From assembly GCF_006716745.1 (NCBI RefSeq), contig NZ_VFPP01000001.1:6955386-7019385 (forward strand): a DNA stretch of 64,000 bases, given 5' to 3'. This document shows positions 1-64,000 of this stretch, in pieces. A program made the translations under genes and the position numbers. Numbering within the stretch: the stretch's first letter is position 1; every line of letters begins with the position of its first letter. The notes beneath the pieces were generated by a model. The model was not told the DNA's origin. It did no database searches and was given only the letters and a program-made list of their open reading frames with translations. Source of the DNA: Saccharothrix saharensis (GTDB lineage: Bacteria > Actinomycetota > Actinomycetes > Mycobacteriales > Pseudonocardiaceae).

Positions 1-1
1 G

Positions 2-310
2 TTGGCGGCCGACGTGCGGCGGGCCGGTCCGCGCATCCACTCCTACCAGGTGTGCGACTGGATCACGCCGCTGCCCGCCGACGTGCTGCTCGGGCGCGGG
101 CTGCCCGGTGACGGGCACATCGACCTGGTCGGGCTGACCTCGCTGGTGGCCGGCACCGGGTACGCCGGGTACGTGGAGGTCGAGGTGTTCAACGAGGAGG
201 TGTGGGCGCGGCCGTTCGACGCGGTCGCGGCGGAGCTGGTGCGGCGGCACGCGACCGGGTGGGAGCCGGTCGTGGACGGCGGCCACGACCGGCTGCCCGT
301 CACCCCTTAG
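2..310 (+). CDS. Sugar phosphate isomerase/epimerase family protein, C-terminal part
   Basis: The gene enters from the left edge, so only the last 102 codons are visible and the true start lies outside the window. The residues resemble the C-terminal third of xylose-isomerase-like TIM-barrel proteins of the IolE/sugar phosphate isomerase group: a conserved VCDW stretch, then a GRGLPGDGHIDL segment and a strand reading YVEVEVFNEEVW. In this family such segments carry metal-binding and substrate residues near the end of the barrel. The stop overlaps the stop of the convergent DyP gene by four bases. Function beyond the family cannot be given from a fragment, but two more members of the same fold occur later in the window. 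Confidence 0.75.
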   Translation: MAADVRRAGPRIHSYQVCDWITPLPADVLLGRGLPGDGHIDLVGLTSLVAGTGYAGYVEVEVFNEEVWARPFDAVAAELVRRHATGWEPVVDGGHDRLPVTP

Positions 311-1611
311 CGGGGCAGTTCCCGGCCCGCGGCGAGCAGGCGCAGCGTGCTCACCGACGGCACCAGCGCGTACAGCGCGCCGGTGGTCCGCACGAACCCG
401 CCGCCGATGACGGGGTCGACACCGGTGGGCGCGCCGCGCTCGCCCGGCGTGAAGTCCGGGTTGCGGGCCCGGGTCTGCTGGATGAACTCGAACTGCTCGG
501 CCAACGACGTGCAGTGGGCCACGAACACCAGGCCGCGCTCGCCGTCGCCGTCGTCGGCGGGGCCGAACGGGATGCCCCGGCGCAGGATGCGGTGCTGTCG
601 GGGCGTCCGGTGCGCGAAGGCGCGCGGGTTGGTCTTGCGGATGTGCGCCGGGCAGGGCGTGACGGCGCCGGTGGGGTCGTCGGAGTAGTCGAAGTCGTTG
701 GCGCGGACCCCGGCCAGCGGACGCCCGTCGGGGTGCCTGCCGATCAGCTCCGGTCCGCGGCCGTGGCGCTCGACGGCGTCGTGCCAGCCCTCGACGTCCT
801 GCGTGAGGCGGCGGATCACCTGGATCGAGCCGTCGGCGAGCCACGCGGCGGCCTCCGGGCGTGCCGACTCGGTCGGGTGGCCGAACACGAACTCGCCCGC
901 GTTCACGAGCACTTCCCCGGGCCGTGCCGCGCGGTGCCCGGGCCGGTCGCGATCCTCGTGGTGGAAGCCGCGCACGGCCGGCTGGGACACGCCGTCCTTG
1001 TAGCCGAAGTGCTCGCGCCCGCGCCGTTCGCCGGGGAGCGTGGCGGCCCGCTGCTCGTGGACCACCGTGACGCCGAGGAGGGTGTCGAGCACGTCCAGGT
1101 TCCGCGTGGTGGCGGCCAGGCGGTCCTCGTCGTCGGAGGCGACCGTGACGACGGCGTGCACGCGTTGGTCCGCCCGGCCGAACAGCCAGCGGGCGGGTGC
1201 CGAGTCGTCGGTGTCGCCGTTGGCCCGCGCGGCTTGTTCGGCCGTGTGCGGGAAGTGCTCGCGGAGGTCTTCCCGGGTCGCGTCGGGGTTGATGCTCAGC
1301 TCGACCAGGCCACCGGGCGTGAGCGACACGTTCGCCCAGGTCGCCTTCAGCCCGGCCGGGTCGCCGCCGAACATCGTGCGGCCGAGGGAGAACACCTCGT
1401 TGAAGTCCTCGACGTCGGCGGTGGTGGCGATGTGCCCGAGCATGGCGGCGAGCCAGGTGCGCCCCAGCTTCTCGTCGGTGAAGCGGACGAACCGGAACAC
1501 CTGGTGGTCCTTGTTGAACGCGGCCAGCACGTTGCCCTGGATCTCCTGGGACTCGCGCAGCGCCGGGCGCACCTCGGGCCCTTCCGCGCGCAGGTGCAGC
1601 AGGTCGGTCAT
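307..1611 (-). CDS. DyP-type heme peroxidase
   Basis: A 434-aa dye-decolorising peroxidase, expected to use hydrogen peroxide and heme to oxidise bulky substrates. The family signature GxxDG is present as GYKDG at residues 203-207, whose Asp is the distal acid. A later HRILRRGIPFG segment fits the region around the proximal heme-ligand His. There is no signal peptide or twin-arginine motif, so the protein is probably cytoplasmic or packed in an encapsulin; no encapsulin gene is nearby. The start at 1611 is followed by a good N-terminus of the long (C/D type) DyP kind. It runs convergent to the partial isomerase gene, with stops overlapping by four bases. Confidence 0.9.
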   Translation of the reverse strand: MTDLLHLRAEGPEVRPALRESQEIQGNVLAAFNKDHQVFRFVRFTDEKLGRTWLAAMLGHIATTADVEDFNEVFSLGRTMFGGDPAGLKATWANVSLTPGGLVELSINPDATREDLREHFPHTAEQAARANGDTDDSAPARWLFGRADQRVHAVVTVASDDEDRLAATTRNLDVLDTLLGVTVVHEQRAATLPGERRGREHFGYKDGVSQPAVRGFHHEDRDRPGHRAARPGEVLVNAGEFVFGHPTESARPEAAAWLADGSIQVIRRLTQDVEGWHDAVERHGRGPELIGRHPDGRPLAGVRANDFDYSDDPTGAVTPCPAHIRKTNPRAFAHRTPRQHRILRRGIPFGPADDGDGERGLVFVAHCTSLAEQFEFIQQTRARNPDFTPGERGAPTGVDPVIGGGFVRTTGALYALVPSVSTLRLLAAGRELPR

Positions 1612-1796
1612 CGCTCACCCCCTGACTGACAGGAGTGTCACGGTGGGCGCTGGATACGTCGCTCTGCGTTCGATCCGGGGTGGAATCCCGCCCCACCGGT
1701 CCAGGTCTGCGCGGACATCGCCCGGCCGTGTGGTGGGAGTGGCCCATCGGGTGGTTCCGGCGGCTTCGGCCGTGCGGCGGCCCTACGGTCCCGACC

Positions 1797-2624
1797 ATGA
1801 CCACGCCAGTCCAGGTGGGAGTGGCGACCTCCCGGGGCCCGAACCGCCCGCTCAACGCCGACGCCCACGCCCACGACAGCCACCGCGGCACGTTCGCGGC
1901 GGCGGTGGTGGACGGGATCGGCTCGACACCGGAGGTCGCCGACTTCGCCCGCGCCGCCGCCGTTGTCGCCGCGCGGATGGCGGCCCGGGGGACACCCGTG
2001 CTGGGCGTCGTCGCGGCCGCGGCGCCTTACGCCGACCCGGACGACGACCGTGCCGAGCCCGGTGGTGCGATCGTCGTGGCCTCGGTGCGGGCGGGTGAGC
2101 ACTGGCGCGTCGCCTACGCCGGCGACAGCGCCGCCTACGGCTTGAAGGACGACGGCACCCTGAGCCGCTTCACGACCCCCCACACCCTGGGCGAGGAACT
2201 GCGGCAACAAGGCGTCCCCGACACCGAGGCCGCCGCCCACGACCACAAACTGCGCCACCACGTGGGCCGCGTGCCGCTGTACGGCGTCGAGGGCTTCGAG
2301 GCGACGGCCCGGTTGTTGGTCCTGGCGTCGGACGGGCTGAAGGTGCCCCACGACGAGCTGCGCACCCTGCTCCTCGACCACGGCGACGACCCGCAGCGGT
2401 GCGCCGAACACCTGCTCGCCGCGGCACGTGCGCGCGGCAGCCGTGACGACGTCACGGTCCTGGTCATCCCCCACCCCGACCGCCCTGCGACCACTCAGCC
2501 GATGGACGAGAGGAGCGACGATGAGCCACGCCGACCGGAAGGACCGACCGGACCCGCAGAACCCGCCGGCGGACGAGAGTCCGACGCAGGAGTTCCCGAA
2601 GGTGCCGCGGAAGTAGTCGCCTGA
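1797..2624 (+). CDS. PP2C-family protein serine/threonine phosphatase
   Basis: A 275-aa soluble protein with the order of PP2C metal-binding motifs: N-terminal RPLNADAHAH in place of the usual RxxNED, then VVDGIG (DG motif), YAGDSAAYG (GDS motif), LASDGL and a final RDDVTVLV Asp motif. This supports a metal-dependent phosphatase acting on phosphoserine or phosphothreonine proteins. The ATG at 1797 was chosen because the homologous core begins there; an upstream in-frame extension has no family resemblance. The core ends near base 2480. The last 35 or so codons of the frame lose the strong third-position G+C bias, exactly where a second reading frame (2521-2616) gains it, so the true C-terminus may be shorter or the two genes overlap. 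Confidence 0.8.
   Translation: MTTPVQVGVATSRGPNRPLNADAHAHDSHRGTFAAAVVDGIGSTPEVADFARAAAVVAARMAARGTPVLGVVAAAAPYADPDDDRAEPGGAIVVASVRAGEHWRVAYAGDSAAYGLKDDGTLSRFTTPHTLGEELRQQGVPDTEAAAHDHKLRHHVGRVPLYGVEGFEATARLLVLASDGLKVPHDELRTLLLDHGDDPQRCAEHLLAAARARGSRDDVTVLVIPHPDRPATTQPMDERSDDEPRRPEGPTGPAEPAGGRESDAGVPEGAAEVVA
2521..2616 (+). CDS. Small 31-aa proline-rich hydrophilic peptide, overlapping the phosphatase gene
   Basis: This short ORF starts with ATG five bases after a perfect AGGAG ribosome-binding site and ends at TAG 2614-2616, inside the 3' end of the PP2C frame but in another frame. By direct count 29 of its 31 sense codons end in G or C, whereas the overlapping PP2C codons fall to about half. 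The peptide is charged and proline-rich (starts MSHADRKDRP, ends FPKVPRK), with no Cys and no membrane segment. A strong terminator follows 10 bases downstream. No function is recognised. It could be a small partner of the phosphatase. Confidence 0.5.
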   Translation: MSHADRKDRPDPQNPPADESPTQEFPKVPRK

Positions 2625-2626
2625 CC

Positions 2627-2660
2627 GGCCGGGCGGCGTGCTTCACCACGCCGCCCGGCC
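2627..2660. terminator. Strong intrinsic hairpin terminator
   Basis: A perfect 14-bp GC-rich stem (2627-2640 with 2647-2660) around a six-base loop CTTCAC lies just after the phosphatase and small-ORF stops. It would end their transcript. Confidence 0.85.
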
Positions 2661-2947
2661 CGGGTCCACGGTGCCTGTCCGGGTTCGCGGTGCCCGGCTG
2701 GGCATGCGGTGTGCCGCTGGGCTCTGCGGTATCCGGCCGGGGTCCGCATCGCCCGGCTCGGGTTCTGCGCGGCCTGGGTTCCGCGCGGCCTGGTCAGGCT
2801 TCGGGTGGTCCGGCTGGACCTGTGCCGCGCCACCCCGGTTCGCGGGATCCGGCTGGAGTTCGCGCTGTCGGTGCGCTGTCCGGCTCGGGCGCGTGTTCCG
2901 TCGAATGGCTCCCGCGCGAGGCCGCCGGGGCGCGCGAGGATCGGTCC
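2661..2947. repeat. Low-complexity intergenic stretch with degenerate short repeats
   Basis: About 290 bases with few A residues and many variants of a CCGGNTTCGCGG-like word. Bases 2760-2775 and 2776-2791 are a tandem 16-bp duplication with one mismatch. In-frame reading through it is possible but gives no recognisable protein, so the MFS gene is started after it. The MFS promoter must lie within it, but no clear -10/-35 pair was seen. Confidence 0.5.
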
Positions 2948-4135
2948 ATGGACCTCGCGGGGTCGCGGACGTTCGTCCCCCTGCTGGCGGTGAGCCTGTT
3001 GGCCGGCGTCGGGTACGCGCTGGCCGGGCCGTTCCTGTCCGCGTTCCTGATCAAAGACGTCGCGGCGGGCCCGGTCGCGGTGGGCGCGTTCCTGTTGGCC
3101 GGCTCGGTGGCGGCGCTGGTCGTCGGCACGGTCATCGGGCGGTTGTCGGACGCGCGGGCCGTGCGGCGCGGAGTGATCGTGTGGGGCGCGGTGGCGGCGA
3201 CGGCGGCGTACGGGCTGTTCGCGGTGACGCGCGACTACTGGCTGCTGCTCGTCGTGTCGTCGACGTTGGTGGCAGTCGCGTCGTCTTTGGTGCCGCAGAC
3301 GTTCGCCTACGCGCGGCAGGTCGTGGAGCGCAGCGGTTCGGCCAAGGGGCCCTTGGTGGTCAGCGCCGTGCGCATGGTGTTCTCGGTGTCGTGGGTGGTC
3401 GGACCGCCGGTGGGTGCGGTGCTGATCGACCGCGGCGGGTTCGCCGGGCTGTTCGCCGTGGCGGCCGTTCTGTACCTGGCGGCGGCGCTGGTGACGGTCG
3501 TGCTGCTGCCGGCGCTGGGCGGGGCGTCCGGGCCGGTGGCCGCGCGGGACGGTTCGCCGCGTCGCGTCCTGGTGTCGGCGGCGGTGGCGTTCGTGCTGTT
3601 GCAGGGCGCGGACATGGTGGGCTTCCTGGTGCTGCCGTTGTACGTGACCGACGTGCTGCACGGCACCACGTCCGACGCGGGCCTGATCATGGGGTTGTGC
3701 GCCGCCTTGGAGATCCCGTTGATGCCGGCGTTCGGCGCGCTGGCGTTGCGCGTCGACCACAAGGTGCTCGTGCTCGCGGGAGGTGTGGTGGCGTTGCTGT
3801 ACTACGCGGCGTTGCTGCTGACCACCGCGACCTGGCAGGTGGCCACCGCGCAGGTGCTGCACGCGATCTTCATCTCGGCCGTGATGGGCGTGGGCATCTC
3901 GTACTTCCAGGGCCTGGTCCCCGACCGGCCGGGATACGCGACGACCATGTACACCAACACGTTGACGATCAGCGCCATGGTGTCGGGGCCGCTGCTGGGG
4001 CTGGCCCAGGCCATGGGGTACCGGAGCGCGTTCGCCATCGCGTTCGTGCTGACGGTGCTCGGCCTGGGCGTGCTGCTCGTCACCGGTCGAGCCAGACGAG
4101 GTGCGCCCGACGGGTCCCGGCCGAGCGCGAGCTGA
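2948..4135 (+). CDS. MFS transporter, sugar-efflux (SetA/B)-like
   Basis: A 395-aa integral membrane protein with about twelve hydrophobic segments in two halves joined by a charged loop near residue 190-210. The order fits the major facilitator superfamily: an RLSD segment after TM2 and a second cytoplasmic loop LRVDHK after TM8. The short loops and overall pattern recall the sugar efflux transporter subfamily, so export of a small sugar or drug is plausible; the substrate is not visible. ATG 2948 is preferred because the upstream in-frame stretch is low-complexity. Its last 56 bases overlap the convergent 89-aa gene. Confidence 0.75.
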   Translation: MDLAGSRTFVPLLAVSLLAGVGYALAGPFLSAFLIKDVAAGPVAVGAFLLAGSVAALVVGTVIGRLSDARAVRRGVIVWGAVAATAAYGLFAVTRDYWLLLVVSSTLVAVASSLVPQTFAYARQVVERSGSAKGPLVVSAVRMVFSVSWVVGPPVGAVLIDRGGFAGLFAVAAVLYLAAALVTVVLLPALGGASGPVAARDGSPRRVLVSAAVAFVLLQGADMVGFLVLPLYVTDVLHGTTSDAGLIMGLCAALEIPLMPAFGALALRVDHKVLVLAGGVVALLYYAALLLTTATWQVATAQVLHAIFISAVMGVGISYFQGLVPDRPGYATTMYTNTLTISAMVSGPLLGLAQAMGYRSAFAIAFVLTVLGLGVLLVTGRARRGAPDGSRPSAS

Positions 4136-4349
4136 TCTCGAACAGCGCGCGGGCGTTCTCGGGGCTCTGGGAGCTGAGCCGGAAGCCGCCCTCCACCGCG
4201 CTCACCTCGGCCCGGTCCTCGAACGCGACGCCGTAACCGGCCACGCGCACGCTTTCCCGCTCGCCGTACTCCTCCACGATGGCGAACATCCGTGGCGCTT
4301 CCTCGTACGCCACTTCCCGGACCAATTCGGTGAACTCCTGCTCGGTCAT
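4080..4349 (-). CDS. Conserved 89-aa protein of the Scr1/DUF397 neighbourhood
   Basis: A short acidic cytoplasmic protein (starts MTEQEFTELV) without membrane segment or known catalytic motif. The ATG at 4349 is preceded by AAAGGAGAA at good distance, which decides the start over an upstream in-frame ATG at 4424. Proteins of this type are commonly found beside Scr1-type HTH regulators and DUF397 proteins in Pseudonocardiaceae (recalled from family context, not computed). It is transcribed away from the HTH gene, with about 158 bp between the two starts that can hold both promoters. Function unknown. Confidence 0.7.
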   Translation of the reverse strand: MTEQEFTELVREVAYEEAPRMFAIVEEYGERESVRVAGYGVAFEDRAEVSAVEGGFRLSSQSPENARALFEISSRSAGTRRAHLVWLDR

Positions 4350-4507
4350 CCCGGTTCTCCTTTCGCCCCACTGGCCAAGGCGCTGGTGATTACGCTGCGT
4401 CGCCGATACGGTGACCGCCGGCAAGGCTGCCCGCAGCCGAGATGGAATGCAAAAAACGCAGAAGGGTGCCTTGCATTCGCCATGCAGGATTGAGGAGGAC
4501 CGACACC

Positions 4508-5362
4508 TTGGCCGCGAAGAGGAGCACGCCGACCATCCGGTTGCGCAGGCTGGCCGGTCAGCTCAGACGACTTCGCGACGGCACCGGCCTGCGGCGGGAG
4601 GACGTGGAAGAGCGGACCGGCCTGCACTCCACCACCCTCTACCGCATCGAGACGGCCCGGTCCCGTCCCCAGTACCGGACCCTCGACATGCTTTTGCAGC
4701 TGTACGGCGTCCCGACCGACGAACAGGTCCGCCTGAAAGCTCTCTACAAGCAGTCGGCCGGAGAAGGCTGGATCCAGCCCTGGCACGAAAGCCTCCGCGA
4801 GGAGTACACGACCTACATCAGCTTCGAGCGCGAGGCGCACGGCATCCGCAACTACGCCGGGATGTTCGTGCCCGGGCTGCTCCAGACCGAGGACTACGCC
4901 CGGGCCGTGGTTCGCGGGATTTCGTATGCGGCATCCCCCGAACAAGTCGAAGATCGGGTGCGCACCAGAATGGAGCGACAGGCCGTCCTGACGACCGAAC
5001 GGCCGATCAGGCTCTGGGCGATCATCGACGAAGCCGCGCTGCACCGCTGGGTCGGGGGCGGGGAGGTCATGAGAGCGCAACTGAACCGCTTGCGGGAAGC
5101 AGTCGCCACTCCGGGCACGACGATCCAGGTCGTCCCGTTCGGCGCGGGCGCGCACCCCGGGATGCCGGGCGAATTCGTCGTCATGGACTTCGAGGACCCG
5201 CTCGACACCGACTTGATCTACGTCGACAGCCAGGCCGGCGAGATCTTCCTGGAGGCGGAGGCCGACATCGAGCGGTTCCGAGCCGACTTCGACCGGTTGG
5301 TGGCAGTGGCCAAGAGCCCCGACGACTCGGTAGAGATGATTGCCGAGATCGCCAACCGCTAG
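4508..5362 (+). CDS. Helix-turn-helix regulator, Scr1/DUF5753 family
   Basis: A 284-aa XRE-type DNA-binding protein. Residues about 10-70 form the HTH (LRRLRDGTGLRREDVEER followed by STTLYRIETARS). The remainder, with PGLLQTEDYARAV and ERQAVL segments, is the DUF5753 domain typical of actinobacterial Scr1-like regulators. A TTG start at 4508 is chosen: GGAGG sits nine bases upstream and the family's N-terminus begins there, while the upstream ATG at 4442 adds an unrelated Cys/Arg-rich tail. It is followed 24 bp later by a DUF397 gene, the usual partner. Such pairs are often described as toxin-antitoxin-like or morphogenesis regulators; the role here is not shown. Confidence 0.88.
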   Translation: MAAKRSTPTIRLRRLAGQLRRLRDGTGLRREDVEERTGLHSTTLYRIETARSRPQYRTLDMLLQLYGVPTDEQVRLKALYKQSAGEGWIQPWHESLREEYTTYISFEREAHGIRNYAGMFVPGLLQTEDYARAVVRGISYAASPEQVEDRVRTRMERQAVLTTERPIRLWAIIDEAALHRWVGGGEVMRAQLNRLREAVATPGTTIQVVPFGAGAHPGMPGEFVVMDFEDPLDTDLIYVDSQAGEIFLEAEADIERFRADFDRLVAVAKSPDDSVEMIAEIANR

Positions 5363-5386
5363 GCACGAAGGGAAATCGGGGCAGCT

Positions 5387-5572
5387 ATGGGTGATTCGTC
5401 GAGCGCGGCCTGGCGCAAGAGCAGCTTCAGCGGAGAGGGGCAGTCCTGCGTCGAGGTGATGCCGGTGGGTGAGGGCGTGGCGACGCGGGACTCGAAGAAC
5501 CCGACGGGGCCGACGCTGTCCTTCCCGGCGGGGGAGTGGCGGAAGTTCCTGGTCGGGCTCAAGGACTCCTGA
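5387..5572 (+). CDS. DUF397 domain protein
   Basis: A 61-aa protein consisting of a single DUF397 domain: the opening AAWRKSSFSGEGQSCVEV, a central VATRDSKNP and the final FPAGEWRKFL are the three conserved blocks. DUF397 proteins are small partners of DUF5753 HTH regulators in actinomycetes and are expected to bind them. It is co-directional with the HTH gene 24 bp upstream and is followed directly by a terminator, so the two probably form one transcript. Confidence 0.9.
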   Translation: MGDSSSAAWRKSSFSGEGQSCVEVMPVGEGVATRDSKNPTGPTLSFPAGEWRKFLVGLKDS

Positions 5573-5574
5573 CC

Positions 5575-5616
5575 ACGTCGGAGCCCGTCCCGAGAGCGTG
5601 GGGCGGGCTCCGACGT
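5575..5616. terminator. Bidirectional terminator
   Basis: A 17-bp stem with one G-T wobble (5575-5591 against 5600-5616) and an eight-base loop. It lies between the convergent DUF397 gene and the beta-lactamase-like gene and can serve both. Confidence 0.85.
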
Positions 5617-5620
5617 GCCG

Positions 5621-6661
5621 TCAGCCGCCGTTGCCCGGGCGGTACTGCGGGGTGCGGTAGGTGCGCGGCGTGTTCGCGGTGATGCGGAGGACCGAGTCGT
5701 ACAGCGACCGGCCGAGGGCGGCGCGGGCGCGCAGGGCCGGGTGGGTGGCGCCGTAGTTGTCCGCGTTCACGGCCTGGTCGCCGCTGTACTGCCCGGACGC
5801 GAACAGCGCGTAGGTGATGATCGGCTTGCCGTTCACGTCGAACACGATGCCGGCCTCGTTGCGGCCGTCGGCCTCCCAGCCGGCCTTCGTCGCCACGTTC
5901 AACCGCTCCGCCGAGGACAGGTTGAGCCTGATCCCGTCGGTGAACGACGTCAGCGACCGCAGCACCGTGAACAGGTGCTGGGTCGACTCCGGCGACAACA
6001 GCTCACCCGCCGCCAGCTTGCGCAGCATCGTGAACGTCTCGCGGGCCGTCGTGGTGCCGAGGTAGAACCGGTTCGGGTTGGCGACCGGCACGACCTGCGT
6101 GTGCACGAAGCCCTTGGCGCGCAGGATCTCGTTCAGCTCCAGGGCGGGCACGACCAGGCCGCACAGGCGCACCGCGGTGTTGTCCGACACCGTGAGCAGG
6201 TTGGCCAGGGCGTGGCCCACGGTCACCGAGCTCGGGTAACCGCCGTCGAGGTGGAAGATGCCGTCGGTGTCCCGGATGACGATGTCCGAGGTGACCTCGA
6301 CCCGCTGGTCCAGCCGGATCAACCCGCGGTCGACCTTGTCCAGCACGGCCACCGCGACGGCGATCTTGTTCACGCTGTAGGCCTCGACCACGCGGTCCGC
6401 CTGGGCGTCGACGGCGGGCTTCACCGTGCCGTCGGGGTCGGCCACGCCGATGTAGGACGACCAGGTGCCACGCGCCCGCGCCGTCTCCCACGCGTACTTC
6501 AGCGCGATCTTGCGGCGTGCGAGCTCGGCTGTCGTCGGGATCAACGCGTCCCACTCCGCCTCGGTGGTCTGCGCCTGGGCCGTCCCGGCGGTCGACCCGA
6601 GCACGGCGCTCGCCGCCGCCACCGAGCCGAGCCCCAGCGCGAACCTGCGGTTGATGTTCAT
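5621..6661 (-). CDS. Secreted class A beta-lactamase-like serine hydrolase
   Basis: A 346-aa exported protein. The N-terminus MNINRRFALG followed by a hydrophobic stretch and TAQAQ looks like a Tat or Sec signal of about 31 residues. Class A motifs are visible: SVNK (Ser96, Lys99) for SxxK and SDN at 159-161. The third motif is KAG (259-261) instead of KTG/KSG, and the ExxLN motif that carries the general-base Glu is not canonical (PALELN at 172-177). It may therefore be a penicillin-interacting or esterase-like relative, not an efficient beta-lactamase. ATG 6661, eight bases after GGGGG, was preferred to the ATG at 6709 because the signal peptide starts there. Confidence 0.82.
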   Translation of the reverse strand: MNINRRFALGLGSVAAASAVLGSTAGTAQAQTTEAEWDALIPTTAELARRKIALKYAWETARARGTWSSYIGVADPDGTVKPAVDAQADRVVEAYSVNKIAVAVAVLDKVDRGLIRLDQRVEVTSDIVIRDTDGIFHLDGGYPSSVTVGHALANLLTVSDNTAVRLCGLVVPALELNEILRAKGFVHTQVVPVANPNRFYLGTTTARETFTMLRKLAAGELLSPESTQHLFTVLRSLTSFTDGIRLNLSSAERLNVATKAGWEADGRNEAGIVFDVNGKPIITYALFASGQYSGDQAVNADNYGATHPALRARAALGRSLYDSVLRITANTPRTYRTPQYRPGNGG

Positions 6662-6760
6662 GTGCCCCCAATCAAGTGGATACCCCTTAAGACGCCACGG
6701 ACGGCTCAACTGTTGCTCCGATCCGGTGATTTCGATCTAACCAGCGGTAACGTGCGGGGC

Positions 6761-7468
6761 ATGGCGCAAGGGGTGTTCCTGGTGACCGGGGCCAGCAGGG
6801 GTATCGGCGCGGCGACCGCGCGGTTGGCGGCCGAGGCCGGCTACCGGCTCGTCCTCACGGCCCGTGACACGACGCGGCTCGCCGAACTCGCGGCTCGGCT
6901 CGGCGGTCCCGACCGGGTGTGGGTGGCCGCGTGCGACGTCCGGGTGTACGAGCAGGTCGCGGCGCTGATGGGCCGGGTCGAGGAGGAGTGGGGCAGCCTC
7001 GACGTGGTGTTCGCCAACGCGGGCGCGAGCGTGGTCACGTCGTTCACGTCGACCGACGGCGCGCCACCCGCCGAGTGGAGCGACATGGTGCTGACCAACG
7101 TGTGCGGGCCCGCGTTCACCGCGCGGGCGGCGATGCCCGCGTTGATGCGCCACGCCGGCCACCTGGTGCTGACCGGGTCGGCGGCGGGGCGCGGGGTGCG
7201 GCCGGGGAACCTGTACTCGGCGACCAAGTGGGCGGTGACCGGGTTGGCCCAGGCGATCCGGGCCGAGTGCGTCGGCACGGGCGTCCGCGTGACGCTCGTG
7301 CAGCCCGGCCTGACCGACACCGGCGGCATCCCGCCGTCCCGCGCGGCCGACCCGAAGCTGGAGCCGGAGGACGTGGCCCGCGCCGTGCTGTACGCGGTGG
7401 GCCAGCCGCGGACGGTGGACGTCAACGAGGTCCTGATCCGCCCGGTGGGTCAGGACGCCTACCGGTGA
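6761..7468 (+). CDS. Short-chain dehydrogenase/reductase
   Basis: A 235-aa classical SDR. TGASRGIG at 9-16 is the dinucleotide-binding glycine motif, ANAG follows, TGSAAG carries the catalytic Ser, and YSATK the catalytic Tyr and Lys. It should catalyse an NAD(P)-linked alcohol/ketone interconversion in the cytoplasm; the substrate is unknown. It is divergent from the beta-lactamase-like gene, 99 bp between starts. Downstream lie only gene remnants. Confidence 0.88.
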   Translation: MAQGVFLVTGASRGIGAATARLAAEAGYRLVLTARDTTRLAELAARLGGPDRVWVAACDVRVYEQVAALMGRVEEEWGSLDVVFANAGASVVTSFTSTDGAPPAEWSDMVLTNVCGPAFTARAAMPALMRHAGHLVLTGSAAGRGVRPGNLYSATKWAVTGLAQAIRAECVGTGVRVTLVQPGLTDTGGIPPSRAADPKLEPEDVARAVLYAVGQPRTVDVNEVLIRPVGQDAYR

Positions 7469-8084
7469 GCCCGGACCCCACGTCCCGCGACGCGGCCAGC
7501 ACCTCCGGCGCGGCGTCGAGCGCGTAGGGGGCGCCGAGCGGCAGCAGGTCGGCGGCCACGGGTTCGATCTCGTCCGCGCCCGACCGCACCCGGCACGTCC
7601 GGTCGTCGACCGGCTCCACCCGTCCCGGCAGCACCACCACCAGGCGTGACCGCACCACGGCCGCCGGCGCGCGGGGCGTCCATCCGGTCGACCCGGAACG
7701 TCCGCCAGTCGTCCCGCGCCGGATCGTAGGCCGGCAGGTACCAGCGCCGGTACGCGGTCACCGGGCTGCGCGGCTCGACCCGCCGCTCCCGGCCGCGGTG
7801 GGTGAACGCGACCACCTCGTGGTCCCGGCACGCCGCCGCCAGCACGCCCAACGCGGCCGGGCCGGACACCGGGCCCTCCACCGGCATCACCGCGATCGCG
7901 TCCCGCACGGCCGCGACCCGGTGCCGCAGCCGGGCCGGCAGCACCTGCTCCAGCTTGCCAACGCCCTGGTGGACGACTCCTCGGTGCCGTGCACGCCGGC
8001 CGCCGTGCGCAGACCAACGGCCACCGCCACCCCTTCGTCGTCGTCCAGGAGCAACGGCGGCAGGTCGCGGCCCGAGCGGGCCAC
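7466..8084 (-). pseudogene. Frameshifted, truncated WYL-domain (YafY-type) regulator
   Basis: Three reading frames of the minus strand together read like one YafY/WYL regulator. Bases about 8084-7960 give a LPPLLLDDDEGVAVAVGLR block. About 7960-7675 give KLEQVLPARLRHRVAAVRDA and the WYL core ending RRWYLPAYDPARDDWR. About 7660-7470 give the C-terminal part with RVEPVDDRTCRV. Two frame changes separate them, and the N-terminal DNA-binding domain is gone. The 5' break meets a hydrolase remnant of the other strand. Family assignment rests on recognisable blocks, so it is fairly sure; the gene cannot make a working regulator. Confidence 0.7.
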
Positions 8085-8118
8085 GCCGCACCCGCTGGCG
8101 ACGCTGGCGCAGCGTGCG

Positions 8119-8337
8119 TCGATCAGCGGGGCGGTGGACCGGGTGACCGATCGTCGTTACCTGTTCATGGCCGACTTCCCGGACAGTCCCCTGGCCACCA
8201 CGTAAGAGCGGTTGCGCGACGATCCGTCGTGGCGGTTGGAGGCTTGGGACGCCGGGCACAACGTGCTGCGTGACGCGCCGGAGCGGTTCCTGGCGGTGGT
8301 GAAGTCCGCAAGCGCTGAAGTCGGCAAGTCGGGATAA
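8119..8337 (+). pseudogene. C-terminal remnant of an alpha/beta hydrolase with an in-frame stop
   Basis: The frame reads RYLFMADFPDSPLATT, TAA at 8203-8205, then ERLRDDPSWRLEAWDAGH and onward to TAA 8335-8337. The pattern, with a DAGH segment where the catalytic His normally sits, is that of the last 60-70 residues of an alpha/beta-hydrolase-fold esterase. The nucleophile region is missing and the stop codon splits what is left. It abuts the broken WYL gene, so a deletion probably joined the two remnants. Confidence 0.6.
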
Positions 8338-8371
8338 GCGGGTGGTGGGCGGGGCGACCTAACGTGGCCGG

Positions 8372-9100
8372 ATGAAGGTCCACGACATGCTCGTCCAGGA
8401 GCGGCGGCGGATGGCGGACCTCCTCGACGGGCTGGATCCCGGCCAACTGGCCACGCCCAGCCTGTCGGAGGGGTGGACGGTGCACGACGTCGGCGCGCAC
8501 CTGACCACGTACCTCCGGTTCGGCCAGGTGAAGATCTACTGGGGCATCGTCACCATGGCCGCCGACTTCGACCGGCTCAACCGGGTGCTGACCGCGCGGG
8601 CGGCGCGTCGGTCGACCGCGGAGATCGCGTCGCGGTTGCGCCGGTGGTCGACGTCGAGGACCACCATCCCGCGGTCGGGGTACGACCCCGTGCTGACCGA
8701 CATCGTGCTGCACGACTACGACGTGCGCGTGCCGCTGGGGATCGCGCGGGACGTGCCGGAGGACCGGTTGTGGGTGGCGTTCCAGCACCTGGCGGCCAAG
8801 CCGTCACCGGGTTACGGGGTCGGTTCCCGGCTGGCGGGGCTGCGGCTGGAGGCCGTCGACACGGGCTGGACCTCGGGCGCGGGCGCGCCGGTGCGCGGTG
8901 ACGCCGAGTCACTGGTCCTGGCGATGAGCGGCCGTGCCGTCGGATTGGACGCCCTGTCCGGCGACGGCCTGCCCCTGCTCCGCGCCCGCGTCGCCACCCC
9001 ACCGCCCCGCACCACCCTCGAACGCCTGAGAACCGTCGCCCAGGTCGTCCTCGACCCCCCACCCCCGACCCGCCGCTCCCGCAACGCCACCACCCCGTGA
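8372..9100 (+). CDS. Maleylpyruvate isomerase family mycothiol-dependent enzyme
   Basis: A 242-aa soluble protein of the DinB-like mycothiol-dependent group. It has WTVHDVGAHL near residue 37 and LHDYDVRVPLG near 115, two of the conserved metal/His segments, and a late RGDAESLVLAMSGR block typical of the C-terminal domain. Members use mycothiol as cofactor or thiol donor in isomerisation or detoxification; the substrate here is unknown. It stands alone, and its stop is followed directly by the dyad-symmetric repeat array. Confidence 0.8.
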   Translation: MKVHDMLVQERRRMADLLDGLDPGQLATPSLSEGWTVHDVGAHLTTYLRFGQVKIYWGIVTMAADFDRLNRVLTARAARRSTAEIASRLRRWSTSRTTIPRSGYDPVLTDIVLHDYDVRVPLGIARDVPEDRLWVAFQHLAAKPSPGYGVGSRLAGLRLEAVDTGWTSGAGAPVRGDAESLVLAMSGRAVGLDALSGDGLPLLRARVATPPPRTTLERLRTVAQVVLDPPPPTRRSRNATTP

Positions 9101-9230
9101 GTCGAACGCTCAGGCCCCGCGTGTCGAACGCTCAGGACCCGTGAATTCAACACTCAGGTCGGAGCCGGGAGACCTGAGCGTTGAATTCGGGGTACCTGAG
9201 CGTTCGACACTCGGGGCCTGGAGGTTCGAC
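9101..9230. repeat. Six-unit 22-bp-periodic dyad repeat array
   Basis: Three direct copies of a 14-bp word (GTCGAACGCTCAGG at 9101-9114 and 9123-9136, ATTCAACACTCAGG at 9145-9158) are followed by three inverted copies (CCTGAGCGTTGAAT at 9173-9186, CCTGAGCGTTCGAC at 9195-9208, CCTGGAGGTTCGAC at 9217-9230). Units repeat every 22 bp, about two helical turns, in both arms. The whole can fold into a long imperfect hairpin or present six equally phased protein sites. It lies between convergent genes. Confidence 0.8.
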
Positions 9231-9244
9231 ACGCGGGAAAGAGC

Positions 9245-9274
9245 GGGGGCGGGCTTCGTGGGAAGCCCGCCCCC
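9245..9274. terminator. Intrinsic terminator after the GH9 gene
   Basis: Perfect 12-bp stem (9245-9256 with 9263-9274) and a six-base loop, 44 bp beyond the GH9 stop and also downstream of the mycothiol-dependent enzyme gene. Confidence 0.8.
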
Positions 9275-9317
9275 GGTCCAGGTGGGCGGTCCGTGTGGTG
9301 GACGCCCGGTCAGGAGA

Positions 9318-12209
9318 TCACCCCGAGGTGCAGGGGTTGCCGTTCACGCGGAAGTCGGTCGGCTTGGTGGTGGAGCCGGTCCCGGAGGAGTTGAAGCCGA
9401 TACCCGCCGACGCGCCCGGCGCCAGGGTGCGGTTCCACGACAGGTTCGTCGCCGAGACCGCCTGACCCGACTGCGACCACGTGGCCGACCAGCCCTGCGT
9501 GATCCGCTGGTTGCCCGGCATGGTGAACTCCAGCTTCCAGCCGTTCCACGCCGAGGCGCTGGTGTTCGTCACGGTGATGTTCACCGACATGCCGGTGGAC
9601 CACGTGGACGCCTGCCAGGTCACCTTGCAGTACCCCGCCACCACGTCCGGCTTGGTCCGCACGCTCACCTGCGGCGACATCGCCGAACGCAGGTTCGCGC
9701 CGTTCTTCGCCACCACGGTGAACTGGTACGCGGTGTCCGGCCGCAGCCCGGTCAGCGTCGCCGACGGGCCGGTGACGGTGGCGACCACGCGCAGCGCGTC
9801 ACCCTCGACGGAGATGACGTCGTACTCCTTGACGCCGCTCTCCGCGTCGGTGGACGCCGTCCACGTCAGCGTCGCGCCCGTCGTGGTGATGTCGGACGCC
9901 ACGGGGGTGCCCGGCGTCGACGGGGCGGTGGTGTCGACCGGCGGCGCGGTCGTGATCTTCTCGGCCACCCAGTTGGAGATCCACGCGAACGCGGAGTTCC
10001 AGTTCACCGTGACCTCGTTGACCGAGTACGCCTCGATGTGGTCGACGAAGCACTTCTGCGCCTTGCAGCCGGTGAGCAGGCGCGCCGCGATCGGGTCCTG
10101 CAACGCGCTGTTCGGACCACCCGAGAGCGCGCCGGGCGGCGCGGTCGGCAGGGTCGGGTCGAGCTGGTTGGCCCAGTGCCGGTGGTGGACGTTCTTCACC
10201 GGCTGCTCGCCGTAGCCCGAGACGTACGAGTACGACAAGGGGTTGCGGCCCAGCAGGTAGTTCAGGCCCTGGAACACGCCCTCGCGGTACTTGGCCTGGC
10301 CGGTGAAGTCGTGCGCCAGCGCCAGCACCGAGATGTTGTTCGCGACCAGGCCGTTGGAACCCCAGTCGTAGCCCTCGGTCGGGCTGTACGGCGCGGGGTA
10401 GGCCTGGCCCGCCATCTTGGCCAGGTGCCCGTCCGCCACCGCGGTGAACGCCGACTTGATCGCCGCGACGTCCGCCGCCGGCAGGCCGTTGGGCACGAGC
10501 GCCAGCGTGATGTCGCCCAGCGGGCCGGTGGAACCCCAGTCGAAGCCGCGCGTGTTCAGGCTCTTGCCCTTGTACAGCGTGGACGACGTCAGGTCGCTGC
10601 GGTAGGAGGACTCACCGGTGGTGGTGAACATCTCCGCCGCGGCCCAGTAGAACTCGTCGGTCAGCGTGGCGTCGCTGTAGGAGCCGCCACCGGTGCCGTC
10701 GTTCGGGTCGGCGATCTTGTTCGGGTTCGCCTTCGCCGCCGCGTAGGCCTTGGTGGCCGCCGCGAGCGCCTTCGCCGAGAACGTCGGGTCGATCGTCTTC
10801 CAGATGCGGGCCGCCTGGGCCGCCACCGCGGCCGTGTTCAGGGTCGCGGCCGTGCTGGTCGCGGACAGCCGGCGGGCCTGCGGGTCCTGGTGGGGGAGCA
10901 GCGGCAGGCCGGTCCAGTTCTGGTCGTGGATCTTGTGGTGGACCATGCCGTCGGGCGCCTGCATCTTCAGCAGGAACTCGACCTCCCAGCGCGCCTCGTC
11001 CAGGATGTCCGGCACGCCGTTGGCCTTCTCCGGGATGTTCAGCTTGCCGTCGCCCAGCGCCGCGGCGTCGCCGATCAGCTTCGCGCGCTCGTAGGTGTTG
11101 AGCACCTGCCACGCCGAGATGCCGCCGTTGACGACGTACTTGCCGTGGTCGCCCGCGTCGTACCAACCGCCGCGCACGTCCAGCGTGTAGCCGCAGCTGA
11201 TGGTCGCGAGGCAGGGGACGTTGTTGTCACCCTGGTTCGGCGCGACGTTGAGGTGGCCGGCGGGGCGCGCGTAGGCGTCACCGACGTACTGCGCCTCGAT
11301 CGGGATGCCGCTGCGGTTGTGGTAGAAGTACGCCAGCGAGTCGTAGCGCAGCTTCTTGAGCTGGTCCGTCGCGATGTCGAACGGGAAGCTCGTCTCCGTG
11401 CCCACGGTCAGCGTGTAGCCGGTGCCCGGGGTGTCGTACGACGAGAAGTCGATCAGGTGCGTGGCGTCGCCCGACTCGGGGTCCACGGTGCCCTTCGGCA
11501 CGGTCTGCCCGGTCGCCACGGTGGTGCCGGCGGAGTTCTTCAGCGCCCACGCCTGCGCGACCGTCGCGGTGGAGGTCAGCGTCGCCTGCTTGGGCAGGCC
11601 GGGTGCGTACGCCACCTGGTTGACGTTGATCTTCTTCGCGGGCACGCCCGAGTCGCCGCCCGGCGGCTTCACGCCGCCGATGAGCGAGACGTTGTCCACG
11701 CAGACGGTCGTGTCGGCCGCCTGCGCACCCAGGTGGAACGTCACCTGGCCGGAGCCCGCGTCCGGGAAGTCCAGCTCCGAGGTGAACGTGAACGTGAAGC
11801 GCTGCTTCGTCGTGGTCAGCGCGATGTCGTGCTTCGCGATCTGCCGGTACGGGCTGACACCCTCACCGGCCGCCGCGGCGGCCGGGCGGGCCACCGACGC
11901 GTAGGCGTCGAAGGACATCGTGTACGACTGGCCGGCCTCGAAGGGCACGCCGTTCTGACCGATCAGCGCGTCCCACGGGTTGACCGTGCCGCCGGTGACC
12001 GTGGCGCACAGCTCGCCGTTCGTGACGCGGTTCGACACGCCGGCGCTGGCCCACCACGGGTCGGCCGAGCCGTTGCCGAACGAGCCGTTGACCAGCCGTT
12101 CGTAGTCGGCTGCGTAGGCCGTTCCGGACGCTAGCGCGCCGCTCACCGCCGCTACTGCGAGTGCTGCGGTGGCTTGGCGGCGCCACCGGGGAGAAGGAAG
12201 CGATCTCAT
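9318..12209 (-). CDS. Secreted GH9 endoglucanase with CBM4/9, Ig-like, FnIII and CBM2 modules
   Basis: A 963-aa extracellular cellulase. Signal peptide 1-34 ends with AYAA. Residues about 35-180 form a CBM4/9-like beta-sandwich with two Cys. About 195-280 is the Ig-like domain usually preceding GH9 modules. About 285-750 is the GH9 (alpha/alpha)6 catalytic domain: DAGDHGK at 351-357 holds the base Asp residues, HHRHW at 675-679 is substrate binding, and the catalytic acid Glu is in NEVTVNWNS (Glu732). A proline/threonine linker, a fibronectin III domain (about 760-845) and a CBM2 cellulose-binding module follow. Two overlapping CebR-type operators lie 45-71 bp upstream, pointing to induction by cello-oligosaccharides. 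Confidence 0.95.
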   Translation of the reverse strand: MRSLPSPRWRRQATAALAVAAVSGALASGTAYAADYERLVNGSFGNGSADPWWASAGVSNRVTNGELCATVTGGTVNPWDALIGQNGVPFEAGQSYTMSFDAYASVARPAAAAAGEGVSPYRQIAKHDIALTTTKQRFTFTFTSELDFPDAGSGQVTFHLGAQAADTTVCVDNVSLIGGVKPPGGDSGVPAKKINVNQVAYAPGLPKQATLTSTATVAQAWALKNSAGTTVATGQTVPKGTVDPESGDATHLIDFSSYDTPGTGYTLTVGTETSFPFDIATDQLKKLRYDSLAYFYHNRSGIPIEAQYVGDAYARPAGHLNVAPNQGDNNVPCLATISCGYTLDVRGGWYDAGDHGKYVVNGGISAWQVLNTYERAKLIGDAAALGDGKLNIPEKANGVPDILDEARWEVEFLLKMQAPDGMVHHKIHDQNWTGLPLLPHQDPQARRLSATSTAATLNTAAVAAQAARIWKTIDPTFSAKALAAATKAYAAAKANPNKIADPNDGTGGGSYSDATLTDEFYWAAAEMFTTTGESSYRSDLTSSTLYKGKSLNTRGFDWGSTGPLGDITLALVPNGLPAADVAAIKSAFTAVADGHLAKMAGQAYPAPYSPTEGYDWGSNGLVANNISVLALAHDFTGQAKYREGVFQGLNYLLGRNPLSYSYVSGYGEQPVKNVHHRHWANQLDPTLPTAPPGALSGGPNSALQDPIAARLLTGCKAQKCFVDHIEAYSVNEVTVNWNSAFAWISNWVAEKITTAPPVDTTAPSTPGTPVASDITTTGATLTWTASTDAESGVKEYDVISVEGDALRVVATVTGPSATLTGLRPDTAYQFTVVAKNGANLRSAMSPQVSVRTKPDVVAGYCKVTWQASTWSTGMSVNITVTNTSASAWNGWKLEFTMPGNQRITQGWSATWSQSGQAVSATNLSWNRTLAPGASAGIGFNSSGTGSTTKPTDFRVNGNPCTSG

Positions 12210-12253
12210 GGACTTGGGTCTCCTCCGTCTGCTCTGACGGTTGACGACGCTTC

Positions 12254-12280
12254 TGGGAGCGCTCCCTGGGAGCGCTCCCA
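12254..12280. promoter_or_regulatory. Tandem CebR-like (LacI family) operator
   Basis: Copy 12267-12280 is a perfect TGGGAGCGCTCCCA palindrome, and 12254-12267 matches 13 of 14 positions; they share base 12267. This is the known CebR operator of streptomycetes controlling cellulose and cellobiose genes. It sits upstream of the GH9 start. No cebR gene is in the window. Confidence 0.85.
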
Positions 12281-12448
12281 GGACTCTAGAGTGACTCGGC
12301 TTACATTCACAACCCTCGATTTGACCTCGGGTTAGCCGGAGGTCACACGGGGTGAGGGTGCACCCCGGTGTTCTTAGGGGGATGTGGTGCGCACTTCCCG
12401 CTCGACGGGGTTCGACGAGCTGAGCGGCTCCTTCGTGGAGGCGCAGTG

Positions 12449-12737
12449 GTGGACGTCGGGATCGCGCTGCCGGGGTTCGGGTCCGACGCGGTGGAGTACG
12501 CGCGGCACGCCGAAGGGCTCGGCCCGGAGTCGGTGCGGCGCGGCGATCACCTCATCCCGGTCAGCCCTTTCCTCGACGCCACGTTGGTGCTCGCGACGGT
12601 GGCCGCCTCGACCGCCCGGGTGAAGCCGGGGTTCGGCGTGATGGTCCTGCCGCTGCGCCCGGTGGCGCGGGCGGCCGAGCAGGTCGCCACGCTCCAGCAC
12701 CTGTCCGGTGTGGCGCGCGGCCGGCCGAGGGTGGGCG
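12449..12737 (+). pseudogene. Truncated N-terminus of an LLM-class F420-dependent oxidoreductase
   Basis: A GTG start at 12449, seven bases after GGAGG, opens a sequence of about 95 residues typical of luciferase-like monooxygenase N-termini: [20 protein letters not shown], then [15 protein letters not shown] and [10 protein letters not shown]. It ends abruptly at the conserved glycine block (VGG), where the sequence changes frame and family. About two thirds of the barrel are missing. Confidence 0.65.
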
Positions 12738-13101
12738 GTACGTCATCCGGTACGACCACCGCGACACCGGGCGGTCGGTGACCTACCCGCCCGGCGAGCC
12801 GGGCTACACGGGCGGCGGCATCGCGCAGAGCCTGGCGCTCGACGTCCCCGACCGGGTGGCGTCGCTGACGCTGATCGCCGGCGGCACGCCCGCACCGGAC
12901 CGGACCGACTGCGACGCCGTGTGGGGCACCTGGTCGCGGCGCGACGCCCGTTCGCCGGGCCATGACCGCTGCACGACGACGAGGCGCGCGCCGAGGTGGG
13001 GCGGGTGGTCGACCGGGCCCGGGACATCGTCGCCGCCGATCACCACATCTCCGGTGGCGAGCCGACCCGTGCCCGGCTGGGCACGATCACCGTGCGGACG
13101 C
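12734..13101 (+). pseudogene. Alpha/beta hydrolase remnant with internal deletion and frameshift
   Basis: Reading begins without a start in the middle of a hydrolase ([21 protein letters not shown]). It jumps in frame to [20 protein letters not shown], which normally follows the GxSMG nucleophile; the nucleophile segment itself is deleted. About 60 residues later the frame changes and [20 protein letters not shown] continues the family pattern up to the strand before the catalytic Asp. It cannot encode an active enzyme. Confidence 0.6.
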
Positions 13102-13372
13102 TTCGCCGACGTGGACGGCACCGGCAAGGGCGCTCTCGTCGTCGGCGCCGGGTACGGCCAGGACGCCGGGTTCCCGGCCGGGGCGGGCTTCGACACGCTC
13201 GGCTTCGACATCTGCGGCGGTTCGTCGCGCCCGGCCCGATCCCGGGCCGCCGTGGCCGTTGGTGCGCGCGGAGGTCGGGTCGTACGCCGACGTCGACCTC
13301 CGCGCCGTGCGGGTCGACCGCGCGGGAGCACTGTGGTGGGGCGAGTTCCGGCGCGATCGGCCGACCGCGTCG
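13102..13372 (+). pseudogene. SAM-dependent methyltransferase remnant
   Basis: [20 protein letters not shown] and LGFDI (13130-13215) are motifs I and II of a class I methyltransferase. The frame then changes, and [12 protein letters not shown] followed by WWGEFRRD resembles the C-terminal end of the same family. The middle of the fold is missing. It directly continues the hydrolase remnant and ends before the convergent CMD gene. Confidence 0.5.
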
Positions 13373-13386
13373 AGTCCCCGGCGCGG

Positions 13387-13896
13387 TCAGCTGATGCCGA
13401 TGATCGAGGGGTAGCCGTGGGGCACGATCTTGTCGGCCATCCTCTTGTACGCCTCCGGGTCGTCGGGCGCCCACGTGGCCAACCCGTCGACGTAGCGGTT
13501 GGCCGCGCAGAACATCGCGGCGATCAGCACGGTGTCGTGCACCTCCAGGTCGGTCGCGCCGTTCTCCCTGGCCTTGGCGATCAACTCGGCGGTCACCGCG
13601 CGCCCGCTCTCGGTGACCGCCGTCGCGATGTCGATCAACGCCATCAGCTTCGCCGTGTGCTGGTAGTCCTCGGGCAGCTGAGCCGCCGCGAAGGCCGCGT
13701 GCGAGCCCGCGCAGAACTTGCACTGGTTCAACTCGGAGACGTGCGTGGCGATCAGCTCGCGCTCACCGCGGGACAGGGTGCTCGGTCCGCGTAACAGCAC
13801 CTCGGTGAGCTCGGTGAGCGGTCGGCCCGTCTCGGGGCGGTAGTTCATCAGCCCGGCGATCCCGGGCAGGGCGTTGTCCAACTCGATGTGCGGCAT
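13387..13896 (-). CDS. Carboxymuconolactone decarboxylase family (AhpD-like) protein
   Basis: A 169-aa all-helical protein with the peroxidase-like CMD signature: [11 protein letters not shown] places a redox CxxC at Cys59 and Cys62 with His66 four residues on. AhpD-like proteins of this kind reduce peroxides or act as thiol-disulfide partners; no ahpC neighbour is present. It is an intact gene, unlike the remnants converging on it from the left, and stands alone with its own start at 13896. Confidence 0.88.
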
Positions 13897-14021
13897 GTGA
13901 TCAGTGTCCCGAGGGCGGGAGACCGGGTCGAGCGGCGATCGGACGAAAACACAACACAGTTATGTGAAGTGTTCCCCCGGATCGCCGCGTCGATTCGCCC
14001 GGGTGGCGGCGGCCGACCGCG

Positions 14022-14282
14022 TCAGCCGCGGGCCGCCGGGTCCACCTGGTGGGCCGGGGCGTTCCGCTCGGCGAGGACCGGCGTGGTGGAGGTCGGCGTG
14101 GCGACGCCGTCCCGGACCACGTGGGTGACGCGCTCGCCGTCGTGCACCAACGGGTCGCTCGTCCACACCGGCTCGGCCTCGACGGTCACGAGGTGGCGCC
14201 GACCGTCGACCACCTCGGCGAGCACGAGCCGGGTGCCGTCGGCCTCGGTGACGGCGCGAAGACCGCCGCCCGACAGGCCCAC
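14022..14282 (-). CDS. Unrecognised ORF, possibly a C-terminal fragment
   Basis: This 86-codon frame has G or C at nearly every third position, a strong sign of coding selection, yet the possible GTG start at 14282 has no ribosome-binding site and only 42 bp separate it from the upstream AraC gene. The product (middle: RLVLAEVVDGRRHLVTVEAE) is soluble with several predicted strands and matches no family I recognise. It may be the surviving C-terminus of a longer gene whose 5' part was lost. Confidence 0.4.
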   Translation of the reverse strand: MGLSGGGLRAVTEADGTRLVLAEVVDGRRHLVTVEAEPVWTSDPLVHDGERVTHVVRDGVATPTSTTPVLAERNAPAHQVDPAARG

Positions 14283-14324
14283 ACCGTGACGAGATCGGTG
14301 TCGGCGAGCGTTCCGTCGTGTGGC

Positions 14325-15107
14325 TCAGGTCGCGGAACGGGCGTAGGCGGCCGGGGTGATGCCGTAGCAGCGGCGGAACCAGCGGGTCAGGTGCGCCTGG
14401 TCGGCGAAGCCGGTGAGCGCCGCCGTCTCGGCGGCCGTGCGGCCGTCGGCGAGCAGTCGCCTGGCCGCGCGCAACCGGCGTTGGCGCTGGTAGTCGCTGG
14501 GGGAGAGGCCGTACTCGGCGCGGAACGCGCGGTAGAGCGCGAACCGGCTCAGGCCGGTCGCGGCGGTGAGGTCCCCGGTGGTGACGTCGTCGGCCCAGTG
14601 GGCCTCGATCAGGTCGCGGGCGGCGGAGGCGTTGCCCGGTCGTCCGGTCGCGGCGGGCAGCGGCATCACGTGGGCCGCCATCGCCCGCACGGCGCGCATC
14701 AGGTGCTCGTCCCGCGCGAGGCTGCCGTCCTGCAAGGCGGTGTGCAGGCGGCGCAGCGCGTCGGCGAGTTCCGGGGCGTGCGCCACCGGGTCGCGGAACA
14801 GCGGCAGTCGCGGCAGCAGTTCGGCGACCAACGACGGTCCGATGTGGACGATCCGGTAGGTGACGCCGTCCTCGGTGGCGGTGCGGCCGTCGTGGGCCTC
14901 GTCCGGGTTGAACGCGAGCACCGTGCCCGCCGCGCTGAGGTGCGAGCCGCCCCGGCACCGGAACGCCTGCGCGCCCTGCTCCGTCACGCCGAACGAGTAG
15001 GCGTCGTGGCTGTGCCGGTGGTAGCGGTGGGACGTGAAGTGCGCGTGCATCGCCTCGACCGGCTGATCCGCCGCCCGCCAGTACCGCGCCCACTGCACGC
15101 CGTTCAT
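14325..15107 (-). CDS. AraC family transcriptional regulator
   Basis: A 260-aa regulator. Residues about 20-95 form the cupin-like AraC ligand-binding domain (FTSHRYHRHSHDAYSFGVTE). About 160-255 carry the two helix-turn-helix motifs: GDLTAATGLSRFALYRAFRA and TAALTGFADQAHLTRWFRR, with the family end PAAYAR. It is divergent from the GH19 chitinase gene (164 bp between starts), so it may act on that region, but the DasR-like box there belongs to another regulator class. The ligand is unknown. Confidence 0.9.
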   Translation of the reverse strand: MNGVQWARYWRAADQPVEAMHAHFTSHRYHRHSHDAYSFGVTEQGAQAFRCRGGSHLSAAGTVLAFNPDEAHDGRTATEDGVTYRIVHIGPSLVAELLPRLPLFRDPVAHAPELADALRRLHTALQDGSLARDEHLMRAVRAMAAHVMPLPAATGRPGNASAARDLIEAHWADDVTTGDLTAATGLSRFALYRAFRAEYGLSPSDYQRQRRLRAARRLLADGRTAAETAALTGFADQAHLTRWFRRCYGITPAAYARSAT

Positions 15108-15198
15108 TCAACCGCACGCCTCGGCGATGGCCGCGCTCTCACGAGAATCGCCAGCTCACTGGTCGGTTCCCGACGGGAAAGCGAGGCGCACTCTTGAC

Positions 15199-15210
15199 TG
15201 GTGTAGACCA
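15199..15210. promoter_or_regulatory. DasR-like responsive element upstream of the GH19 chitinase
   Basis: TGGTGTAGACCA, flanked by AC on the left and TT on the right, differs at one base from the dre core TGGTCTAGACCA recognised by the GlcNAc-responsive regulator DasR. It lies 62 bp before the chitinase start. Confidence 0.75.
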
Positions 15211-15271
15211 TTTCCGGTTGACTGGCCCCAGTCACGTCCGAGGGCCGCCCCCAACCGGAAAGAGTGATCAC

Positions 15272-16345
15272 GTGTCGAGAATCCGCCTGGTGGCGGCGAT
15301 CGCCGCCGTCGTGGTCGGGGCCGCGCTGACCGTCGTCGCGGCCAACTCCGCCTCCGCCGCCGCGTGCGCGTCCGCGTGGAGTTCGTCCGCCGTCTACACC
15401 GGCGGCATGACGGCGTCCTACAACAACAAGAACTGGCGAGCCCAGTGGTGGACCCAGAACGAGACCCCCGGCACCGCCGCGGTCTGGGCCGACCAGGGCA
15501 CGTGCGGCGGCACGACGACCCCGCCGCCGACGACGTGCAACCACCCGAACTGGGTGCAGGGCCAGTTCTACGCCGCGGGCAGCATCGTCAAGTACACCAA
15601 CGGCCTCTACTACATCGCCGAGCACGACAACCCGGGTTACGACCCCACGATCAGCACCTGGTACTGGGAGCCCTACACCTGCGGCACGAACCCGCCGACC
15701 ACCACGACCACCCCGCCGGCGACCGGCGGCTTCGTGGTCAGCCAGGCGCAGTTCCAGCAGATGTTCCCGAACCGGAACCCCTTCTACACCTACGCCGGGC
15801 TCACCGCGGCGCTGAGCGCGTACCCCGGTTTCGCCAAGACCGGCTCGGACACCGTCCGCAAGCAGGAGGCGGCGGCGTTCCTGGCCAACGCCAACCACGA
15901 GACCGGCGGCCTGGTCCACATCGTGGAGCAGAACCAGGCGAACTACCCGCACTACTGCGACGCGGGTCAGCCCTACGGCTGCCCCGCCGGCCAGGCGGCC
16001 TACTACGGCCGCGGTCCCATCCAGCTCAGCTGGAACTTCAACTACAAGGCCGCGGGTGACGCCCTCGGCCTGCCGCTGCTGACCAACCCGTGGCTGGTGC
16101 AGAACGACGCCTCGGTGGCCTGGAAGACCGCCCTCTGGTACTGGAACACCCAGTCCGGTCCCGGCACGATGACCCCGCACAACGCGATGGTCAACGGCTA
16201 CGGCTTCGGCGAGACGATCCGCAGCATCAACGGGTCGCTGGAGTGCGGCGGGCGCAACCCGGCGCAGGTCCAGAGCCGCGTCGACGCCTACCAGCGGTTC
16301 GTCGGCATCCTCGGCGTGCCCGCGGGCAACAACCTGTACTGCTGA
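15272..16345 (+). CDS. Secreted GH19 chitinase with two CBM5/12-type modules
   Basis: A 357-aa extracellular chitinase. A signal peptide (about 1-31) is followed by two short chitin-binding modules: residues 32-78 (aromatic WRAQWW patch) and about 89-137 (YYIAEHDNPGYDP, WYWEPY), joined by Thr/Pro linkers. The GH19 domain spans about 155-357. NHETGG supplies catalytic Glu210, and Glu219 nine residues on fits the spacing of Streptomyces ChiC-type enzymes; YYGRGPIQLSWNFNY is the substrate-binding signature. The GTG at 15272 is chosen because the signal peptide starts there. A DasR-like box upstream and an LPMO with the same box nearby suggest a chitin regulon. Confidence 0.94.
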   Translation: MSRIRLVAAIAAVVVGAALTVVAANSASAAACASAWSSSAVYTGGMTASYNNKNWRAQWWTQNETPGTAAVWADQGTCGGTTTPPPTTCNHPNWVQGQFYAAGSIVKYTNGLYYIAEHDNPGYDPTISTWYWEPYTCGTNPPTTTTTPPATGGFVVSQAQFQQMFPNRNPFYTYAGLTAALSAYPGFAKTGSDTVRKQEAAAFLANANHETGGLVHIVEQNQANYPHYCDAGQPYGCPAGQAAYYGRGPIQLSWNFNYKAAGDALGLPLLTNPWLVQNDASVAWKTALWYWNTQSGPGTMTPHNAMVNGYGFGETIRSINGSLECGGRNPAQVQSRVDAYQRFVGILGVPAGNNLYC

Positions 16346-16347
16346 GC

Positions 16348-16388
16348 GAGCCCGGGACGGGGGTCGCCGCCGGTCCCCGTCCCGGCTC
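16348..16388. terminator. Terminator between GH19 and the convergent hydrolase
   Basis: A 14-bp stem with one bulged base (16348-16362 against 16375-16388) directly after the chitinase stop; it also covers the end of the opposite gene. Confidence 0.75.
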
Positions 16389-16956
16389 ACCGCGCCAGGT
16401 GCGCGAGCACGGCCCACCCGAACGACCCCGGCGACCCGACCCACGGCACGTCGCCCGCGCCGGGCAGCACGACCCGCGCCACGTCCGGCAGCGCCTCGGC
16501 CAGCGAGTCCACCGCCCACCGCGGCCGCACGTCCGCCGCGCCGTCCACGATCAGCGTCGGCACGTCCAGCCCGCGGCAGCGGGCGACCAGTCCCGGCTCG
16601 TCCAGGCCCACGCCGGGGACGTAGACCAGCGACGACACCCGGCCCGGGTGCGCCAGCGCGTAGTGCAGCGCGACGTCCGCGCCCCCGCCCTGGCCGAGCA
16701 GGGCCATCTCCGCCAGGCCGAAGTGCGCCCGCACCGAGTCGAGGTCGGCGACCGCACGGGCGGTCGGGCACCCGGGGTCGTCGCGCTGGTGCCAGCGGAT
16801 CACCCGGACTCGGTCGGCCAGCAGCCCGACGAGCCCGTCGAACACGTCCGGCGGTCCGGCGTCGCCGTGGCACAGCACCAGCGGCGGCTCGCCGCGCCCC
16901 TGCCCGACCGCCCACAACACGCGGCCGTCGTCAGTGATGACCTTGTGCTCCTCCAT
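16387..16956 (-). CDS. Alpha/beta hydrolase-fold protein lacking catalytic Ser and His
   Basis: A 189-aa cytoplasmic protein with the compact alpha/beta-hydrolase core: PPLVLCHGDAGPP is the oxyanion-hole HG motif, and GQGGGADVALHYALAHPGRV the nucleophile elbow. The elbow is G-Q-G-G-G (88-92), so Gly90 replaces the nucleophilic Ser. Near the end GAGDVPW has Asp169 where the catalytic His is expected. The fold motifs, third-position bias and start (ATG 16956) are otherwise intact, so this looks like a maintained pseudo-enzyme and not a decaying gene. It shares its terminator with the chitinase gene. Confidence 0.8.
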   Translation of the reverse strand: MEEHKVITDDGRVLWAVGQGRGEPPLVLCHGDAGPPDVFDGLVGLLADRVRVIRWHQRDDPGCPTARAVADLDSVRAHFGLAEMALLGQGGGADVALHYALAHPGRVSSLVYVPGVGLDEPGLVARCRGLDVPTLIVDGAADVRPRWAVDSLAEALPDVARVVLPGAGDVPWVGSPGSFGWAVLAHLAR

Positions 16957-17095
16957 GTGGACCAGTGTCAGGCAACCGCGCGCCGCAGTGCACCGATGTG
17001 GCCAATTGAGTCGTCGTGGTGTGCGTTCACAGTCAGGGTTACGGCCGGCTGGACCAGTCGGTTCAGATCCTTGACCCGGATGACGTTCCCGATTA

Positions 17096-17107
17096 TGGTC
17101 TAGACCA
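17096..17107. promoter_or_regulatory. Perfect DasR responsive element upstream of the LPMO
   Basis: TGGTCTAGACCA is the exact dre core, 121 bp before the LPMO start. With the near-perfect copy at 15199 it ties both chitin genes to GlcNAc sensing. Confidence 0.85.
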
Positions 17108-17227
17108 CGTCGCGGTGCGTGACGGACGGTCCCACGATCGTCACGCAACGCGTGTTCCGGCCGCCGCGGAAATGGACCCTGCCTGGGAGACCCCTCACCC
17201 GGGATCTCCTCCGAAGGAGCTGGACAC

Positions 17228-17971
17228 ATGAGCCTGAAACGCAAGCTCGCGGTGGCGCTGGCCGCCGTGGGCATCACCCCGTTCTTCGTCGTGATGTCGG
17301 CGGGAACGGCGAGCGCGCACGGCTACATCTCCTCGCCGCCCAGCCGGCAGGCGATGTGCGCGCAGGGGCGGATCTCGAACTGCGGTCCCATCGTCTACGA
17401 GCCGCAGAGCGTGGAAGGCCCCAAGGGCCAGTACAACTGCCACGCCGGGTTGAGCCAGTTCGCCCAGCTCAACGACGACAGCCGCGCCTGGCCCACCACC
17501 TCGGTGGGCAACAACGTGACGTTCAACTGGACGCTCACCGCCCGGCACTCCACCACCACGTGGCAGTACTTCGTCGGCGGCACCAAGATCGCCGAGTTCA
17601 ACGACGGCGGCCGGCAGCCCGCGGCCACCGTGACGCACAACGTGAGCCTGGGCGGGCGCACCGGCCGGATCAAGCTGCTGGCCGTGTGGAACATCGCCGA
17701 CACGCCCATGGCGTTCTACTCGTGCGTCGACCTCCAGGTGGGCTCCGGTGGCGGCACGCCGACCACCACGACCACGCCGACGACCACCACCACGCGGCCC
17801 ACGACGACCACGTCCCAGCCGCCGGTCGGCGGCACGTGGGCGCCCAACACCGCGTACTCGGTCGGCTCGACGGTGACCTACGGCGGCGTCAGCTACCGCT
17901 GCATCCAGGCCCACACGTCCCTCGTGGGCTGGGAACCGCCGAACACCGCGTCGCTGTGGCAGCGGCTCTGA
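17228..17971 (+). CDS. Secreted AA10 lytic polysaccharide monooxygenase with CBM5/12
   Basis: A 247-aa copper enzyme that oxidatively cleaves crystalline chitin (or cellulose) outside the cell. The signal peptide ends with TASA, leaving His31 as the new N-terminus (HGYISSPPSR). His31 and His107 (LTARHSTTTW) form the copper histidine brace, and Phe163 in the NIADTPMAFYSC block is the usual axial aromatic. AA10 spans 31-174. A Thr-rich linker leads to a CBM5/12 module (about 203-247, YSVGSTVTYGGVSYRC). A perfect DasR box precedes it; the AGGAG before ATG 17228 is clear. It probably works with the GH19 chitinase. Confidence 0.95.
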   Translation: MSLKRKLAVALAAVGITPFFVVMSAGTASAHGYISSPPSRQAMCAQGRISNCGPIVYEPQSVEGPKGQYNCHAGLSQFAQLNDDSRAWPTTSVGNNVTFNWTLTARHSTTTWQYFVGGTKIAEFNDGGRQPAATVTHNVSLGGRTGRIKLLAVWNIADTPMAFYSCVDLQVGSGGGTPTTTTTPTTTTTRPTTTTSQPPVGGTWAPNTAYSVGSTVTYGGVSYRCIQAHTSLVGWEPPNTASLWQRL

Positions 17972-17993
17972 CCCCCTGACGGGGACCGGATGC

Positions 17994-18036
17994 GCGACCC
18001 GTCCGCGCCGACCCTGTGACGGTGCGGGCGGGTCGC
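17994..18036. terminator. Terminator after the LPMO gene
   Basis: A 13-bp stem with one G-T wobble (17994-18006 against 18024-18036) and a 17-base loop, between the LPMO stop and the DUF305 gene. Confidence 0.65.
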
Positions 18037-18055
18037 CCGGCCGAGAGGACGACCC

Positions 18056-18625
18056 TTGCGACGTCTCGCAGCCCTGGTGGCCGGTGTGCTCGTGCTGGCC
18101 GGTTGCGGCTTCACCACCGCGGCGGTCCCGCCACCGCCGGTGTCGACCGTGGTGGAGACCGACGAGTTCAACGAGACCGACGTGATGTTCCTGCAGATGG
18201 CCGTGCCGCACCACCGGGCAGGCCTGGAGATCGTGCGGCTGGCGAAGGACCGGCCGGTGCGCGCGGACGTGAAGACGTTGGCCTCGGCCATCGAGGTCAC
18301 CCAGCTGTCCGAAGTGGACTCCATGACGAAGTGGCTCGCGGAGTGGGAGCAGCCGGAGTCGGCGGGCGACAACCCGCAGCTGCACGCCGGTCACGGCGGC
18401 GACCACTCGACCAGCCCGGAGGCCATCGCGGAACTCGCCGCGACCGGGCCCGGCGAGTTCGAGAAGGCGTTCCTGAACCTGCTCATCGCCCACCAGCACA
18501 ACGCGGTGGCGATGGCCAAGCTGGAGCGGGAGGGCGGGGTGAACCCGCAGACGAAGGACCTGGCGGAGCGGATCTTCAACTCCCGCACCGCGCAGATCGC
18601 GCAGATGCTCGGCTACCTGGACTAG
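18056..18625 (+). CDS. DUF305 lipoprotein
   Basis: A 189-aa exported protein. The lipobox LAGCG near residue 17 predicts lipid attachment at Cys. The rest is a DUF305 four-helix, ferritin-like domain with its two His-rich signatures: AVPHHRAGLEIVRLAKD and LLIAHQHNAVAMAK. DUF305 proteins are thought to bind metals, often copper. The TTG start at 18056 is needed to include the signal peptide; GAGAGGA lies just upstream. Its stop overlaps that of the convergent pseudouridine synthase by four bases. Confidence 0.85.
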   Translation: MRRLAALVAGVLVLAGCGFTTAAVPPPPVSTVVETDEFNETDVMFLQMAVPHHRAGLEIVRLAKDRPVRADVKTLASAIEVTQLSEVDSMTKWLAEWEQPESAGDNPQLHAGHGGDHSTSPEAIAELAATGPGEFEKAFLNLLIAHQHNAVAMAKLEREGGVNPQTKDLAERIFNSRTAQIAQMLGYLD

Positions 18626-19530
18626 AGGTCGAGCGAGAGGCTGCTGGTGAAGCGACGGTGCTCGCCCGTCACCGGGTCGGTGAACTCGAGCACCTTCGCC
18701 AGCAGTTGCAGCGGGTCGGTGAAGTCGTCCAACGGCTTCTCCCGCAGCACGGGGTAGAAGTCGTCGTGGCGGATCGGCACGCCCAGCGACGCCATGTGCA
18801 GCCGGAGCTGGTGCGTGCGGCCGGTGAGCGGCACGAGCCGGTACCGGCCCCACCCGTCGCGGTGCTCGACCAGCTCGACGACCGTCTCGGCGTTCGGCGG
18901 TCCGGGCACCTCCTGCGCCGTGATCACGCCCTTGACCTTGACGATCCGGCTGGACACGCGGGTCGGCAGGGTCAGTGCGGGGTCGTGCGGCGCGATGGCC
19001 TCGTACTCCTTGCGCACCGCCCGGTCGGCGAACATCGTCTGGTACTTGCCGCGCAGGGCCGGTTCGACGACGAACATGACCAGCCCGGCCGTGACGCGGT
19101 CCAGCCGGTGGGCCGGGCTCAGGTGCGGCAGCCCGAGGTCGCGGCGCAGCCGGACCAGCGCGGTCTCGACCACGTGCTTGCCGCGCGGGATCGTGGCCAG
19201 GAAGTGCGGCTTGTCGACCACCACGATCGCGTCGTCGCGGTGCACGACCCGGATCTCGAACGGCACCGCCACCTCGTCGGGCAGGTCGCGGTGGAACCAC
19301 ACCGAGCCGCCGGGCGTGAACACCGCGTCGGGCGCGATGGGCCCGTCCAGGTCGTAGATCCGGCCCTCGGCGAGCATCAGGTCGATCCGCTCGGGCGCGA
19401 CCCGGGGCAGGCGCTCGACCAGGTGGTCGCGGACGGTCGCCCACGGCCCGTCGTCGGGCAGTCGCAGCCGTGCCGGGTCGAGGCCGTGGCGCTGGTCGAG
19501 CGGCGGCCGGAGCTTGCGCCTCATCGTCAC
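18622..19530 (-). CDS. RluA-family RNA pseudouridine synthase
   Basis: A 302-aa cytoplasmic enzyme converting uridine to pseudouridine in RNA. The catalytic signature HRLDRVTAGL carries the essential Asp; the later GRTHQLRLHMASLGVPI is the conserved KI/RTHQ block. An N-terminal part of about 90 residues may act as an RNA-binding region, but no clean S4 domain is seen. The first ATG (19530) and the third codon (19524) are both possible starts. Convergent with DUF305 and followed upstream on the same strand by the DUF4230 gene. Confidence 0.9.
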   Translation of the reverse strand: MTMRRKLRPPLDQRHGLDPARLRLPDDGPWATVRDHLVERLPRVAPERIDLMLAEGRIYDLDGPIAPDAVFTPGGSVWFHRDLPDEVAVPFEIRVVHRDDAIVVVDKPHFLATIPRGKHVVETALVRLRRDLGLPHLSPAHRLDRVTAGLVMFVVEPALRGKYQTMFADRAVRKEYEAIAPHDPALTLPTRVSSRIVKVKGVITAQEVPGPPNAETVVELVEHRDGWGRYRLVPLTGRTHQLRLHMASLGVPIRHDDFYPVLREKPLDDFTDPLQLLAKVLEFTDPVTGEHRRFTSSLSLDL

Positions 19531-19557
19531 GCAGCGTACGCCGGCCGGCGCGCGGGC

Positions 19558-20181
19558 TCAGTCCAGGTTCGTGAACTCCACCTGGTAGCCCAGCGCGCCG
19601 AACATGCCGGTGAGCATCTTGCGCGTGTTGTCCTCCGCGCGCCGCACCAGCCCGGACTCGCGGGCCGCGTCCGCGATCTTCTGCTCCGCCGCCACGTAGA
19701 ACGGCTGCTGGTCCTGGGTCTCCACCAGCGAGGCCAACCGGTCGAACAGCCCGCGCTCCTGCGCGAACACGTAACACCGCCCCTGGTCCAGGTTCGGCTT
19801 GTCCAGCACCGCGCGCGGCAGCGCCAGCCGCACCTTCCGCGCCTCACCGGAGGCGTTCGTCGGCGACACCGCCAGCGCGTCCTCGCCCAACCCGCCGAAG
19901 TCGACGTAGGCGTTCACGGTCCCGGCCGCCACGAACAGCGTCCGCTGCCCGGCCAGCGCCGACGGCACGTACCGGACGTCCCGCTCGATGTCGAGCACCA
20001 CCTGGAAGTCGCCCGCCGAGGCGTGGTACTGGCTCAGGTCCCGCAAGGACTGCAGCAACGCGGGCCGGCTGCGGTCGATCGTGTCCGTGCCCGCGAAGAA
20101 CCGGGGCACCACCAGGACCGCCGCGACCAGCACCCCGACCGCCACCAGCACCGCCGCCGCCACACCGATGCGCCACTTCAT
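19558..20181 (-). CDS. DUF4230 membrane-anchored protein
   Basis: A 207-aa protein with one N-terminal membrane segment (IGVAAAVLVAVGVLVAAVLV) and an outer domain containing YHASAGDFQVVLDIERDVRY, VNAYVDFGGLG and a long helical C-terminus (YVAAEQKIADAARESGLV). This layout is that of DUF4230, whose function is unknown. The start at 20181 immediately precedes the membrane segment; longer readings enter the dead SDR region. Confidence 0.78.
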   Translation of the reverse strand: MKWRIGVAAAVLVAVGVLVAAVLVVPRFFAGTDTIDRSRPALLQSLRDLSQYHASAGDFQVVLDIERDVRYVPSALAGQRTLFVAAGTVNAYVDFGGLGEDALAVSPTNASGEARKVRLALPRAVLDKPNLDQGRCYVFAQERGLFDRLASLVETQDQQPFYVAAEQKIADAARESGLVRRAEDNTRKMLTGMFGALGYQVEFTNLD

Positions 20182-20204
20182 ACCGGCGGTGTACCCGGCA
20201 ACCG

Positions 20205-20755
20205 CTACCGGGGAACCCCCGCGCCGTCGCGGAAGAACCCGCCGGTCGGCCCGTCGTCGCGCCACGTCGCCGCCCACACCACGCTCGCCGCGCCCCGCTC
20301 CACCGGCCGCCCGCCCGCGCCGCCCACGTCCGTGGCGCCCCCGCCGGGGCACCCGGCGTCGACCTCCATCGCGGGCAGATCGGCGGCCGACATCGAGGTC
20401 AGCGCGTTCAGCGCGGCTTTCGACGTGCCGTACGCGGGCGTCCCGCCGCCCATCGGCGCCGGCGACCCGGCCTCGCTCGACACGTTCACCACCGGCGGGC
20501 TGCGCGCCGCCCGCGGCAGCGGCAGCAGCCCCGCCGCGGCCCGGGGAAGTTGGTCTCCACGGCCGCCCGCGCGACCCCCGGATCGGCCGACGACGCGCGC
20601 TGCCGGGTGTCGTAGTGGATCGCCGCGTCGTCCACCGGCACGTCCACCCGCCCGTGCCGCCCGGTCAGGTGCCCGAGCGACGCGAGCTGACGGCACACCT
20701 CCAGCCCGGTGCCCCGATTCCCGCTCGTCACGTCCGCCACCGGTGCGTCCGCCAC
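20205..20755 (-). pseudogene. Broken SDR oxidoreductase gene
   Basis: Pieces in two frames read like one SDR. Near 20755-20560 the sequence gives DVTSGNRGTGLEVCRQLASL (degraded glycine motif) and RVDVPVDDAAIHYDT, and a second frame gives VVNVSSEAGSPAPMGGG, YGTSKAALNALT (Tyr-x3-Lys) and a C-terminus with GPTGGFFRDG. The glycine motif is mutated, internal parts are missing and a frameshift separates the halves. Not functional. Confidence 0.7.
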
Positions 20756-20863
20756 GCCCGCTTCCCCCAGCCGGGTACCCCGCACGTTCTCCCTGGTTGA
20801 CCGCCGGTCCCGGCGATGGGGTTCGATGGTGGGGAGGAGCCGGGTGAACGAGGGGAGACCGCT

Positions 20864-21097
20864 GTGTACGAGACGTTGAGGAACATCCTCGTCGACACGT
20901 TGAAGGTCGCGCCGGAGCAGATCACCCCGGACGCGACCAAGGACGACCTCGACCTGGACTCGCTGGCGTTCGTGGAGCTGTCCATGGTGCTCGGCAAGGA
21001 GCACGGCCTGCACATCAGCGACGACGAGCTGTTCGACATGGAGACCGTCGGCGACATCGTGGCGCTGATGGAGGAGCGCGCCGGGACGGGCAGGTGA
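20864..21097 (+). CDS. Acyl carrier protein
   Basis: A 77-aa acidic four-helix ACP. LDLDSLAFVEL holds the phosphopantetheine Ser33 in the DSL motif. Start GTG 20864 follows a GGGGAG site. It is the first gene of a compact set; its stop TGA overlaps the GTG start of the KAS II gene (GTGA), so the two are probably translationally coupled. It is likely a dedicated carrier for the downstream condensing enzymes and not the housekeeping AcpP, which usually sits beside fabD/fabH/fabF. Confidence 0.92.
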   Translation: MYETLRNILVDTLKVAPEQITPDATKDDLDLDSLAFVELSMVLGKEHGLHISDDELFDMETVGDIVALMEERAGTGR

Positions 21098-22305
21098 CCG
21101 GCCTGGACGTCGCGGTCACCGGGCTCGGCCTGGTCACCCCCGGCGGGGTGGGCGTGGACGCGGGCTGGGCGGCGGTGCTCGCGGGCCGGTCCGCCGCCGC
21201 GCACGACCCCGTGTCGGCGGGCCACGAGGTGACGATCTCGTGCCGCGTACCCGGCTTCGACGCCGACGCGCTGCTGGGCGCGCGGCGGGCCGTCCGGCTC
21301 GACCGGTTCTCGGCGTTGGCGCTGGTCGCGGCACGGGAGGCGGTCGCCGAGGACGACGTCACGGCGGAGGACGCGGCCCGGGTCGGCGTGGTGATCGGCA
21401 CGTCGGCGGGCGGCGGCGCCACGTTCGAGCGGCAGCACGGCGTGCTGCTGGCCGACGGGCCGACCGGGGTGTCCCCGCTGGTGCTGCCCATGCACCTGCC
21501 GAACATGGTGGCCGGGCAGCTCGCGATGGAGTTCGGCCTGCGGGGGCCGAACCTCGTGGTGTCGACCGCGTGCGCGTCCGGGGCCACCGCGATCGGTGTC
21601 GCGTGCGACCTGCTCGCCGCGCGGCGCTGCGACGTGGTGCTCGCCGGCGGGGTCGACGCGCTGCTCAACCCGTTGACCATGGCGGGCTTCGCGCGGATGG
21701 GCGCGCTGTCGCGGCGGGACGACCCGGCGACGGCCTCGCGGCCGTTCGACGTGGACCGGGACGGTTTCGTCGCGGGCGAGGGCGCGGCGGTGCTGGTGCT
21801 GCGGCGCGCCGAGGACGCGCGGGCCGACGGGCGGCGGGTCCGGGCGCGGGTCGTCGGGTACGGCGCGACCGCCGACGCGCACCACATCACCAACCCGCAC
21901 CCCGACGGGCGGGGCGTGATCGCGGCGACGCGGGCGGCGCTGGCCGACGCGGGCGCGTCACCCGCGGACGTCGGGCACGTCAACGCGCACGGCACGTCCA
22001 CGCAGCTCAACGACCTGGTCGAGGGGCGGGTGCTGGCCGAGCTGCTGCCGTCGGGGCCGCTGGTGACGTCGACCAAGGGCGTGACCGGGCACATGCTGGG
22101 CGCGGCCGGCGCGGCGGAGGCGGTGTTCACCGTGCTGGCGGTGGAGCGGGGGGTCGTGCCGCCGACCGCCAACCTGACCACCCTCGACCCGCGATTGGAG
22201 CTGGACGTGGCGACCGCGGCGGTGCGGCGGCGGGTCGACCTGGCGTTGAGCAACTCGTTCGGCTTCGGCGGCCAGAACGCGGTGCTGGCCATCGCGAAGG
22301 CGTGA
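21094..22305 (+). CDS. Beta-ketoacyl-ACP synthase II (FabF-like)
   Basis: A 403-aa elongating condensing enzyme with a complete Cys-His-His triad: STACASG (Cys160), NAHGTSTQLND (His299) and KGVTGHMLGAAGA (His333). It should extend acyl-ACP with malonyl-ACP. It sits between ACP (overlapping start) and KAS III (10-bp gap). The complete triad argues against a chain-length-factor role; no second KAS II is present, so this is not the two-subunit type II PKS arrangement. Confidence 0.93.
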   Translation: MTGLDVAVTGLGLVTPGGVGVDAGWAAVLAGRSAAAHDPVSAGHEVTISCRVPGFDADALLGARRAVRLDRFSALALVAAREAVAEDDVTAEDAARVGVVIGTSAGGGATFERQHGVLLADGPTGVSPLVLPMHLPNMVAGQLAMEFGLRGPNLVVSTACASGATAIGVACDLLAARRCDVVLAGGVDALLNPLTMAGFARMGALSRRDDPATASRPFDVDRDGFVAGEGAAVLVLRRAEDARADGRRVRARVVGYGATADAHHITNPHPDGRGVIAATRAALADAGASPADVGHVNAHGTSTQLNDLVEGRVLAELLPSGPLVTSTKGVTGHMLGAAGAAEAVFTVLAVERGVVPPTANLTTLDPRLELDVATAAVRRRVDLALSNSFGFGGQNAVLAIAKA

Positions 22306-22315
22306 AGGAGGGGCG

Positions 22316-23278
22316 ATGTCGGTGATCCTCGGCGTGGGCGCGAGCGTGCCGCGGCGGGTCGTGACCAACGACGAGCTGGCCACCCGGCTGGACACCTCCG
22401 ACGAGTGGATCCGGTCGCGCACCGGCATCGGCGCGCGGAGGTGGGTGGAGCTGGGCACGTCCACTTCGGACCTGGCCGCGGACGCGGGCGCGCGGGCGTT
22501 GCGCTCGGCCGGGAGGTCCGCCGTGGACGCGGTGATCGTGGCCACCACCACGCCGGACCGGACGTGCCCGGCGATCGCGCCCGCCGTGGCCGCGCGGCTG
22601 GGTCTGGTCGGCGTGCCCGCGCACGACGTGGCGGCGGTGTGCACCGGGTTCCTCTACGGCCTGGCCAACGCCGTCGGGCTGATCGCGAGCGGCGCGGCGC
22701 GGACCGTGCTGCTGGTCGCGGCCGAGGCGTTCTCCACCATCCTCGACCCGGACGACCGCGGCACGGCGGTGATCTTCGGCGACGGCGCGGGCGCGGTGGT
22801 GGTGGGTGAGGGCGAGGACGGGATCGGGCCGTGCGTGCTGGGCAGTGACGGCACGGGCGCGGACCTCATCCAGGTGCCCGCGGGTGAGCGCTACTTCCGG
22901 ATGAGCGGCAAGGAGGTGTTCCGGGCGGCGGTCGAGCGGATGGCGGACGTGTCGCTGGACGCCCTGGCCCGCGCCGGCCTCGACCTGGCCGACGTCGACC
23001 ACCTCGCGCCGCACCAGGCCAACCGGCGCATCTGCGACGCCGTCGCCCGCCGCCTCGGCCTGGCCGGGTCGAAGGTGCTGGCGGACCTGGAGGCGGTGGG
23101 CAACACGGCCGCCGCCTCGATCCCCGTGCTGCTCGCCGACGCCGCCGCGCACGGCCGGCTGAAGGCGGGTGACCGCGTCCTGACCGCGGCCTTCGGCGGC
23201 GGCCTGACCTGGGGCGCGACCACCCTCGTCTGGCCGGACGTGACCGCGGACTTCGGCGTGCTGGGGGAGGACCGGTGA
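22316..23278 (+). CDS. Beta-ketoacyl-ACP synthase III (FabH-like)
   Basis: A 320-aa initiating condensing enzyme. The Cys-His-Asn triad is intact: AAVCTGFLYGL (Cys109), APHQANRRI (His233) and VGNTAAASIP (Asn263). It should load the first acyl group from acyl-CoA onto malonyl-ACP. AAGGAGGGG precedes the ATG. Having its own KAS III suggests this cassette makes its own starter and does not branch from housekeeping fatty acid synthesis. Confidence 0.93.
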   Translation: MSVILGVGASVPRRVVTNDELATRLDTSDEWIRSRTGIGARRWVELGTSTSDLAADAGARALRSAGRSAVDAVIVATTTPDRTCPAIAPAVAARLGLVGVPAHDVAAVCTGFLYGLANAVGLIASGAARTVLLVAAEAFSTILDPDDRGTAVIFGDGAGAVVVGEGEDGIGPCVLGSDGTGADLIQVPAGERYFRMSGKEVFRAAVERMADVSLDALARAGLDLADVDHLAPHQANRRICDAVARRLGLAGSKVLADLEAVGNTAAASIPVLLADAAAHGRLKAGDRVLTAAFGGGLTWGATTLVWPDVTADFGVLGEDR

Positions 23279-23327
23279 CCGGGCACGCCGAAGTCGCCGG
23301 CCACCTCCCGTCTCCGGTGGAGGTTCC

Positions 23328-23675
23328 GTGAGCAGTTTCCCGTCATCCCCTGTCGAGGTCGTGGAGCGGTCCGGCCCGACGGCTGTCGCGCGCGTGCGGC
23401 TCGCGGCGGACGACCCGGTGTTCGCGGGGCACTTCCCGGGCCTGCCCGTCCTGCCCGGCGTGGCCGTGGTGGAGTTCGCGCACCGCGCCGCCCTCGCCAC
23501 GGCGCCCGGTGCCCGGCGGCTCGCCGCGATCGAGTCCACCCGGTTCCTGCGCCCCACCTTCCCCGGCACCACCCTCACCCTCGACCTGACCTGGGACGGC
23601 GACCGGTGCGCCGCCGTGGTCAGCGGCGCGGACGGCGTGGTGGCCCGGATCAAGCTGCGCTACGAGGAGCCGTGA
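23328..23675 (+). CDS. Hotdog-fold dehydratase subunit with the FabZ catalytic motif
   Basis: A 115-aa single hotdog protein. FAGHFPGLPVLPGVAVVEF is the FabZ catalytic segment with His35 and Glu49, the two residues needed for 3-hydroxyacyl-ACP dehydration. The N-terminal FabZ motif (LPHRxPxLLVDR) is absent here but is present in the next gene. The GTG start follows GGAGG. The stop TGA shares a base with the ATG of the second hotdog gene. The pair could form a heterodimeric dehydratase, this chain bringing the catalytic residues. Confidence 0.83.
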   Translation: MSSFPSSPVEVVERSGPTAVARVRLAADDPVFAGHFPGLPVLPGVAVVEFAHRAALATAPGARRLAAIESTRFLRPTFPGTTLTLDLTWDGDRCAAVVSGADGVVARIKLRYEEP

Positions 23676-24109
23676 TGATGCCGTCCGACATCCTGCGCGT
23701 GCTGCCCCACCGCCACCCGATGCTGCTGGTGGACCGGGTGGTCGACGTGACGCCCGGCGAGGCGCTCACCGCCCTCAAAGCGGTCAGCGCCAACGAGCCC
23801 TGGTACCGCGCGCCCGACGACTTCCCGCCCACGTTGCTGCTGGAGTCCTGGTGCCAGGCCGCCGTGCTGCTGTCGACGTGGGACGCGCCCGACCCCGACC
23901 GGCTGGTCCTGTTCGGCGCGATGGCGGACGTGGAGTTCCACCGGCCCGTCCCGCCGGGCTGCGTGGTGCGGCACTCGGTCCGCGTCCTGGACGCCCGCGG
24001 TGCCGCGGTGGCGTTCACCGGTCGGTCGGAGGCCGAGGGGCACGTCGTGATGACCGTCGGTCGGGTCGTCACCACCTCGCGTGCCGCGGCCGACCTCCGG
24101 AACTCGTAG
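23675..24109 (+). CDS. Second hotdog-fold protein, FabZ-like without the catalytic His
   Basis: A 144-aa hotdog protein opening with LPHRHPMLLVDRVVDV, the conserved FabZ N-terminal motif. Where FabZ has GHFPGxPVMPG the sequence is YRAPDDFPPTLLLES, about four residues shorter and without His, although the Glu (Glu57) is kept. It therefore probably lacks activity alone and pairs with the preceding chain. ATG 23675 overlaps the previous stop (TGATG); AGGAG lies five bases upstream, and a second ATG at 23678 is also possible. LipB follows 10 bp downstream. Confidence 0.8.
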   Translation: MMPSDILRVLPHRHPMLLVDRVVDVTPGEALTALKAVSANEPWYRAPDDFPPTLLLESWCQAAVLLSTWDAPDPDRLVLFGAMADVEFHRPVPPGCVVRHSVRVLDARGAAVAFTGRSEAEGHVVMTVGRVVTTSRAAADLRNS

Positions 24110-24119
24110 GGGGGTTGCG

Positions 24120-24800
24120 ATGCGGTTCCTGTACAGCGGTTTCGGGCCGGACGCGGTGTCGTACGAAGAGGCGTACGCCGAGCAACGGCGGCTGCACGCG
24201 TCGCGGGTCGCCGACGAGATCGGCGACGTCTGCGTGCTCCAGGAGCACCTGCCCGTCTACACGGCGGGCAAGCGCACCAAGGCCACCGCGTTCCCGCCCG
24301 ACGACGTGCCCGTGCTGACCGTGGACCGCGGCGGTGAGATCACCTGGCACGGTCCCGGTCAGCTCGTCGGCTACCCCGTGGTCAAGCTGCCGGTGCCGCT
24401 CGACTCGGTCGGCCACGTCCGCCGGCTGGAGGACGCGCTGATCGGGACGTGCGCCGAGTTCGGCGTCGCGTGCGCGCGGCTCGCCGGGCGCAGCGGCGTG
24501 TGGGTGCTCGGCGACCGGCCACCCGCACCGGAGGTGCCGCCGTCGGCCGCCCGCGCGCACGGGCAGCACCGCAAGATCGCCGCCATCGGCGTGCGCATCG
24601 AGCGGTGCACCAGCCTGCACGGGTTCGGGCTCAACTGCGACCCGGACCTGACCGCGTTCGACGCCATCGTGCCGTGCGGCATCGAGGACGCGGGCGTCAC
24701 CTCCCTGACCGCCGAACTCGGCCGTCGGGTCGCGCCGGCCGAGGTGGCGCCGGTGGTCGAACGTCACCTGACGAGGGTGTTCGCGGCCGATCGCCGGTGA
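24120..24800 (+). CDS. lipB: Lipoyl/octanoyl-ACP:protein transferase (LipB family)
   Basis: A 226-aa acyltransferase of the LipB fold. RGGEITWHGPGQLVGYPVV is the family signature, HRKIAAIGVRIERC carries the conserved Lys, and FDAIVPCGI the catalytic Cys. Classical LipB moves octanoate from ACP to lipoyl domains. Here the gene is the last of an ACP-KAS-hotdog series with no lipA next to it, so it may be either the housekeeping enzyme placed by chance or a paralogue that transfers the cassette's acyl product to a protein or amine (inference). Confidence 0.88.
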   Translation: MRFLYSGFGPDAVSYEEAYAEQRRLHASRVADEIGDVCVLQEHLPVYTAGKRTKATAFPPDDVPVLTVDRGGEITWHGPGQLVGYPVVKLPVPLDSVGHVRRLEDALIGTCAEFGVACARLAGRSGVWVLGDRPPAPEVPPSAARAHGQHRKIAAIGVRIERCTSLHGFGLNCDPDLTAFDAIVPCGIEDAGVTSLTAELGRRVAPAEVAPVVERHLTRVFAADRR

Positions 24801-24815
24801 CGGCCGACTGCTCGG

Positions 24816-24893
24816 TCACTTGCCCACCCACAGGGTGTTGCCGTCATCGCACTTCCACTCGTCCCGGTAGCCGAGGAACCCGCCGGCGGTCAT
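24816..24893 (-). pseudogene. Short remnant, possibly the tail of a methyltransferase-like gene
   Basis: A minus-strand frame ends [21 protein letters not shown] and runs upstream without a ribosome-binding site into the end of the ispG fragment, which overlaps it in another frame. Its third-position bias is good over the last 25 codons. It looks like the C-terminus of a lost gene; a methyltransferase is only a guess. Confidence 0.3.
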
Positions 24894-25182
24894 GGCGGTC
24901 AGGCGGTGCGTGGTCGCTCCTCGGGTGGGCCGGCGGATCGTCGGCCGCCAGGCCGACGCGCTCGACCCGGGCCGGCGCGCTCCCGGCCGCGCCGGCGATG
25001 CGCGTGGCCTCCTCGATCAGCGTCTCCACGATCCGGTGCTCGGGCACGGTCTTGACGACCTTGCCCTTGACGAAGACCTGGCCCTTGCCGTTGCCGGACC
25101 CCACCACGAGCCGGCGGGCCCTGCGCCGCCCCGACAACACCGGAGGAGGCATCACGGGAACGCCCGGGTCGACGGTGCTCAC
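24844..25182 (-). pseudogene. ispG: Internally deleted ispG (HMBPP synthase)
   Basis: The GTG start at 25182 overlaps the dxs stop (GTGA). The first residues ([20 protein letters not shown]) match the N-terminus of actinobacterial IspG. The sequence then passes directly and in frame to [19 protein letters not shown] and [12 protein letters not shown], its last 40 or so residues. About 300 central residues, including the TIM barrel and the iron-sulphur cysteines, are missing. The remaining 112-codon frame also carries an unrelated 45-residue tail. It cannot make IspG, but it shows that a dxs-ispG operon once stood here. Confidence 0.8.
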
Positions 25183-26945
25183 GACGCCCACCCCGGCAGG
25201 AAGCGGGCCACCGCGCGGGCGATGCCGGCGGCGTCCAGGTCGTGCATCCGCAGGATGTCGGCACGCGACCCGTGCGGCAGGAACTCGTCGGGCAGCCCGA
25301 GGACCCGCGTCCGACGGCTCACCCCGGCCTCCCGCAGCGCCGCGGCCACGGCCTCGCCGACCCCGCCGCCGCGCACGCCGTCCTCGACGCACACCACCAC
25401 GCGGTGCTCGGCCGCCAACGCCACCACCGCCGGGTCGACCGGCGACACCCACCGCGGGTCGCACACGGTCACCCCGATGCCCTCGCCCGCGAGCGCCACC
25501 GCGGCGGCCACCCCGTCCGCCGCGAGCGCGCCGACGGTCACCAGCAGCACGTCCCGCCGCGACGACCGGTGCAGCACGTCCACCCCGCCGAGCCGGTCCA
25601 CCGCGGCGACGTCCGCGCCGATCGCGCCCTTGGGGAAGCGGACCGCGGTCGGCCCGTCGTCGGCGACCGCCTCGTCCAGCAGCTCGCGCGACCGCGTGCC
25701 GTCCCGCGGCGCGGCCAACCGCATCCCGGGCACCACGCGCAGCAGCGCCAGGTCCCACACGCCGTGGTGGCTCGGCCCGTCCTCACCGGTCACCCCCGCC
25801 CGGTCGAGCACGAACGTCACCGGCAGGCGGTGCAGCGCCACGTCCATCAGCACCTGGTCCACCGCCCGGGTCAGGAACGTCGAGTACACCGCCACCACCG
25901 GCCGCAGCCCGCCCATGGCCAGCCCCGCCGCGCACGTCACGGTGTGCTGCTCGGCGATCCCCGTGTCGAACACCCGGTCGGGGAACGCCTCGGCGAACGC
26001 CGTCAACCCGGTCGGGTGCAGCATCGCCGCGGTCAGGCACACCAGGTCCGGGTGCCGGTCGGCCAGCACCAGCAGGTGCTGCCCGAACACCGACGTCCAC
26101 CCCGGGCCTCGGGACGTGGCCGGCGCGGACACGGTGTGCAGGCGGTCCACCGGATCGTTCTCCGCCGGCGGGTGACCCTTGCCCTTGGTCGTCACGCAGT
26201 GCACGACGACCGGGCGGCGCAGCGCCTTCGCGGCGGTCAACGCCTCCTCCACCCGGAGGACGTCGTGCCCGTCGACCGGGCCGAGGTAGTGCAACCCGAA
26301 GTCCGCGAACACACCCGCGCCGGCCCCCGCGCGCAGGGCGGCGAGGTGCCTGCCCACGGCGCCCGCCGTCGGCCCGTAGGACCGGCCGTTGTCGTTGAGG
26401 ACCACCACCACCGGGTGGTCCACGTCGCCGAGGTTGTTCAACGCCTCCCACGCCATGCCGCCGGTGAGCGCGCCGTCCCCGACCACCGCCACCACGTGCC
26501 GGTCGTGCTCGCCCCGCAGCCGTGCCGCCCGCGCCAGCCCGTCCGCATAGGACAGGGCGGTGGACGCGTGCGAGTTCTCCACCAGGTCGTGCGGCGACTC
26601 CGCGCGGCTGGGGTAGCCGGACAGGCCGCCCTCGCGGCGCAGGTCGGCGAACCCGTCGACCCGGCCGGTGAGCATCTTGTGCACGTAGGACTGGTGGCCG
26701 GTGTCGAACACGACCCGGTCGTGCGGTGACCGGAACACCCGGTGCACGGCCAGCGTCAGCTCCACCACGCCGAGGTTCGGCCCGAGGTGGCCGCCGGCCC
26801 GGGTGACCGCCCCGACCAGGCGTGCCCGCAGCTCCCGCGCCAGCTCCTCCAGCGCGGCGGCTGACAGACCCGACAGGTCGGCCGGTCCGGCGATCACGGG
26901 CGCCGGTGCCCGGACGGCCCCGGGAAGGGTGGTGGTGTCGGTCAT
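25179..26945 (-). CDS. dxs: 1-deoxy-D-xylulose-5-phosphate synthase
   Basis: A 588-aa thiamine-diphosphate enzyme making DXP from pyruvate and glyceraldehyde 3-phosphate, the first step of the MEP isoprenoid route. Seen: [14 protein letters not shown], the ThDP motif [18 protein letters not shown], the transketolase pyrimidine domain ([17 protein letters not shown]) and the C-terminal domain. The ATG at 26945, six bases after GGAG, is preferred over 26957. It is slightly shorter than housekeeping Dxs (about 630). Beside a polyprenyl synthase gene and with an ispG remnant in the same operon, it looks like a secondary, pathway-dedicated copy. Confidence 0.93.
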
Positions 26946-27366
26946 CAGCCACTCCATGCGGTGCGGGAGTCCTTGCGGTGACGGGGGATGTGGCGAACGT
27001 GCCGCACCCCGACGACCGGTACAAGCGCGCCGACGCGTTTCACGCGGACGGGTTCCCGGGTGTTACCCGGTCGTGTGCGTGTCGTTCCCCGAAATCGGGG
27101 GAGTGTCGTGCCTCAGCGTCGCCGAACGCGCCTCCGTCACCGTCACCGGGCGGATGTGCGGGCGAGAAGTGCAGGTAGTCCGGGTCCGAGCGGCCCCGAA
27201 CGGGGTCGGCGACGGCGGTCGGCCGCCGGTCCCGCCGCACCGGTGTTAGCTTCGGACGGCCGGGAGGTGACCACGTCCGACCGCCGGAACGTCACCGTGT
27301 GCACTCACCGCGTCCCCTCCCCACGTCCTCGCCGGAACCGGTCCTGTTCGCGCCTGTGGAGGTCCC
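26946..27366. promoter_or_regulatory. Divergent promoter region between dxs and the polyprenyl synthase gene
   Basis: The 421 bp hold no convincing gene. Two small inverted repeats stand out: CCGGGT-3-ACCCGG (27056-27070) and CCCCGA-2-TCGGGG (27087-27100). Either may be an operator for the divergent isoprenoid genes. No clear -10/-35 pair was assigned. Confidence 0.4.
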
Positions 27367-28449
27367 ATGACAGTCATCGACGCCGTGCGCGGCGACCTCG
27401 CCGAGGTCCGCGCCGAGGTGGACGCGACGCTCGACCGATTCCTCGCGGAGAAGGCGCGCACCGCGCCGGACCCCTGCCTGCCGCCGCTGGTGGACGTGCT
27501 GCGGGAGTTCGTGGCCGGTGGCAAGCGATTGCGCCCGTTGTTCTGCCACTGCGGCTACGTCGCCGCGGGCGGGTCACCGGACGACCGCGCGGTGGCCTGG
27601 GCCGGCGCCGCGCTGGAGATGTTCCACACCTTCGCGCTGGTGCACGACGACATCATGGACCGCTCCGAACTGCGCCGCGGCCGCCCCACCGTGCACCGGG
27701 CGCTCGCCGAGCGGTTCGCGGGCCGGGGTGCCGGTGACGGGCACGCCGCCGAGCGGTTCGGCGCGAACCTGGCCATCCTGGCGGGTGACCTGTGCTTCAC
27801 GTGGACCGACGAGGTGCTCGACCGGGCCGACGTCGACCAGCGGCGGTGGCGGGCGGTGCGGGCGCTGTTGCACACCATGCGCACCGAGCTGATCGCCGGG
27901 CAGTTGCTGGACCTGGGCGGTGACCCGCGGTCACCGGCCGACCCGGTGCGGTCGGCGTGGCGGACGATCCGGCTCAAGACCGCCCGGTACACGGTGGAGC
28001 TGCCGCTGCGCATCGGCGTGGCGCTGGCCGGCGGCGACGCGGCGCTGATGCGGGTGTGCGGTGCGTACGGCCGGCCGGTCGGCGAGGCCTACCAGCTCCG
28101 CGACGACCTGCTCGGGATGTTCGGCGACCCCGGGGTGACCGGCAAACCCCACCTGGACGACCTGCGCGGCGGCAAACCCACCGTGCTGATGGCGTTGGCG
28201 TGGCAGCAGGCGACCCCGGGGCAGCGCGAGGTGATCTCGGCCCTGCACGGGCATCCGGAGCTGGACGAGGAGGGCGCGACGCGGCTGCGGGACGTGGTGG
28301 TCGCGACCGGGGCGGCGGCGCGGGTCGAGCGGCTGATCACCCTCCGCGCCGACCGGGCGCTGGGCGCGCTGCGGTCGTCGTCGATGAGCCCGGCCGCGAA
28401 GGCGCCGCTGGCGGAGCTGGTCGCCCACGCGACCCGTCGCGCCCGGTGA
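27367..28449 (+). CDS. Polyprenyl (probably geranylgeranyl) diphosphate synthase
   Basis: A 360-aa all-helical trans-prenyltransferase. The first Asp-rich motif is DDIMD (94-98), the second DDLLGMFGD (246-254); GGKRLRP near 51 and the KPT segment near 270 are the other diphosphate-binding sites. The first motif has no insertion and an aromatic residue (Phe89) five positions before it, a pattern described for C20-type enzymes of the short-chain class, so GGPP is the best guess. It is divergent from dxs. No terpene cyclase or phytoene synthase gene is in the window, so the end product is not visible. Confidence 0.88.
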   Translation: MTVIDAVRGDLAEVRAEVDATLDRFLAEKARTAPDPCLPPLVDVLREFVAGGKRLRPLFCHCGYVAAGGSPDDRAVAWAGAALEMFHTFALVHDDIMDRSELRRGRPTVHRALAERFAGRGAGDGHAAERFGANLAILAGDLCFTWTDEVLDRADVDQRRWRAVRALLHTMRTELIAGQLLDLGGDPRSPADPVRSAWRTIRLKTARYTVELPLRIGVALAGGDAALMRVCGAYGRPVGEAYQLRDDLLGMFGDPGVTGKPHLDDLRGGKPTVLMALAWQQATPGQREVISALHGHPELDEEGATRLRDVVVATGAAARVERLITLRADRALGALRSSSMSPAAKAPLAELVAHATRRAR

Positions 28450-28771
28450 GCGGCGTGTCCACACCGGACTTCACGCTGCGCGCGGGAGGGCGGTGGGGGC
28501 GGAAGGCGCGGAGGGCTCGGTCGCAGCCGGCGCACGGGCCCGAGTGGGTCGGGTCGGCTCGGGTTGCGACGTGGGAGCACCGGGCCAACGCGACGGTTGG
28601 CCCGGTGCTCGGGTTGTCGGTGGTCGGATGGCGACTTCGACCTCCCCGTCGGCACGAAGGGCTTTCCTGGACCGACGGTGTGGCGTTACGGCGTTGGTCG
28701 CGGTCGGTCCGGCGACCGGGATCACGGACGAGCACCTCGCCGTCGTGGCGGAGGCGTCGGCCGTCCGACGG
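28450..28771. other. Intergenic region with a terminator and no gene
   Basis: Apart from the hairpin at 28575-28610 no coding sequence, operator or RNA was recognised between the convergent polyprenyl synthase and hydrolase genes. Confidence 0.5.
28575..28610. terminator. Strong bidirectional terminator
   Basis: Perfect 15-bp stem (28575-28589 with 28596-28610) and a six-base loop GCGACG, between convergent genes. Confidence 0.85.
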
Positions 28772-29929
28772 TCAGCGCAGGTGGCGGTCGAAGAAGGACG
28801 CCACGTGGTGGCGCACGGTCGGTACGGAGGTGGCCCGGCCGACCATGGCGTCCCGTCCGAGGTCGTCCACCAGGCCGGCGGCGTGCAGTTGCGGGACGAT
28901 GGCGGCGAAGTCGGTCAGCGCCCAGTGGTTCGCGTCGGCGATCACGTGCCGGCGGGCGCAGCCGTGGGCGAGCGCGGCGGACCACGCGCGGCGGTAGCGG
29001 TCGTTCTGGAAGCCCTCCGTGCCCAGGAGGAGCAACGGTCGGTTGGCGCCCTCACGGGCCACGGGCAGCAGTTCGCCGTCCTGGCCCGGCTGTTCCGGGT
29101 GGTAGTCGAGGAAGCCCTCCATGTTGATCGCCGCGTCGATCCGGCGGTCCTCGTGCATGCCCTCGGCGGCGATCGTGCCGCCCAGCCCTTGGCCGTACAT
29201 GCCCACCCGGCGCAGGTCGAGCGCATGGCCCAGGTCGCGGGGCAGGGGGCGGCCGTCGGCGTCGGGGTTGCCGCCCGCGGCGAGCAGTTCCAGGCGGTCG
29301 AGGACGAAAGCGGTGTCGGCGAGCCTGGTGGCGATGACGGTGCGGTAGAGGGCCGGGTCGGTGGCCGGGTTGCCGGGCAGGGCGATCGGCCGCGGCCCGG
29401 CGGGCAGGTCCACCGCGAACACCTCGCCGGGGTGGTCGATCGTCACCACGACGTAGCCGCGGCTCGCCAGGTCCTCGGCGGTGTTGGTGCCGAGGGCGCG
29501 TGGGTCGACCAGACCGGGGCTGTAGAGCACGACCGGTCGGCGCGCGGGGTGCGCGGGCGCGTTCACGTGCGAGTGGGTGGACGTGGCGGCCCAGTCGACG
29601 CCGGCGGGCGGCAGGTGCGGGTAGGCCAGTGGCCGGATCCACGGCAGCCTCGCGACCACGCCCGGCGTCAGGTGCGGTGCGACGGGGTGGTCGCGGACGT
29701 CCAGCGCCGGGTAGTGCACCGAGACCATGACCTCGCGCGGCCTGCCCCCGGCGTCGGGCCACGGGTCCGGGCGGTCGGCGTCGACCAGGTGCAGTGCGGT
29801 GACGCCGACCCGGTGGCCGCCGGTCGGCGCGGGCAGGGTCGGGACCAGGTCGGGTTCGGCCTCGGCGACGCCGGTCAGGCTCGCGGCGAGGACCAGGGCT
29901 GCGATGGACGCGGTTGTCCTGCGGAACAT
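28772..29929 (-). CDS. Secreted PAF-acetylhydrolase/dienelactone-type alpha/beta hydrolase lacking the nucleophile Ser
   Basis: A 385-aa exported protein: Sec signal 1-24 (ends VAEA), then an alpha/beta-hydrolase domain with RRPVVLYSPG (oxyanion strand) and IDHPGEVF. The nucleophile elbow VGMYGQGLGG has Gly248 where family members have Ser (GHSLGG). The late ADANHWALTDF keeps the expected His. Everything else, including start, signal and codon bias, is normal, so a single Ser-to-Gly change (for instance AGC to GGC) appears to have removed classical esterase activity. It is co-directional with and follows the MerR gene 19 bp downstream, so the two may be one operon. Confidence 0.82.
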   Translation of the reverse strand: MFRRTTASIAALVLAASLTGVAEAEPDLVPTLPAPTGGHRVGVTALHLVDADRPDPWPDAGGRPREVMVSVHYPALDVRDHPVAPHLTPGVVARLPWIRPLAYPHLPPAGVDWAATSTHSHVNAPAHPARRPVVLYSPGLVDPRALGTNTAEDLASRGYVVVTIDHPGEVFAVDLPAGPRPIALPGNPATDPALYRTVIATRLADTAFVLDRLELLAAGGNPDADGRPLPRDLGHALDLRRVGMYGQGLGGTIAAEGMHEDRRIDAAINMEGFLDYHPEQPGQDGELLPVAREGANRPLLLLGTEGFQNDRYRRAWSAALAHGCARRHVIADANHWALTDFAAIVPQLHAAGLVDDLGRDAMVGRATSVPTVRHHVASFFDRHLR

Positions 29930-29948
29930 TCTTCTCCCCCTTGGTGAT

Positions 29949-30731
29949 TCATTCGGGCGACAGCGCGGCGTACATGCGGGACAGGTAGTCCCACAGGCCG
30001 TCGCCCAGGTCGTCCACCGGCTGACCCGGCAGCACGTCGCGCAGCACGCCCCGGCCGTGCTCGCGGAAGAACGCGCTCATCGAGCGCAGGATCTCCCGGT
30101 CGCCGGCGGCGAACGTCTCGCCGACGTCGACCAGCCGCCGGGCGGTCCGGCGGACCTCCGGGTCGTCCACCGGGTCGCCCGCGCGGTAGTGCTCGACGAC
30201 CTTCGCGAGCACCTCGGGCCACTCCTCGTCCAACCGTTCCCGCGCCCGCGGGCCGACGTCGAACGCGTGCTGGTCGAGGAACTCGCGCTGCTCCCGGGTG
30301 AGGTGCCGGTCGAAGATCGAGGTGCTGCCCAGCAACGCGAGCAGCCGGTCCGAGTCCGGCCGGGTCGGCCCGGTGAGCTGGACGAGCAGACCCCTCGTCT
30401 GGCGGCGCAACGCGTTGAGGCGCCACACCTGCTCGTCCAGCTGCTCCAGGTGCCCGGCGAGCACCCGGGCCAGCGGCGCCGGGTCGACCGCGTCGGCCAG
30501 CACGTCGCCGATCTCGTCCAACGACATGCCGAGCTGCCGCAGCAGCCGGATCTGGTAGAGCCGGTGCAGGTCCGCCTCGGTGTAGCGGCGGTGGCCGGAC
30601 GGCGTGCGCTCGCTCGGCCGCAACAAGCCCAGCTCGTCGTAGTGGTGCAGCGTCCGCACCGTCATCCCGGCGACCTTGGCCAGCGCGCCGACGCTCCACC
30701 GCGGCTGGTCGAGGCCCCCCTCAGCGGTCAT
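29949..30731 (-). CDS. MerR family regulator with TipAS-like C-terminal domain
   Basis: A 260-aa regulator. Residues 12-80 are the MerR winged helix (WSVGALAKVAGMTVRTLHHYDELGLLRP, then YTEADLHRLYQIRLLRQLGM), followed by a dimerisation helix and an all-helical C-terminal part of the TipAS type that usually binds a peptide-like or aromatic ligand. The start ATG lies seven bases after the -10 element of a promoter with a 19-bp spacer, so the mRNA is probably leaderless and the gene self-controlled. Confidence 0.9.
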   Translation of the reverse strand: MTAEGGLDQPRWSVGALAKVAGMTVRTLHHYDELGLLRPSERTPSGHRRYTEADLHRLYQIRLLRQLGMSLDEIGDVLADAVDPAPLARVLAGHLEQLDEQVWRLNALRRQTRGLLVQLTGPTRPDSDRLLALLGSTSIFDRHLTREQREFLDQHAFDVGPRARERLDEEWPEVLAKVVEHYRAGDPVDDPEVRRTARRLVDVGETFAAGDREILRSMSAFFREHGRGVLRDVLPGQPVDDLGDGLWDYLSRMYAALSPE

Positions 30732-30738
30732 GGGACCG

Positions 30739-30769
30739 ACCTTAGAACCTCACGCGACGTCAGGTTCAA
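30739..30769 (-). promoter_or_regulatory. MerR-type promoter with 19-bp spacer and overlapping dyad
   Basis: On the minus strand TTGAAC (30764-30769) and TAAGGT (30739-30744) are spaced by 19 bp, the long spacing typical of MerR-activated promoters. GAACCT (30745-30750) and AGGTTC (30762-30767) form a dyad in the spacer. The start codon begins seven bases past the -10, giving a leaderless transcript. Confidence 0.7.
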
Positions 30770-30810
30770 GTCCGTTTCACGGACGAGTGAACGCGGCGGG
30801 TCTGGCCTGA

Positions 30811-30832
30811 ATTTCTACCAGGTGGTAGAAAT
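30811..30832. promoter_or_regulatory. Perfect 10+2+10 palindrome, likely operator
   Basis: Arms ATTTCTACCA (30811-30820) and TGGTAGAAAT (30823-30832) are perfect inverted copies separated by GG. This A+T-rich word is strikingly out of context in this genome. It lies 48 bp before the isomerase gene. Confidence 0.75.
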
Positions 30833-30835
30833 CTG

Positions 30836-30849
30836 TGGGAGCGCTCCAC
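30836..30849. promoter_or_regulatory. LacI-type (CebR-like) operator, 12 of 14 match
   Basis: TGGGAGCGCTCCAC matches the TGGGAGCGCTCCCA consensus except at the last two bases and sits 30 bp upstream of the isomerase start, where a repressor would block transcription. The GH9 gene carries the same kind of site. Confidence 0.6.
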
Positions 30850-30879
30850 ACGCGCTGACGCCGACGTCAGGAGCCCGTG

Positions 30880-31614
30880 ATGAGCAGAACGTCCGTGCAG
30901 CTGTACTCCGTCCGCGACGCGTTCGCGGCCGATCCCGCCGACACCCTCCGCCGCCTGGCCGGCATCGGCTTCACCGCCGTCGAGCCCTACGGCGTGGTGG
31001 AGAACGCCGACGTGCTGCGCACCGCGTTGGCCGAGCACGGCCTCACCGCGCCGACCGCACACGCGCAGCTCATAGGCGCGGACCAGGACACCGTCTTCTC
31101 CGTCGCGGCCGAGTGCGGCATCGAGGTCGTCATCGACCCGTACGTCGGCGAAGAGCGGTGGCGGGACCCGGCGGACATCGCCGCCACCGCCGCCGCGCTC
31201 AACGCCGCCGCCGAGGTCGCCGCCCGCCACGGCGTCCGCGTCGGCTACCACAACCACTGGTGGGAGCTGGCCTCCCGGGTCGACGGCCGCAGCGCGTTCG
31301 AGGTGCTGGCCGACCGGCTCGACCCGGCGGTGGTGCTGGAGGTCGACACCTACTGGGCCACGGTCGGCGGCGAGGACGCGCCCGCGTTGCTGCGCCGGCT
31401 CGGCGGCCGGGTGCACGCGATCCACGTCAAGGACGGCGGTCTCGCGCGGGACGGGTCCGGGCAGGTCCCGGCCGGCCAGGGCCGCGTGCCGGTGGTCGAG
31501 GTGCTCGCCGCCGCACCGCGGGCGTTGCGCGTGGTCGAGTTCGACGCCTACGACGGTGACGTGTTCGCCGGTCTCGCCCGCAGCCGCGCGTTCCTCGCCG
31601 AGGTGGGGGCGTGA
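30880..31614 (+). CDS. Sugar phosphate isomerase/epimerase family protein (cytoplasmic)
   Basis: A 244-aa xylose-isomerase-like TIM barrel. VGYHNHWWELA carries a conserved His near the active site, VVLEVDTYWATVGG the metal-binding Glu/Asp strand, and AIHVKDG the following His and Asp. Family members isomerise or epimerise keto-sugars and cleave 3-ketoglycosides. ATG 30880 is favoured (six bases after AGGAG) over GTG 30877. Its stop overlaps the GTG of the oxidoreductase gene (GTGA), so both proteins are made together. Two palindromes upstream suggest sugar-responsive repression. Confidence 0.88.
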   Translation: MSRTSVQLYSVRDAFAADPADTLRRLAGIGFTAVEPYGVVENADVLRTALAEHGLTAPTAHAQLIGADQDTVFSVAAECGIEVVIDPYVGEERWRDPADIAATAAALNAAAEVAARHGVRVGYHNHWWELASRVDGRSAFEVLADRLDPAVVLEVDTYWATVGGEDAPALLRRLGGRVHAIHVKDGGLARDGSGQVPAGQGRVPVVEVLAAAPRALRVVEFDAYDGDVFAGLARSRAFLAEVGA

Positions 31615-32699
31615 TCGGGGTCGGTGTCGTCGGCACGGGTGTCATCAGCGAGGAGTACCTGCGCAACCTGACGTCGTTCCCGGACGTGCGGGTGCTGGCC
31701 GTCGCCGACCTCGACCCGGCGCGGGCGGCGGCGCAGGCGGCCCGGCACGGTGTGCCGCGATCGTCTACTGTGGACGAACTGCTGGCCGACCCGGACATCG
31801 GGATCGTGGTGAACCTGACCGTGCCGGCGGCGCACGTCGAGGTCGGCCTGGCCGCGATCGAGGCGGGCAAGCACGTGTGGGTGGAGAAACCGCTCGGGCT
31901 GGACCTGCGCGCCGCACGGGCGCTGCTCGACCTCGCGGCGCAACGGGGTCTGCGGGTCGCGTGCGCCCCCGACACGCTGCTGGGCGCGGGGTGGCAGACC
32001 GCGCGGCGGGCCGTCGACGCCGGCCGGATCGGCGAGCCGCGCACCGCGCTGGCGCTGTTCCAGTCACCGGGTCCGGAGAGCTGGCACCCCGCGCCGGAGT
32101 TCCTGTTCCAGGCGGGCGGCGGGCCGTTGCTCGACATGGGGCCGTACTACCTGACCGGGCTGGTGCACCTGCTCGGTCCGATCCGCCGGGTCACCGCGAG
32201 CGGCGGCCGGGCGCGGGACACGCGGGTGATCGGGTCCGGGCCGCGGGCGGGCGTCGAGTTCGCGGTGACCGTGCCGACCACGGTGACGGCGCTGGTCGAG
32301 TTCGAGCGCGGCGGGTCCGCGCAGGCGGTGTTCAGCTTCGACTCCGCGTTGTCGCGCACGGGTTTCGTCGAGGTCGCCGGCACGCTCGGCACGGCCGTGC
32401 TGCCCGATCCCAACCGGTTCGACGGCACGACCGGGCTGCACCTGTCCGACGGTGTGCACACGCTCGAACCGCGGGGCCACTCGGCCTCACGGGGCACGGG
32501 CGTGCTGGAGCTGGCGCGCGCGATCCGGGCCGGTGCGCCGGAACGCGCGTCCGGCGAGCTCGCCTACCACGTGCTGGACGCGATGCTGGCCATCGAGCGG
32601 TCCATCGCGGAAGGGCGTTCGGTGGACGTCGGCAGCACGGTCGAGCCGCCCGCCGCCCTGCCGGTCGACTGGGACCCGCTCAGTCCAGCGGCACGGTGA
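31611..32699 (+). CDS. Gfo/Idh/MocA family NAD(P)-dependent oxidoreductase
   Basis: A 362-aa dehydrogenase. The N-terminal Rossmann fold shows GVGVVGTGVIS; the active-site strand VWVEKPLGLD contains the EKP motif with the catalytic Lys. The C-terminal half has GGGPLLDMGPYYLTGLVHLLG, the usual D-x-G-x-H/Y pattern, with His replaced by Tyr in part. It should oxidise or reduce a sugar or inositol-like ring, possibly at C3. Coupled to the isomerase gene, it could supply 3-keto substrates or complete their reduction. The last 20 bases overlap the convergent TetR gene. Confidence 0.9.
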   Translation: MIGVGVVGTGVISEEYLRNLTSFPDVRVLAVADLDPARAAAQAARHGVPRSSTVDELLADPDIGIVVNLTVPAAHVEVGLAAIEAGKHVWVEKPLGLDLRAARALLDLAAQRGLRVACAPDTLLGAGWQTARRAVDAGRIGEPRTALALFQSPGPESWHPAPEFLFQAGGGPLLDMGPYYLTGLVHLLGPIRRVTASGGRARDTRVIGSGPRAGVEFAVTVPTTVTALVEFERGGSAQAVFSFDSALSRTGFVEVAGTLGTAVLPDPNRFDGTTGLHLSDGVHTLEPRGHSASRGTGVLELARAIRAGAPERASGELAYHVLDAMLAIERSIAEGRSVDVGSTVEPPAALPVDWDPLSPAAR

Positions 32700-33270
32700 G
32701 CAGCGCGCCCAGGTAGAACCTCAGGGAGCCGACCAGGTCGACCTCGTCCGGCGTGGTCAGCCACTGCACCTGGAGCCCGTCCATCAACGCGATGAACGCC
32801 AGCGCCGCGGCCGCCGGGTCGACGCCGGGGCGCAGCTCGCCGCGGTCCGCCAGGGCCCGGAACGAGCCGACCACGCCGTCGCGCGCCGCCCGGTAGTGGC
32901 GCACGAAGTACTCGTGCGCCGGGTGGTCGGCGGCCACGGCCTCGGCGGCCAGCCGGGAGTACAGGTCGACGATGCCGGGGTGGCGCACGTTGTGCTCGGC
33001 CAGGGCGACGAAGTGGCGCAGGACGTCGAGACCGGGGGTGGCGGTCAGCCGCTCCCGCTCGGCGTCCTCCGCGTCACGGCGCTCCAGCACGGCGGCGAGC
33101 AGAGCCTCCTTGGTGGGGAAGTAGTACAGCAGCCCGGCGTGCGTGATCCCGGCGCGCTTGGCGATCTCGCGCAGCGAGGAGCCGTGGTACCCGGCCTCCC
33201 CGTACACCGCGACCGCCGCCGTGATGATGTCCTCGCGCCGGATCCGGCCTTTCAGGTAACCGCCGGTCAC
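32680..33270 (-). CDS. TetR family transcriptional regulator
   Basis: A 196-aa repressor. The N-terminal HTH is typical: IITAAVAVYGEAGYHGSSLR followed by EIAKRAGITHAGLLYYFPTK. The remaining helices form the ligand pocket. Its 3' end overlaps the Gfo/Idh gene by 20 bases. It may control the sugar genes or the neighbouring interrupted gene; nothing in the sequence decides this. Confidence 0.9.
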   Translation of the reverse strand: MTGGYLKGRIRREDIITAAVAVYGEAGYHGSSLREIAKRAGITHAGLLYYFPTKEALLAAVLERRDAEDAERERLTATPGLDVLRHFVALAEHNVRHPGIVDLYSRLAAEAVAADHPAHEYFVRHYRAARDGVVGSFRALADRGELRPGVDPAAAALAFIALMDGLQVQWLTTPDEVDLVGSLRFYLGALLTVPLD

Positions 33271-33318
33271 GGGCTTGCCGTCGTGGTCTCGCGCACGCGC
33301 ACATGATGCCGTACCACG

Positions 33319-34623
33319 TCACGGCGACGGGGTCCACGTCCGCAGCCCGCCGTCGGCGAGCTCGGCGAACCTGCCGGTGCGCGGGTTGTGGGCGTGCGGC
33401 GCGAAGCCCTCGACCACGCCCGTCCGCGCGCCCGCGGTGGGGTCCCAGATCTCCAGCCCGGCCGCGGCGGCGACGTAGAGCAGCCCGGCGTGGCCCCACA
33501 TCCGCCCGGCGGGACCGGCGAACGCCGTCACCCGCCTGCCCTCGGCCACGTCGTGCACCTCGACGCCCGGCACGGCCGGCCGGTCGAGACCGCCGATCGG
33601 CTGGAGCGCGGCCGTGCGGTCGTCCAGCCACGCCATCGGCAGGTCCCACGCGTCCCGCACGGCCGGCGTCCGGCCGTGCTCGGTCGCGTGCGCGTCACCG
33701 TGCAGCCACGCCGCCACGTCGTGCACGACCGCCACCCCGCACGGGGCCCATTCCCAGCCGTCGTCCAGCAGCCACCGGCCCGACGGTGACGGGAGCAGCG
33801 CGCCGTGGAAGTAGTCGAGGTAGTGGTCGGGTTTCGGGCCGTCGCCCGACTAGGCCGTCACGCGGTCGGTGAGCAGGCGGCCGGTGGCCGGGTCGAACGC
33901 GTCCAGGCGGTTCCAGTCCGTGGCGGTGACGAGCACTCCGCCGACGAACGCCACCGGGAAGGGCGTGTGGCGGTACCGGTAGTCGCCCCGGTCCAGGGAC
34001 AGCACGGGCTCGCCGGTGACGAGGTCGACCACGACACCGTGCCGGCCGAAGTCGGTCACCACGGCCGCGTGCCGCCCGTCCGGCGAGGTGTGCAGCGCGG
34101 GCCGCGGCGCGTCGGGCAGGGTGTCCGGCGGTTCGGCGGGCAGCGGCACGGGCACGGCGGGCCGCCGGGAGCCCACCTCGACCAGGCCGGCGGCGGTGAG
34201 CACCAGCCACCCGTCGGGCACCGCGGCCACGCACCGCTCGTTCACCGGCTCGACCGCGCACTCCCGGGTGGTCCACGTGCCCCGGGGCTCGGCGTCGTGG
34301 TGGCGCACCTCGGGCTGCCCGATCCAGCCGAGCACGTCGCTGTGGTCGTCCACCCGCTCCGCGCACCCGACGCACAGCACGGTCAACCGGGGGTCCTCCC
34401 GCTCGGCGCACGACTTGCACAGCACGTCGTACGTGAAGCCCACCCCGGTGAACCGCCCGTAGTGACCAGGGGGCTGCTCGGCGACGAGGTGCGCGCAGCC
34501 GCGGTACCGGGAGGCGTGCGCCGGATGCCCGCACGGGAGTACGTCCACCGACCCAGTGCGGCACCGCCGACCGGCTCGCAGGCGCTGACTGACCGTGCGC
34601 GACGTTGCCGGACTTTCGGCCAT
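33319..34623 (-). pseudogene. Beta-propeller-like protein gene interrupted by an in-frame TAG
   Basis: The frame from 34623 reads 257 codons, meets TAG at 33850-33852, then continues in the same frame for about 177 more with equally strong third-position G+C. The first part has two Cys pairs (LCKSCAER and LCVGCAER) and propeller-like repeats (HTSPDGRHAAVVTDFG). The second part continues them (GALLPSPSGRWLLDDGWEWA, PAGRMWGHAGLLYVAAAAG). The two pieces clearly belong to one protein of about 434 residues. A single base change such as TGG or CAG to TAG would explain it. The function of the family is unknown. Confidence 0.7.
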
Positions 34624-34754
34624 TCATGCATGACTTTTGTCAAAAACAAGCAAAAGTCTTGTGCACTTCGAACGACCGTGAACAGAATGACGCTCGCGTT
34701 CAGCCTTGTGAACTGGACCACACCGCCCAGCGTTGTGCGACCGAGGAGACAGCG

Positions 34755-37700
34755 GTGCGACGTCAGCGAAGCACGCTCGGAATCCGGCCCCGACCCACCC
34801 GCGGAACCGCCGCGGCGCTAGCCCTCACCGCCGCCTTGGGCGCGATGACGCTGGTGGCGACACCCGCGACGGCGCACCCCGACGGTGAACACCTCCTCGT
34901 CTTCTCCAAGACGGCGGGCTTCCGGCACGACTCGATCCCCGACGGGGTCGCCGCGATCACCGAGCTCGGCGCGGCGCACGGCTTCACCGTCGAGGCCACC
35001 GAGGACTCCGCCGCGTTCACCGACGCCAACCTCGCCCGGTTCGACGCCGTGGTCTGGCTGTCCACCACCGGCGACGTCCTGGACGACGCCCAGCAGCAGG
35101 CGTTCGAGCGGTTCGTCGAGAACGGCGGCGGGTACGCGGGCGTGCACGCCGCCGCCGACACCGAGTACTCGTGGCCCTGGTACGCCGGGCTGGTCGGCTC
35201 GTACTTCAAGTCCCACCCGGCCATCCAACCCGCCGACGTGGTGGTGGAGGACCACGACCACCCGTCGACCGCGCACCTGCCGGACACCTGGCACCGCACC
35301 GACGAGTGGTACACCTACCAGTCCAACCCCCGCTCGCGGGTGAAGGTGCTGGCCGCGCTGGACGAGACCAGCTACACGCCCACCGACCCGTCCGGCGACC
35401 ACCCGATCTCGTGGTGCCACACACCCGGCCAGGGCCGCTCCTGGTACACGGGCATGGGCCACACCAAGGAGTCCTACGCCGACCCGGCGTTCCGCGACCA
35501 CCTGCTCGGCGGCCTGCGGTACGCGCTCGGCGTGGCGCCCGCCGACTGCGAACCCGAGGACGCGCCGCCGACCGACCGCGACTTCGACCAGGTGACGCTC
35601 GCGCTCGGCGAGGAGAAGACCGGCGAGCCCATCGCGTTGGCCGTGCTGCCGGACCGCGAGGTCGTGCACACCTCCCGCGACGGCCGCGTCTGGCTCACCA
35701 GCCCGGAGGCGACGACCACGCTCGCCGGCCGCGTCCCCGTCTACAACCACGACGAGGACGGGTTGCAGGGCGTGGCGGCGGACCCGGACTTCGCGGACAA
35801 CCGCTGGCTCTACCTGTACTACGCGCCACCGCTGGACACCCCGGCCGGTGACGCGCCGGAGAACGGGACGGCCGCGGACTTCGAGCGGTTCAAGGGCCAC
35901 AACCAGCTGTCCCGGTTCAAGCTGACCACCGACGGCGTGCTCGACCTGACCAGCGAGCAGCGCATCCTGCAGGTGCCCGCCGACCGCGGCCTGTGCTGCC
36001 ACGCCGGCGGCGAGATCGACTTCGACGCGCAGGGCAACCTGTACCTGTCCACCGGCGACGACACCAACCCGTTCGCCTCCGACGGCTACACCCCGATCGA
36101 CGAGCGCGCCGACCGCAACCCGGCGTTCGACGCGCAGCGCTCCTCGGCCAACACCAACGACCTGCGCGGCAAGGTGCTGCGGATCAAGGTCCAGGACGAC
36201 GGCACGTACACCGTCCCCGAGGGCAACCTGTTCGCGCCCGGCACGGACAAGACCCGCGCCGAGATCTACGCGATGGGCTTCCGCAACCCGTTCCGGTTCG
36301 CCGTGGACAAGGCCACCGGCTGGATCCACCTCGGCGACTACGGCCCGGACGCGGGCGCGGCGAACCCGGCCCGCGGCCCCGGCGGCAGCGTCGAGTTCAA
36401 CCTCGTCAAGGCGCCCGGCAACTACGGCTGGCCCTACTGCGTCGGCGACAACGTCCCGTACGTCGATCACGACTTCGCCACCGGCACGTCCGGCGCCGCG
36501 TTCGACTGCGCCGCGCCCGAGAACACCAGCCCGCACAACACCGGCCTGGTGGACCTGCCGCCCGTGCAGCCCGCGTGGATCCCCTACGACGGTGGGTCGG
36601 TGCCCGAGTTCGGCGGCGGCGGCGAGTCGCCCATGGGCGGCCCCACCTACCACTTCGACCCGGACCTGGACAGCCCGACGAAGTTCCCGGAGTTCTTCGA
36701 CGGCCGGACGTTCGCCTACGAGTGGGACCGCGGCTGGATCAAGACGATCGACGTCGGCCCGGCCGGCGAGCGCGGCGCGATCAGCCCGTTCTTCGACTCG
36801 ATGACGCTGACCCGCCCGATGAACCTGGAGTTCGGCCCGGACGGCTCGCTGTACGTGCTGGACTACGGCAGCGGCTACTTCGGCGGCGCGGAGGACTCGG
36901 CGGTCTACCGCATCGACTACGCCCGGGGCCGCCACACGCCGGTCGCGAAGCTGGCCGCCGACAAGACCTCCGGCCCGGCGCCGCTGACCGTGCGGTTCGA
37001 CCCCGGCGGCACGGCCGACGAGGACGGCGACCCGCTGACCTACGCGTGGGACTTCGACGGCGACGGCACCACCGACGACACCGCGTCCGGACCGGTCACC
37101 CACACCTACACGTCGGTCGGCCGGTTCACCGCGAAGCTGTCCGTCACCGACCCGACCGGTCTGGTCGGCTCGGCCAGTGTCGTGGTCAACGTCGGCAACA
37201 CCGAGCCCGTGGTGGTGCTCAACGCCCCCGCGGACGGCCGGGTGTTCAGCTTCGGCGACGAAGTGCCGTTCTCGGTCACGGTCACCGACCCGGAGGACGG
37301 GCCGGTCGACTGCGCCAAGGTCACCGTGGAGTACATCCTCGGCCACGACAGCCACGGCCACCCGCTCACCCGCGCCACCGGCTGCGAGGGCGTGCTGCCG
37401 ACGCCGTCGGACGGCGGGCACGGCATGGACGCCAACATCTTCGGCGTCATCAACGCCTCCTACACCGACAACGGAGCGCCCGGCGCGCCCGCGTTGACCG
37501 GCGAGGCGGAGGCGATCCTGCAGCCGAGGGACAAGCAGGCCGAGTACTTCACCGCCATGCGGGGCGTGCAGGTGGTGGAGACCGGCACGGCCGAGGGTGA
37601 CAAGCGCGTCGGCTACGTCGACGACGGCGACTGGATCGCGTTCGACCCGGTCAACCTCGGCGGCGTCGCGGCGATCGGCTACCGGGTGTCGTCCGGCGGG

Positions 37701-39302
37701 AGCGGCGGCACGATCGAGGTGCGCGTGGACTCGCCGACCGGCCCGCTCGTGCAGCAGCAGCCCGTGCCGTCGACCGGCGGCTGGGACAACTACGTCGAGC
37801 TCGCGCCGTCGCCGATCACCGACCCCGGCGGCTCGCACCGGCTGTTCCTGGTGTTCCGGGGCTCCGGCAGCCTGTTCGACGTGGACGCGGTCCGGTTCAC
37901 CGCCGGCGCGGCCCCACCGTCCTGGGAACCGGTGCGGCGCACGCCCGCCGAGTCGTACTCCGCTCAGCGGGGCACCTCGGTGGTCCGGGCCGACGAGGCG
38001 CAGGGCGGCGAGCAGGTCGGCAACATCCACGACCGCGACTGGATCGCGTTCGACGGCGTGTCGCTGGCCGGCGTCACGGGCATCGGCTACCGGGTCTCGT
38101 CGGCCACGGCGGGCGGCACGATCGAGGCGCGCGTCGGCTCACCGACCGGTCCGCTGGTGTCGAGCACCCGGGTGAAGGGCACGGGTGACTGGCGGGTGTA
38201 CGCCGACCTGCCGCCCGCGGCGATCACCGACCCCGGCGGCACGCACCGGCTGTACTTCGTGTTCCGCGGCGGCCGGGGCGCGTTGCTGGACCTCGACACG
38301 ATCACCTTCCGCGGAGCGGGGACGGTCGCCGCGGTCGACGTGCCCGCGGAGGCGTTGAGCGGGCAGCAGGGCGTCGCGGTGTACGACCGCGAGACCGCGC
38401 AGGGCGGCAAGCGGGTCGGCGAGATCAACGACGGCGACTGGGTGTCCTACGCGGACGTCGACCTGTCGAAGACCGCGGGCATCGGCTACCGGATCTCGTC
38501 CGGCGGTGTCGGCGGCACGCTGGAGGCGCGCGCCGACTCGCCGACCGGCCCGCTGGTGCACGCGCCGGTGACCGTGCCGGTGACCGGCAGTTGGGACTTC
38601 TACCTCGACATCGCGCCCCAGGAGGTGCGCCTGACCGGCGTGCGCGACCTGTACCTGGTGTTCGAGGGCGGCGCGGGAGCGCTGTTCGACGTCGACACCA
38701 TCCGGCACCTGCGCTACAAGCAGGCCGGGGCGTGCAAGCCCACCAAGCCGGAGCCGGGGTACCGCAGCCTCTACGACGGCACGGGCGCGACCGGGTGGCG
38801 GCAGGCCGGTCCCGGGCGGTTCGTGGAGGAGGACTGCACCCTGCGCACCGAAGGCGGGCTCGGGTTGCTGTGGTTCGAGGAGGAGTTCTCCTCCTACCGC
38901 CTCAAGTTCGACTGGAAGGTCGCGGGCGACGACAACTCCGGCGTGTTCGTCGGCTTCCCCGACCCCGGCGCGGACCCGTGGGTGGCCGTGAACCAGGGCT
39001 ACGAGGTGCAGATCGACGCGACCGACGCGCCGGACCGCACCACCGGCGCCATCTACTCGTTCCAGTCGGCCGACATCCCCGCCCGGGACGCGGCGCTGAA
39101 GCCGCCGGGGGAGTGGAACACCTACGAGATCGTCGTGCGGGAGCAGCGCATCCGCGTGTTCCTCAACGGCGTGCTGGTGAACGACTTCACCAGCACCGAC
39201 CCCGCGCGCGACCTCACCAGCGGGCACGTCGGCCTGCAGAACCACGGCGACGGCGACGACGTGTGGTTCCGCAACGTCCGCGTCAAGGAGCTGTCCCGAT
39301 GA
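34755..39302 (+). CDS. Secreted multidomain protein: ThuA, PQQ-type sugar dehydrogenase, PKD, three CBM6-like, DUF1080
   Basis: A 1515-aa exported protein. The signal peptide (about 1-40) ends ATPATA. About 41-265 is a ThuA/trehalose-utilisation domain (LLVFSKTAGFRHDS, GYAGVHAAADTEY, SWCHTPGQGRSWYTGMGH). About 270-720 is a soluble glucose/sorbosone dehydrogenase propeller (GLCCHAGGEIDF, EIYAMGFRNPFRF). About 725-810 is a PKD domain (YAWDFDGDG). Three CBM6-like modules start near 928, 1063 and 1195, each with GYRVSS or GYRISS. The last 180 residues (from GYRSLYDGTGATGWR) form a DUF1080 3-keto-disaccharide hydrolase-like domain. GTG 34755 follows GAGGAG by six bases. The stop overlaps the start of the Tat isomerase gene (ATGA). 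Confidence 0.9.
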   Translation: MRRQRSTLGIRPRPTRGTAAALALTAALGAMTLVATPATAHPDGEHLLVFSKTAGFRHDSIPDGVAAITELGAAHGFTVEATEDSAAFTDANLARFDAVVWLSTTGDVLDDAQQQAFERFVENGGGYAGVHAAADTEYSWPWYAGLVGSYFKSHPAIQPADVVVEDHDHPSTAHLPDTWHRTDEWYTYQSNPRSRVKVLAALDETSYTPTDPSGDHPISWCHTPGQGRSWYTGMGHTKESYADPAFRDHLLGGLRYALGVAPADCEPEDAPPTDRDFDQVTLALGEEKTGEPIALAVLPDREVVHTSRDGRVWLTSPEATTTLAGRVPVYNHDEDGLQGVAADPDFADNRWLYLYYAPPLDTPAGDAPENGTAADFERFKGHNQLSRFKLTTDGVLDLTSEQRILQVPADRGLCCHAGGEIDFDAQGNLYLSTGDDTNPFASDGYTPIDERADRNPAFDAQRSSANTNDLRGKVLRIKVQDDGTYTVPEGNLFAPGTDKTRAEIYAMGFRNPFRFAVDKATGWIHLGDYGPDAGAANPARGPGGSVEFNLVKAPGNYGWPYCVGDNVPYVDHDFATGTSGAAFDCAAPENTSPHNTGLVDLPPVQPAWIPYDGGSVPEFGGGGESPMGGPTYHFDPDLDSPTKFPEFFDGRTFAYEWDRGWIKTIDVGPAGERGAISPFFDSMTLTRPMNLEFGPDGSLYVLDYGSGYFGGAEDSAVYRIDYARGRHTPVAKLAADKTSGPAPLTVRFDPGGTADEDGDPLTYAWDFDGDGTTDDTASGPVTHTYTSVGRFTAKLSVTDPTGLVGSASVVVNVGNTEPVVVLNAPADGRVFSFGDEVPFSVTVTDPEDGPVDCAKVTVEYILGHDSHGHPLTRATGCEGVLPTPSDGGHGMDANIFGVINASYTDNGAPGAPALTGEAEAILQPRDKQAEYFTAMRGVQVVETGTAEGDKRVGYVDDGDWIAFDPVNLGGVAAIGYRVSSGGSGGTIEVRVDSPTGPLVQQQPVPSTGGWDNYVELAPSPITDPGGSHRLFLVFRGSGSLFDVDAVRFTAGAAPPSWEPVRRTPAESYSAQRGTSVVRADEAQGGEQVGNIHDRDWIAFDGVSLAGVTGIGYRVSSATAGGTIEARVGSPTGPLVSSTRVKGTGDWRVYADLPPAAITDPGGTHRLYFVFRGGRGALLDLDTITFRGAGTVAAVDVPAEALSGQQGVAVYDRETAQGGKRVGEINDGDWVSYADVDLSKTAGIGYRISSGGVGGTLEARADSPTGPLVHAPVTVPVTGSWDFYLDIAPQEVRLTGVRDLYLVFEGGAGALFDVDTIRHLRYKQAGACKPTKPEPGYRSLYDGTGATGWRQAGPGRFVEEDCTLRTEGGLGLLWFEEEFSSYRLKFDWKVAGDDNSGVFVGFPDPGADPWVAVNQGYEVQIDATDAPDRTTGAIYSFQSADIPARDAALKPPGEWNTYEIVVREQRIRVFLNGVLVNDFTSTDPARDLTSGHVGLQNHGDGDDVWFRNVRVKELSR

Positions 39303-40138
39303 CCGAGGAGCCACCCATGCCGTCCCGTCGCACGTTCCTCAGCACCGCCCTCGCCACCGGCGCGGCCGTCACCCTGCCCGCGGCGGCGGCCGCCACGCCC
39401 GGCCGACCGCGCCGCCGGGTGCCCAAGCAGTCGATCAGCATCCAGCTCTACACGCTGCGGGACATCATGGGCGACGACCCCGAGCCCGTGCTGTCGGCGT
39501 TGGCGGACATCGGCTACCGCAAGGTCGAGCTGGCCGGCACGTACGGGCGCAGCGCCACCGAGTTCGCCGCCGTGCTGCGGCGCACCGGGCTGCGGGCCAC
39601 GTCCAGCCACGCCGGCATCGACGGCGACCTCGACCGGCTCATCGCCGACGCGCGCACGCTCGGGAACAAGTACGTCGTGGTGCCGTGGGTGAACTACGCG
39701 ACCTTGGCCGAGTGGCGGGCGTTCACCACCCGGTTGGAGGCGGCCGGGGACAAGCTGCGGCGCGCGGGGTTGGGCCTGGGCTACCACAACCACGCGCACG
39801 AGTTCGCCGCGGTGGAGGGCACGCGGCCGTTCGACGTGATCACGGCGGGGACCACCCGGCGCAACGTGCACCTGGAGGTCGACCTGTACTGGGCGGTGAC
39901 GGGCGGCGTGGACCCGGTCGCCCTGTACCGGGCGAACTTCCCGCGCGTGCGGCAGTTCCACGTCAAGGACCGGGCGGCCGACGGGTCGTTCGCCGACCTC
40001 GGCACGGGCACGATCGACTTCGCGTCGATCTTCCGGGCCACCGACGTGACCGAGTACATCGTGGAGAACGACCAGCCGCGCGACGCCCTGGTCACCGCCC
40101 GGGTCGGTTACGACTACCTGGTGAACCTGCGGTTCTGA
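39299..40138 (+). CDS. Tat-exported sugar phosphate isomerase/epimerase-like protein
   Basis: A 279-aa xylose-isomerase-like TIM barrel with a twin-arginine signal: PSRRTFLSTALATGAAVTLP, cut near AAAA. The barrel shows ISIQLYTLRDIMGDDPE, GLGYHNHAHEF, VHLEVDLYWAVTGG and FHVKDRA, the metal and substrate strands of the family. Export through Tat fits a folded, metal-loaded enzyme working outside. Its ATG overlaps the TGA of the 1515-aa ThuA/dehydrogenase protein, so the two are translationally coupled and likely act in one extracellular pathway, for instance on 3-keto-glycosides. Confidence 0.9.
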   Translation: MTEEPPMPSRRTFLSTALATGAAVTLPAAAAATPGRPRRRVPKQSISIQLYTLRDIMGDDPEPVLSALADIGYRKVELAGTYGRSATEFAAVLRRTGLRATSSHAGIDGDLDRLIADARTLGNKYVVVPWVNYATLAEWRAFTTRLEAAGDKLRRAGLGLGYHNHAHEFAAVEGTRPFDVITAGTTRRNVHLEVDLYWAVTGGVDPVALYRANFPRVRQFHVKDRAADGSFADLGTGTIDFASIFRATDVTEYIVENDQPRDALVTARVGYDYLVNLRF

Positions 40139-40186
40139 CCGGGGTCCGCTTGCCCGCGGCGGAGCCCGACCACCAAGATTGCGCCC

Positions 40187-41113
40187 GTGACGTCGCAGGG
40201 TGACCGGCTGGACTCGGTAGGTGACGCGGCCGCCTTCGTGGCGGCGTTGCGGGAGCTCAGGCAACGGTCGGGGTTGACGCTGCGCGGTTTGGAGGAGAAG
40301 GCGGCGGCGCAGGGCGAGGTGCTGGCCCGCAGCACGGTCGCGGACATGCTGCGCAAGGACTCCCTGCCCCGCCCGGAACTGCTGGCCGCGTACGTGCGCG
40401 CGTGCGGGGTCGACGAGCCGGAGCCGTGGTTGCGGGCGCGGGAGCGGTTGGCCGCGGGCGTGGTCGCCCCGGCGGCGGGAACGTCGCCGGGGCCCGCGCC
40501 GTGGCAGCGCCCGTCGCTGGTGCTGACCGCCGTCGTGGTGGCCGCGCTGGTGGCCACCGCCGTGGTCCTGCAACGCGACGCGCCGACCGCGTCGGACCCC
40601 GCCGCGGACAGGCGGACCAGCGGGCCGGGGCGCGACCTGCTGCCGTTGCCGCCGGGCGGGAGCCAGGTGCGCGTCCACGCCGCGGACGCGCCCGGGCTGT
40701 GCCTGACCGAGGGGCGTGACAGCACCGGGCGCTACCCGCACGCCGTCGCGGCGCTGCGGCCGTGCCCCGAAACCGGGCCGCGGGTGTTCCTGGACCCGGT
40801 GGACGACGGGACGGCCGCCATCCAGTGGGAGCACCCGGTCGACCGGGACATCGGCTGCCTGACCGTGATGCGGTCCGGTCCCGCGGCCGACCTGCTCGAA
40901 CCGCGGAGCCACTGCGCCGGGGACGACCTCGACCAGCTGTTCCAGGTGGAACGGGTGGAGGGTGACCGCTTCCGCTTCCGCTCGGCGGATGGATCGGCGT
41001 GCGTCGGGCTGCGCGGCGGCGCGGTGGCGGAGGGCGCGGAGGCGGTCCGCGAACCGTGCGCGGACTCGCCGGGCCAGGAGTTCACCGTCGAACTCCTCCC
41101 GACCGGGCGTTGA
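40187..41113 (+). CDS. Membrane-anchored HTH protein with a lectin-like outer domain
   Basis: A 308-aa protein. Residues about 12-75 resemble an XRE-type HTH (FVAALRELRQRSGLTLRGLE, then STVADMLRKD). About 108-127 is a single membrane span (LVLTAVVVAALVATAVVLQ). The outer 170 residues contain seven Cys and repeated short blocks ending in DQLFQVE and GQEFTVE that recall a ricin-type beta-trefoil. This would be a one-piece transmembrane sensor-regulator. The GTG start at 40187 has only a weak ribosome-binding site. Its 3' end overlaps the convergent sigma factor gene by 32 bases. Confidence 0.7.
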   Translation: MTSQGDRLDSVGDAAAFVAALRELRQRSGLTLRGLEEKAAAQGEVLARSTVADMLRKDSLPRPELLAAYVRACGVDEPEPWLRARERLAAGVVAPAAGTSPGPAPWQRPSLVLTAVVVAALVATAVVLQRDAPTASDPAADRRTSGPGRDLLPLPPGGSQVRVHAADAPGLCLTEGRDSTGRYPHAVAALRPCPETGPRVFLDPVDDGTAAIQWEHPVDRDIGCLTVMRSGPAADLLEPRSHCAGDDLDQLFQVERVEGDRFRFRSADGSACVGLRGGAVAEGAEAVREPCADSPGQEFTVELLPTGR

Positions 41114-42308
41114 CCAGGCGGGCCAGGTGGCGGCGCTCGACGTCGGTCGGGGCCAGGTCGCGGGCGCGTTCGTAGGCGGCCCGCGCTTCCGCTTCCCGGC
41201 CCAGGCGGCGCAGGAGGTCGGCCCGGGTGGCCGGGAGCAGGTGACCGGTGATCCCGTCGGCCAGTTCGTCCACCAGGGCCAGGCCGGCCGCCGGCCCGTC
41301 CACCATCGCCACGGCCACCGCCCGGTTCAGCCGCACGACCGGTGACGGCACCAGCTTGAGCAGCTCCCCGTACAGCAGGGCGATCTGCGGCCAGTCCGTG
41401 TCCTCCGCGCGCGTCGCGGTGGCGTGGCAGGCGGCGATGGCGGCCTGGACCTGGTACGGCCCCGGCCGGCCGCGTCGCAGCGCCGCGTCGAGCAGCGCCA
41501 CGCCCTCCTCGACCTGCGCGTGGTCCCAGCGCGTGCGGTCCTGCCGGTCCAGCGGCACCAGGTCGCCCGCCCGGTCGAACCGCGCGTCCCGGCGCGAGTC
41601 CTGCACCAGCGTCAACGCCAGCAGGCCCACCGCCTCCGGCTCGTCGGGCAGCAACGCGACCAGCGTGCGCGCCAGCCGGATCGCCTCCGCGCACAGCTCC
41701 CGCCGCAGCAGCTCCGCCCCGCCGCCCGCCGCGTAACCCTCGTTGAACAGCAGGTACAGCACGCCCAGCACGCCGGCCGTGCGTTCCGGCAGCAGGTGGG
41801 CGGGCGGCACCCGGTACGGGATGCGGGCGTTGCGGATCTTCTGCCGCGCCCGCACCAGCCGCTTGGTCATCGTCGCCTCCGGCACCAGGAACGCCCGCGC
41901 GATCTCCGCCGCGGTGAGGCCGGCGACCGTGCGCAGGGTCAGCGCGACCCGTGCCTGGAGCGTCAACGCCGGGTGGCAGCACGTGAAGATCAGCCGCAGC
42001 AGGTCGTCCCCGATGCCGTCGTGCTCGTCGGGCACGTCGTGCGGCATGGCCACCACCTCCCCCAGCTTGGCCGCCTCCACGCCGGCGCGCCGCAACCGGT
42101 CCAGCGCGCGGTTGCGAGCGGTCGTGGTGAGCCACGCGCCGGGACGCTGCGGGACGCCGTCGCGCGGCCAGCACTCCAGTGCCCGCGCGAAGGCGTCCTG
42201 CACGCACTCCTCGGCCAGGTCCCAGTCGCCGGTGAGGCGGATCAGCGTCGCCACGATCCGCCCCCGTTCGGCCCGGAACAGCGCCGAGACCTCCGCTCCG
42301 ACCGTCAT
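41082..42308 (-). CDS. ECF42-type RNA polymerase sigma factor
   Basis: A 408-aa extracytoplasmic-function sigma factor. Region 2 contains LIRLTGDWDLAEECVQDAFARAL and region 4 AGLTAAEIARAFLVPEATMTKRLVRARQKI. A long C-terminal extension of over 200 residues (LYLLFNEGYAAGGG, then TPR-like helices) marks the ECF42/DUF6596 group. These do not use a classical anti-sigma factor but pair with a DGPF protein. The ATG at 42308 overlaps the stop of the DGPF gene (ATGA), so both are made together. Confidence 0.92.
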   Translation of the reverse strand: MTVGAEVSALFRAERGRIVATLIRLTGDWDLAEECVQDAFARALECWPRDGVPQRPGAWLTTTARNRALDRLRRAGVEAAKLGEVVAMPHDVPDEHDGIGDDLLRLIFTCCHPALTLQARVALTLRTVAGLTAAEIARAFLVPEATMTKRLVRARQKIRNARIPYRVPPAHLLPERTAGVLGVLYLLFNEGYAAGGGAELLRRELCAEAIRLARTLVALLPDEPEAVGLLALTLVQDSRRDARFDRAGDLVPLDRQDRTRWDHAQVEEGVALLDAALRRGRPGPYQVQAAIAACHATATRAEDTDWPQIALLYGELLKLVPSPVVRLNRAVAVAMVDGPAAGLALVDELADGITGHLLPATRADLLRRLGREAEARAAYERARDLAPTDVERRHLARLVNARSGGVRR

Positions 42309-42625
42309 CCGGTGAAGAACGGGCGGACCTCGACGGACCCGAACCGCGCGCACGGGTGCCGTGACGCGATCCGGATCGCCTCGTCCAGGTCGGCGCAGTC
42401 GACGACGTCGTAACCCACGATCTGCTCCTTCGTCTCGGCGAACGGCCCGTCGGTCAACAGCACCTCGTCACCGCGCCTGCGCACGGTCGTGGCGTCCTGA
42501 GCGGACCGCAGCTGCGAGCCGTCCAGCCGCACGCCGTCGACCTCGGCGAGCCACTGCTCGATCGTGGGGTCACCCGCGGTCGGCTCGATGGTGTCGTCGA
42601 CGCAGATCAGCAGCATGTACTTCAT
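42305..42625 (-). CDS. YciI-like DGPF-domain protein, partner of the ECF42 sigma factor
   Basis: A 106-aa protein with the DGPF signature: MKYMLLICVDD at the start and LLTDGPFAETKEQIVGYDV in the middle, then ARFGSVEVRPF. DGPF proteins are small dimers encoded with ECF42 sigma factors and are thought to take part in their signalling; their exact chemistry is unknown. First gene of the two-gene operon. Confidence 0.92.
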   Translation of the reverse strand: MKYMLLICVDDTIEPTAGDPTIEQWLAEVDGVRLDGSQLRSAQDATTVRRRGDEVLLTDGPFAETKEQIVGYDVVDCADLDEAIRIASRHPCARFGSVEVRPFFTG

Positions 42626-42707
42626 CGGTCACTCCCGTCGTCCGGTGCATTCCACCACTACGACGAACGGGACCCGCCCGGGAGGACACCCGCCTACGAT
42701 CCGTTCC

Positions 42708-43214
42708 ATGACGAGGGACCCGGCCGCCATCGAGGAGGACGTCGCGCTGCTCGACGCCGTCCTGGAACCCGTCGCCAAGGCGCCGGTGGACCTGTCCGAT
42801 CCCGACTGGATGGTGAAGCTGCGCGCCGCGCCGCACCCGTTGGACCGCGCCGGCGTGCGGCCCGAGGCGGAAGCCGTGCTGGCCGAGATCCTCGACCGGT
42901 ACGCGGCGGACGAGGTCGCGCGGCCGGGGCTGCGCGCGTTGTTCGACCGGTACACGTCGTTCCGCTGGGCCGTGAACCCGCGGTTCCCCACCACACCCGA
43001 CGGGGTGCGGTCCGCGTTGCTGCTGCTCTCGGTGCGCGACCAGGGTGCGGACACGAGGGACGAACTGATGGCGCTGTGGGCGTTGTGCGACGAGGCGAGG
43101 GCGGCGGGCGTGGCCGTCGACCCGATCCTGCGCGAGGTCGCGGCGATCTCCAGCGACGTCGACCGGTACGGCATGGGTTCGGTGCGCGACATCCTCCTCG
43201 ACACGGTTCGCTGA
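42708..43214 (+). CDS. Conserved hypothetical protein, 168 aa
   Basis: A soluble, mostly helical acidic protein (starts MTRDPAAIEEDVALLDAVLE; contains FDRYTSFRWAVNPRFPTTPD and ALLLLSVRDQGADTRDE). No domain is recognised and there is no signal or membrane segment. ATG 42708 is chosen because the in-frame sequence before it shows no coding character. It is divergent from the DGPF gene with 82 bp between starts. Confidence 0.7.
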   Translation: MTRDPAAIEEDVALLDAVLEPVAKAPVDLSDPDWMVKLRAAPHPLDRAGVRPEAEAVLAEILDRYAADEVARPGLRALFDRYTSFRWAVNPRFPTTPDGVRSALLLLSVRDQGADTRDELMALWALCDEARAAGVAVDPILREVAAISSDVDRYGMGSVRDILLDTVR

Positions 43215-43367
43215 CACAGCTCCCGTCGGGTCTCCGGTAGCACGTGCGCGCAATTCGTCGGGCCGTCTTTGCACCCGCGTGACAAGAATTCGCGGGGTGC
43301 TTGACCTGCGAGAACCGGCCACGCCATGGTTCGGCGGTCTTCGCCCGCGCTCGACGAGGAGCAGCCA

Positions 43368-44558
43368 ATGCGCGTGAACCGGGGGTGGGCCGCCGCAGTC
43401 GCCGCGGCCCTGGTGGTGGTCGGCACCGCCGACGCCACCGCCCAGATCTCCTTCCACGACACCGGGTCCGCGCCGGCCAACGGCGACGTGCTGCGGTCCG
43501 GACCCACCGACTTCTTCCTCAACCCGGTCAAGCTGCTGCGCGCGCCCGCCACCGCGCACCGCGTCCTGTACCGCAGCACGGACACGCACGGCCGGCCGAT
43601 CGACGTCAGCGGCACCGTGCTCACCCCGCACGCGCCGTGGATCGGGCCGGGCCCGCGACCGGTCATCGGGTACGCGCCCGGCACGCAGGGCGTCGGCGAC
43701 GACTGCGCGCCGTCCCGGCAGCTGGCCATGGGCAGCGAGTACGAGGGCCCGTTCCTGGCAGGCCTGCTGACCCGGGGCTACGGCGTCGTCGTCACCGACT
43801 ACGAGGGCCTGGGCACGCCCGGCGTGCACACCTACGTCAACCGCGCCGCCGAGGGGCACGCGGTGCTGGACGCGATCCGCGCCGCGCAACGGCTGCCCGA
43901 GGCGAACCTGCCCGACGACGGGCCGGTGGCCACCGCCGGGTACTCGCAGGGCGGCGGCGCGTCCGCGGCGGCCGTCGAGCTGTACCCGGCCTACGCGCCG
44001 GAGCTGAAGCTGAAGGGCGCCTACGCGGGCGCGCCGCCCGCCGACCTCGGCGCGGTGGCGCGGAACCTGGACGGCCACTACGCGGCCGGGTTCCTGGGCT
44101 ACTCGCTGCTCAGCCTCGACGCCGCGTACCCGGAGCTGGACATCCCGGGCGTGCTGAACGACGCGGGCCGGGAACTGCTGGCCCAGGTCGAGCACCAGTG
44201 CACCGCCGAGGCGCTGCTCGCGCACGCGTTCCGCAAGTCGGTGGACCTCACCGCCGACGGCCGGCCGCTGGCCGCGTACCTGGACGAGGAGCCGTACGCG
44301 TCACGCGTGGAGGAGCAGCGGATCGGCGTGCGCAAGCCCGGTGCGCCGGTGCTGGTGGTGCACAGCGCGCTGGACGACATCGTGCCGTACGCGCAGGGCG
44401 CGGAGATGGTGCGGCGGTGGTGCGCCCTGGGCGCGAACGTCAGGTTCAGCACCTCGCTCGTGCCGACGCACGCCGCCGCCATGGTCGCGGCCTACCCGGA
44501 GGCGTTCGCCTGGTTGGAGGCGCGCTTCGCGGGCGTCCCCGCCCGCGGCACCTGCTGA
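43368..44558 (+). CDS. Secretory lipase family protein
   Basis: A 396-aa exported alpha/beta hydrolase of the LIP/secretory lipase family. The signal peptide spans about 1-25. YAPGTQGVGDDCAPS and VVVTDYEGLGTPG are family blocks; the nucleophile elbow is AGYSQGGGAS with an intact Ser; the acid lies in HSALDDIVPYAQ and the His in VPTHAAAM. GAGGAG precedes ATG 43368. Its last 67 bases overlap the convergent PucR-type gene. A homologous gene follows at 46065 beyond the regulator, so a duplication is likely. Confidence 0.9.
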   Translation: MRVNRGWAAAVAAALVVVGTADATAQISFHDTGSAPANGDVLRSGPTDFFLNPVKLLRAPATAHRVLYRSTDTHGRPIDVSGTVLTPHAPWIGPGPRPVIGYAPGTQGVGDDCAPSRQLAMGSEYEGPFLAGLLTRGYGVVVTDYEGLGTPGVHTYVNRAAEGHAVLDAIRAAQRLPEANLPDDGPVATAGYSQGGGASAAAVELYPAYAPELKLKGAYAGAPPADLGAVARNLDGHYAAGFLGYSLLSLDAAYPELDIPGVLNDAGRELLAQVEHQCTAEALLAHAFRKSVDLTADGRPLAAYLDEEPYASRVEEQRIGVRKPGAPVLVVHSALDDIVPYAQGAEMVRRWCALGANVRFSTSLVPTHAAAMVAAYPEAFAWLEARFAGVPARGTC

Positions 44559-45805
44559 ACGTCACGGGCCCGGCTGAGCAACCGACGGGCGCGCAGCGCG
44601 ATCTCCAGCGTGAGGCGCTCGTCGGGGTCGGCCAGCCGGTCGCCCAGCAGCTCTTCGAGCTGGTGCATCCGGTAGCGCACGGTCTGCGGGTGCACGTCGA
44701 GCCGGGCCGCGATCTCGCCGACGCCGCCGCGGGTCTCCAGCCAGGCCAGCAACGTGGTCTCCAGCCGTTCCCGCTGCTTCACCGTCAACCCGGCGAACGC
44801 CGCCAGCGCCCGCCCGCTGAGCTGACCCACCAGGAACTCGTCGGACAGCAGCGCGAGCGTGGCCAGGTGGTCGTCGCACCACGTCACCGGCGCCGCGGGC
44901 AGCAGCCCGCGGCGCACCAACCCCAGGGCGCGCCGCGCGCAGGCCAACGACTGCCGCGCCTGCGCCAACGGCACCGTCGGCCCCACCGCGGCGCGCCGCC
45001 CGCGCAGCTCCGGCCGCAGCCGGCCGGCCGGGTTGGCCACCACCAGGCACGGCGTGGAGCTCTCCAGGTCGACCAGCACGTCACGGCCCAGCGTCACGGA
45101 CGGCAGCTGGTGCTGGTCCTCCCGGTACTCCAGCGCCACCACCGCGACCCGCTCGGGCAGCGGCCAGTCCGTCGTCCCGGCCAGGTCCGCGAGCGACTGC
45201 GGCGTCGGCGGCTGCTCGGCCAGCACCAGCTTGAGCAGTTGCCGCCGCCTGCGCTCCAGCGCGCCGCTGGCGTTGGCCCGCGCCTCCGAGTAGCCCTCGA
45301 TGGCCACCCGGCACAGCTCGTCCACCCACGCGAAGATCGCGTCGGCGACCACGAACAGCGTGTCGGTGGCCACGCCCATCGCGCGGCCGTGCTCGCTCAG
45401 GTGCCGCCACACGACCCGGGCACCGACCCGCACCGCGGTCTGCAGGGAGTCCATCGTGCGGCCTTCGAGGTACTCCATGCGCCCGCTGTAGCGCAGCACG
45501 GCCTGCCAGTCGGTCTGCGCCGCGTCCGGGTTGGCGATGTTGTCGAAGCACTTCACGATCGCCATCTCGACCGCGCCCACGAGCACCTCGCGGAACTTGC
45601 CCTCCAGCGGCTGCGCGTACGCGGGCACCGCCCGGCGGATCTCCCGGATCACGTCGCGCACCATGGCGCCGGACAGCGGCGCCATCTTCTCCGCCAGCTC
45701 GCCGGGGATGCTGGACCAGAGCTGGCGCGCCGCGCTGTACTCGCCGCGCTCGGCCCTCGGGGCCGTCCGCTGCCGCACCAACCCGCCGTTGAGTGGGATC
45801 GTCAT
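44492..45805 (-). CDS. PucR/CdaR-type helix-turn-helix regulator
   Basis: A 437-aa transcription factor. The N-terminal 180 residues are helical (IPGELAEKMAPLSGAMVRDV, CFDNIANPDA). A central GGDEF-like sensory part follows, and the C-terminal PucR HTH reads ETLLAWLETRGGVGEIAARL, then VHPQTVRYRMHQLEELLGD. Start ATG 45805 has GGAGG five bases upstream. Lying between two secretory lipase genes, it may control both. Confidence 0.88.
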   Translation of the reverse strand: MTIPLNGGLVRQRTAPRAERGEYSAARQLWSSIPGELAEKMAPLSGAMVRDVIREIRRAVPAYAQPLEGKFREVLVGAVEMAIVKCFDNIANPDAAQTDWQAVLRYSGRMEYLEGRTMDSLQTAVRVGARVVWRHLSEHGRAMGVATDTLFVVADAIFAWVDELCRVAIEGYSEARANASGALERRRRQLLKLVLAEQPPTPQSLADLAGTTDWPLPERVAVVALEYREDQHQLPSVTLGRDVLVDLESSTPCLVVANPAGRLRPELRGRRAAVGPTVPLAQARQSLACARRALGLVRRGLLPAAPVTWCDDHLATLALLSDEFLVGQLSGRALAAFAGLTVKQRERLETTLLAWLETRGGVGEIAARLDVHPQTVRYRMHQLEELLGDRLADPDERLTLEIALRARRLLSRARDVQQVPRAGTPAKRASNQANASG

Positions 45806-46064
45806 GCCGCCTCCGCCTGGCGAAGCACCGCCGGTGGGACTTCGCCCGGCTGACCGTAAAAGCACTCGTGTTGGCGTGTCAAATATTCTTCCGGGCACCT
45901 GGATGCATTCACTCTATCGAGTGATCCGACACGTTGTAGCGGCATTACAATTTTTGTTCCGAAAACACGCACGGGGATGACAACTCGGTCGTGCGGCCTG
46001 GACTCGCCGGTCGCGATTAATGCAGTGTGCATTGTCCTTGTCACATTTACCGGGAGGTGCTGGT
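45806..46064. promoter_or_regulatory. A+T-rich promoter region between PucR-type and lipase genes
   Basis: Bases about 45850-46050 are far richer in A and T than their surroundings (for example ACAATTTTTG and TCACATTTACC), marking a divergent promoter region. ACTCTATCGAGTG (near 45910) is a short palindrome and a possible operator. No ORF inside is convincing. Confidence 0.5.
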
Positions 46065-47234
46065 TTGCGAAAAATCTTCTCGTTATCGGCGGTCGGGGTG
46101 GTGCTGGCCGCCGCCGTCACGGCGCTCGGGCCCTCGGCGGCGGCCAACGACTCGTTCTACGTGCCGCCCAGCCCGCTGCCCGCCGGCGCGCCCGGCGACC
46201 TCATCCGCTACCGGGCGTCGCAGGCGGGCGCGCTGGGCTCGACCGTGCGGGCGTGGCAGGTCATGTACCGGTCGACCGACGCGCTGGGGCAGCCCAACGC
46301 GGTGACCGGCACGGTGCTCGTGCCGGGCTCGGTCGACCCGGGCACCGCGCCGGTGGTCGCGTTCGCCGTGGGCACGCACGGTCCGGCGTTCCGGTGCGCG
46401 CCCTCGGAGATGGTGCGCATCGGCGCCCTGTACGAGCAGCCCGCGGTCAACGACCTGCTGCGGGCCGGCTACGCCGTGGCCATCACCGACTACGAGGGCT
46501 ACCGGCCCGATCCGCGGACCACGTACGTCACCGGCCGGTCCGAGGGGCACGCGGTGATCGACGTGGTCCGCGCCGCGCAACGGCTGCCGGAGGCACGGCT
46601 GTCGCGTGACGCGAAGGTCGTGTTCCGCGGCTACTCGCAGGGCGGTGGCGCGGCGATGTGGGCGGGCCAGTCGCAGCCGCGGTACGCGCCGGAGCTGAAC
46701 CTCGTGGGCGTGGTCGGCGGCGGTGTGCCCGCGGACCTGGTGCAGGTCGCCCTGCCGCTGGACGGCCGCAAGGGCTTCGGCCTGCTCGCGTACTCGCTGA
46801 TCGGGCTGGACAACGCCTACCCCGAGCTGGACCTGGAGGACTACCTCAACGACGCGGGCCGGGCCGAGTTCGCCCGCATGCGGCGCGAGGCGTGCACGCT
46901 GGAGCTCCTGGTCGACTACCGGGGCCGCCGGCTGGCCGACTACACGACGTCCAGCCCGGTGCTCACGCCGCCGTGGCTCGCCCGGGTGGCGGAGAACAAG
47001 CTCGGCGGCACGGCGATCCGCGTGCCGGTGCACGCCTACCACGCCACCGGGGACGACCTGGTGGACTTCGCACAGGCCAAGGCGTTGCGCGACGCGTACT
47101 GCGGGCTGGGCGTGCGGGTCGACTGGCGCACCTACGCCACCGACCACATCACCGCCGTGCACACGGGCAGCGCGGCGGCGCAGGCGTTCACGGCGGACCG
47201 GATCGCGGGCCGTCCGGCGACGTCGAACTGCTGA
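46065..47234 (+). CDS. Secretory lipase family protein (second copy)
   Basis: A 389-aa exported alpha/beta hydrolase related to the one at 43368. A TTG start at 46065 lies seven bases after GGGAGG and opens a signal peptide (RKIFSLSAVGVVLAAAVTAL). Blocks AVGTHGPAFRCAPS, AITDYEGYRP and the elbow RGYSQGGGAAMW with an intact Ser match the family; HATGDDLVDFAQA and TDHITAVH supply the acid and His. A perfect terminator follows, so it is probably transcribed alone. Confidence 0.9.
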   Translation: MRKIFSLSAVGVVLAAAVTALGPSAAANDSFYVPPSPLPAGAPGDLIRYRASQAGALGSTVRAWQVMYRSTDALGQPNAVTGTVLVPGSVDPGTAPVVAFAVGTHGPAFRCAPSEMVRIGALYEQPAVNDLLRAGYAVAITDYEGYRPDPRTTYVTGRSEGHAVIDVVRAAQRLPEARLSRDAKVVFRGYSQGGGAAMWAGQSQPRYAPELNLVGVVGGGVPADLVQVALPLDGRKGFGLLAYSLIGLDNAYPELDLEDYLNDAGRAEFARMRREACTLELLVDYRGRRLADYTTSSPVLTPPWLARVAENKLGGTAIRVPVHAYHATGDDLVDFAQAKALRDAYCGLGVRVDWRTYATDHITAVHTGSAAAQAFTADRIAGRPATSNC

Positions 47235-47249
47235 GGCCCGCCGGCAGCA

Positions 47250-47281
47250 GGAGACCGCCGCGGTCGGACGCGGCGGTCTCC
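47250..47281. terminator. Bidirectional terminator
   Basis: Perfect 12-bp stem (47250-47261 with 47270-47281) and an eight-base loop between the second lipase and the convergent secreted protein gene. Confidence 0.85.
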
Positions 47282-47315
47282 GGTTGCTCCGGTGGTGTCC
47301 GGGGTGGTCGGCCGG

Positions 47316-48527
47316 CTACGCGGTCTTCGCGGTGAGCGTCAGGTCGATCGTGTTGCCCGGACCAGCGGCGAAACCGCTGACCAGGTCGTTGAGCGGACCG
47401 CAGCCGGTCAGCGCCGGGATCTCGTACGTGCCGGCCAGCTTGCCGCCCGTGAGCGGGTCGAAGCCCGGCGCCGAGGTCAGGGCGATGTCCGCGGGCGTGC
47501 CGGTCCGGCAGTTCGGGTCGTTGCTGATCGGGATGCCGAACGCGGTGACCGACGGCAGCTTGATGGTGACCTTCGAGCTCGACCTCACCGCGCCGGCGGT
47601 GAGCGTGCCGGTGGTCTTGCCCTCCGGCACGAACTCGATCCTCGACTCCACCGGCACGAACCCGAACAGGCGGAACCTGCCCGAGGTCGGCGGCAGCACC
47701 AGGTCGCCGGTGAACCGGCCGGTGGCCAGCTCCAGGTCGGCGTTCAGGCTGCCGGGGCCGAGCGCGACCGGGCCGCCCAGCTTCTTGATCGTCGAGGTGC
47801 CGTCGAGCGAGTAGGCGTACTTGATGCCGCCGGGCGGCCGGGTGGTCGTCGTGGTCGTGGGCACGGTCGTGCTGGTCGTCGTCGTGGTGGTGGTCGTGGT
47901 CGTGGTGGTCGTCGTGGTCGGGCCGCCGCCCGACACGTCGAACCGGATCAGCGTCGGGTCCTGACCGGGGTCCAGCACGCAGTTGGACGTGAACGTGCCC
48001 AGACCGGTCTCCGTGCCGTCGGCCTTCTTCGGGGTCAACGTCGTGCTGTAGTTGCCCACCGTCACGGTCGTCGTGCCCGCCTTCGGGATCACCGCCGTCG
48101 GCACCGGACCGCTCGCGACCACGTCGAACGCGCCCTCGGCGGGCACCGGGGTCTTCGGCACGGTCAGGCCGGGGATCTTGATGTCGAGCTTGCCGCCGGC
48201 GTTGTCCAGCGTCACGCCCGCCTCGGCGGAGCCCTCCACCGTCGTGGCGCCGACCAGGGTCAGGCCCTGCGTCGCGGTCGGGGGGACGGTGACCGTGGCG
48301 GAGAAGTCCGTCGTCGTCAACTCGCCGCCGACGGTGGTCGGCGCGTCGATCGTGGCCCGGATGCGGGTCGACAGCACCTGGTTGCCGATCAGCGGGAAAG
48401 GGCAGGTGAACGTCAGCGTCTTGTCGACCTGGACGGGCGCCGCCGAGCCGCTGCCGACGCCGGCGAGCAGACCGGCCACGACGAGCCCGGACGTCACGCC
48501 CGCGCCCAGTATTGTCCTCAACCTCAC
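47316..48527 (-). CDS. Secreted two-domain protein with DUF6801-like domain and poly-Thr linker
   Basis: A 403-aa exported protein. Signal peptide about 1-30 (LVVAGLLAGVGSGSAA). The first domain (about 31-195) opens with TLTFTCPFPLIGNQVLSTRI, the DUF6801-like pattern, and has two Cys. A linker of almost only Thr (about 200-232) follows, then a second beta-rich domain with a Cys pair (PNCRTGTP, LTGCGPLND). GTG 48527 is set by the signal peptide and an AAGGA site. No catalytic motif is seen; a cell-surface or wall-associated role is likely. Confidence 0.8.
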   Translation of the reverse strand: MRLRTILGAGVTSGLVVAGLLAGVGSGSAAPVQVDKTLTFTCPFPLIGNQVLSTRIRATIDAPTTVGGELTTTDFSATVTVPPTATQGLTLVGATTVEGSAEAGVTLDNAGGKLDIKIPGLTVPKTPVPAEGAFDVVASGPVPTAVIPKAGTTTVTVGNYSTTLTPKKADGTETGLGTFTSNCVLDPGQDPTLIRFDVSGGGPTTTTTTTTTTTTTTTSTTVPTTTTTTRPPGGIKYAYSLDGTSTIKKLGGPVALGPGSLNADLELATGRFTGDLVLPPTSGRFRLFGFVPVESRIEFVPEGKTTGTLTAGAVRSSSKVTIKLPSVTAFGIPISNDPNCRTGTPADIALTSAPGFDPLTGGKLAGTYEIPALTGCGPLNDLVSGFAAGPGNTIDLTLTAKTA

Positions 48528-48665
48528 GGGTGTTCCTTCCTCGAAATCTGCCGGAAATATGCCGACTCGACGGAAGCTAATGAGGTGCGCGGACCAGCGG
48601 CAAGGGCGGCGCGGAAAACCCGCGATTTCCGACAAACAGTGCGCCGGACATTGTCTTCGAGGGCT

Positions 48666-49208
48666 CTAGTCGTCTTCCTTTGCCTCGCCGCGGCGGCGCA
48701 TGAAGGTGAACCCGGGGATGCCCAGGATCGCCTGCCGGACGTCGTTGGTGACCTCCAGCAGCTGGTGGATGTCCGGGCCGACGCGGTCCAGCGTGGCCAG
48801 GATCGGCAGCACGTCCTCGATCAGGTGCTTGGTCAGCACCGGGAGCTGGTCCACCAGCTGCACGGCGGCGTCGACCTCGTGCGGCGACAGGTCGTCCACG
48901 AACCGCTGCGCCAGCGGCTGCGCCTTCTGCGCGATCGGCGCGTAGGAGTCCAGCAGCTCCCGCGACACGCGGGCGGTGCGGCCCACGTCTGTCGTGACGC
49001 CCTCGGCCGCCGCCGTGATCGCCTTGGCCCGACCCACCACCGACTCGGTCTCGTCCAGCACCCGTTCGGTGCGGGAGACCAGCTCGTCGGCGCGGCGCAC
49101 GACGGACTCCGCCGCGCCCAGCAGGTCCAGCACGCGGCCGGGCACGGACACGGCGGTCTCGACGGTCGTCCTGGCCAGGTCGAACAGGCCGCGCGGGGTC
49201 AGCTCCAT
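48666..49208 (-). CDS. Helical conserved protein of unknown function
   Basis: A 180-aa protein made of amphipathic helices with heptad-like repeats (AESVVRRADELVSRTERVLD, ESVVGRAKAITAAAEGV), suggesting a coiled-coil or membrane-surface protein. No membrane segment or known domain. It ends with a charged tail (RRRGEAKEDD). Similar helical proteins are common in actinobacteria without assigned role. The start MELTPRG is chosen over an ATG three codons upstream. Confidence 0.65.
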   Translation of the reverse strand: MELTPRGLFDLARTTVETAVSVPGRVLDLLGAAESVVRRADELVSRTERVLDETESVVGRAKAITAAAEGVTTDVGRTARVSRELLDSYAPIAQKAQPLAQRFVDDLSPHEVDAAVQLVDQLPVLTKHLIEDVLPILATLDRVGPDIHQLLEVTNDVRQAILGIPGFTFMRRRGEAKEDD

Positions 49209-49272
49209 GGCGTCCACTCTGCCGCACGCGGCCGTGCCCGGCCTCAGGGAGATCCCTGACGTCGTGAAATCT

Positions 49273-49956
49273 CTAGGCCAGCGCCAGGTCGACGCCGGTC
49301 TCCACGTGGATGCGGGTGGAGTCGACCAGCGGCACGGTCGCGTCGGACTGGTCGACCAGCAGCGTGATCTCGGTGCAGCCCAGGATCACCGCCTCCGCGC
49401 CCCGCTCGACCAGCCGCGCCATCACGTCCCGGTAGGCGGCGCGTGACGCGGGCTCGACCTTGTTCCTGGTCAGCTCCTGGTAGATCACGTCGTGCACGAG
49501 CGTGCGGTCCGGCTCGTCCGGCACGACCAGCTCGATGCCGTGCCCGCGCATCCGGTCGCGGTAGAAGTCCTGCTCCATGGTGAACCGGGTGCCCAGCAGG
49601 CCGACCTTGCGGTGGTCGGTCAGCCGCTGCGCGGTGGCGTCCACGATGTGCACGAACGGCACCTTGATGGCGTCCGTGATCGCGTCGGCCACCTTGTGCA
49701 TGGTGTTGGTGCACAAGAGCACCAGCTCGGCGCCCGCGCCTTCGAGCTTGCGCGCGGCGTCGGCCAGCAGCTCACCCGAGCGTTCCCACTGCCCGGTCCG
49801 CTGGAGCTGTTCGACCTCGGCGAAGTCGACCGTCAGCAGCAGGCTGGGGGCGCAGTGGTGACCGCCGAGCCGGCGCCGCGTCTCCTCGTTGAGCAGCCGG
49901 TAGTACTCGGCGGACGATTCCCAGCTCATCCCGCCGATCAACCCGATGGTTCGCAT
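49273..49956 (-). CDS. Aspartate/glutamate racemase family protein
   Basis: A 227-aa pyridoxal-independent racemase. The opening IGLIGGMSWESSAEYYRLLN and the two catalytic Cys segments LLCTNTMHK and AVILGCTEI define the family. It should interconvert L- and D-aspartate or a similar acid through the two thiols. Start ATG 49956 follows the usual N-terminus. Divergent from the acyl-CoA synthetase gene. Confidence 0.92.
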   Translation of the reverse strand: MRTIGLIGGMSWESSAEYYRLLNEETRRRLGGHHCAPSLLLTVDFAEVEQLQRTGQWERSGELLADAARKLEGAGAELVLLCTNTMHKVADAITDAIKVPFVHIVDATAQRLTDHRKVGLLGTRFTMEQDFYRDRMRGHGIELVVPDEPDRTLVHDVIYQELTRNKVEPASRAAYRDVMARLVERGAEAVILGCTEITLLVDQSDATVPLVDSTRIHVETGVDLALA

Positions 49957-50046
49957 GACGACGATTGTGTCGGTAGGTCGGCGGCGGGCAAGCACGAATA
50001 GCGTTGTCGCTGGTGAGCGGGTTGCCGGCTGCGGTACGTTGCCGTG

Positions 50047-51666
50047 ATGGCGCAGCTCAGCTACTCCTCGGCGACCTCCGACGTGCCGCTGCTGGGCGAC
50101 ACCGTCGGCGCGAACTTCGACCGCGCGGTGGCCGCGCACGGCGACCGGGAGGCGTTGGTCGACCGCCCGTCCGGCCGCCGGTGGACCTACCGCTCGCTGG
50201 CCGCCGAGGTGGACTCGGTCGCGGCCGGGCTGGTGGCGTCCGGCGTCGAGGTCGGCGACCGCGTCGGCATCTGGTCGCCCAACCGCGCCGAGTGGGTCGT
50301 GGTCCAGTACGCGACCGCGCGGATCGGGGCGATCCTGGTCACCGTCAACCCCGCGTACCGGGTGCACGAGCTGGAGTACGTGCTCAACCAGTCGGGCGTG
50401 CGCACGCTGTTCGCCGCCGCGTCGTTCAAGACCTCGGACTGCGCCGGGATGATCGCCGAGGTCCGGCCCCGGTGTGCCGCGCTGCGCCAGGTGGTGCTGT
50501 TCGACAGTCCCGAGTGGACGGAACTGCACGCGGAGCCGTTGCCGGAGTGGCCGGAGCTGTCCGCGGACGACCCGATCAACATCCAGTACACGTCCGGCAC
50601 CACCGGGTTCCCGAAGGGCGCGACCCTGTCGCACCACAACATCCTCAACAACGGCTTCTTCGTCGGCGAGCTGCTCGGGTACACGGAGGACGATCGGATC
50701 TGCGTGCCGGTGCCCTTCTACCACTGCTTCGGGATGGTCATGGGCAACCTGGCGGCGACGTCGCACGGTGCGTGCGTGGTGATCCCGGCGCCGGCGTTCG
50801 AACCCGCCGCCACGTTGCGCGCCGTGGCGGAGGAGCGGTGCACGTCGCTGTACGGCGTGCCGACGATGTTCATCGCCGAACTGGCCGAGGCCGACTTCGA
50901 CTCCTACGACCTGTCGTCGCTGCGCACCGGGATCATGGCCGGCTCACCGTGCCCGGTCGAGGTGATGAAGCAGGTCGTGGACCGGATGGGGATGCGCGAG
51001 GTGTCGATCTGCTATGGCATGACCGAGACCTCACCGGTGTCCACCCAGACCCGTCGCGACGACTCACTGGACCGGCGGGTGTCCACCGTCGGCCGGGTCG
51101 GACCGCACCTGGAGGTCAAGGTGGTCGACCCGGGCACCGGCCGCACCGTGCCCCGCGGCACCCCCGGTGAGCTGTGCACGCGCGGGTACTCGGTGATGCG
51201 GGGCTACTGGGAGCAGCCGGACAAGACCGCCGAGGCCATCGACCCCGCCCGCTGGATGCACACCGGCGACCTCGCCGTCATGGACGACGAGGGCTACATC
51301 ACCATCACCGGCCGGATCAAGGACATGGTGATCCGCGGCGGCGAGAACCTCTACCCGCGCGAGATCGAGGAATTCCTCCACACCCACCCCGACGTGGTGG
51401 ACGCACAGGTCGTCGGCGTGCCGGACGCGAAGTACGGCGAGGAACTGATGGCGTGGGTGAGGATGCGCCCCGGCACCGAACCACTGACCGCCGAGTCGCT
51501 GCGCTCCTTCTGCGCCGGCAAGCTCGCCCACCACAAGATCCCCCGATACGTGCACGTGGTCGACGAGTTCCCGATGACCGTCACCGGCAAGGTCCGCAAG
51601 GTCGAGATGCGCCGCCAAGCCATCCGAATCCTCGACCTCCCCATCGACGCCGCCCGCCACGCCTGA
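50047..51666 (+). CDS. AMP-dependent fatty acyl-CoA synthetase
   Basis: A 539-aa adenylating enzyme activating a carboxylic acid to acyl-AMP and acyl-CoA. Motifs in order: [11 protein letters not shown] (P-loop), [12 protein letters not shown] (A5), [30 protein letters not shown] (A7), [20 protein letters not shown] (A8) and the catalytic Lys in [12 protein letters not shown] (A10). The hydrophobic pocket suggests a medium- to long-chain fatty acid. ATG 50047 directly follows a GTG; either can start. It is followed by low-complexity DNA. Confidence 0.93.
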
Positions 51667-52016
51667 CCCCGACCTCCCACCCCCTAACCCGGACCGCCTA
51701 ACTGCCCTACCCCTACCGGCCTGCACTCGACCGCCCCCGACCTGCCGCGTACCCGACTGACGGCCGGCCGTGCCGGCCCGCCGTCCGACTGGTCGCCGCG
51801 CGCCCTGCCTCCACACGGTGCGCACCGTCCCCGTCCGCCGCCTGGACAGCCCTGCCGCCGCTCTGCCTGGTTGTCCGCTGTCCCGCCCGCCGTCCCGCCG
51901 GTCGTCCTTCCCGGCCGCACGACGGTGCCCGGTCGTCCTGCCTGGTCGTCCTGCGCTGTCGTCCTGCGCTGTCGTCCTGTCCGACACCTGGGCGCGCACC
52001 GGGCGCGCACCGGCTG
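51667..52016. repeat. Low-complexity intergenic region
   Basis: About 350 bp dominated by C, G and T on the plus strand, with degenerate CGTCCTG repeats (51930-51990) and an 11-bp tandem repeat GGGCGCGCACC (from 51990). No gene, terminator or operator is evident between the convergent synthetase and ABC transporter genes. Confidence 0.5.
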
Positions 52017-53891
52017 TCACTGCGTCCGCGCCTCCTCCGCGAACTGGGTCCGGTACAGCTCTTCGTAGCGGCCGCCGGCGGCGAGAAGTTCGGTGTGGGT
52101 GCCGCGTTCCACCACCCGGCCGTCCTCCACCACGAGGATCAGGTCGGCCGCCCGGATGGTCGACAACCGGTGCGCGATCACCACGGCCGTCCGCCCCGCC
52201 AGCGCCTCACCCAACGCCGCCTGCACCGCGGCCTCCGAAGTGGAGTCCAGATGCGCGGTCGCCTCGTCCAGGATCACCACCCGCGGCCGCGCCAGCAGCA
52301 GCCGGGCGATCGTCAACCGCTGCCGCTCGCCGCCGGACAACCGGTAACCCCGCTCGCCGACCACGGTGTCCAACCCGTCCGGCAGTGACGCCACCAGGTC
52401 GGCCAGCCGCGCCCGGCCCAACACCTCCCACAGCTCGTCGTCGGTCGCGCCCGGCTGGGCGAGCAGCAGGTTCGACCGGATCGACTCGTGGAACAGGTGA
52501 CCGTCCTGCGTCACCATGCCCAGCACGTCGCGGACCGAGTCGGCCGTCAGGTCGCGCACGTCCACGCCGGACAACCGCACCGCGCCCGAGTCCACGTCGT
52601 ACAGCCGGGGCAGCAACGAGGCGATCGTGGACTTCCCCGCTCCCGACGAGCCGACCAACGCCACCACCTGGCCCGGTTCGGCCCGGAACGACACGTCGTG
52701 CAGCACCTCCACTCCGCCGCGGTTGTCGAGCACCGCGACCTCTTCCAACGACGCCAGGGACACCTTGTCCGCCGACGGGTACGCGAACCGGACGTTCTCG
52801 AACTCCACCGACACCGGACCGTCCGGCACCGACCGCGCGCCCGGCTTCTCGGTGATCAAAGGCTTCAGGTCGAGCACCTCGAACACCCGCTCGAAGCTCA
52901 CTAACGCGCTCATCACCTCGACCCGCGCGCTGGCCAACGCCGTGAGCGGCGCGTACAGCCTGGTCAGCAGCAACGCCAGCGCCACCACCGACCCCGGGTC
53001 CAGCTCGCCGCGCAGCGCGTAGAACCCGCCCAACCCGTACACCACGGCTAAAGCCAGCGCCGAGACCAGCGTCAACGCGGTGAGGAACACGGTCTGCACC
53101 ATGGCCGTGCGCACCCCGATGTCCCGCACCCGCCGTGCCCGCGCGGCGAACTCCGAGGACTCGTGCGCGGGCCGGCCGAACAGCTTCACCAGCGTCGCGC
53201 CCGGCGCCGAGAACCGCTCGGTCATCTGCGTGCTCATCGTCGCGTTGTGGTTGGCCGCCTCACGTTCCAGCCGCGCCAACCGCGACCCCATCCGCCGTGC
53301 CGGCACCACGAACACCGGCAGCAGCACCAGCGCGAGCAGCGTGATCTGCCACGACAGGCTGATCATCACGGCCAGCGTCAGCGCGAGCGTGACCAGGTTG
53401 CCGACCACGCTGGACAGCGTGTCGCTGAACGCCCGCTGTGCGCCGATCACGTCGTTGTTCAACCTGCTCACCAGCGCCCCGGTGCGGGTGCGGGTGAAGA
53501 ACGCGATCGGCATCCGCTGCACGTGGTCGAACACCGTGGTCCGCAGGTCCAGGATCAGGTCCTCGCCGATGCTCGCCGAGAGCCACCGCGTGACCAGGCC
53601 CAACCCCGCCTCGACGATCGCGATGCCCGCGATCACGACCGCGAGGGTGAGCACCACCCGGTAGGCCGAGCCGTTGACGATCGCGTCCACGATCCGACCC
53701 GCGAGGACCGGCGTCACCACCGCCAACACCGCCACGACCACGCTCAAGGTGAGGTACTGGGTCAACCTCACCCGGTGCGGACGGGCGAACGCCCAGATCC
53801 GGCGGAACGTGGCGACGGAGAACGGCCGCTTGTCGTCCTGCGCGTTCGTCACGTGGTACAGCGACATCCAGGCGGTGGTCTCCATGTCCAT
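52017..53891 (-). CDS. ABC exporter with fused membrane and ATPase domains
   Basis: A 624-aa half-transporter. Residues about 40-340 form the six-helix type IV exporter domain. The ATPase follows: Walker A VGSSGAGKST, a Q-loop VTQDGHLFHES, the signature LSGGERQR, Walker B VVILDEATAHLD and the switch His in IAHRLSTI. It probably works as a homodimer exporting a drug or lipid. Several ATGs near the start (53891, 53885, 53867) are possible. It lies 22 bp downstream of the monooxygenase gene on the same strand, so both may be in one operon under the GntR-TetR regulator. Confidence 0.92.
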   Translation of the reverse strand: MDMETTAWMSLYHVTNAQDDKRPFSVATFRRIWAFARPHRVRLTQYLTLSVVVAVLAVVTPVLAGRIVDAIVNGSAYRVVLTLAVVIAGIAIVEAGLGLVTRWLSASIGEDLILDLRTTVFDHVQRMPIAFFTRTRTGALVSRLNNDVIGAQRAFSDTLSSVVGNLVTLALTLAVMISLSWQITLLALVLLPVFVVPARRMGSRLARLEREAANHNATMSTQMTERFSAPGATLVKLFGRPAHESSEFAARARRVRDIGVRTAMVQTVFLTALTLVSALALAVVYGLGGFYALRGELDPGSVVALALLLTRLYAPLTALASARVEVMSALVSFERVFEVLDLKPLITEKPGARSVPDGPVSVEFENVRFAYPSADKVSLASLEEVAVLDNRGGVEVLHDVSFRAEPGQVVALVGSSGAGKSTIASLLPRLYDVDSGAVRLSGVDVRDLTADSVRDVLGMVTQDGHLFHESIRSNLLLAQPGATDDELWEVLGRARLADLVASLPDGLDTVVGERGYRLSGGERQRLTIARLLLARPRVVILDEATAHLDSTSEAAVQAALGEALAGRTAVVIAHRLSTIRAADLILVVEDGRVVERGTHTELLAAGGRYEELYRTQFAEEARTQ

Positions 53892-53913
53892 GCCCGGAAC
53901 GTAAGACCTGGAC

Positions 53914-55119
53914 TCAGCTGGAGGTCAAGCTCCGGGCGCGGTAGTCCTTCAGCGACACGGTGTTCGCCAGCTTCTGCAGGTCGCCGAACAACCGTGCGCC
54001 GCCGGGGATGTGCGGCACGACGCGCAACGACAGATCGCGCATGCGGATGAACGCCCGCGTCTTCGGCGTCAGGCTGCTCACCCCGCCCAGGGCGAACTTC
54101 TGGCACCGCGAGACGTACTCGCGCATCTCCTCCTCGTACCGTCTGAACGCCGTGGCGTGGTCCGGTGCGGTGGCCAGCTCTCCCGCGAGCACGTACGCGC
54201 CGACCAGCGCCATGCTCGTGCCGTTGCCCGCCATCGGTGACGCGCAGAACGCCGCGTCGCCGAGCAACGCGACCCGGCCGGCCGACCATCTCTCCATCCG
54301 GATCTGGCAGAGCCGGTCGAAGTGGAAGTCGGGTGCCTCCCGCAGGTCGGCGAGCAGCCGGGGCACCTCCCAGCCGTCGTCCGCGAACGCGGTGGCGACC
54401 AGGTCCCGCTGCCACGCCAGGTCGCGCCGGTCGTGCTCCGCCGGGGGAGACGCGAACACGAACATCGCCTTGGCCTCCCCGTCGGGGAGGGGGTAGATGC
54501 CCGCCGTGCGGCCGGGCACGGTGTGCATGAGCTGCCACCCGTCGAGGTCTTCCCGCTGGGTCGTGCCGAAGATGGCGATGTCGGCGCCGAGGTCGTGCGC
54601 GAACCGCGATTCGGGGCCGAACGCCAGCGACCGCACCTTGGAGTGCAGCCCGTCCGCGCCGACCACCAGGTCGAACGTGCGCGGTGCCGCGCGCTCGAAG
54701 GTCACCCCCACGCCCGTCGGCGTCTGGGTGAGGGAGGTGACGGTGTCGTCGAAGAGGTACTCGACCCCGGCGGCGGTCGCCTCGTGGAGGATGCGGACCA
54801 GGTCACCCCGCAGGATCTCCAGCTCGGCGATCACGCCGCCCGAGTCGCCCATCGCGTCGGACGCCATCGTGGCGGTCCGCTTGCCCGCGGCGTTCACGAA
54901 CGCCATACCTCGCGCGCCCGTGTGCGCCGCCCGCACCCGGTCGAGGACGCCCATCCGCTCGGCGACCTCCCTGGCGGTGCCGCGCAGGTCGACCGCCTGG
55001 CCGCCCGGCCGGGGCGCGGGCGCCCGCTCGACGACGGTCGGGGTGAAGCCGTGGTGGCTCAGCCAGTAGGCGAGCGCGGGGCCGGCGATGCTCGCGCCGG
55101 AGATCAATACGGTGGTCAT
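53914..55119 (-). CDS. FAD-dependent aromatic-type monooxygenase (TetX/PHBH-like)
   Basis: A 401-aa flavoprotein. LISGASIAGPALAYWLSHHG is the FAD-binding glycine motif, VVGADGLHSKVRS the DG motif, and ALLGDAAFCASPMAGNGTSM the GD motif with the flavin-binding Asp. It should use NAD(P)H and oxygen to hydroxylate an aromatic or polyketide-like compound; such enzymes can also inactivate tetracyclines or rifamycins. It is divergent from the GntR-TetR regulator, with a promoter holding GTGCAC sites and a leaderless start six bases after its -10 box. Confidence 0.92.
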   Translation of the reverse strand: MTTVLISGASIAGPALAYWLSHHGFTPTVVERAPAPRPGGQAVDLRGTAREVAERMGVLDRVRAAHTGARGMAFVNAAGKRTATMASDAMGDSGGVIAELEILRGDLVRILHEATAAGVEYLFDDTVTSLTQTPTGVGVTFERAAPRTFDLVVGADGLHSKVRSLAFGPESRFAHDLGADIAIFGTTQREDLDGWQLMHTVPGRTAGIYPLPDGEAKAMFVFASPPAEHDRRDLAWQRDLVATAFADDGWEVPRLLADLREAPDFHFDRLCQIRMERWSAGRVALLGDAAFCASPMAGNGTSMALVGAYVLAGELATAPDHATAFRRYEEEMREYVSRCQKFALGGVSSLTPKTRAFIRMRDLSLRVVPHIPGGARLFGDLQKLANTVSLKDYRARSLTSS

Positions 55120-55125
55120 GCGTAC

Positions 55126-55193
55126 ATCGTACAGAGGTGCACTGCCTGGTCAAGTCACCTGATCGTGCACTAGTGCACTAAGCTCTGGTGCAC
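55126..55193. promoter_or_regulatory. Divergent promoter with four GTGCAC half-sites
   Basis: For the monooxygenase, TTGACC (55148-55153) and TACGAT (55126-55131) are 16 bp apart on the minus strand. GTGCAC occurs at 55137, 55165, 55173 and 55188; the middle two form the palindrome GTGCACTAGTGCAC, and the first lies inside the spacer. This fits repression by the adjacent regulator. Confidence 0.75.
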
Positions 55194-55212
55194 TACATTC
55201 GAGGAGGCAGTC

Positions 55213-56145
55213 ATGAACGACGCGATCTACCAGCGGATAGCGCGCGAGATCCGCGAATCGATCGAGTCGGGGGAGCTGCGGCCCGGTGATCGGGTGCCGT
55301 CGACGCGCGAGATCACCGTGCGGTGGAACGTCGCGATGGCCACGGCGACCAAGGTGCTCGTCACCTTGCGCTCCGAAGGCTTCGTGCGTCCCGTGGCCGG
55401 CGTGGGCACCGTCGTCTCGCCTGAAGGTGGGGAAGCTGCGCGACCGCGCGCGCAGGAGACCGACCTGACCGGCGAACGGCTGGTCCTCGCGGCCGTCCGC
55501 CTCGCGGACTCGGAAGGGCTCGACGCGGTGTCGATGCGGCGGGTGGCGTCGCGACTGGGCGTGGCGACCATGTCGTTGTACCGGCACGTCGAGAACAAGG
55601 ACGAACTGGTCCTTCGGATGATCGACCACGTGTTGCGGAAGGAGGGGTTGCCCGAGCCCGCGCCCGAGACCTGGCGCGAGCGGCTGGAGGTGTGCGCGAG
55701 GTCGCAGTGGCGGCTGTTCCAGGAACACGCGTGGCTGGCGCCGGCCATGTCGATGACCAGGCCGCAACTGCTGCCCAGCGCGGTCGCCTACACCGAGTGG
55801 GTCCTGAACGCGCTCGACAGGAAGGGGCTGAGCCTCGAGGAGATGATGCACGTCGCGGTGACGGTGTTCGGCTTCGTGCGCGGTGTCGCGGTGAACATCG
55901 AGTCGGAGGCCGAACAGCGGCGGGACACCGGGATCACCGGGGACGAGTGGATGACCCAGCAGGCGCCGGCGCTGCTGGACATCGTCTCCACCGGGAGGTT
56001 CCCGATGTTCAACCGCGTGGTGAACTCCGAGCTGGACTTGGGGCTCGACACGCTGTTCGAATTCGGTCTCGCTCGAATGCTCGACGGGATCGGGGAATGG
56101 ATCAGTGGTCGCTCGACGTTGACCGAGGGGAGGACTGGCATGTGA
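55213..56145 (+). CDS. GntR-TetR fusion transcriptional regulator
   Basis: A 310-aa regulator with two DNA-binding modules. Residues 1-70 are a GntR winged helix (YQRIAREIRESIESGELRPG, then STREITVRWNVAMATATKVL). From about 85 a TetR HTH follows (VLAAVRLADSEGLDAVSMR, RVASRLGVATMSLYRHVENK) with a TetR_C-type ligand domain. Such fusions are known beside monooxygenase genes and probably sense the compound that the enzyme modifies. GAGGAGG precedes the ATG. Confidence 0.9.
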   Translation: MNDAIYQRIAREIRESIESGELRPGDRVPSTREITVRWNVAMATATKVLVTLRSEGFVRPVAGVGTVVSPEGGEAARPRAQETDLTGERLVLAAVRLADSEGLDAVSMRRVASRLGVATMSLYRHVENKDELVLRMIDHVLRKEGLPEPAPETWRERLEVCARSQWRLFQEHAWLAPAMSMTRPQLLPSAVAYTEWVLNALDRKGLSLEEMMHVAVTVFGFVRGVAVNIESEAEQRRDTGITGDEWMTQQAPALLDIVSTGRFPMFNRVVNSELDLGLDTLFEFGLARMLDGIGEWISGRSTLTEGRTGM

Positions 56146-56164
56146 GCACTTGGGGAGGCACGCG

Positions 56165-57064
56165 GTGGCGCTGGACCCGGAGGATCTGTTCGAGGTCGAC
56201 TCCGACGTCCCGGACCTGACCGGAGCGGTGCTGTTGCACCACTTCGACGGCTTCATGGACGCCGGTGCGGCGGGAGCGGCGCTGGTCGCCCACCTGCTTG
56301 AGGTGCACGAACACCGGGTGGTCGCCCGGTTCGACATCGACGACCTGATCGACTACCGCGCCCGGCGGCCGACGATGACCTACGCCACCGACCGGTGGGA
56401 GTCCTACGACGCCCCCGAGCTGGTGGTGCACCTGATGCACGACGCGGTGGGCACGCCGTTCCTGCTGATGACCGGCCCCGAGCCGGACCGTCGGTGGGAG
56501 GCGGTGGTCAAGGCGGTGCGGTCGCTGATCGACCGGTGGGGCCTTCGCCTCGCGATCAGCTTCCACGGCATCCCGATGGGTGTGCCGCACACCCGGAAGT
56601 TGTCGGTGATCTCGCACGCGACCAGGCCGGAACTGGTCACCGAGGGCTCGCCGTTCAGCCGGGTGCAGGTGCCGGGGAACCTGTCGGCGCTGCTCGAGCT
56701 GCGCCTGGGCGAGTCCGGCCACGACGCCATGGGCTTTGCCGCGTACGTGCCGCACTACCTCGCCCAGGGCACCTACCCGGCCGCCGCGTTGAGCCTGCTC
56801 CAGGCGTTGACGAAGTCGACGGGGCTGGTCATCCAGGCCGCCGCCCTGAACGAGGCCGCACGCCGGACCGACGCCGAGATCACGCGTCAGGTGTCGGAGT
56901 CGGCCGAGGTCGCCCAGGTGGTCGAGGCGCTGGAACGGCAGTACGACGCGTTCACCGAGGCGTCGGACAACCTGCTGATCGACGACGACCAGCCGCTGCC
57001 GAGCGCGGACGAGTTGGGCGCGGAGTTCGAGCGGTTCCTGGCCGAGCAGCAACGGGACCACTGA
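56165..57064 (+). CDS. PAC2 family protein
   Basis: A 299-aa soluble protein. LTGAVLLHHFDGFMDAGAAG opens the PAC2 fold, with FDIDDLIDYRARRP, FHGIPMGVPHTR and YVPHYLAQGTYPAAALSLL as further blocks; a helical, acidic C-terminal tail follows. PAC2 proteins are named after proteasome-assembly chaperones; in actinobacteria their partner is uncertain. GTG 56165 follows GGGGAGG by six bases and decides the start. It is 19 bp after the GntR-TetR gene. Confidence 0.9.
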   Translation: MALDPEDLFEVDSDVPDLTGAVLLHHFDGFMDAGAAGAALVAHLLEVHEHRVVARFDIDDLIDYRARRPTMTYATDRWESYDAPELVVHLMHDAVGTPFLLMTGPEPDRRWEAVVKAVRSLIDRWGLRLAISFHGIPMGVPHTRKLSVISHATRPELVTEGSPFSRVQVPGNLSALLELRLGESGHDAMGFAAYVPHYLAQGTYPAAALSLLQALTKSTGLVIQAAALNEAARRTDAEITRQVSESAEVAQVVEALERQYDAFTEASDNLLIDDDQPLPSADELGAEFERFLAEQQRDH

Positions 57065-57091
57065 CCCGGTCGGTGGTGCCGGTCGTGGATG

Positions 57092-57400
57092 ATGATCGCC
57101 GTGACCGTCACACCACCACCCACGTCGCTGGCCGAGGTCCGGGCCCGGATCGACGCGATCGACTCCGACCTGGTGCGCCTGCTGGCGCGGCGGCAGGACC
57201 TGGTCCGCGCCGCCGCGGCGTTCAAGTCGGACGACCAGGCGGTCCGCGCGCCGGACCGGGTGGCCCGGGTGATCGCCTCGGTGCGGGAGCGCGCGTCGGC
57301 CGAGGGGCTCGACCCCGCAGTGGCGGAGGCGGTCTGGCGGGCGATGATCGGCGCGTTCATCGAGCTGGAACTGGCCGAGCACGCCACGAACCGGGACTAG
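57092..57400 (+). CDS. Chorismate mutase (AroQ type)
   Basis: A 102-aa three-helix protein. VRARIDAIDSDLVRLLARRQ contains the conserved Arg and the helix-1 pattern, and AAAAFKSDD with the catalytic Lys follows; the C-terminal helix has AVWRAMIGAFIELELAEH. It converts chorismate to prephenate for Phe/Tyr synthesis. Start could be ATG 57089 or 57092. Convergent with the flavin oxidoreductase gene. Confidence 0.88.
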   Translation: MIAVTVTPPPTSLAEVRARIDAIDSDLVRLLARRQDLVRAAAAFKSDDQAVRAPDRVARVIASVRERASAEGLDPAVAEAVWRAMIGAFIELELAEHATNRD

Positions 57401-57419
57401 GCCGCCCAGGCCGCGCGGG

Positions 57420-58421
57420 TCAGCGGTAGAGCTCGGCCAGCAGGCGGTACGAGTCCAGCAGCGCGGTCCGGTCGTGGGTGCTGGTGGTGACCAGGACCTC
57501 GTCGGCGGCGGTGCGGTCGAGCAGGTCGTCCAGGGCCTTGACCACTTCCGACGGCGTGCCGTGGACGTGTCCGCGCAGCGACTGCTCGAACAGCGTGCGC
57601 TCCCGGTTCGTCATCGGCCGGGCGAGGATGTCGTCCGTGGCGTGCAAGGGCGGGAACTCGCCCCGCGTGCGGGAGTGGGCCATGGCCCATGCTTCCGGCA
57701 CGAGGAGCCGCCAGGCGTCCTCGGTGGTGTCCGCCACCGCGACGGTCGTGGAGAGCACCACGTACGGTTCCGCCGCCCAGATCGAGGGGCGGAACGCGGC
57801 GCGGTAGCCGGTGATGGCCTCGACCATCGCGTCCTCGCCGCGGAACGAGCCGATCACGAGTGGGAGACCGTGCGCCGCCGCGACGCGGGCCCCGGCGCCG
57901 GTGGCCAGGACGAACGGCGACACGCGCAGGCCGTCGGCCGGGTAGCCGCGCACCGCCTGGTCGCCGGTGAAGTACCCGAGCAGCTCGGTGAGCCTCGGGC
58001 CGAACTCCTCGGCATCGGACTTGTCGTGGCCCAGCGCCTTGCGGACCGCCTCGATGAAGCCGACCGAGCGGCCCAGGCCCATGTCGATGCGGCCCGGGAA
58101 CAGCGACTCCAGCACGCCGAACTGCTCGGCCACGACCAGTGGCTGGTGGTTGGGCAGCATCACGCCGCCCGTGCCGACCCTGATCCGGGACGTCGCGGCG
58201 GCGACCGCGGCGGCCAGCACGGTCGGCGCCGACCCGGCGACGCCCGGCACGCCGTGGTGCTCGGACACCCAGAAGCGGTGGTAGCCGAGCTGCTCGACCT
58301 GCCGGGCGAACGCGACCGTGTCGCGCAGCGCCTCGGCGTGGCCGTGACCTGCCCGCACCCGCGACCGGTCCAGCACGGAGAGCTTCACACCACTGGTCAA
58401 CGACCCCCGATCACCGCGCAT
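57420..58421 (-). CDS. LLM-class flavin-dependent oxidoreductase (MsnO8-like)
   Basis: A 333-aa luciferase-like TIM barrel. VKLSVLDRS at the start, FWVSEHHGVPGVAGSAPTVL and GVMLPNHQPLVVAEQFGVLE are the family signature, and LGRSVGF the flavin/phosphate site. It probably uses FMN or F420 for an oxidation or monooxygenation. The GTG at 58388 is an alternative start near the conserved region. The gene lies 13 bp downstream of the acyl-CoA dehydrogenase-like gene on the same strand. Confidence 0.9.
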   Translation of the reverse strand: MRGDRGSLTSGVKLSVLDRSRVRAGHGHAEALRDTVAFARQVEQLGYHRFWVSEHHGVPGVAGSAPTVLAAAVAAATSRIRVGTGGVMLPNHQPLVVAEQFGVLESLFPGRIDMGLGRSVGFIEAVRKALGHDKSDAEEFGPRLTELLGYFTGDQAVRGYPADGLRVSPFVLATGAGARVAAAHGLPLVIGSFRGEDAMVEAITGYRAAFRPSIWAAEPYVVLSTTVAVADTTEDAWRLLVPEAWAMAHSRTRGEFPPLHATDDILARPMTNRERTLFEQSLRGHVHGTPSEVVKALDDLLDRTAADEVLVTTSTHDRTALLDSYRLLAELYR

Positions 58422-58434
58422 TCCGGCGAACGGG

Positions 58435-59514
58435 TCACAGGCGGGTCGTGTCCGTCGGCACGCCGAGCTTCACCTTGCCGTAGGTCTCGAACAGCCGGCG
58501 GGACACCATCGCGTGCTGGGCGGCCACGTGGGCGTCGCGCAGGCAGCGCTGCAGCGGGGACTCCTCGAAGACCGACGTGCCGCCGCCGATGTCGAAGGCC
58601 AGGCGGGTGATCGAGACGGCCTCCGCGGCGGCGTGGGAGCAGGCCAGGCGCAGGCGTGCCCGTCCCGGATCCGTACTCGGCTGCCCGGCGACCGCCGCCT
58701 CCCACCGCTGAGCCACCTCGGCGTGCAGGAACGCCCGCGCCGCGGACCAACGCGCCTCGGCCACACCCAGGTCGCGCTGGGCCTCCGGCTGTTCGGCCAG
58801 CAGCCCGCCGACGTTCTGCGGTGTCTTGGTCATCGCCAGCGCCTCGGCCTCCTCGATCGCACGAGCGGCGATGCCCAGGCACACCGACGCCACACCGACG
58901 GCCAGGAACGCGAAGAACGGGAACGCGGGCAGCGCGCCGGGCACCCGCACGGCCGGCGGCCACACCTGGCGACGGGTCGGCACGAACGCGCCCGCGACCT
59001 CCCACTCGTGCGACCCGGTCGCACGCAGCCCGGTGGCGTGCCAGGTGTCGTGCACCGTCACGTCGGCCGCCGGGAAGAGCACGAGGCGCGGGCCGTCCGG
59101 TGTGATCGCGCCGCCGACGACCCAGTCGCACAGGGGAACCGCGCTGCCCCAGCCCCACCGGCCGGTGACGTGGTGCCCGCCTTCCGCGGCCACCGCCCGT
59201 CCCACCGGCGCGGCGGTCCCGGCGACCACGGACTTCGGCGGGCCGAACACCTCGGCGGCGGTGTCCGGCGGCAGGTACCAGGCCAACGACGAGGTCGCGC
59301 TGGTGGTCATCGCGGTCCACCCGGCCGAGCCGTCGGCGCGGGCCAGGTCCTCGACCGCCACCACCCACGACGGCAGGTCCAGTTCGCCGCCGCCGAGCGA
59401 GGCGGGCGCGAGCATCCGCGTCGCGCCCGCCTCGACCAGCGCCGCCACGACCGCCGGGGAGAGTCGGCGGTCGCGGTCGGCCTGGGCCGCTTCCGCTCTG
59501 ATCAAGTTGTGCAC
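58435..59514 (-). CDS. Acyl-CoA dehydrogenase-fold flavin enzyme (HsaA-like)
   Basis: A 359-aa protein with ACAD domains: N-terminal helices (AGATRMLAPASLGGGELDLP), a middle beta domain (VVGGAITPDGPRLVLFPAAD) and a C-terminal four-helix bundle (LRLACSHAAAEAVSITRLAF, then GTSVFEESPLQRCLRDAHVA). The C-terminal type 2 pattern resembles two-component flavin monooxygenases such as HsaA more than beta-oxidation enzymes. The start is uncertain (GTG 59514 or 59529), as no good ribosome-binding site is visible. It pairs with the LLM enzyme downstream. Confidence 0.82.
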   Translation of the reverse strand: MHNLIRAEAAQADRDRRLSPAVVAALVEAGATRMLAPASLGGGELDLPSWVVAVEDLARADGSAGWTAMTTSATSSLAWYLPPDTAAEVFGPPKSVVAGTAAPVGRAVAAEGGHHVTGRWGWGSAVPLCDWVVGGAITPDGPRLVLFPAADVTVHDTWHATGLRATGSHEWEVAGAFVPTRRQVWPPAVRVPGALPAFPFFAFLAVGVASVCLGIAARAIEEAEALAMTKTPQNVGGLLAEQPEAQRDLGVAEARWSAARAFLHAEVAQRWEAAVAGQPSTDPGRARLRLACSHAAAEAVSITRLAFDIGGGTSVFEESPLQRCLRDAHVAAQHAMVSRRLFETYGKVKLGVPTDTTRL

Positions 59515-59536
59515 GGTGCGATCATGCACTGCCCGA

Positions 59537-60784
59537 TCAGGAAACGGTCCACTTCTGGTTGGCCGAACCGAAGCACGTCCACAGCTGCAGCCGGGTGCCG
59601 TTGGCGGAGCTGTTGTTCTGCGCGTCCAGGCACTTGTTGGCCTGGATGTTGACGATGTCGTTCGCGCCGCTGACCGCCCACTTCTGCGCACCGGTCCCGT
59701 TGCAGTCCCACAACTGCACCAGCGTGCCGTCCGCGGTGCCGCCCGACGCCGCGTCCAGGCACTTGCCCAGCGCGCGGATCGTGCCGTCGCCGGGGCGGGA
59801 CCACTGCTGGGCCGCCGTGCCGTTGCAGTCCCACAGCTGCACGGGCGTGCCGTTGGCCGGGTTCGCGCCGGCCACGTCCACGCACTTGCCGCCGATCCCG
59901 GTGATCCGACCCCCGGCGGGCGGGTTGCCGTCCAGGGTCGACACGCGCACGTGGTCGATCACGAACTGCTGCGGGAACGTGGTGCTCGCGTCCGGGTACC
60001 CCGGCCACTCGCCGCCGACCGCCAGGTTCAGGATGATGAAGAACGGCTTGTTGAACACCCACTGGTTGCCGCCCACGTCGGCGGGCGTGCGGCGCTGGTA
60101 GACGTTGCCGTCGACGGACCACGCGATGCCCGTCGGCGACCACTCGATGGCGAAGGTGTGGAAGCCGTCGGCGAAGTTCGGCCCGTTGAACGGCATGCCG
60201 ATGCCGCCCGCGCCCGAGTATCCGGGGCCGTGGATGGTGCCGTACACGGTGTCCAGGTCGTGGCCCAGGAACTCCATGATGTCGATCTCGCCGCTGCCCG
60301 GCCACGGGTTGCCCGAGTTGATGTCCTGCCCGAGCATCCAGAACGCGGGCCAGATGCCCTTGCCGCGCGGCATCTTCATCCGCGCCTCGACCTTGCCGTA
60401 GGTCGTGGTGAACTTGCCCGCGGTGTTGATCCGGGCCGACGTGTACTGGCACCGGCCGTACCAGCAGTTGTAGTTGCCCGGGTTCTCCTTGCGGGCGGTG
60501 ATCACCAGGTTGCCCGCGCCGTCCATGGCCGCGTTGCTCGCCGACGTCGTGTAGTACTGGTGCTCGCGGTTGTTGCCGTTGTTGTCGCCGACCTCCGTGT
60601 TCCACTTGGAGGCGTCCGGCCGGGTGCCCGCCGCGCCGTTGAACTCCTCGGCGAACGTCACCGCCATCGTGCCCACGTCGGCCGCGGCGTCCGCGATCGG
60701 CGCGGTCGGCGCGGCCTGCGCGGCCGGCAGGGTGAATCCGCTCAGGGCCAGCACGACCGCGCTCAGCACCACTCGTGTCCTCAT
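59537..60784 (-). CDS. Secreted GH16 beta-1,3-glucanase with CBM13
   Basis: A 415-aa extracellular glucanase. Signal peptide 1-24 (ends AAQA). About 40-275 is the GH16 jelly roll: GIWPAFWMLG, and the catalytic GEIDIMEFLG holding the two Glu residues around Asp. A short linker leads to a ricin-type CBM13 (about 285-415) with repeated KCVDVAGANPANGTPVQLWD and related QKW/QQW ends. It should cut laminarin or fungal/plant beta-1,3(-1,4)-glucans. No DasR or CebR box was found upstream. Confidence 0.94.
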   Translation of the reverse strand: MRTRVVLSAVVLALSGFTLPAAQAAPTAPIADAAADVGTMAVTFAEEFNGAAGTRPDASKWNTEVGDNNGNNREHQYYTTSASNAAMDGAGNLVITARKENPGNYNCWYGRCQYTSARINTAGKFTTTYGKVEARMKMPRGKGIWPAFWMLGQDINSGNPWPGSGEIDIMEFLGHDLDTVYGTIHGPGYSGAGGIGMPFNGPNFADGFHTFAIEWSPTGIAWSVDGNVYQRRTPADVGGNQWVFNKPFFIILNLAVGGEWPGYPDASTTFPQQFVIDHVRVSTLDGNPPAGGRITGIGGKCVDVAGANPANGTPVQLWDCNGTAAQQWSRPGDGTIRALGKCLDAASGGTADGTLVQLWDCNGTGAQKWAVSGANDIVNIQANKCLDAQNNSSANGTRLQLWTCFGSANQKWTVS

Positions 60785-60922
60785 CGACACTCCCTTCACT
60801 TCTGGCGACGGCAGGCCAGAAGTTACTGCATAGCCTTTAATCAAGTCACGATGAAAGTAGGGAGGCTTTACTGTCGGGTCATGCCGGGACACCCACCGGC
60901 CCGACGAGGAGGTCGACACCCG

Positions 60923-62947
60923 ATGGCCATGCTGCGCAGCTACGTGTCAGGTCGCTGGCACGTCCCGTCCGTCGAAGGAGCCCCGCTGCACGACGCGGTG
61001 ACCGGCGAGGAGATCGCCCGGATCTCCTCCCAGGGCATCGACATGGCGGCGGCACTGGACCACGGCAGGCGCGTCGGCGGGCCGGCGCTGCGGGAGCTGA
61101 CGTTCCACCAGCGCGCGGCCCTGCTCAAGGCACTCGCCTCGCACCTGCGGGAACACCGCGACGAGCTGTACGCCCTGTCCGCCCGGTCGGGCGCGACCAG
61201 GACGGACTCGCTGATCGACGTCGACGGCGGCATCGGCGTGCTGTTCGGCTACGCGAGCAAGGCCAAGCGCGAGCTGCCCAACGACAAGGTCTACCCGGAC
61301 GGCAACGTCGAGCCGCTGAGCAAGGGCGGCACGTTCGTCGGCCGCCACATCGCGACCCCGCTGCGCGGCGTGGCCGTGCAGATCAACGCCTTCAACTTCC
61401 CGATGTGGGGCCCGCTGGAGAAGTTCGCCCCGGCGTTCATCGCGGGCGTGCCGTCGCTCATCAAGCCCGCCTCCCAGACCGCCTACGTCACCGAGAAGCT
61501 GGTCGAGCTGATGCTCGCCTCCGGCCTGCTCCCAGAAGGCTCGTTGCAGCTGGTCACCGGCAGCGCGGGCGACCTGCTCGACCACCTGACCGCGCAGGAC
61601 CTGGTCGGCTTCACCGGCTCCGCGTCCACCGCGCAGGTGCTGCGCACCCACCCGGCGGTCGTGCGCAACAGCGTCCGCTTCAACGCCGAGGCCGACTCGC
61701 TGAACTGCTCGATCCTCGGCCCGGACGCGGTCGAGGGCACGCCCGAGTTCGACCTGTTCGTCAAGCAGCTCGTCAGCGAGATGACGGTCAAGGCGGGCCA
61801 GAAGTGCACCGCGATCCGGCGCGCCCTGGTCCCCGCCCCGCTCGTGGACGCCGTCGCCGACGCCGCCACCGCGCGCTTGGCGAAGGTCGTGATCGGCAAC
61901 CCCGCCAACGACACCGTGCGGATGGGCGCGCTGGCCGGGCTGGAGCAGCGCGAGGAGGTCCGCCGGTCGCTCAAGGCGCTGCTGGAGGTCGGCGACGTCG
62001 TCTACGGCTCGCTGGACCGCGTGGACGTGGTGGACGCCGACGCCGAGCGCGGCGCGTTCCTGTCGCCGGTGCTGCTCAAGGCCGACCCCGACCACGCCCA
62101 GCCGCACGAGGTGGAGGCGTTCGGGCCGGTGTCCACGCTGATGGCCTACCGCGACGCCGAGCACGCGGTCGAGCTGGCCGCACGGGGCTCGGGCAGCCTG
62201 GTCGGCTCCGTCGTCACGCACGACGCCGACTTCGCCCGGGACGTGGTGCTGGGCGTCGCACCGTGGCACGGCCGCATCCTGGTGCTGGACCGCGACGACG
62301 CCAAGGAGTCCACCGGGCACGGCTCGCCGCTGCCGATGCTGGTGCACGGCGGCCCGGGCCGGGCGGGCGGCGGCGAGGAGATGGGCGGCATCCGGGGCGT
62401 GCTGCACCACATGCAGCGCACCGCCGTGCAGGCGAGCCCGCGGGTGCTGACCGCGGTCACCGGGCAGTGGGTGACGGGCGCGCCGCGCACCGAGCCGGAC
62501 GCGCACCCGTTCCGCAAGTCGCTGCGGGAGCTGCGCATCGGTGACTCGGTCGTGGCCGGGCCGCGGGCGGTGACGCTGGCCGACATCGAGCACTTCGCCG
62601 ACTTCACCGGCGACACGTTCTACGCCCACACGGACGAGGAGGCCGCGGCCGCGAACCCGTTCTTCGGCGGCCGGGTCGCGCACGGCTACCTGGTGGTGTC
62701 GTTCGCGGCCGGCCTGTTCGTCTCGCCCGAGCCGGGGCCGGTGCTGGCCAACTACGGGCTGGAGAACCTGCGGTTCCTCACGCCCACGTTCCCCGGCGAC
62801 GAGCTGACCGTGACGCTGACCGCGAAGCAGATCACGCCGCGCGAGGACCAGGACTACGGCGAGGTCCGCTGGGACGCCGACGTGGTCAACCAGAAGGGCG
62901 AGTCGGTGGCCAAGTACGACGTGCTCACGCTGGTCGCCAAGCAGTAG
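60923..62947 (+). CDS. paaZ: PaaZ: oxepin-CoA hydrolase / 3-oxo-5,6-dehydrosuberyl-CoA semialdehyde dehydrogenase
   Basis: A 674-aa fusion. Residues 1-510 are an aldehyde dehydrogenase (INAFNFPMWGPLEKFAPAF, FTGSASTAQVL, catalytic Glu in RFNAEADSLN and Cys in KAGQKCTAIRR). About 525-674 is a MaoC-like hydratase (LADIEHFADFTGD, FGGRVAHGYLVVSF). It opens the oxepin ring and oxidises the aldehyde in phenylacetate breakdown. The rest of the paa operon is not in the window. ATG 60923 (GAGGAGG ten bases upstream) or 60929 can start it. Long in-frame sequence upstream is antisense to the GH16 gene and was excluded. Confidence 0.94.
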   Translation: MAMLRSYVSGRWHVPSVEGAPLHDAVTGEEIARISSQGIDMAAALDHGRRVGGPALRELTFHQRAALLKALASHLREHRDELYALSARSGATRTDSLIDVDGGIGVLFGYASKAKRELPNDKVYPDGNVEPLSKGGTFVGRHIATPLRGVAVQINAFNFPMWGPLEKFAPAFIAGVPSLIKPASQTAYVTEKLVELMLASGLLPEGSLQLVTGSAGDLLDHLTAQDLVGFTGSASTAQVLRTHPAVVRNSVRFNAEADSLNCSILGPDAVEGTPEFDLFVKQLVSEMTVKAGQKCTAIRRALVPAPLVDAVADAATARLAKVVIGNPANDTVRMGALAGLEQREEVRRSLKALLEVGDVVYGSLDRVDVVDADAERGAFLSPVLLKADPDHAQPHEVEAFGPVSTLMAYRDAEHAVELAARGSGSLVGSVVTHDADFARDVVLGVAPWHGRILVLDRDDAKESTGHGSPLPMLVHGGPGRAGGGEEMGGIRGVLHHMQRTAVQASPRVLTAVTGQWVTGAPRTEPDAHPFRKSLRELRIGDSVVAGPRAVTLADIEHFADFTGDTFYAHTDEEAAAANPFFGGRVAHGYLVVSFAAGLFVSPEPGPVLANYGLENLRFLTPTFPGDELTVTLTAKQITPREDQDYGEVRWDADVVNQKGESVAKYDVLTLVAKQ

Positions 62948-62964
62948 CCGGTTCCACCAGGTGG

Positions 62965-63009
62965 ACGCGCGCCGGTCCGATCACCCGGACGGGAACAACC
63001 GGCGCGCGT
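62965..63009. terminator. Terminator-like hairpin after paaZ
   Basis: Perfect 11-bp stem (62965-62975 with 62999-63009) with a smaller inner stem (GTCCG/CGGAC) in the loop, between paaZ and the next gene. Confidence 0.7.
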
Positions 63010-63061
63010 CACGTGGTTGGCGGGGAAGGAGGACCTTCAACGAGTTCGAGGAGCACCTGAG

Positions 63062-63901
63062 GTGTCTGAGACCTTTTCGCTGGGCGGCGACCTGACCGTC
63101 AACCGCCTGGGCTACGGCGCGATGCGGCTCACCGGCGAGGGCATCTGGGGCTACCCGGCCGACCGCGACAACGCGATCGCCCTGCTGCGCCGGGTGGTCG
63201 AGCTGGGCGTCAACTTCATCGACACGGCGGACTCGTACGGCCCGCACGTCAACGAGGAGCTGATCCGGCAGGCCCTGCACCCCTACGCCGACGACCTGGT
63301 CATCGCGACCAAGGGCGGCCTGCTGCGCACCGGCCCGAACGAGTGGCCGGTCCTGGGCAGGCCCGACTACCTGCGGCAGGCCGTGGAGACGAGCCTGCTG
63401 CGGCTGGGCGTCGAACGCATCGACCTCTACCAGCTGCACCGCGTCGACCCGGCCTACCCGCTGGAGGACCAGGTCGGTGAGCTGCGCAAGCTCCAGGAGG
63501 AGGGCAAGATCCGGCACATCGGGCTGTCCGAGGTGACCGTGGCCCAGCTGGAGGCCGCGCAGGCGGTCGCGCCGATCGCGAGCGTGCAGAACCTCTACAA
63601 CCTGGCCAACCGCGGCCACGAGGCCGTGCTGGAGCGCGCCACCGAGCAGGGCATCGCGTTCATCCCGTGGTTCCCGGTGGCGACCGGCGAGCTGGCCCGT
63701 CCGGGTGGCGTGCTCGACGCGGCGGCCAAGGACCACGGCGCCACGCCCGCGCAGCTCGCGCTGGCGTGGCTGCTGCGCAGGTCGCCGGTCGTGCTGCCCA
63801 TTCCCGGCACGTCCTCGATCGCGCACCTGGAGGAGAACGTGGCGGCGGCGAAGATCGAGCTGACCGACGAGGAGTTCGAGAAGCTGTCGGCGCAGGCCTG
63901 A
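63062..63901 (+). CDS. Aldo/keto reductase
   Basis: A 279-aa NADPH-dependent (alpha/beta)8 reductase. Catalytic residues: Asp and Tyr in [15 protein letters not shown], Lys in LVIATKGG, and His in [22 protein letters not shown] is the cofactor-phosphate segment. GTG 63062 is chosen (GAGGAG nine bases upstream), giving the usual family start. The substrate is unknown. Confidence 0.92.
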
Positions 63902-63929
63902 ACTCCGGGCCCCGCCTGGACCCCGGGCG

Positions 63930-64000
63930 CTACGCCGGGTCGAACGCCGCCCGCTCGACCCGGCGTTCGACCCGGCGGCGCAGGTCGTCGGGCAGGTCGT
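63930..64000 (-). CDS. C-terminal end of an unidentified gene
   Basis: The minus strand reads DLPDDLRRRVERRVERAAFD plus PA and TAG from the right edge, with strong third-position G+C. Only 22 residues are visible: an Arg-rich helix. No family can be named. Confidence 0.5.
   Translation of the reverse strand, partial: DLPDDLRRRVERRVERAAFDPA

Follow-up and report, generated by a model that had tools for sequence, protein, structure and literature searches.

A six-gene ACP, ketosynthase, split dehydratase and LipB cassette in Saccharothrix saharensis as a candidate private branch of type II fatty acid synthesis

A compact run of six genes in the soil bacterium Saccharothrix saharensis is read here, with somewhat more confidence than doubt, as a private acyl-ACP branch of type II fatty acid synthase (FAS) that would borrow its ketoreductase (KR) and enoyl reductase (ER) from the primary FAS, and whose finished chain is plausibly unloaded by a LipB-type transferase. 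The cassette is a fresh combination of known parts, and it is not due to chance because the gene set recurs, likewise ordered, elsewhere in the genus. It lies at positions 20864-24800 of the window (the whole stretch of 64,000 nucleotides analysed, from a genome of 8.9 Mb) as a single tight run on the + strand:

20864..21097, + strand: ACP, private acyl carrier protein; GTG start, 77 aa, Ser in a DSL motif, PF00550 at E 3.8e-14
21094..22305, + strand: KAS II, elongating ketosynthase; 403 aa, PF00109/PF02801, Cys-His-His intact
22316..23278, + strand: KAS III, starter ketosynthase; 320 aa, PF08545/PF08541, Cys-His-Asn intact
23328..23675, + strand: hotdog 1 (DH1), putative dehydratase subunit 1; 115 aa, PF22818 ApeI-like and PF07977, His-bearing
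23675..24109, + strand: hotdog 2 (DH2), putative dehydratase subunit 2; 144 aa, PF07977, Glu-bearing, lacking His at the FabZ position
24120..24800, + strand: LipB-type octanoyltransferase, second copy in the genome; 226 aa, PF21948, Lys and Cys intact

Members of the cassette

The initial annotation described six genes with near-abutting or overlapping ends and without KR, ER or malonyltransferase, and both points hold for the called genes of the block. From ACP to LipB the spacing is a 4-base overlap, 10 bases, one wider gap of 49, a 1-base overlap and 10 bases; a promoter and terminator scan found none of either. KAS III exceeds the NCBIfam cut-offs of NF006829 and TIGR00747, and KAS II exceeds that of NF005589 but falls below the fabF equivalog TIGR03150 (425 vs 493.75 bits). 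Because ACP and hotdog 1 lie under every NCBIfam cut-off shown, they are, by sequence score, outlying members of their families.

Alignment to solved relatives bears out the claim that the condensing-enzyme catalytic residues are intact: KAS II has Cys-His-His with the Lys in place and KAS III has Cys-His-Asn. K152 and C186 of LipB align with M. tuberculosis LipB (1w66). These residues are taken as the catalytic ones of the three enzymes. KAS II carries a small residue, A105 in the alignment, at the position corresponding to Ile108 of E. coli FabF, and nothing there suggests a chain stop at C8.

The term split dehydratase fits the two hotdog proteins well. The His of DH1 is present in 19 of 19 alignment rows (80-160 aa), and DH2 has Glu in 20 of 20 rows (120-180 aa) and His at that place in none, the DH1-DH2 fusion being set aside and locus L003, which shares a contig with L116, dropped here as in the trees. 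The fusion itself occurs naturally in locus L131. DH1 matches chain 6qsr at 5.4e-10, and DH2 was matched in 81/390 family genomes at E <= 1e-10. Outside the cassette, all 13 DH1/DH2 loci examined hold KS/CLF-family proteins (read as one family, since the KS and CLF labels cross-match there), together with an SDR of the KR type and an isomerase-like protein of DSBA fold. Highly reducing type II polyketide clusters encode a two-subunit dehydratase, and the cassette hotdogs resemble it in sequence.

The usual task of LipB is to transfer eight-carbon acyl chains to proteins. The cassette LipB scores 275 bits against NF010925 (cut-off 155) and 117.6 against TIGR00214 (cut-off 83.55), lies below cut-off in three other LipB models, and is predicted to act as an octanoyl-ACP to lipoyl-domain transferase. 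The initial annotation held that the cassette idea would fail if this were the only lipB of the genome and the other genes were not conserved with it. Another lipB was found 4.5 kb from lipA, at 3.203 Mb, and the cassette LipB is rejected as the sole one. The primary FAS genes also lie elsewhere, with a fabD-like gene (its protein under the TIGR00128 cut-off), fabH, ACP and a fabF-like gene at 3.23 Mb. The fabG-fabI pair is at 7.809 Mb (7809137-7810652), and both FabG and FabI score over a curated cut-off. Because housekeeping lipB stands near lipA and the primary FAS genes are elsewhere, the cassette lipB is an extra copy. It shares its family and Lys/Cys pair with the housekeeping M. tuberculosis enzyme and differs in being a second copy, away from lipA.

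A housekeeping-type LipB is present in 25/25 genomes of the genus. The host's is 55% identical to the cassette LipB, which carries some 13 additional residues ahead of its Lys relative to that copy. In a tree the cassette LipB groups with LipB of Streptomycetaceae and not with the genus's own; the tree sampled about every fourth locus of the family LipB matches, three more, the genus loci (the window's excepted) and L205 (53 loci, of which 52 passed), and possible donors beyond these loci lie outside its sample. The cassette LipB was probably acquired.

Distribution and variation within the genus

Of the 25 genomes of the genus, 9 carry the ACP-KAS II-KAS III trio at the same chromosomal site (with an 80% threshold for KAS III), the remaining 16 being without the block at that threshold. 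Genes in other genomes were called with a codon-usage caller, some ACPs being added by tblastn, and presence or absence refers to the top candidates scored per genome (ten for DH2, five for KAS III, four for KAS II, seven for LipB); gene order was read with loci L200, L201, L238 and L239 covered in part. The host genome carries a second, five-gene copy elsewhere, without LipB, among genes for an acyl-CoA dehydrogenase, a ThiF family protein, an amidase and a thioesterase, surroundings that point to no product. ACP orthologs at the site are 88-95% identical in the eight other genomes and 83% in the second copy, and the KAS II proteins of all ten copies form one clade (100/100).

Among the trio copies the presence of the hotdog pair is not tied to that of LipB, and each is absent from some. 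G061 and G069 have the trio but no hotdog pair, and the pair is therefore dispensable for the trio. LipB stands at the 3' end in most relatives having the cassette; in G069 a TAG inside the LipB match is the terminal stop of that LipB. LipB is missing at the same site in G060 and G061, and an extra gene lies between hotdog 2 and LipB in G070 (a pentapeptide-repeat protein) and G077 (no Pfam match). These variants, together with the second copy, weaken the proposal that LipB is the integral last enzyme of the pathway, and LipB is most likely a frequent but dispensable add-on to the block. As to whether the gene order is kept more widely, the block is conserved inside the genus but the six-gene set was not found outside it: cassette-type LipB occurs in 7/390 family genomes, all of this genus, and 7/7 of these carry the trio at the same site.

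All six genes are under purifying selection. Pairwise omega at the site is 0.11-0.29 for ACP, 0.18-0.27 for KAS II and 0.17-0.34 for KAS III (8 loci), and 0.14-0.39 for LipB, 0.23-0.33 for DH1 and 0.21-0.52 for DH2 (6 loci each). Measured against KAS II pair by pair, dS is 1.9-2.9x for DH1 and 1.1-1.9x for DH2, and because of this excess the hotdog pair may have had a separate history.

A KAS II search covered 394 genomes, evenly drawn from a larger class. Among 19 related loci in other actinomycetes, ACP is adjacent in 18 and KAS III lies within three genes in 14, and LipB or the hotdog pair is found in 0/19. In a tree of proteins of 330-460 aa matched at E <= 1e-40, a 100/99 branch separates the cassette KAS II, which is on its FabF-like side, from the KS of highly reducing type II polyketide synthase (PKS) clusters.

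Proposed route, known systems and rival readings

It is proposed that the block was inserted beside a DUF4230 gene in part of the genus. The private ACP would receive a chain started by KAS III, and KAS II would extend it on the same carrier. Reduction would be borrowed from a FabG shared with primary metabolism, and dehydration would fall to a DH1-DH2 heterodimer with one composite site, to which DH1 would contribute the His and DH2 the Glu. The double bond might then be reduced, or left, by a shared FabI/InhA, and the private ACP would end up carrying an acyl chain of short to medium length that may be unsaturated. Where LipB is present it plausibly passes this chain, octanoyl or one close to it, to a lysine of a protein; in genomes without it the chain would have to exit another way. 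LipB is the only chain-removing enzyme inside the block. Its use of the private ACP is the least certain step, and it is distinctly unlikely that it off-loads a private, possibly unsaturated acyl-ACP so as to place a non-lipoate acyl group on a protein lysine or amine.

We take the FabF3/FabH4 set of the calcium-dependent antibiotic to have its own ACP. The cassette likewise groups KAS II, KAS III and ACP and lacks KR and ER that are encoded elsewhere in its genome, and no NRPS or similar acyl-consuming enzyme other than LipB is seen among the called genes within ~10 kb (Pfam on most). In that system, FabF3 and FabH4 work with the primary FAS to make hexanoyl-ACP, and so also pair a private KAS II and KAS III with borrowed FAS steps (PMC9136287). 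They differ in feeding a nonribosomal peptide with HxcO/HcmO tailoring, whereas the cassette has a DH pair and LipB. In cispentacin biosynthesis FabI presumably serves a private ACP (PMC10698177). The suggestion that the arrangement is not a described pathway stands for the six-gene set, in that titles and abstract openings in the literature gave no match for LipB with such a cluster, but not for the trio, which is of the FabF3/FabH4 kind.

Cinnamoyl lipids are made by a highly reducing type II PKS that also has a two-subunit hotdog dehydratase, GlaS/GlaT, along with the KR GlaU and the isomerase GlaV (PMC9381841), GlaS/GlaT lying outside the present alignment. The cassette shares this feature by sequence and differs in having a FabF-like KAS II, its only ketosynthase II-type gene, and neither CLF, KR nor isomerase; membership of that class is rejected for want of CLF and KR. 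In the aryl polyene pathway, ApeI and ApeP form a heterodimeric hotdog dehydratase that has one active site (PMC8041823), and DH1 matches the ApeI-like PF22818, but the sequences are distant and that pathway makes a Gram-negative pigment.

It is rather unlikely that the cassette is instead a small relative of the highly reducing type II PKS, in which DH1-DH2 and KAS II would make a conjugated polyene or dienoyl chain in place of a saturated one. The company kept by the 13 non-cassette DH1/DH2 loci and the missing ER speak for this, but the block lacks a second, CLF-like ketosynthase and a KR, its KAS II is FabF-like, and the trio is also found without the DH pair. Quite possible, if not the expected outcome, is that LipB came to lie behind the cassette as a redundant octanoyltransferase and, as the housekeeping copy does, uses octanoyl-AcpP from the primary FAS, the functional unit being the five- or three-gene block. 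The copies without LipB, the genes interposed before it, its absence from the 19 related KAS II loci and its own ancestry all favour this; against it, purifying selection persists though every genome of the genus has a housekeeping-type copy, cassette-type LipB comes with the trio at the same site in all seven genomes that have it, and 10 bases separate it from DH2 here. Mitochondrial FAS makes octanoyl-ACP for LipB-type lipoate supply, and a LipB with its residues in place behind an ACP/KAS II/KAS III set could be read as a block making octanoyl-ACP solely for LipB. This is very improbable: primary FAS genes, lipA and lipB are already in the genome, lipA is absent from the nine cassette stretches searched and from the window, some block copies lack LipB, and most genomes of the genus lack the block at the KAS III threshold.

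On the preferred reading of a private acyl-ACP branch, actinomycetes would build small acyl-chain modules by combining a recurring ACP/KAS II/KAS III core with a DH pair of a kind employed by polyene-type polyketide clusters and, in one lineage, a second LipB. The site comes naturally in forms that have or lack the DH pair and LipB, which offers a ready comparison for the role of each part. Should LipB indeed unload the private ACP, its known substrate range would be broadened, and if it carries non-lipoate acyl groups, a lipoate-assembly enzyme would have entered specialised acylation.

Chromosomal setting of the site

The cassette is flanked by the following genes:

19558..20181, - strand: DUF4230 gene, left flank of the site, outside the cassette
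25179..26957, - strand: dxs, right flank, also present at the cassette-free site of G071 and G075
27367..28449, + strand: polyprenyl (GGPP-type) diphosphate synthase (GGPPS), right flank

A tie to the neighbouring isoprenoid genes had been suggested, but it turns out to be positional. In G071 and G075 no cassette is present, yet dxs and GGPPS occupy the same site, in G075 with a terpene synthase as well, and a functional isoprenoid link is rejected for that reason. The upstream SDR, on the opposite strand, is a broken remnant in two frames here and has a 77-84% relative at the cassette-free sites of G071, G073, G075 and G078, and it is rejected as the cassette KR. An AMP-binding enzyme lies at 50044-51666, 25 kb from the cassette.

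The six-gene block and its genome

The block at 20864-24800 is composed, as the initial annotation claimed, of six plus-strand genes: ACP, KAS II, KAS III, two hotdog proteins that are putative dehydratase subunits (DH1 and DH2), and LipB. These are separated in that order by a 4-base overlap, 10 bases, 49 bases, a 1-base overlap and 10 bases, and gene calls likewise bear out that the block holds no ketoreductase, enoyl reductase or malonyltransferase gene. Alignment to T. thermophilus FabF and other solved structures confirms that the KAS II catalytic residues are intact, as does alignment to FabH for KAS III, and those of LipB are present when aligned to M. tuberculosis LipB. Scores of KAS II, ACP and DH1 fall short of the respective equivalog cut-offs (fabF, acyl carrier protein, FabZ), and these three are therefore side members of their own families.

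The genome is a single contig of 8.92 Mb, in which the window occupies 6.955-7.019 Mb, and has two LplA/LipB-type genes. One is the cassette LipB (closest named match Saccharothrix luteola, 92%); the other, at 3.203 Mb, is the second lipB that had been proposed as a check, a housekeeping copy about 4.5 kb from lipA (names confirmed by profile). At 3.23 Mb the same genome carries a fabD-like, fabH, ACP, fabF-like run, and its fabG-fabI pair lies at 7.809 Mb, so that genes for the reduction steps exist beyond the block.

Relatives of the trio and of the dehydratase pair

A class-wide KAS II search (E <= 1e-115) retrieved 20 of 394 genomes including that of the window, and yielded 19 loci outside it. 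ACP adjoins KAS II in 18 of these and KAS III lies within three genes of it in 14; judged from this gene order, the trio of ACP, KAS II and KAS III is a recurring private starter/elongation set. Relatives of LipB, DH1 and DH2 are found at none of the 19. In the pathway of the calcium-dependent antibiotic, FabF3 and FabH4 are a set of the same kind, reported to form hexanoyl-ACP using primary FAS enzymes (PMC9136287). The two closest outside loci (KAS II 65-67%) have flavin-reductase-like genes beside them, and one also a FabI-like gene. At locus L195 (9639-11953) the gene after KAS III codes for a serine--tRNA ligase (above the cut-off of the serS model). Upstream are flavin-reductase-like and FabI-like genes, and by eye L196 and L229 resemble this locus.

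Non-cassette DH2 relatives have KS/CLF-family proteins, a KR-type SDR and a DSBA-fold isomerase-like protein alongside in 13 of 13 loci examined (12 by gene calls, L125 by tblastn; protein families checked on examples). This is the gene content of highly reducing type II PKS of the cinnamoyl-lipid kind, in which two proteins, GlaS and GlaT, are reported to form the dehydratase (PMC9381841). The FabZ-type His is present in all 19 DH1 rows and its place is occupied by His in 0/20 DH2 rows, two of which have a His three residues earlier. Glu is found in all 20 DH2 rows, and an acidic residue stands at the same place in DH1 as well (19/19). A natural DH1-DH2 fusion occurs in genome G347 (L131 9190-10074) as a single 294-aa protein. 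DH1-DH2 are probably arranged like ApeI/ApeP, for which a heterodimeric dehydratase with one active site is reported (PMC8041823). Apart from the cassette, the window's genome also has a cluster that looks like a highly reducing type II PKS (L203, G000:C1:7915600-7922000) and comprises KS/CLF-family proteins, a DH pair, a KR and an isomerase-like protein.

A probable private acyl-ACP branch

The cassette probably constitutes a private acyl-ACP branch, in which KAS III would start the chain, KAS II elongate it, shared FabG reduce it, DH1-DH2 dehydrate it and shared FabI optionally reduce it again, the chain remaining on the private ACP. KAS II has a small residue at the place of FabF Ile108, which does not argue for chain arrest at C8. 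The proposed hand-over of the acyl chain by LipB fares less evenly. Since no other block gene could remove the chain, its transfer by LipB to a protein lysine is plausible; LipB is however not required, because some cassette copies lack it. That LipB acts on the private ACP is clearly less probable than the branch itself, and that it serves to unload a non-lipoate acyl group is unlikely.

The chromosomal site and the history of the cassette

Cassette-type KAS III (at least 80%) occurs in 9 of 25 genomes of the genus, the window's genome counted, and in all nine the DUF4230 gene adjoins the cassette. The opposite flank has dxs, GGPPS or both in eight (in G059, GGPPS with only a remnant of dxs); G061 has neither gene there. 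The row is complete in the window's genome, G059, G065 and G072, and has one additional gene ahead of LipB in G070 and G077; G060 lacks LipB, G069 lacks the DH pair and G061 has the trio alone (ACPs of the nine sites verified by tblastn). A second copy at 0.89 Mb of the window's genome (L114) has five genes, without LipB. Of the 16 cassette-free genomes 15 had a DUF4230 locus (G067 none at threshold; one stretch limited to 12 kb), and tblastn found cassette genes at 0/15. The suggested tie to isoprenoid genes is not upheld, as these stand at the cassette-free site in G071 (SDR-dxs-GGPPS) and G075 (SDR-terpene synthase-dxs-GGPPS) and are thus independent of the cassette.

In a KAS II tree of 40 rows the ten cassette copies form a single clade (100/100), from which the second copy splits off first (the other nine, 98/97), followed with weak support (92/66) by G060, ahead of G061 + G069 and the remaining six. 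On this tree, where other orders are possible, the DH pair would most simply be ancestral with one loss (G061/G069), and LipB most simply gained once and lost once (G061). In a LipB tree of 53 rows, its outside rows chosen by similarity, the seven cassette LipBs form a single clade (100/100) that groups with Streptomycetaceae and two other actinomycete rows, separated (100/100) from the genus's own housekeeping LipBs. Because of this separation, acquisition would explain the cassette LipB more simply than duplication.

At the site, pairwise omega (NG86) ranges from 0.11 to 0.34 across the trio, from 0.14 to 0.39 in LipB and from 0.21 to 0.52 across the DH pair. Flanking genes that have orthologs at the site give 0.11-0.37, not counting the G059 dxs remnant (0.63) or the distant G069 and G061 matches to the 30895 gene (~0.75). 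Relative to KAS II, dS is 1.9-2.9x for DH1 and 1.1-1.9x for DH2, and aligned cassette matches contain no stop codons. By these measures the cassette genes are maintained, not decaying. The six-gene set did not turn up beyond the genus, and among 390 family genomes cassette-type LipB was found in 7, each belonging to it. The cassette is real and maintained, combines parts of three known kinds, has so far been found only in this genus, and is not a new category.

Further features were observed around the two copies:
15272-16345, class I chitinase (GH19 + CBM5/12), and 17228-17971, lytic polysaccharide monooxygenase (LPMO_10 + CBM5/12), perhaps a chitin-degrading pair.
20223-20755 (-), SDR gene remnant in two frames; at the corresponding place G070, G072 and G077 each have a single uninterrupted gene of 226 aa, and G065 has two short ORFs.
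24819-24899 (-), a remnant keeping 27 residues of a 68-aa protein, which G060 and G070 have in full; in both genomes a terpene synthase (PF19086) adjoins dxs, and the window yielded no match to this synthase.
L114 3116-6182, near the second copy: genes that overlap at their ends, coding for an acyl-CoA dehydrogenase, a protein that matches no Pfam family and a member of the ThiF family.
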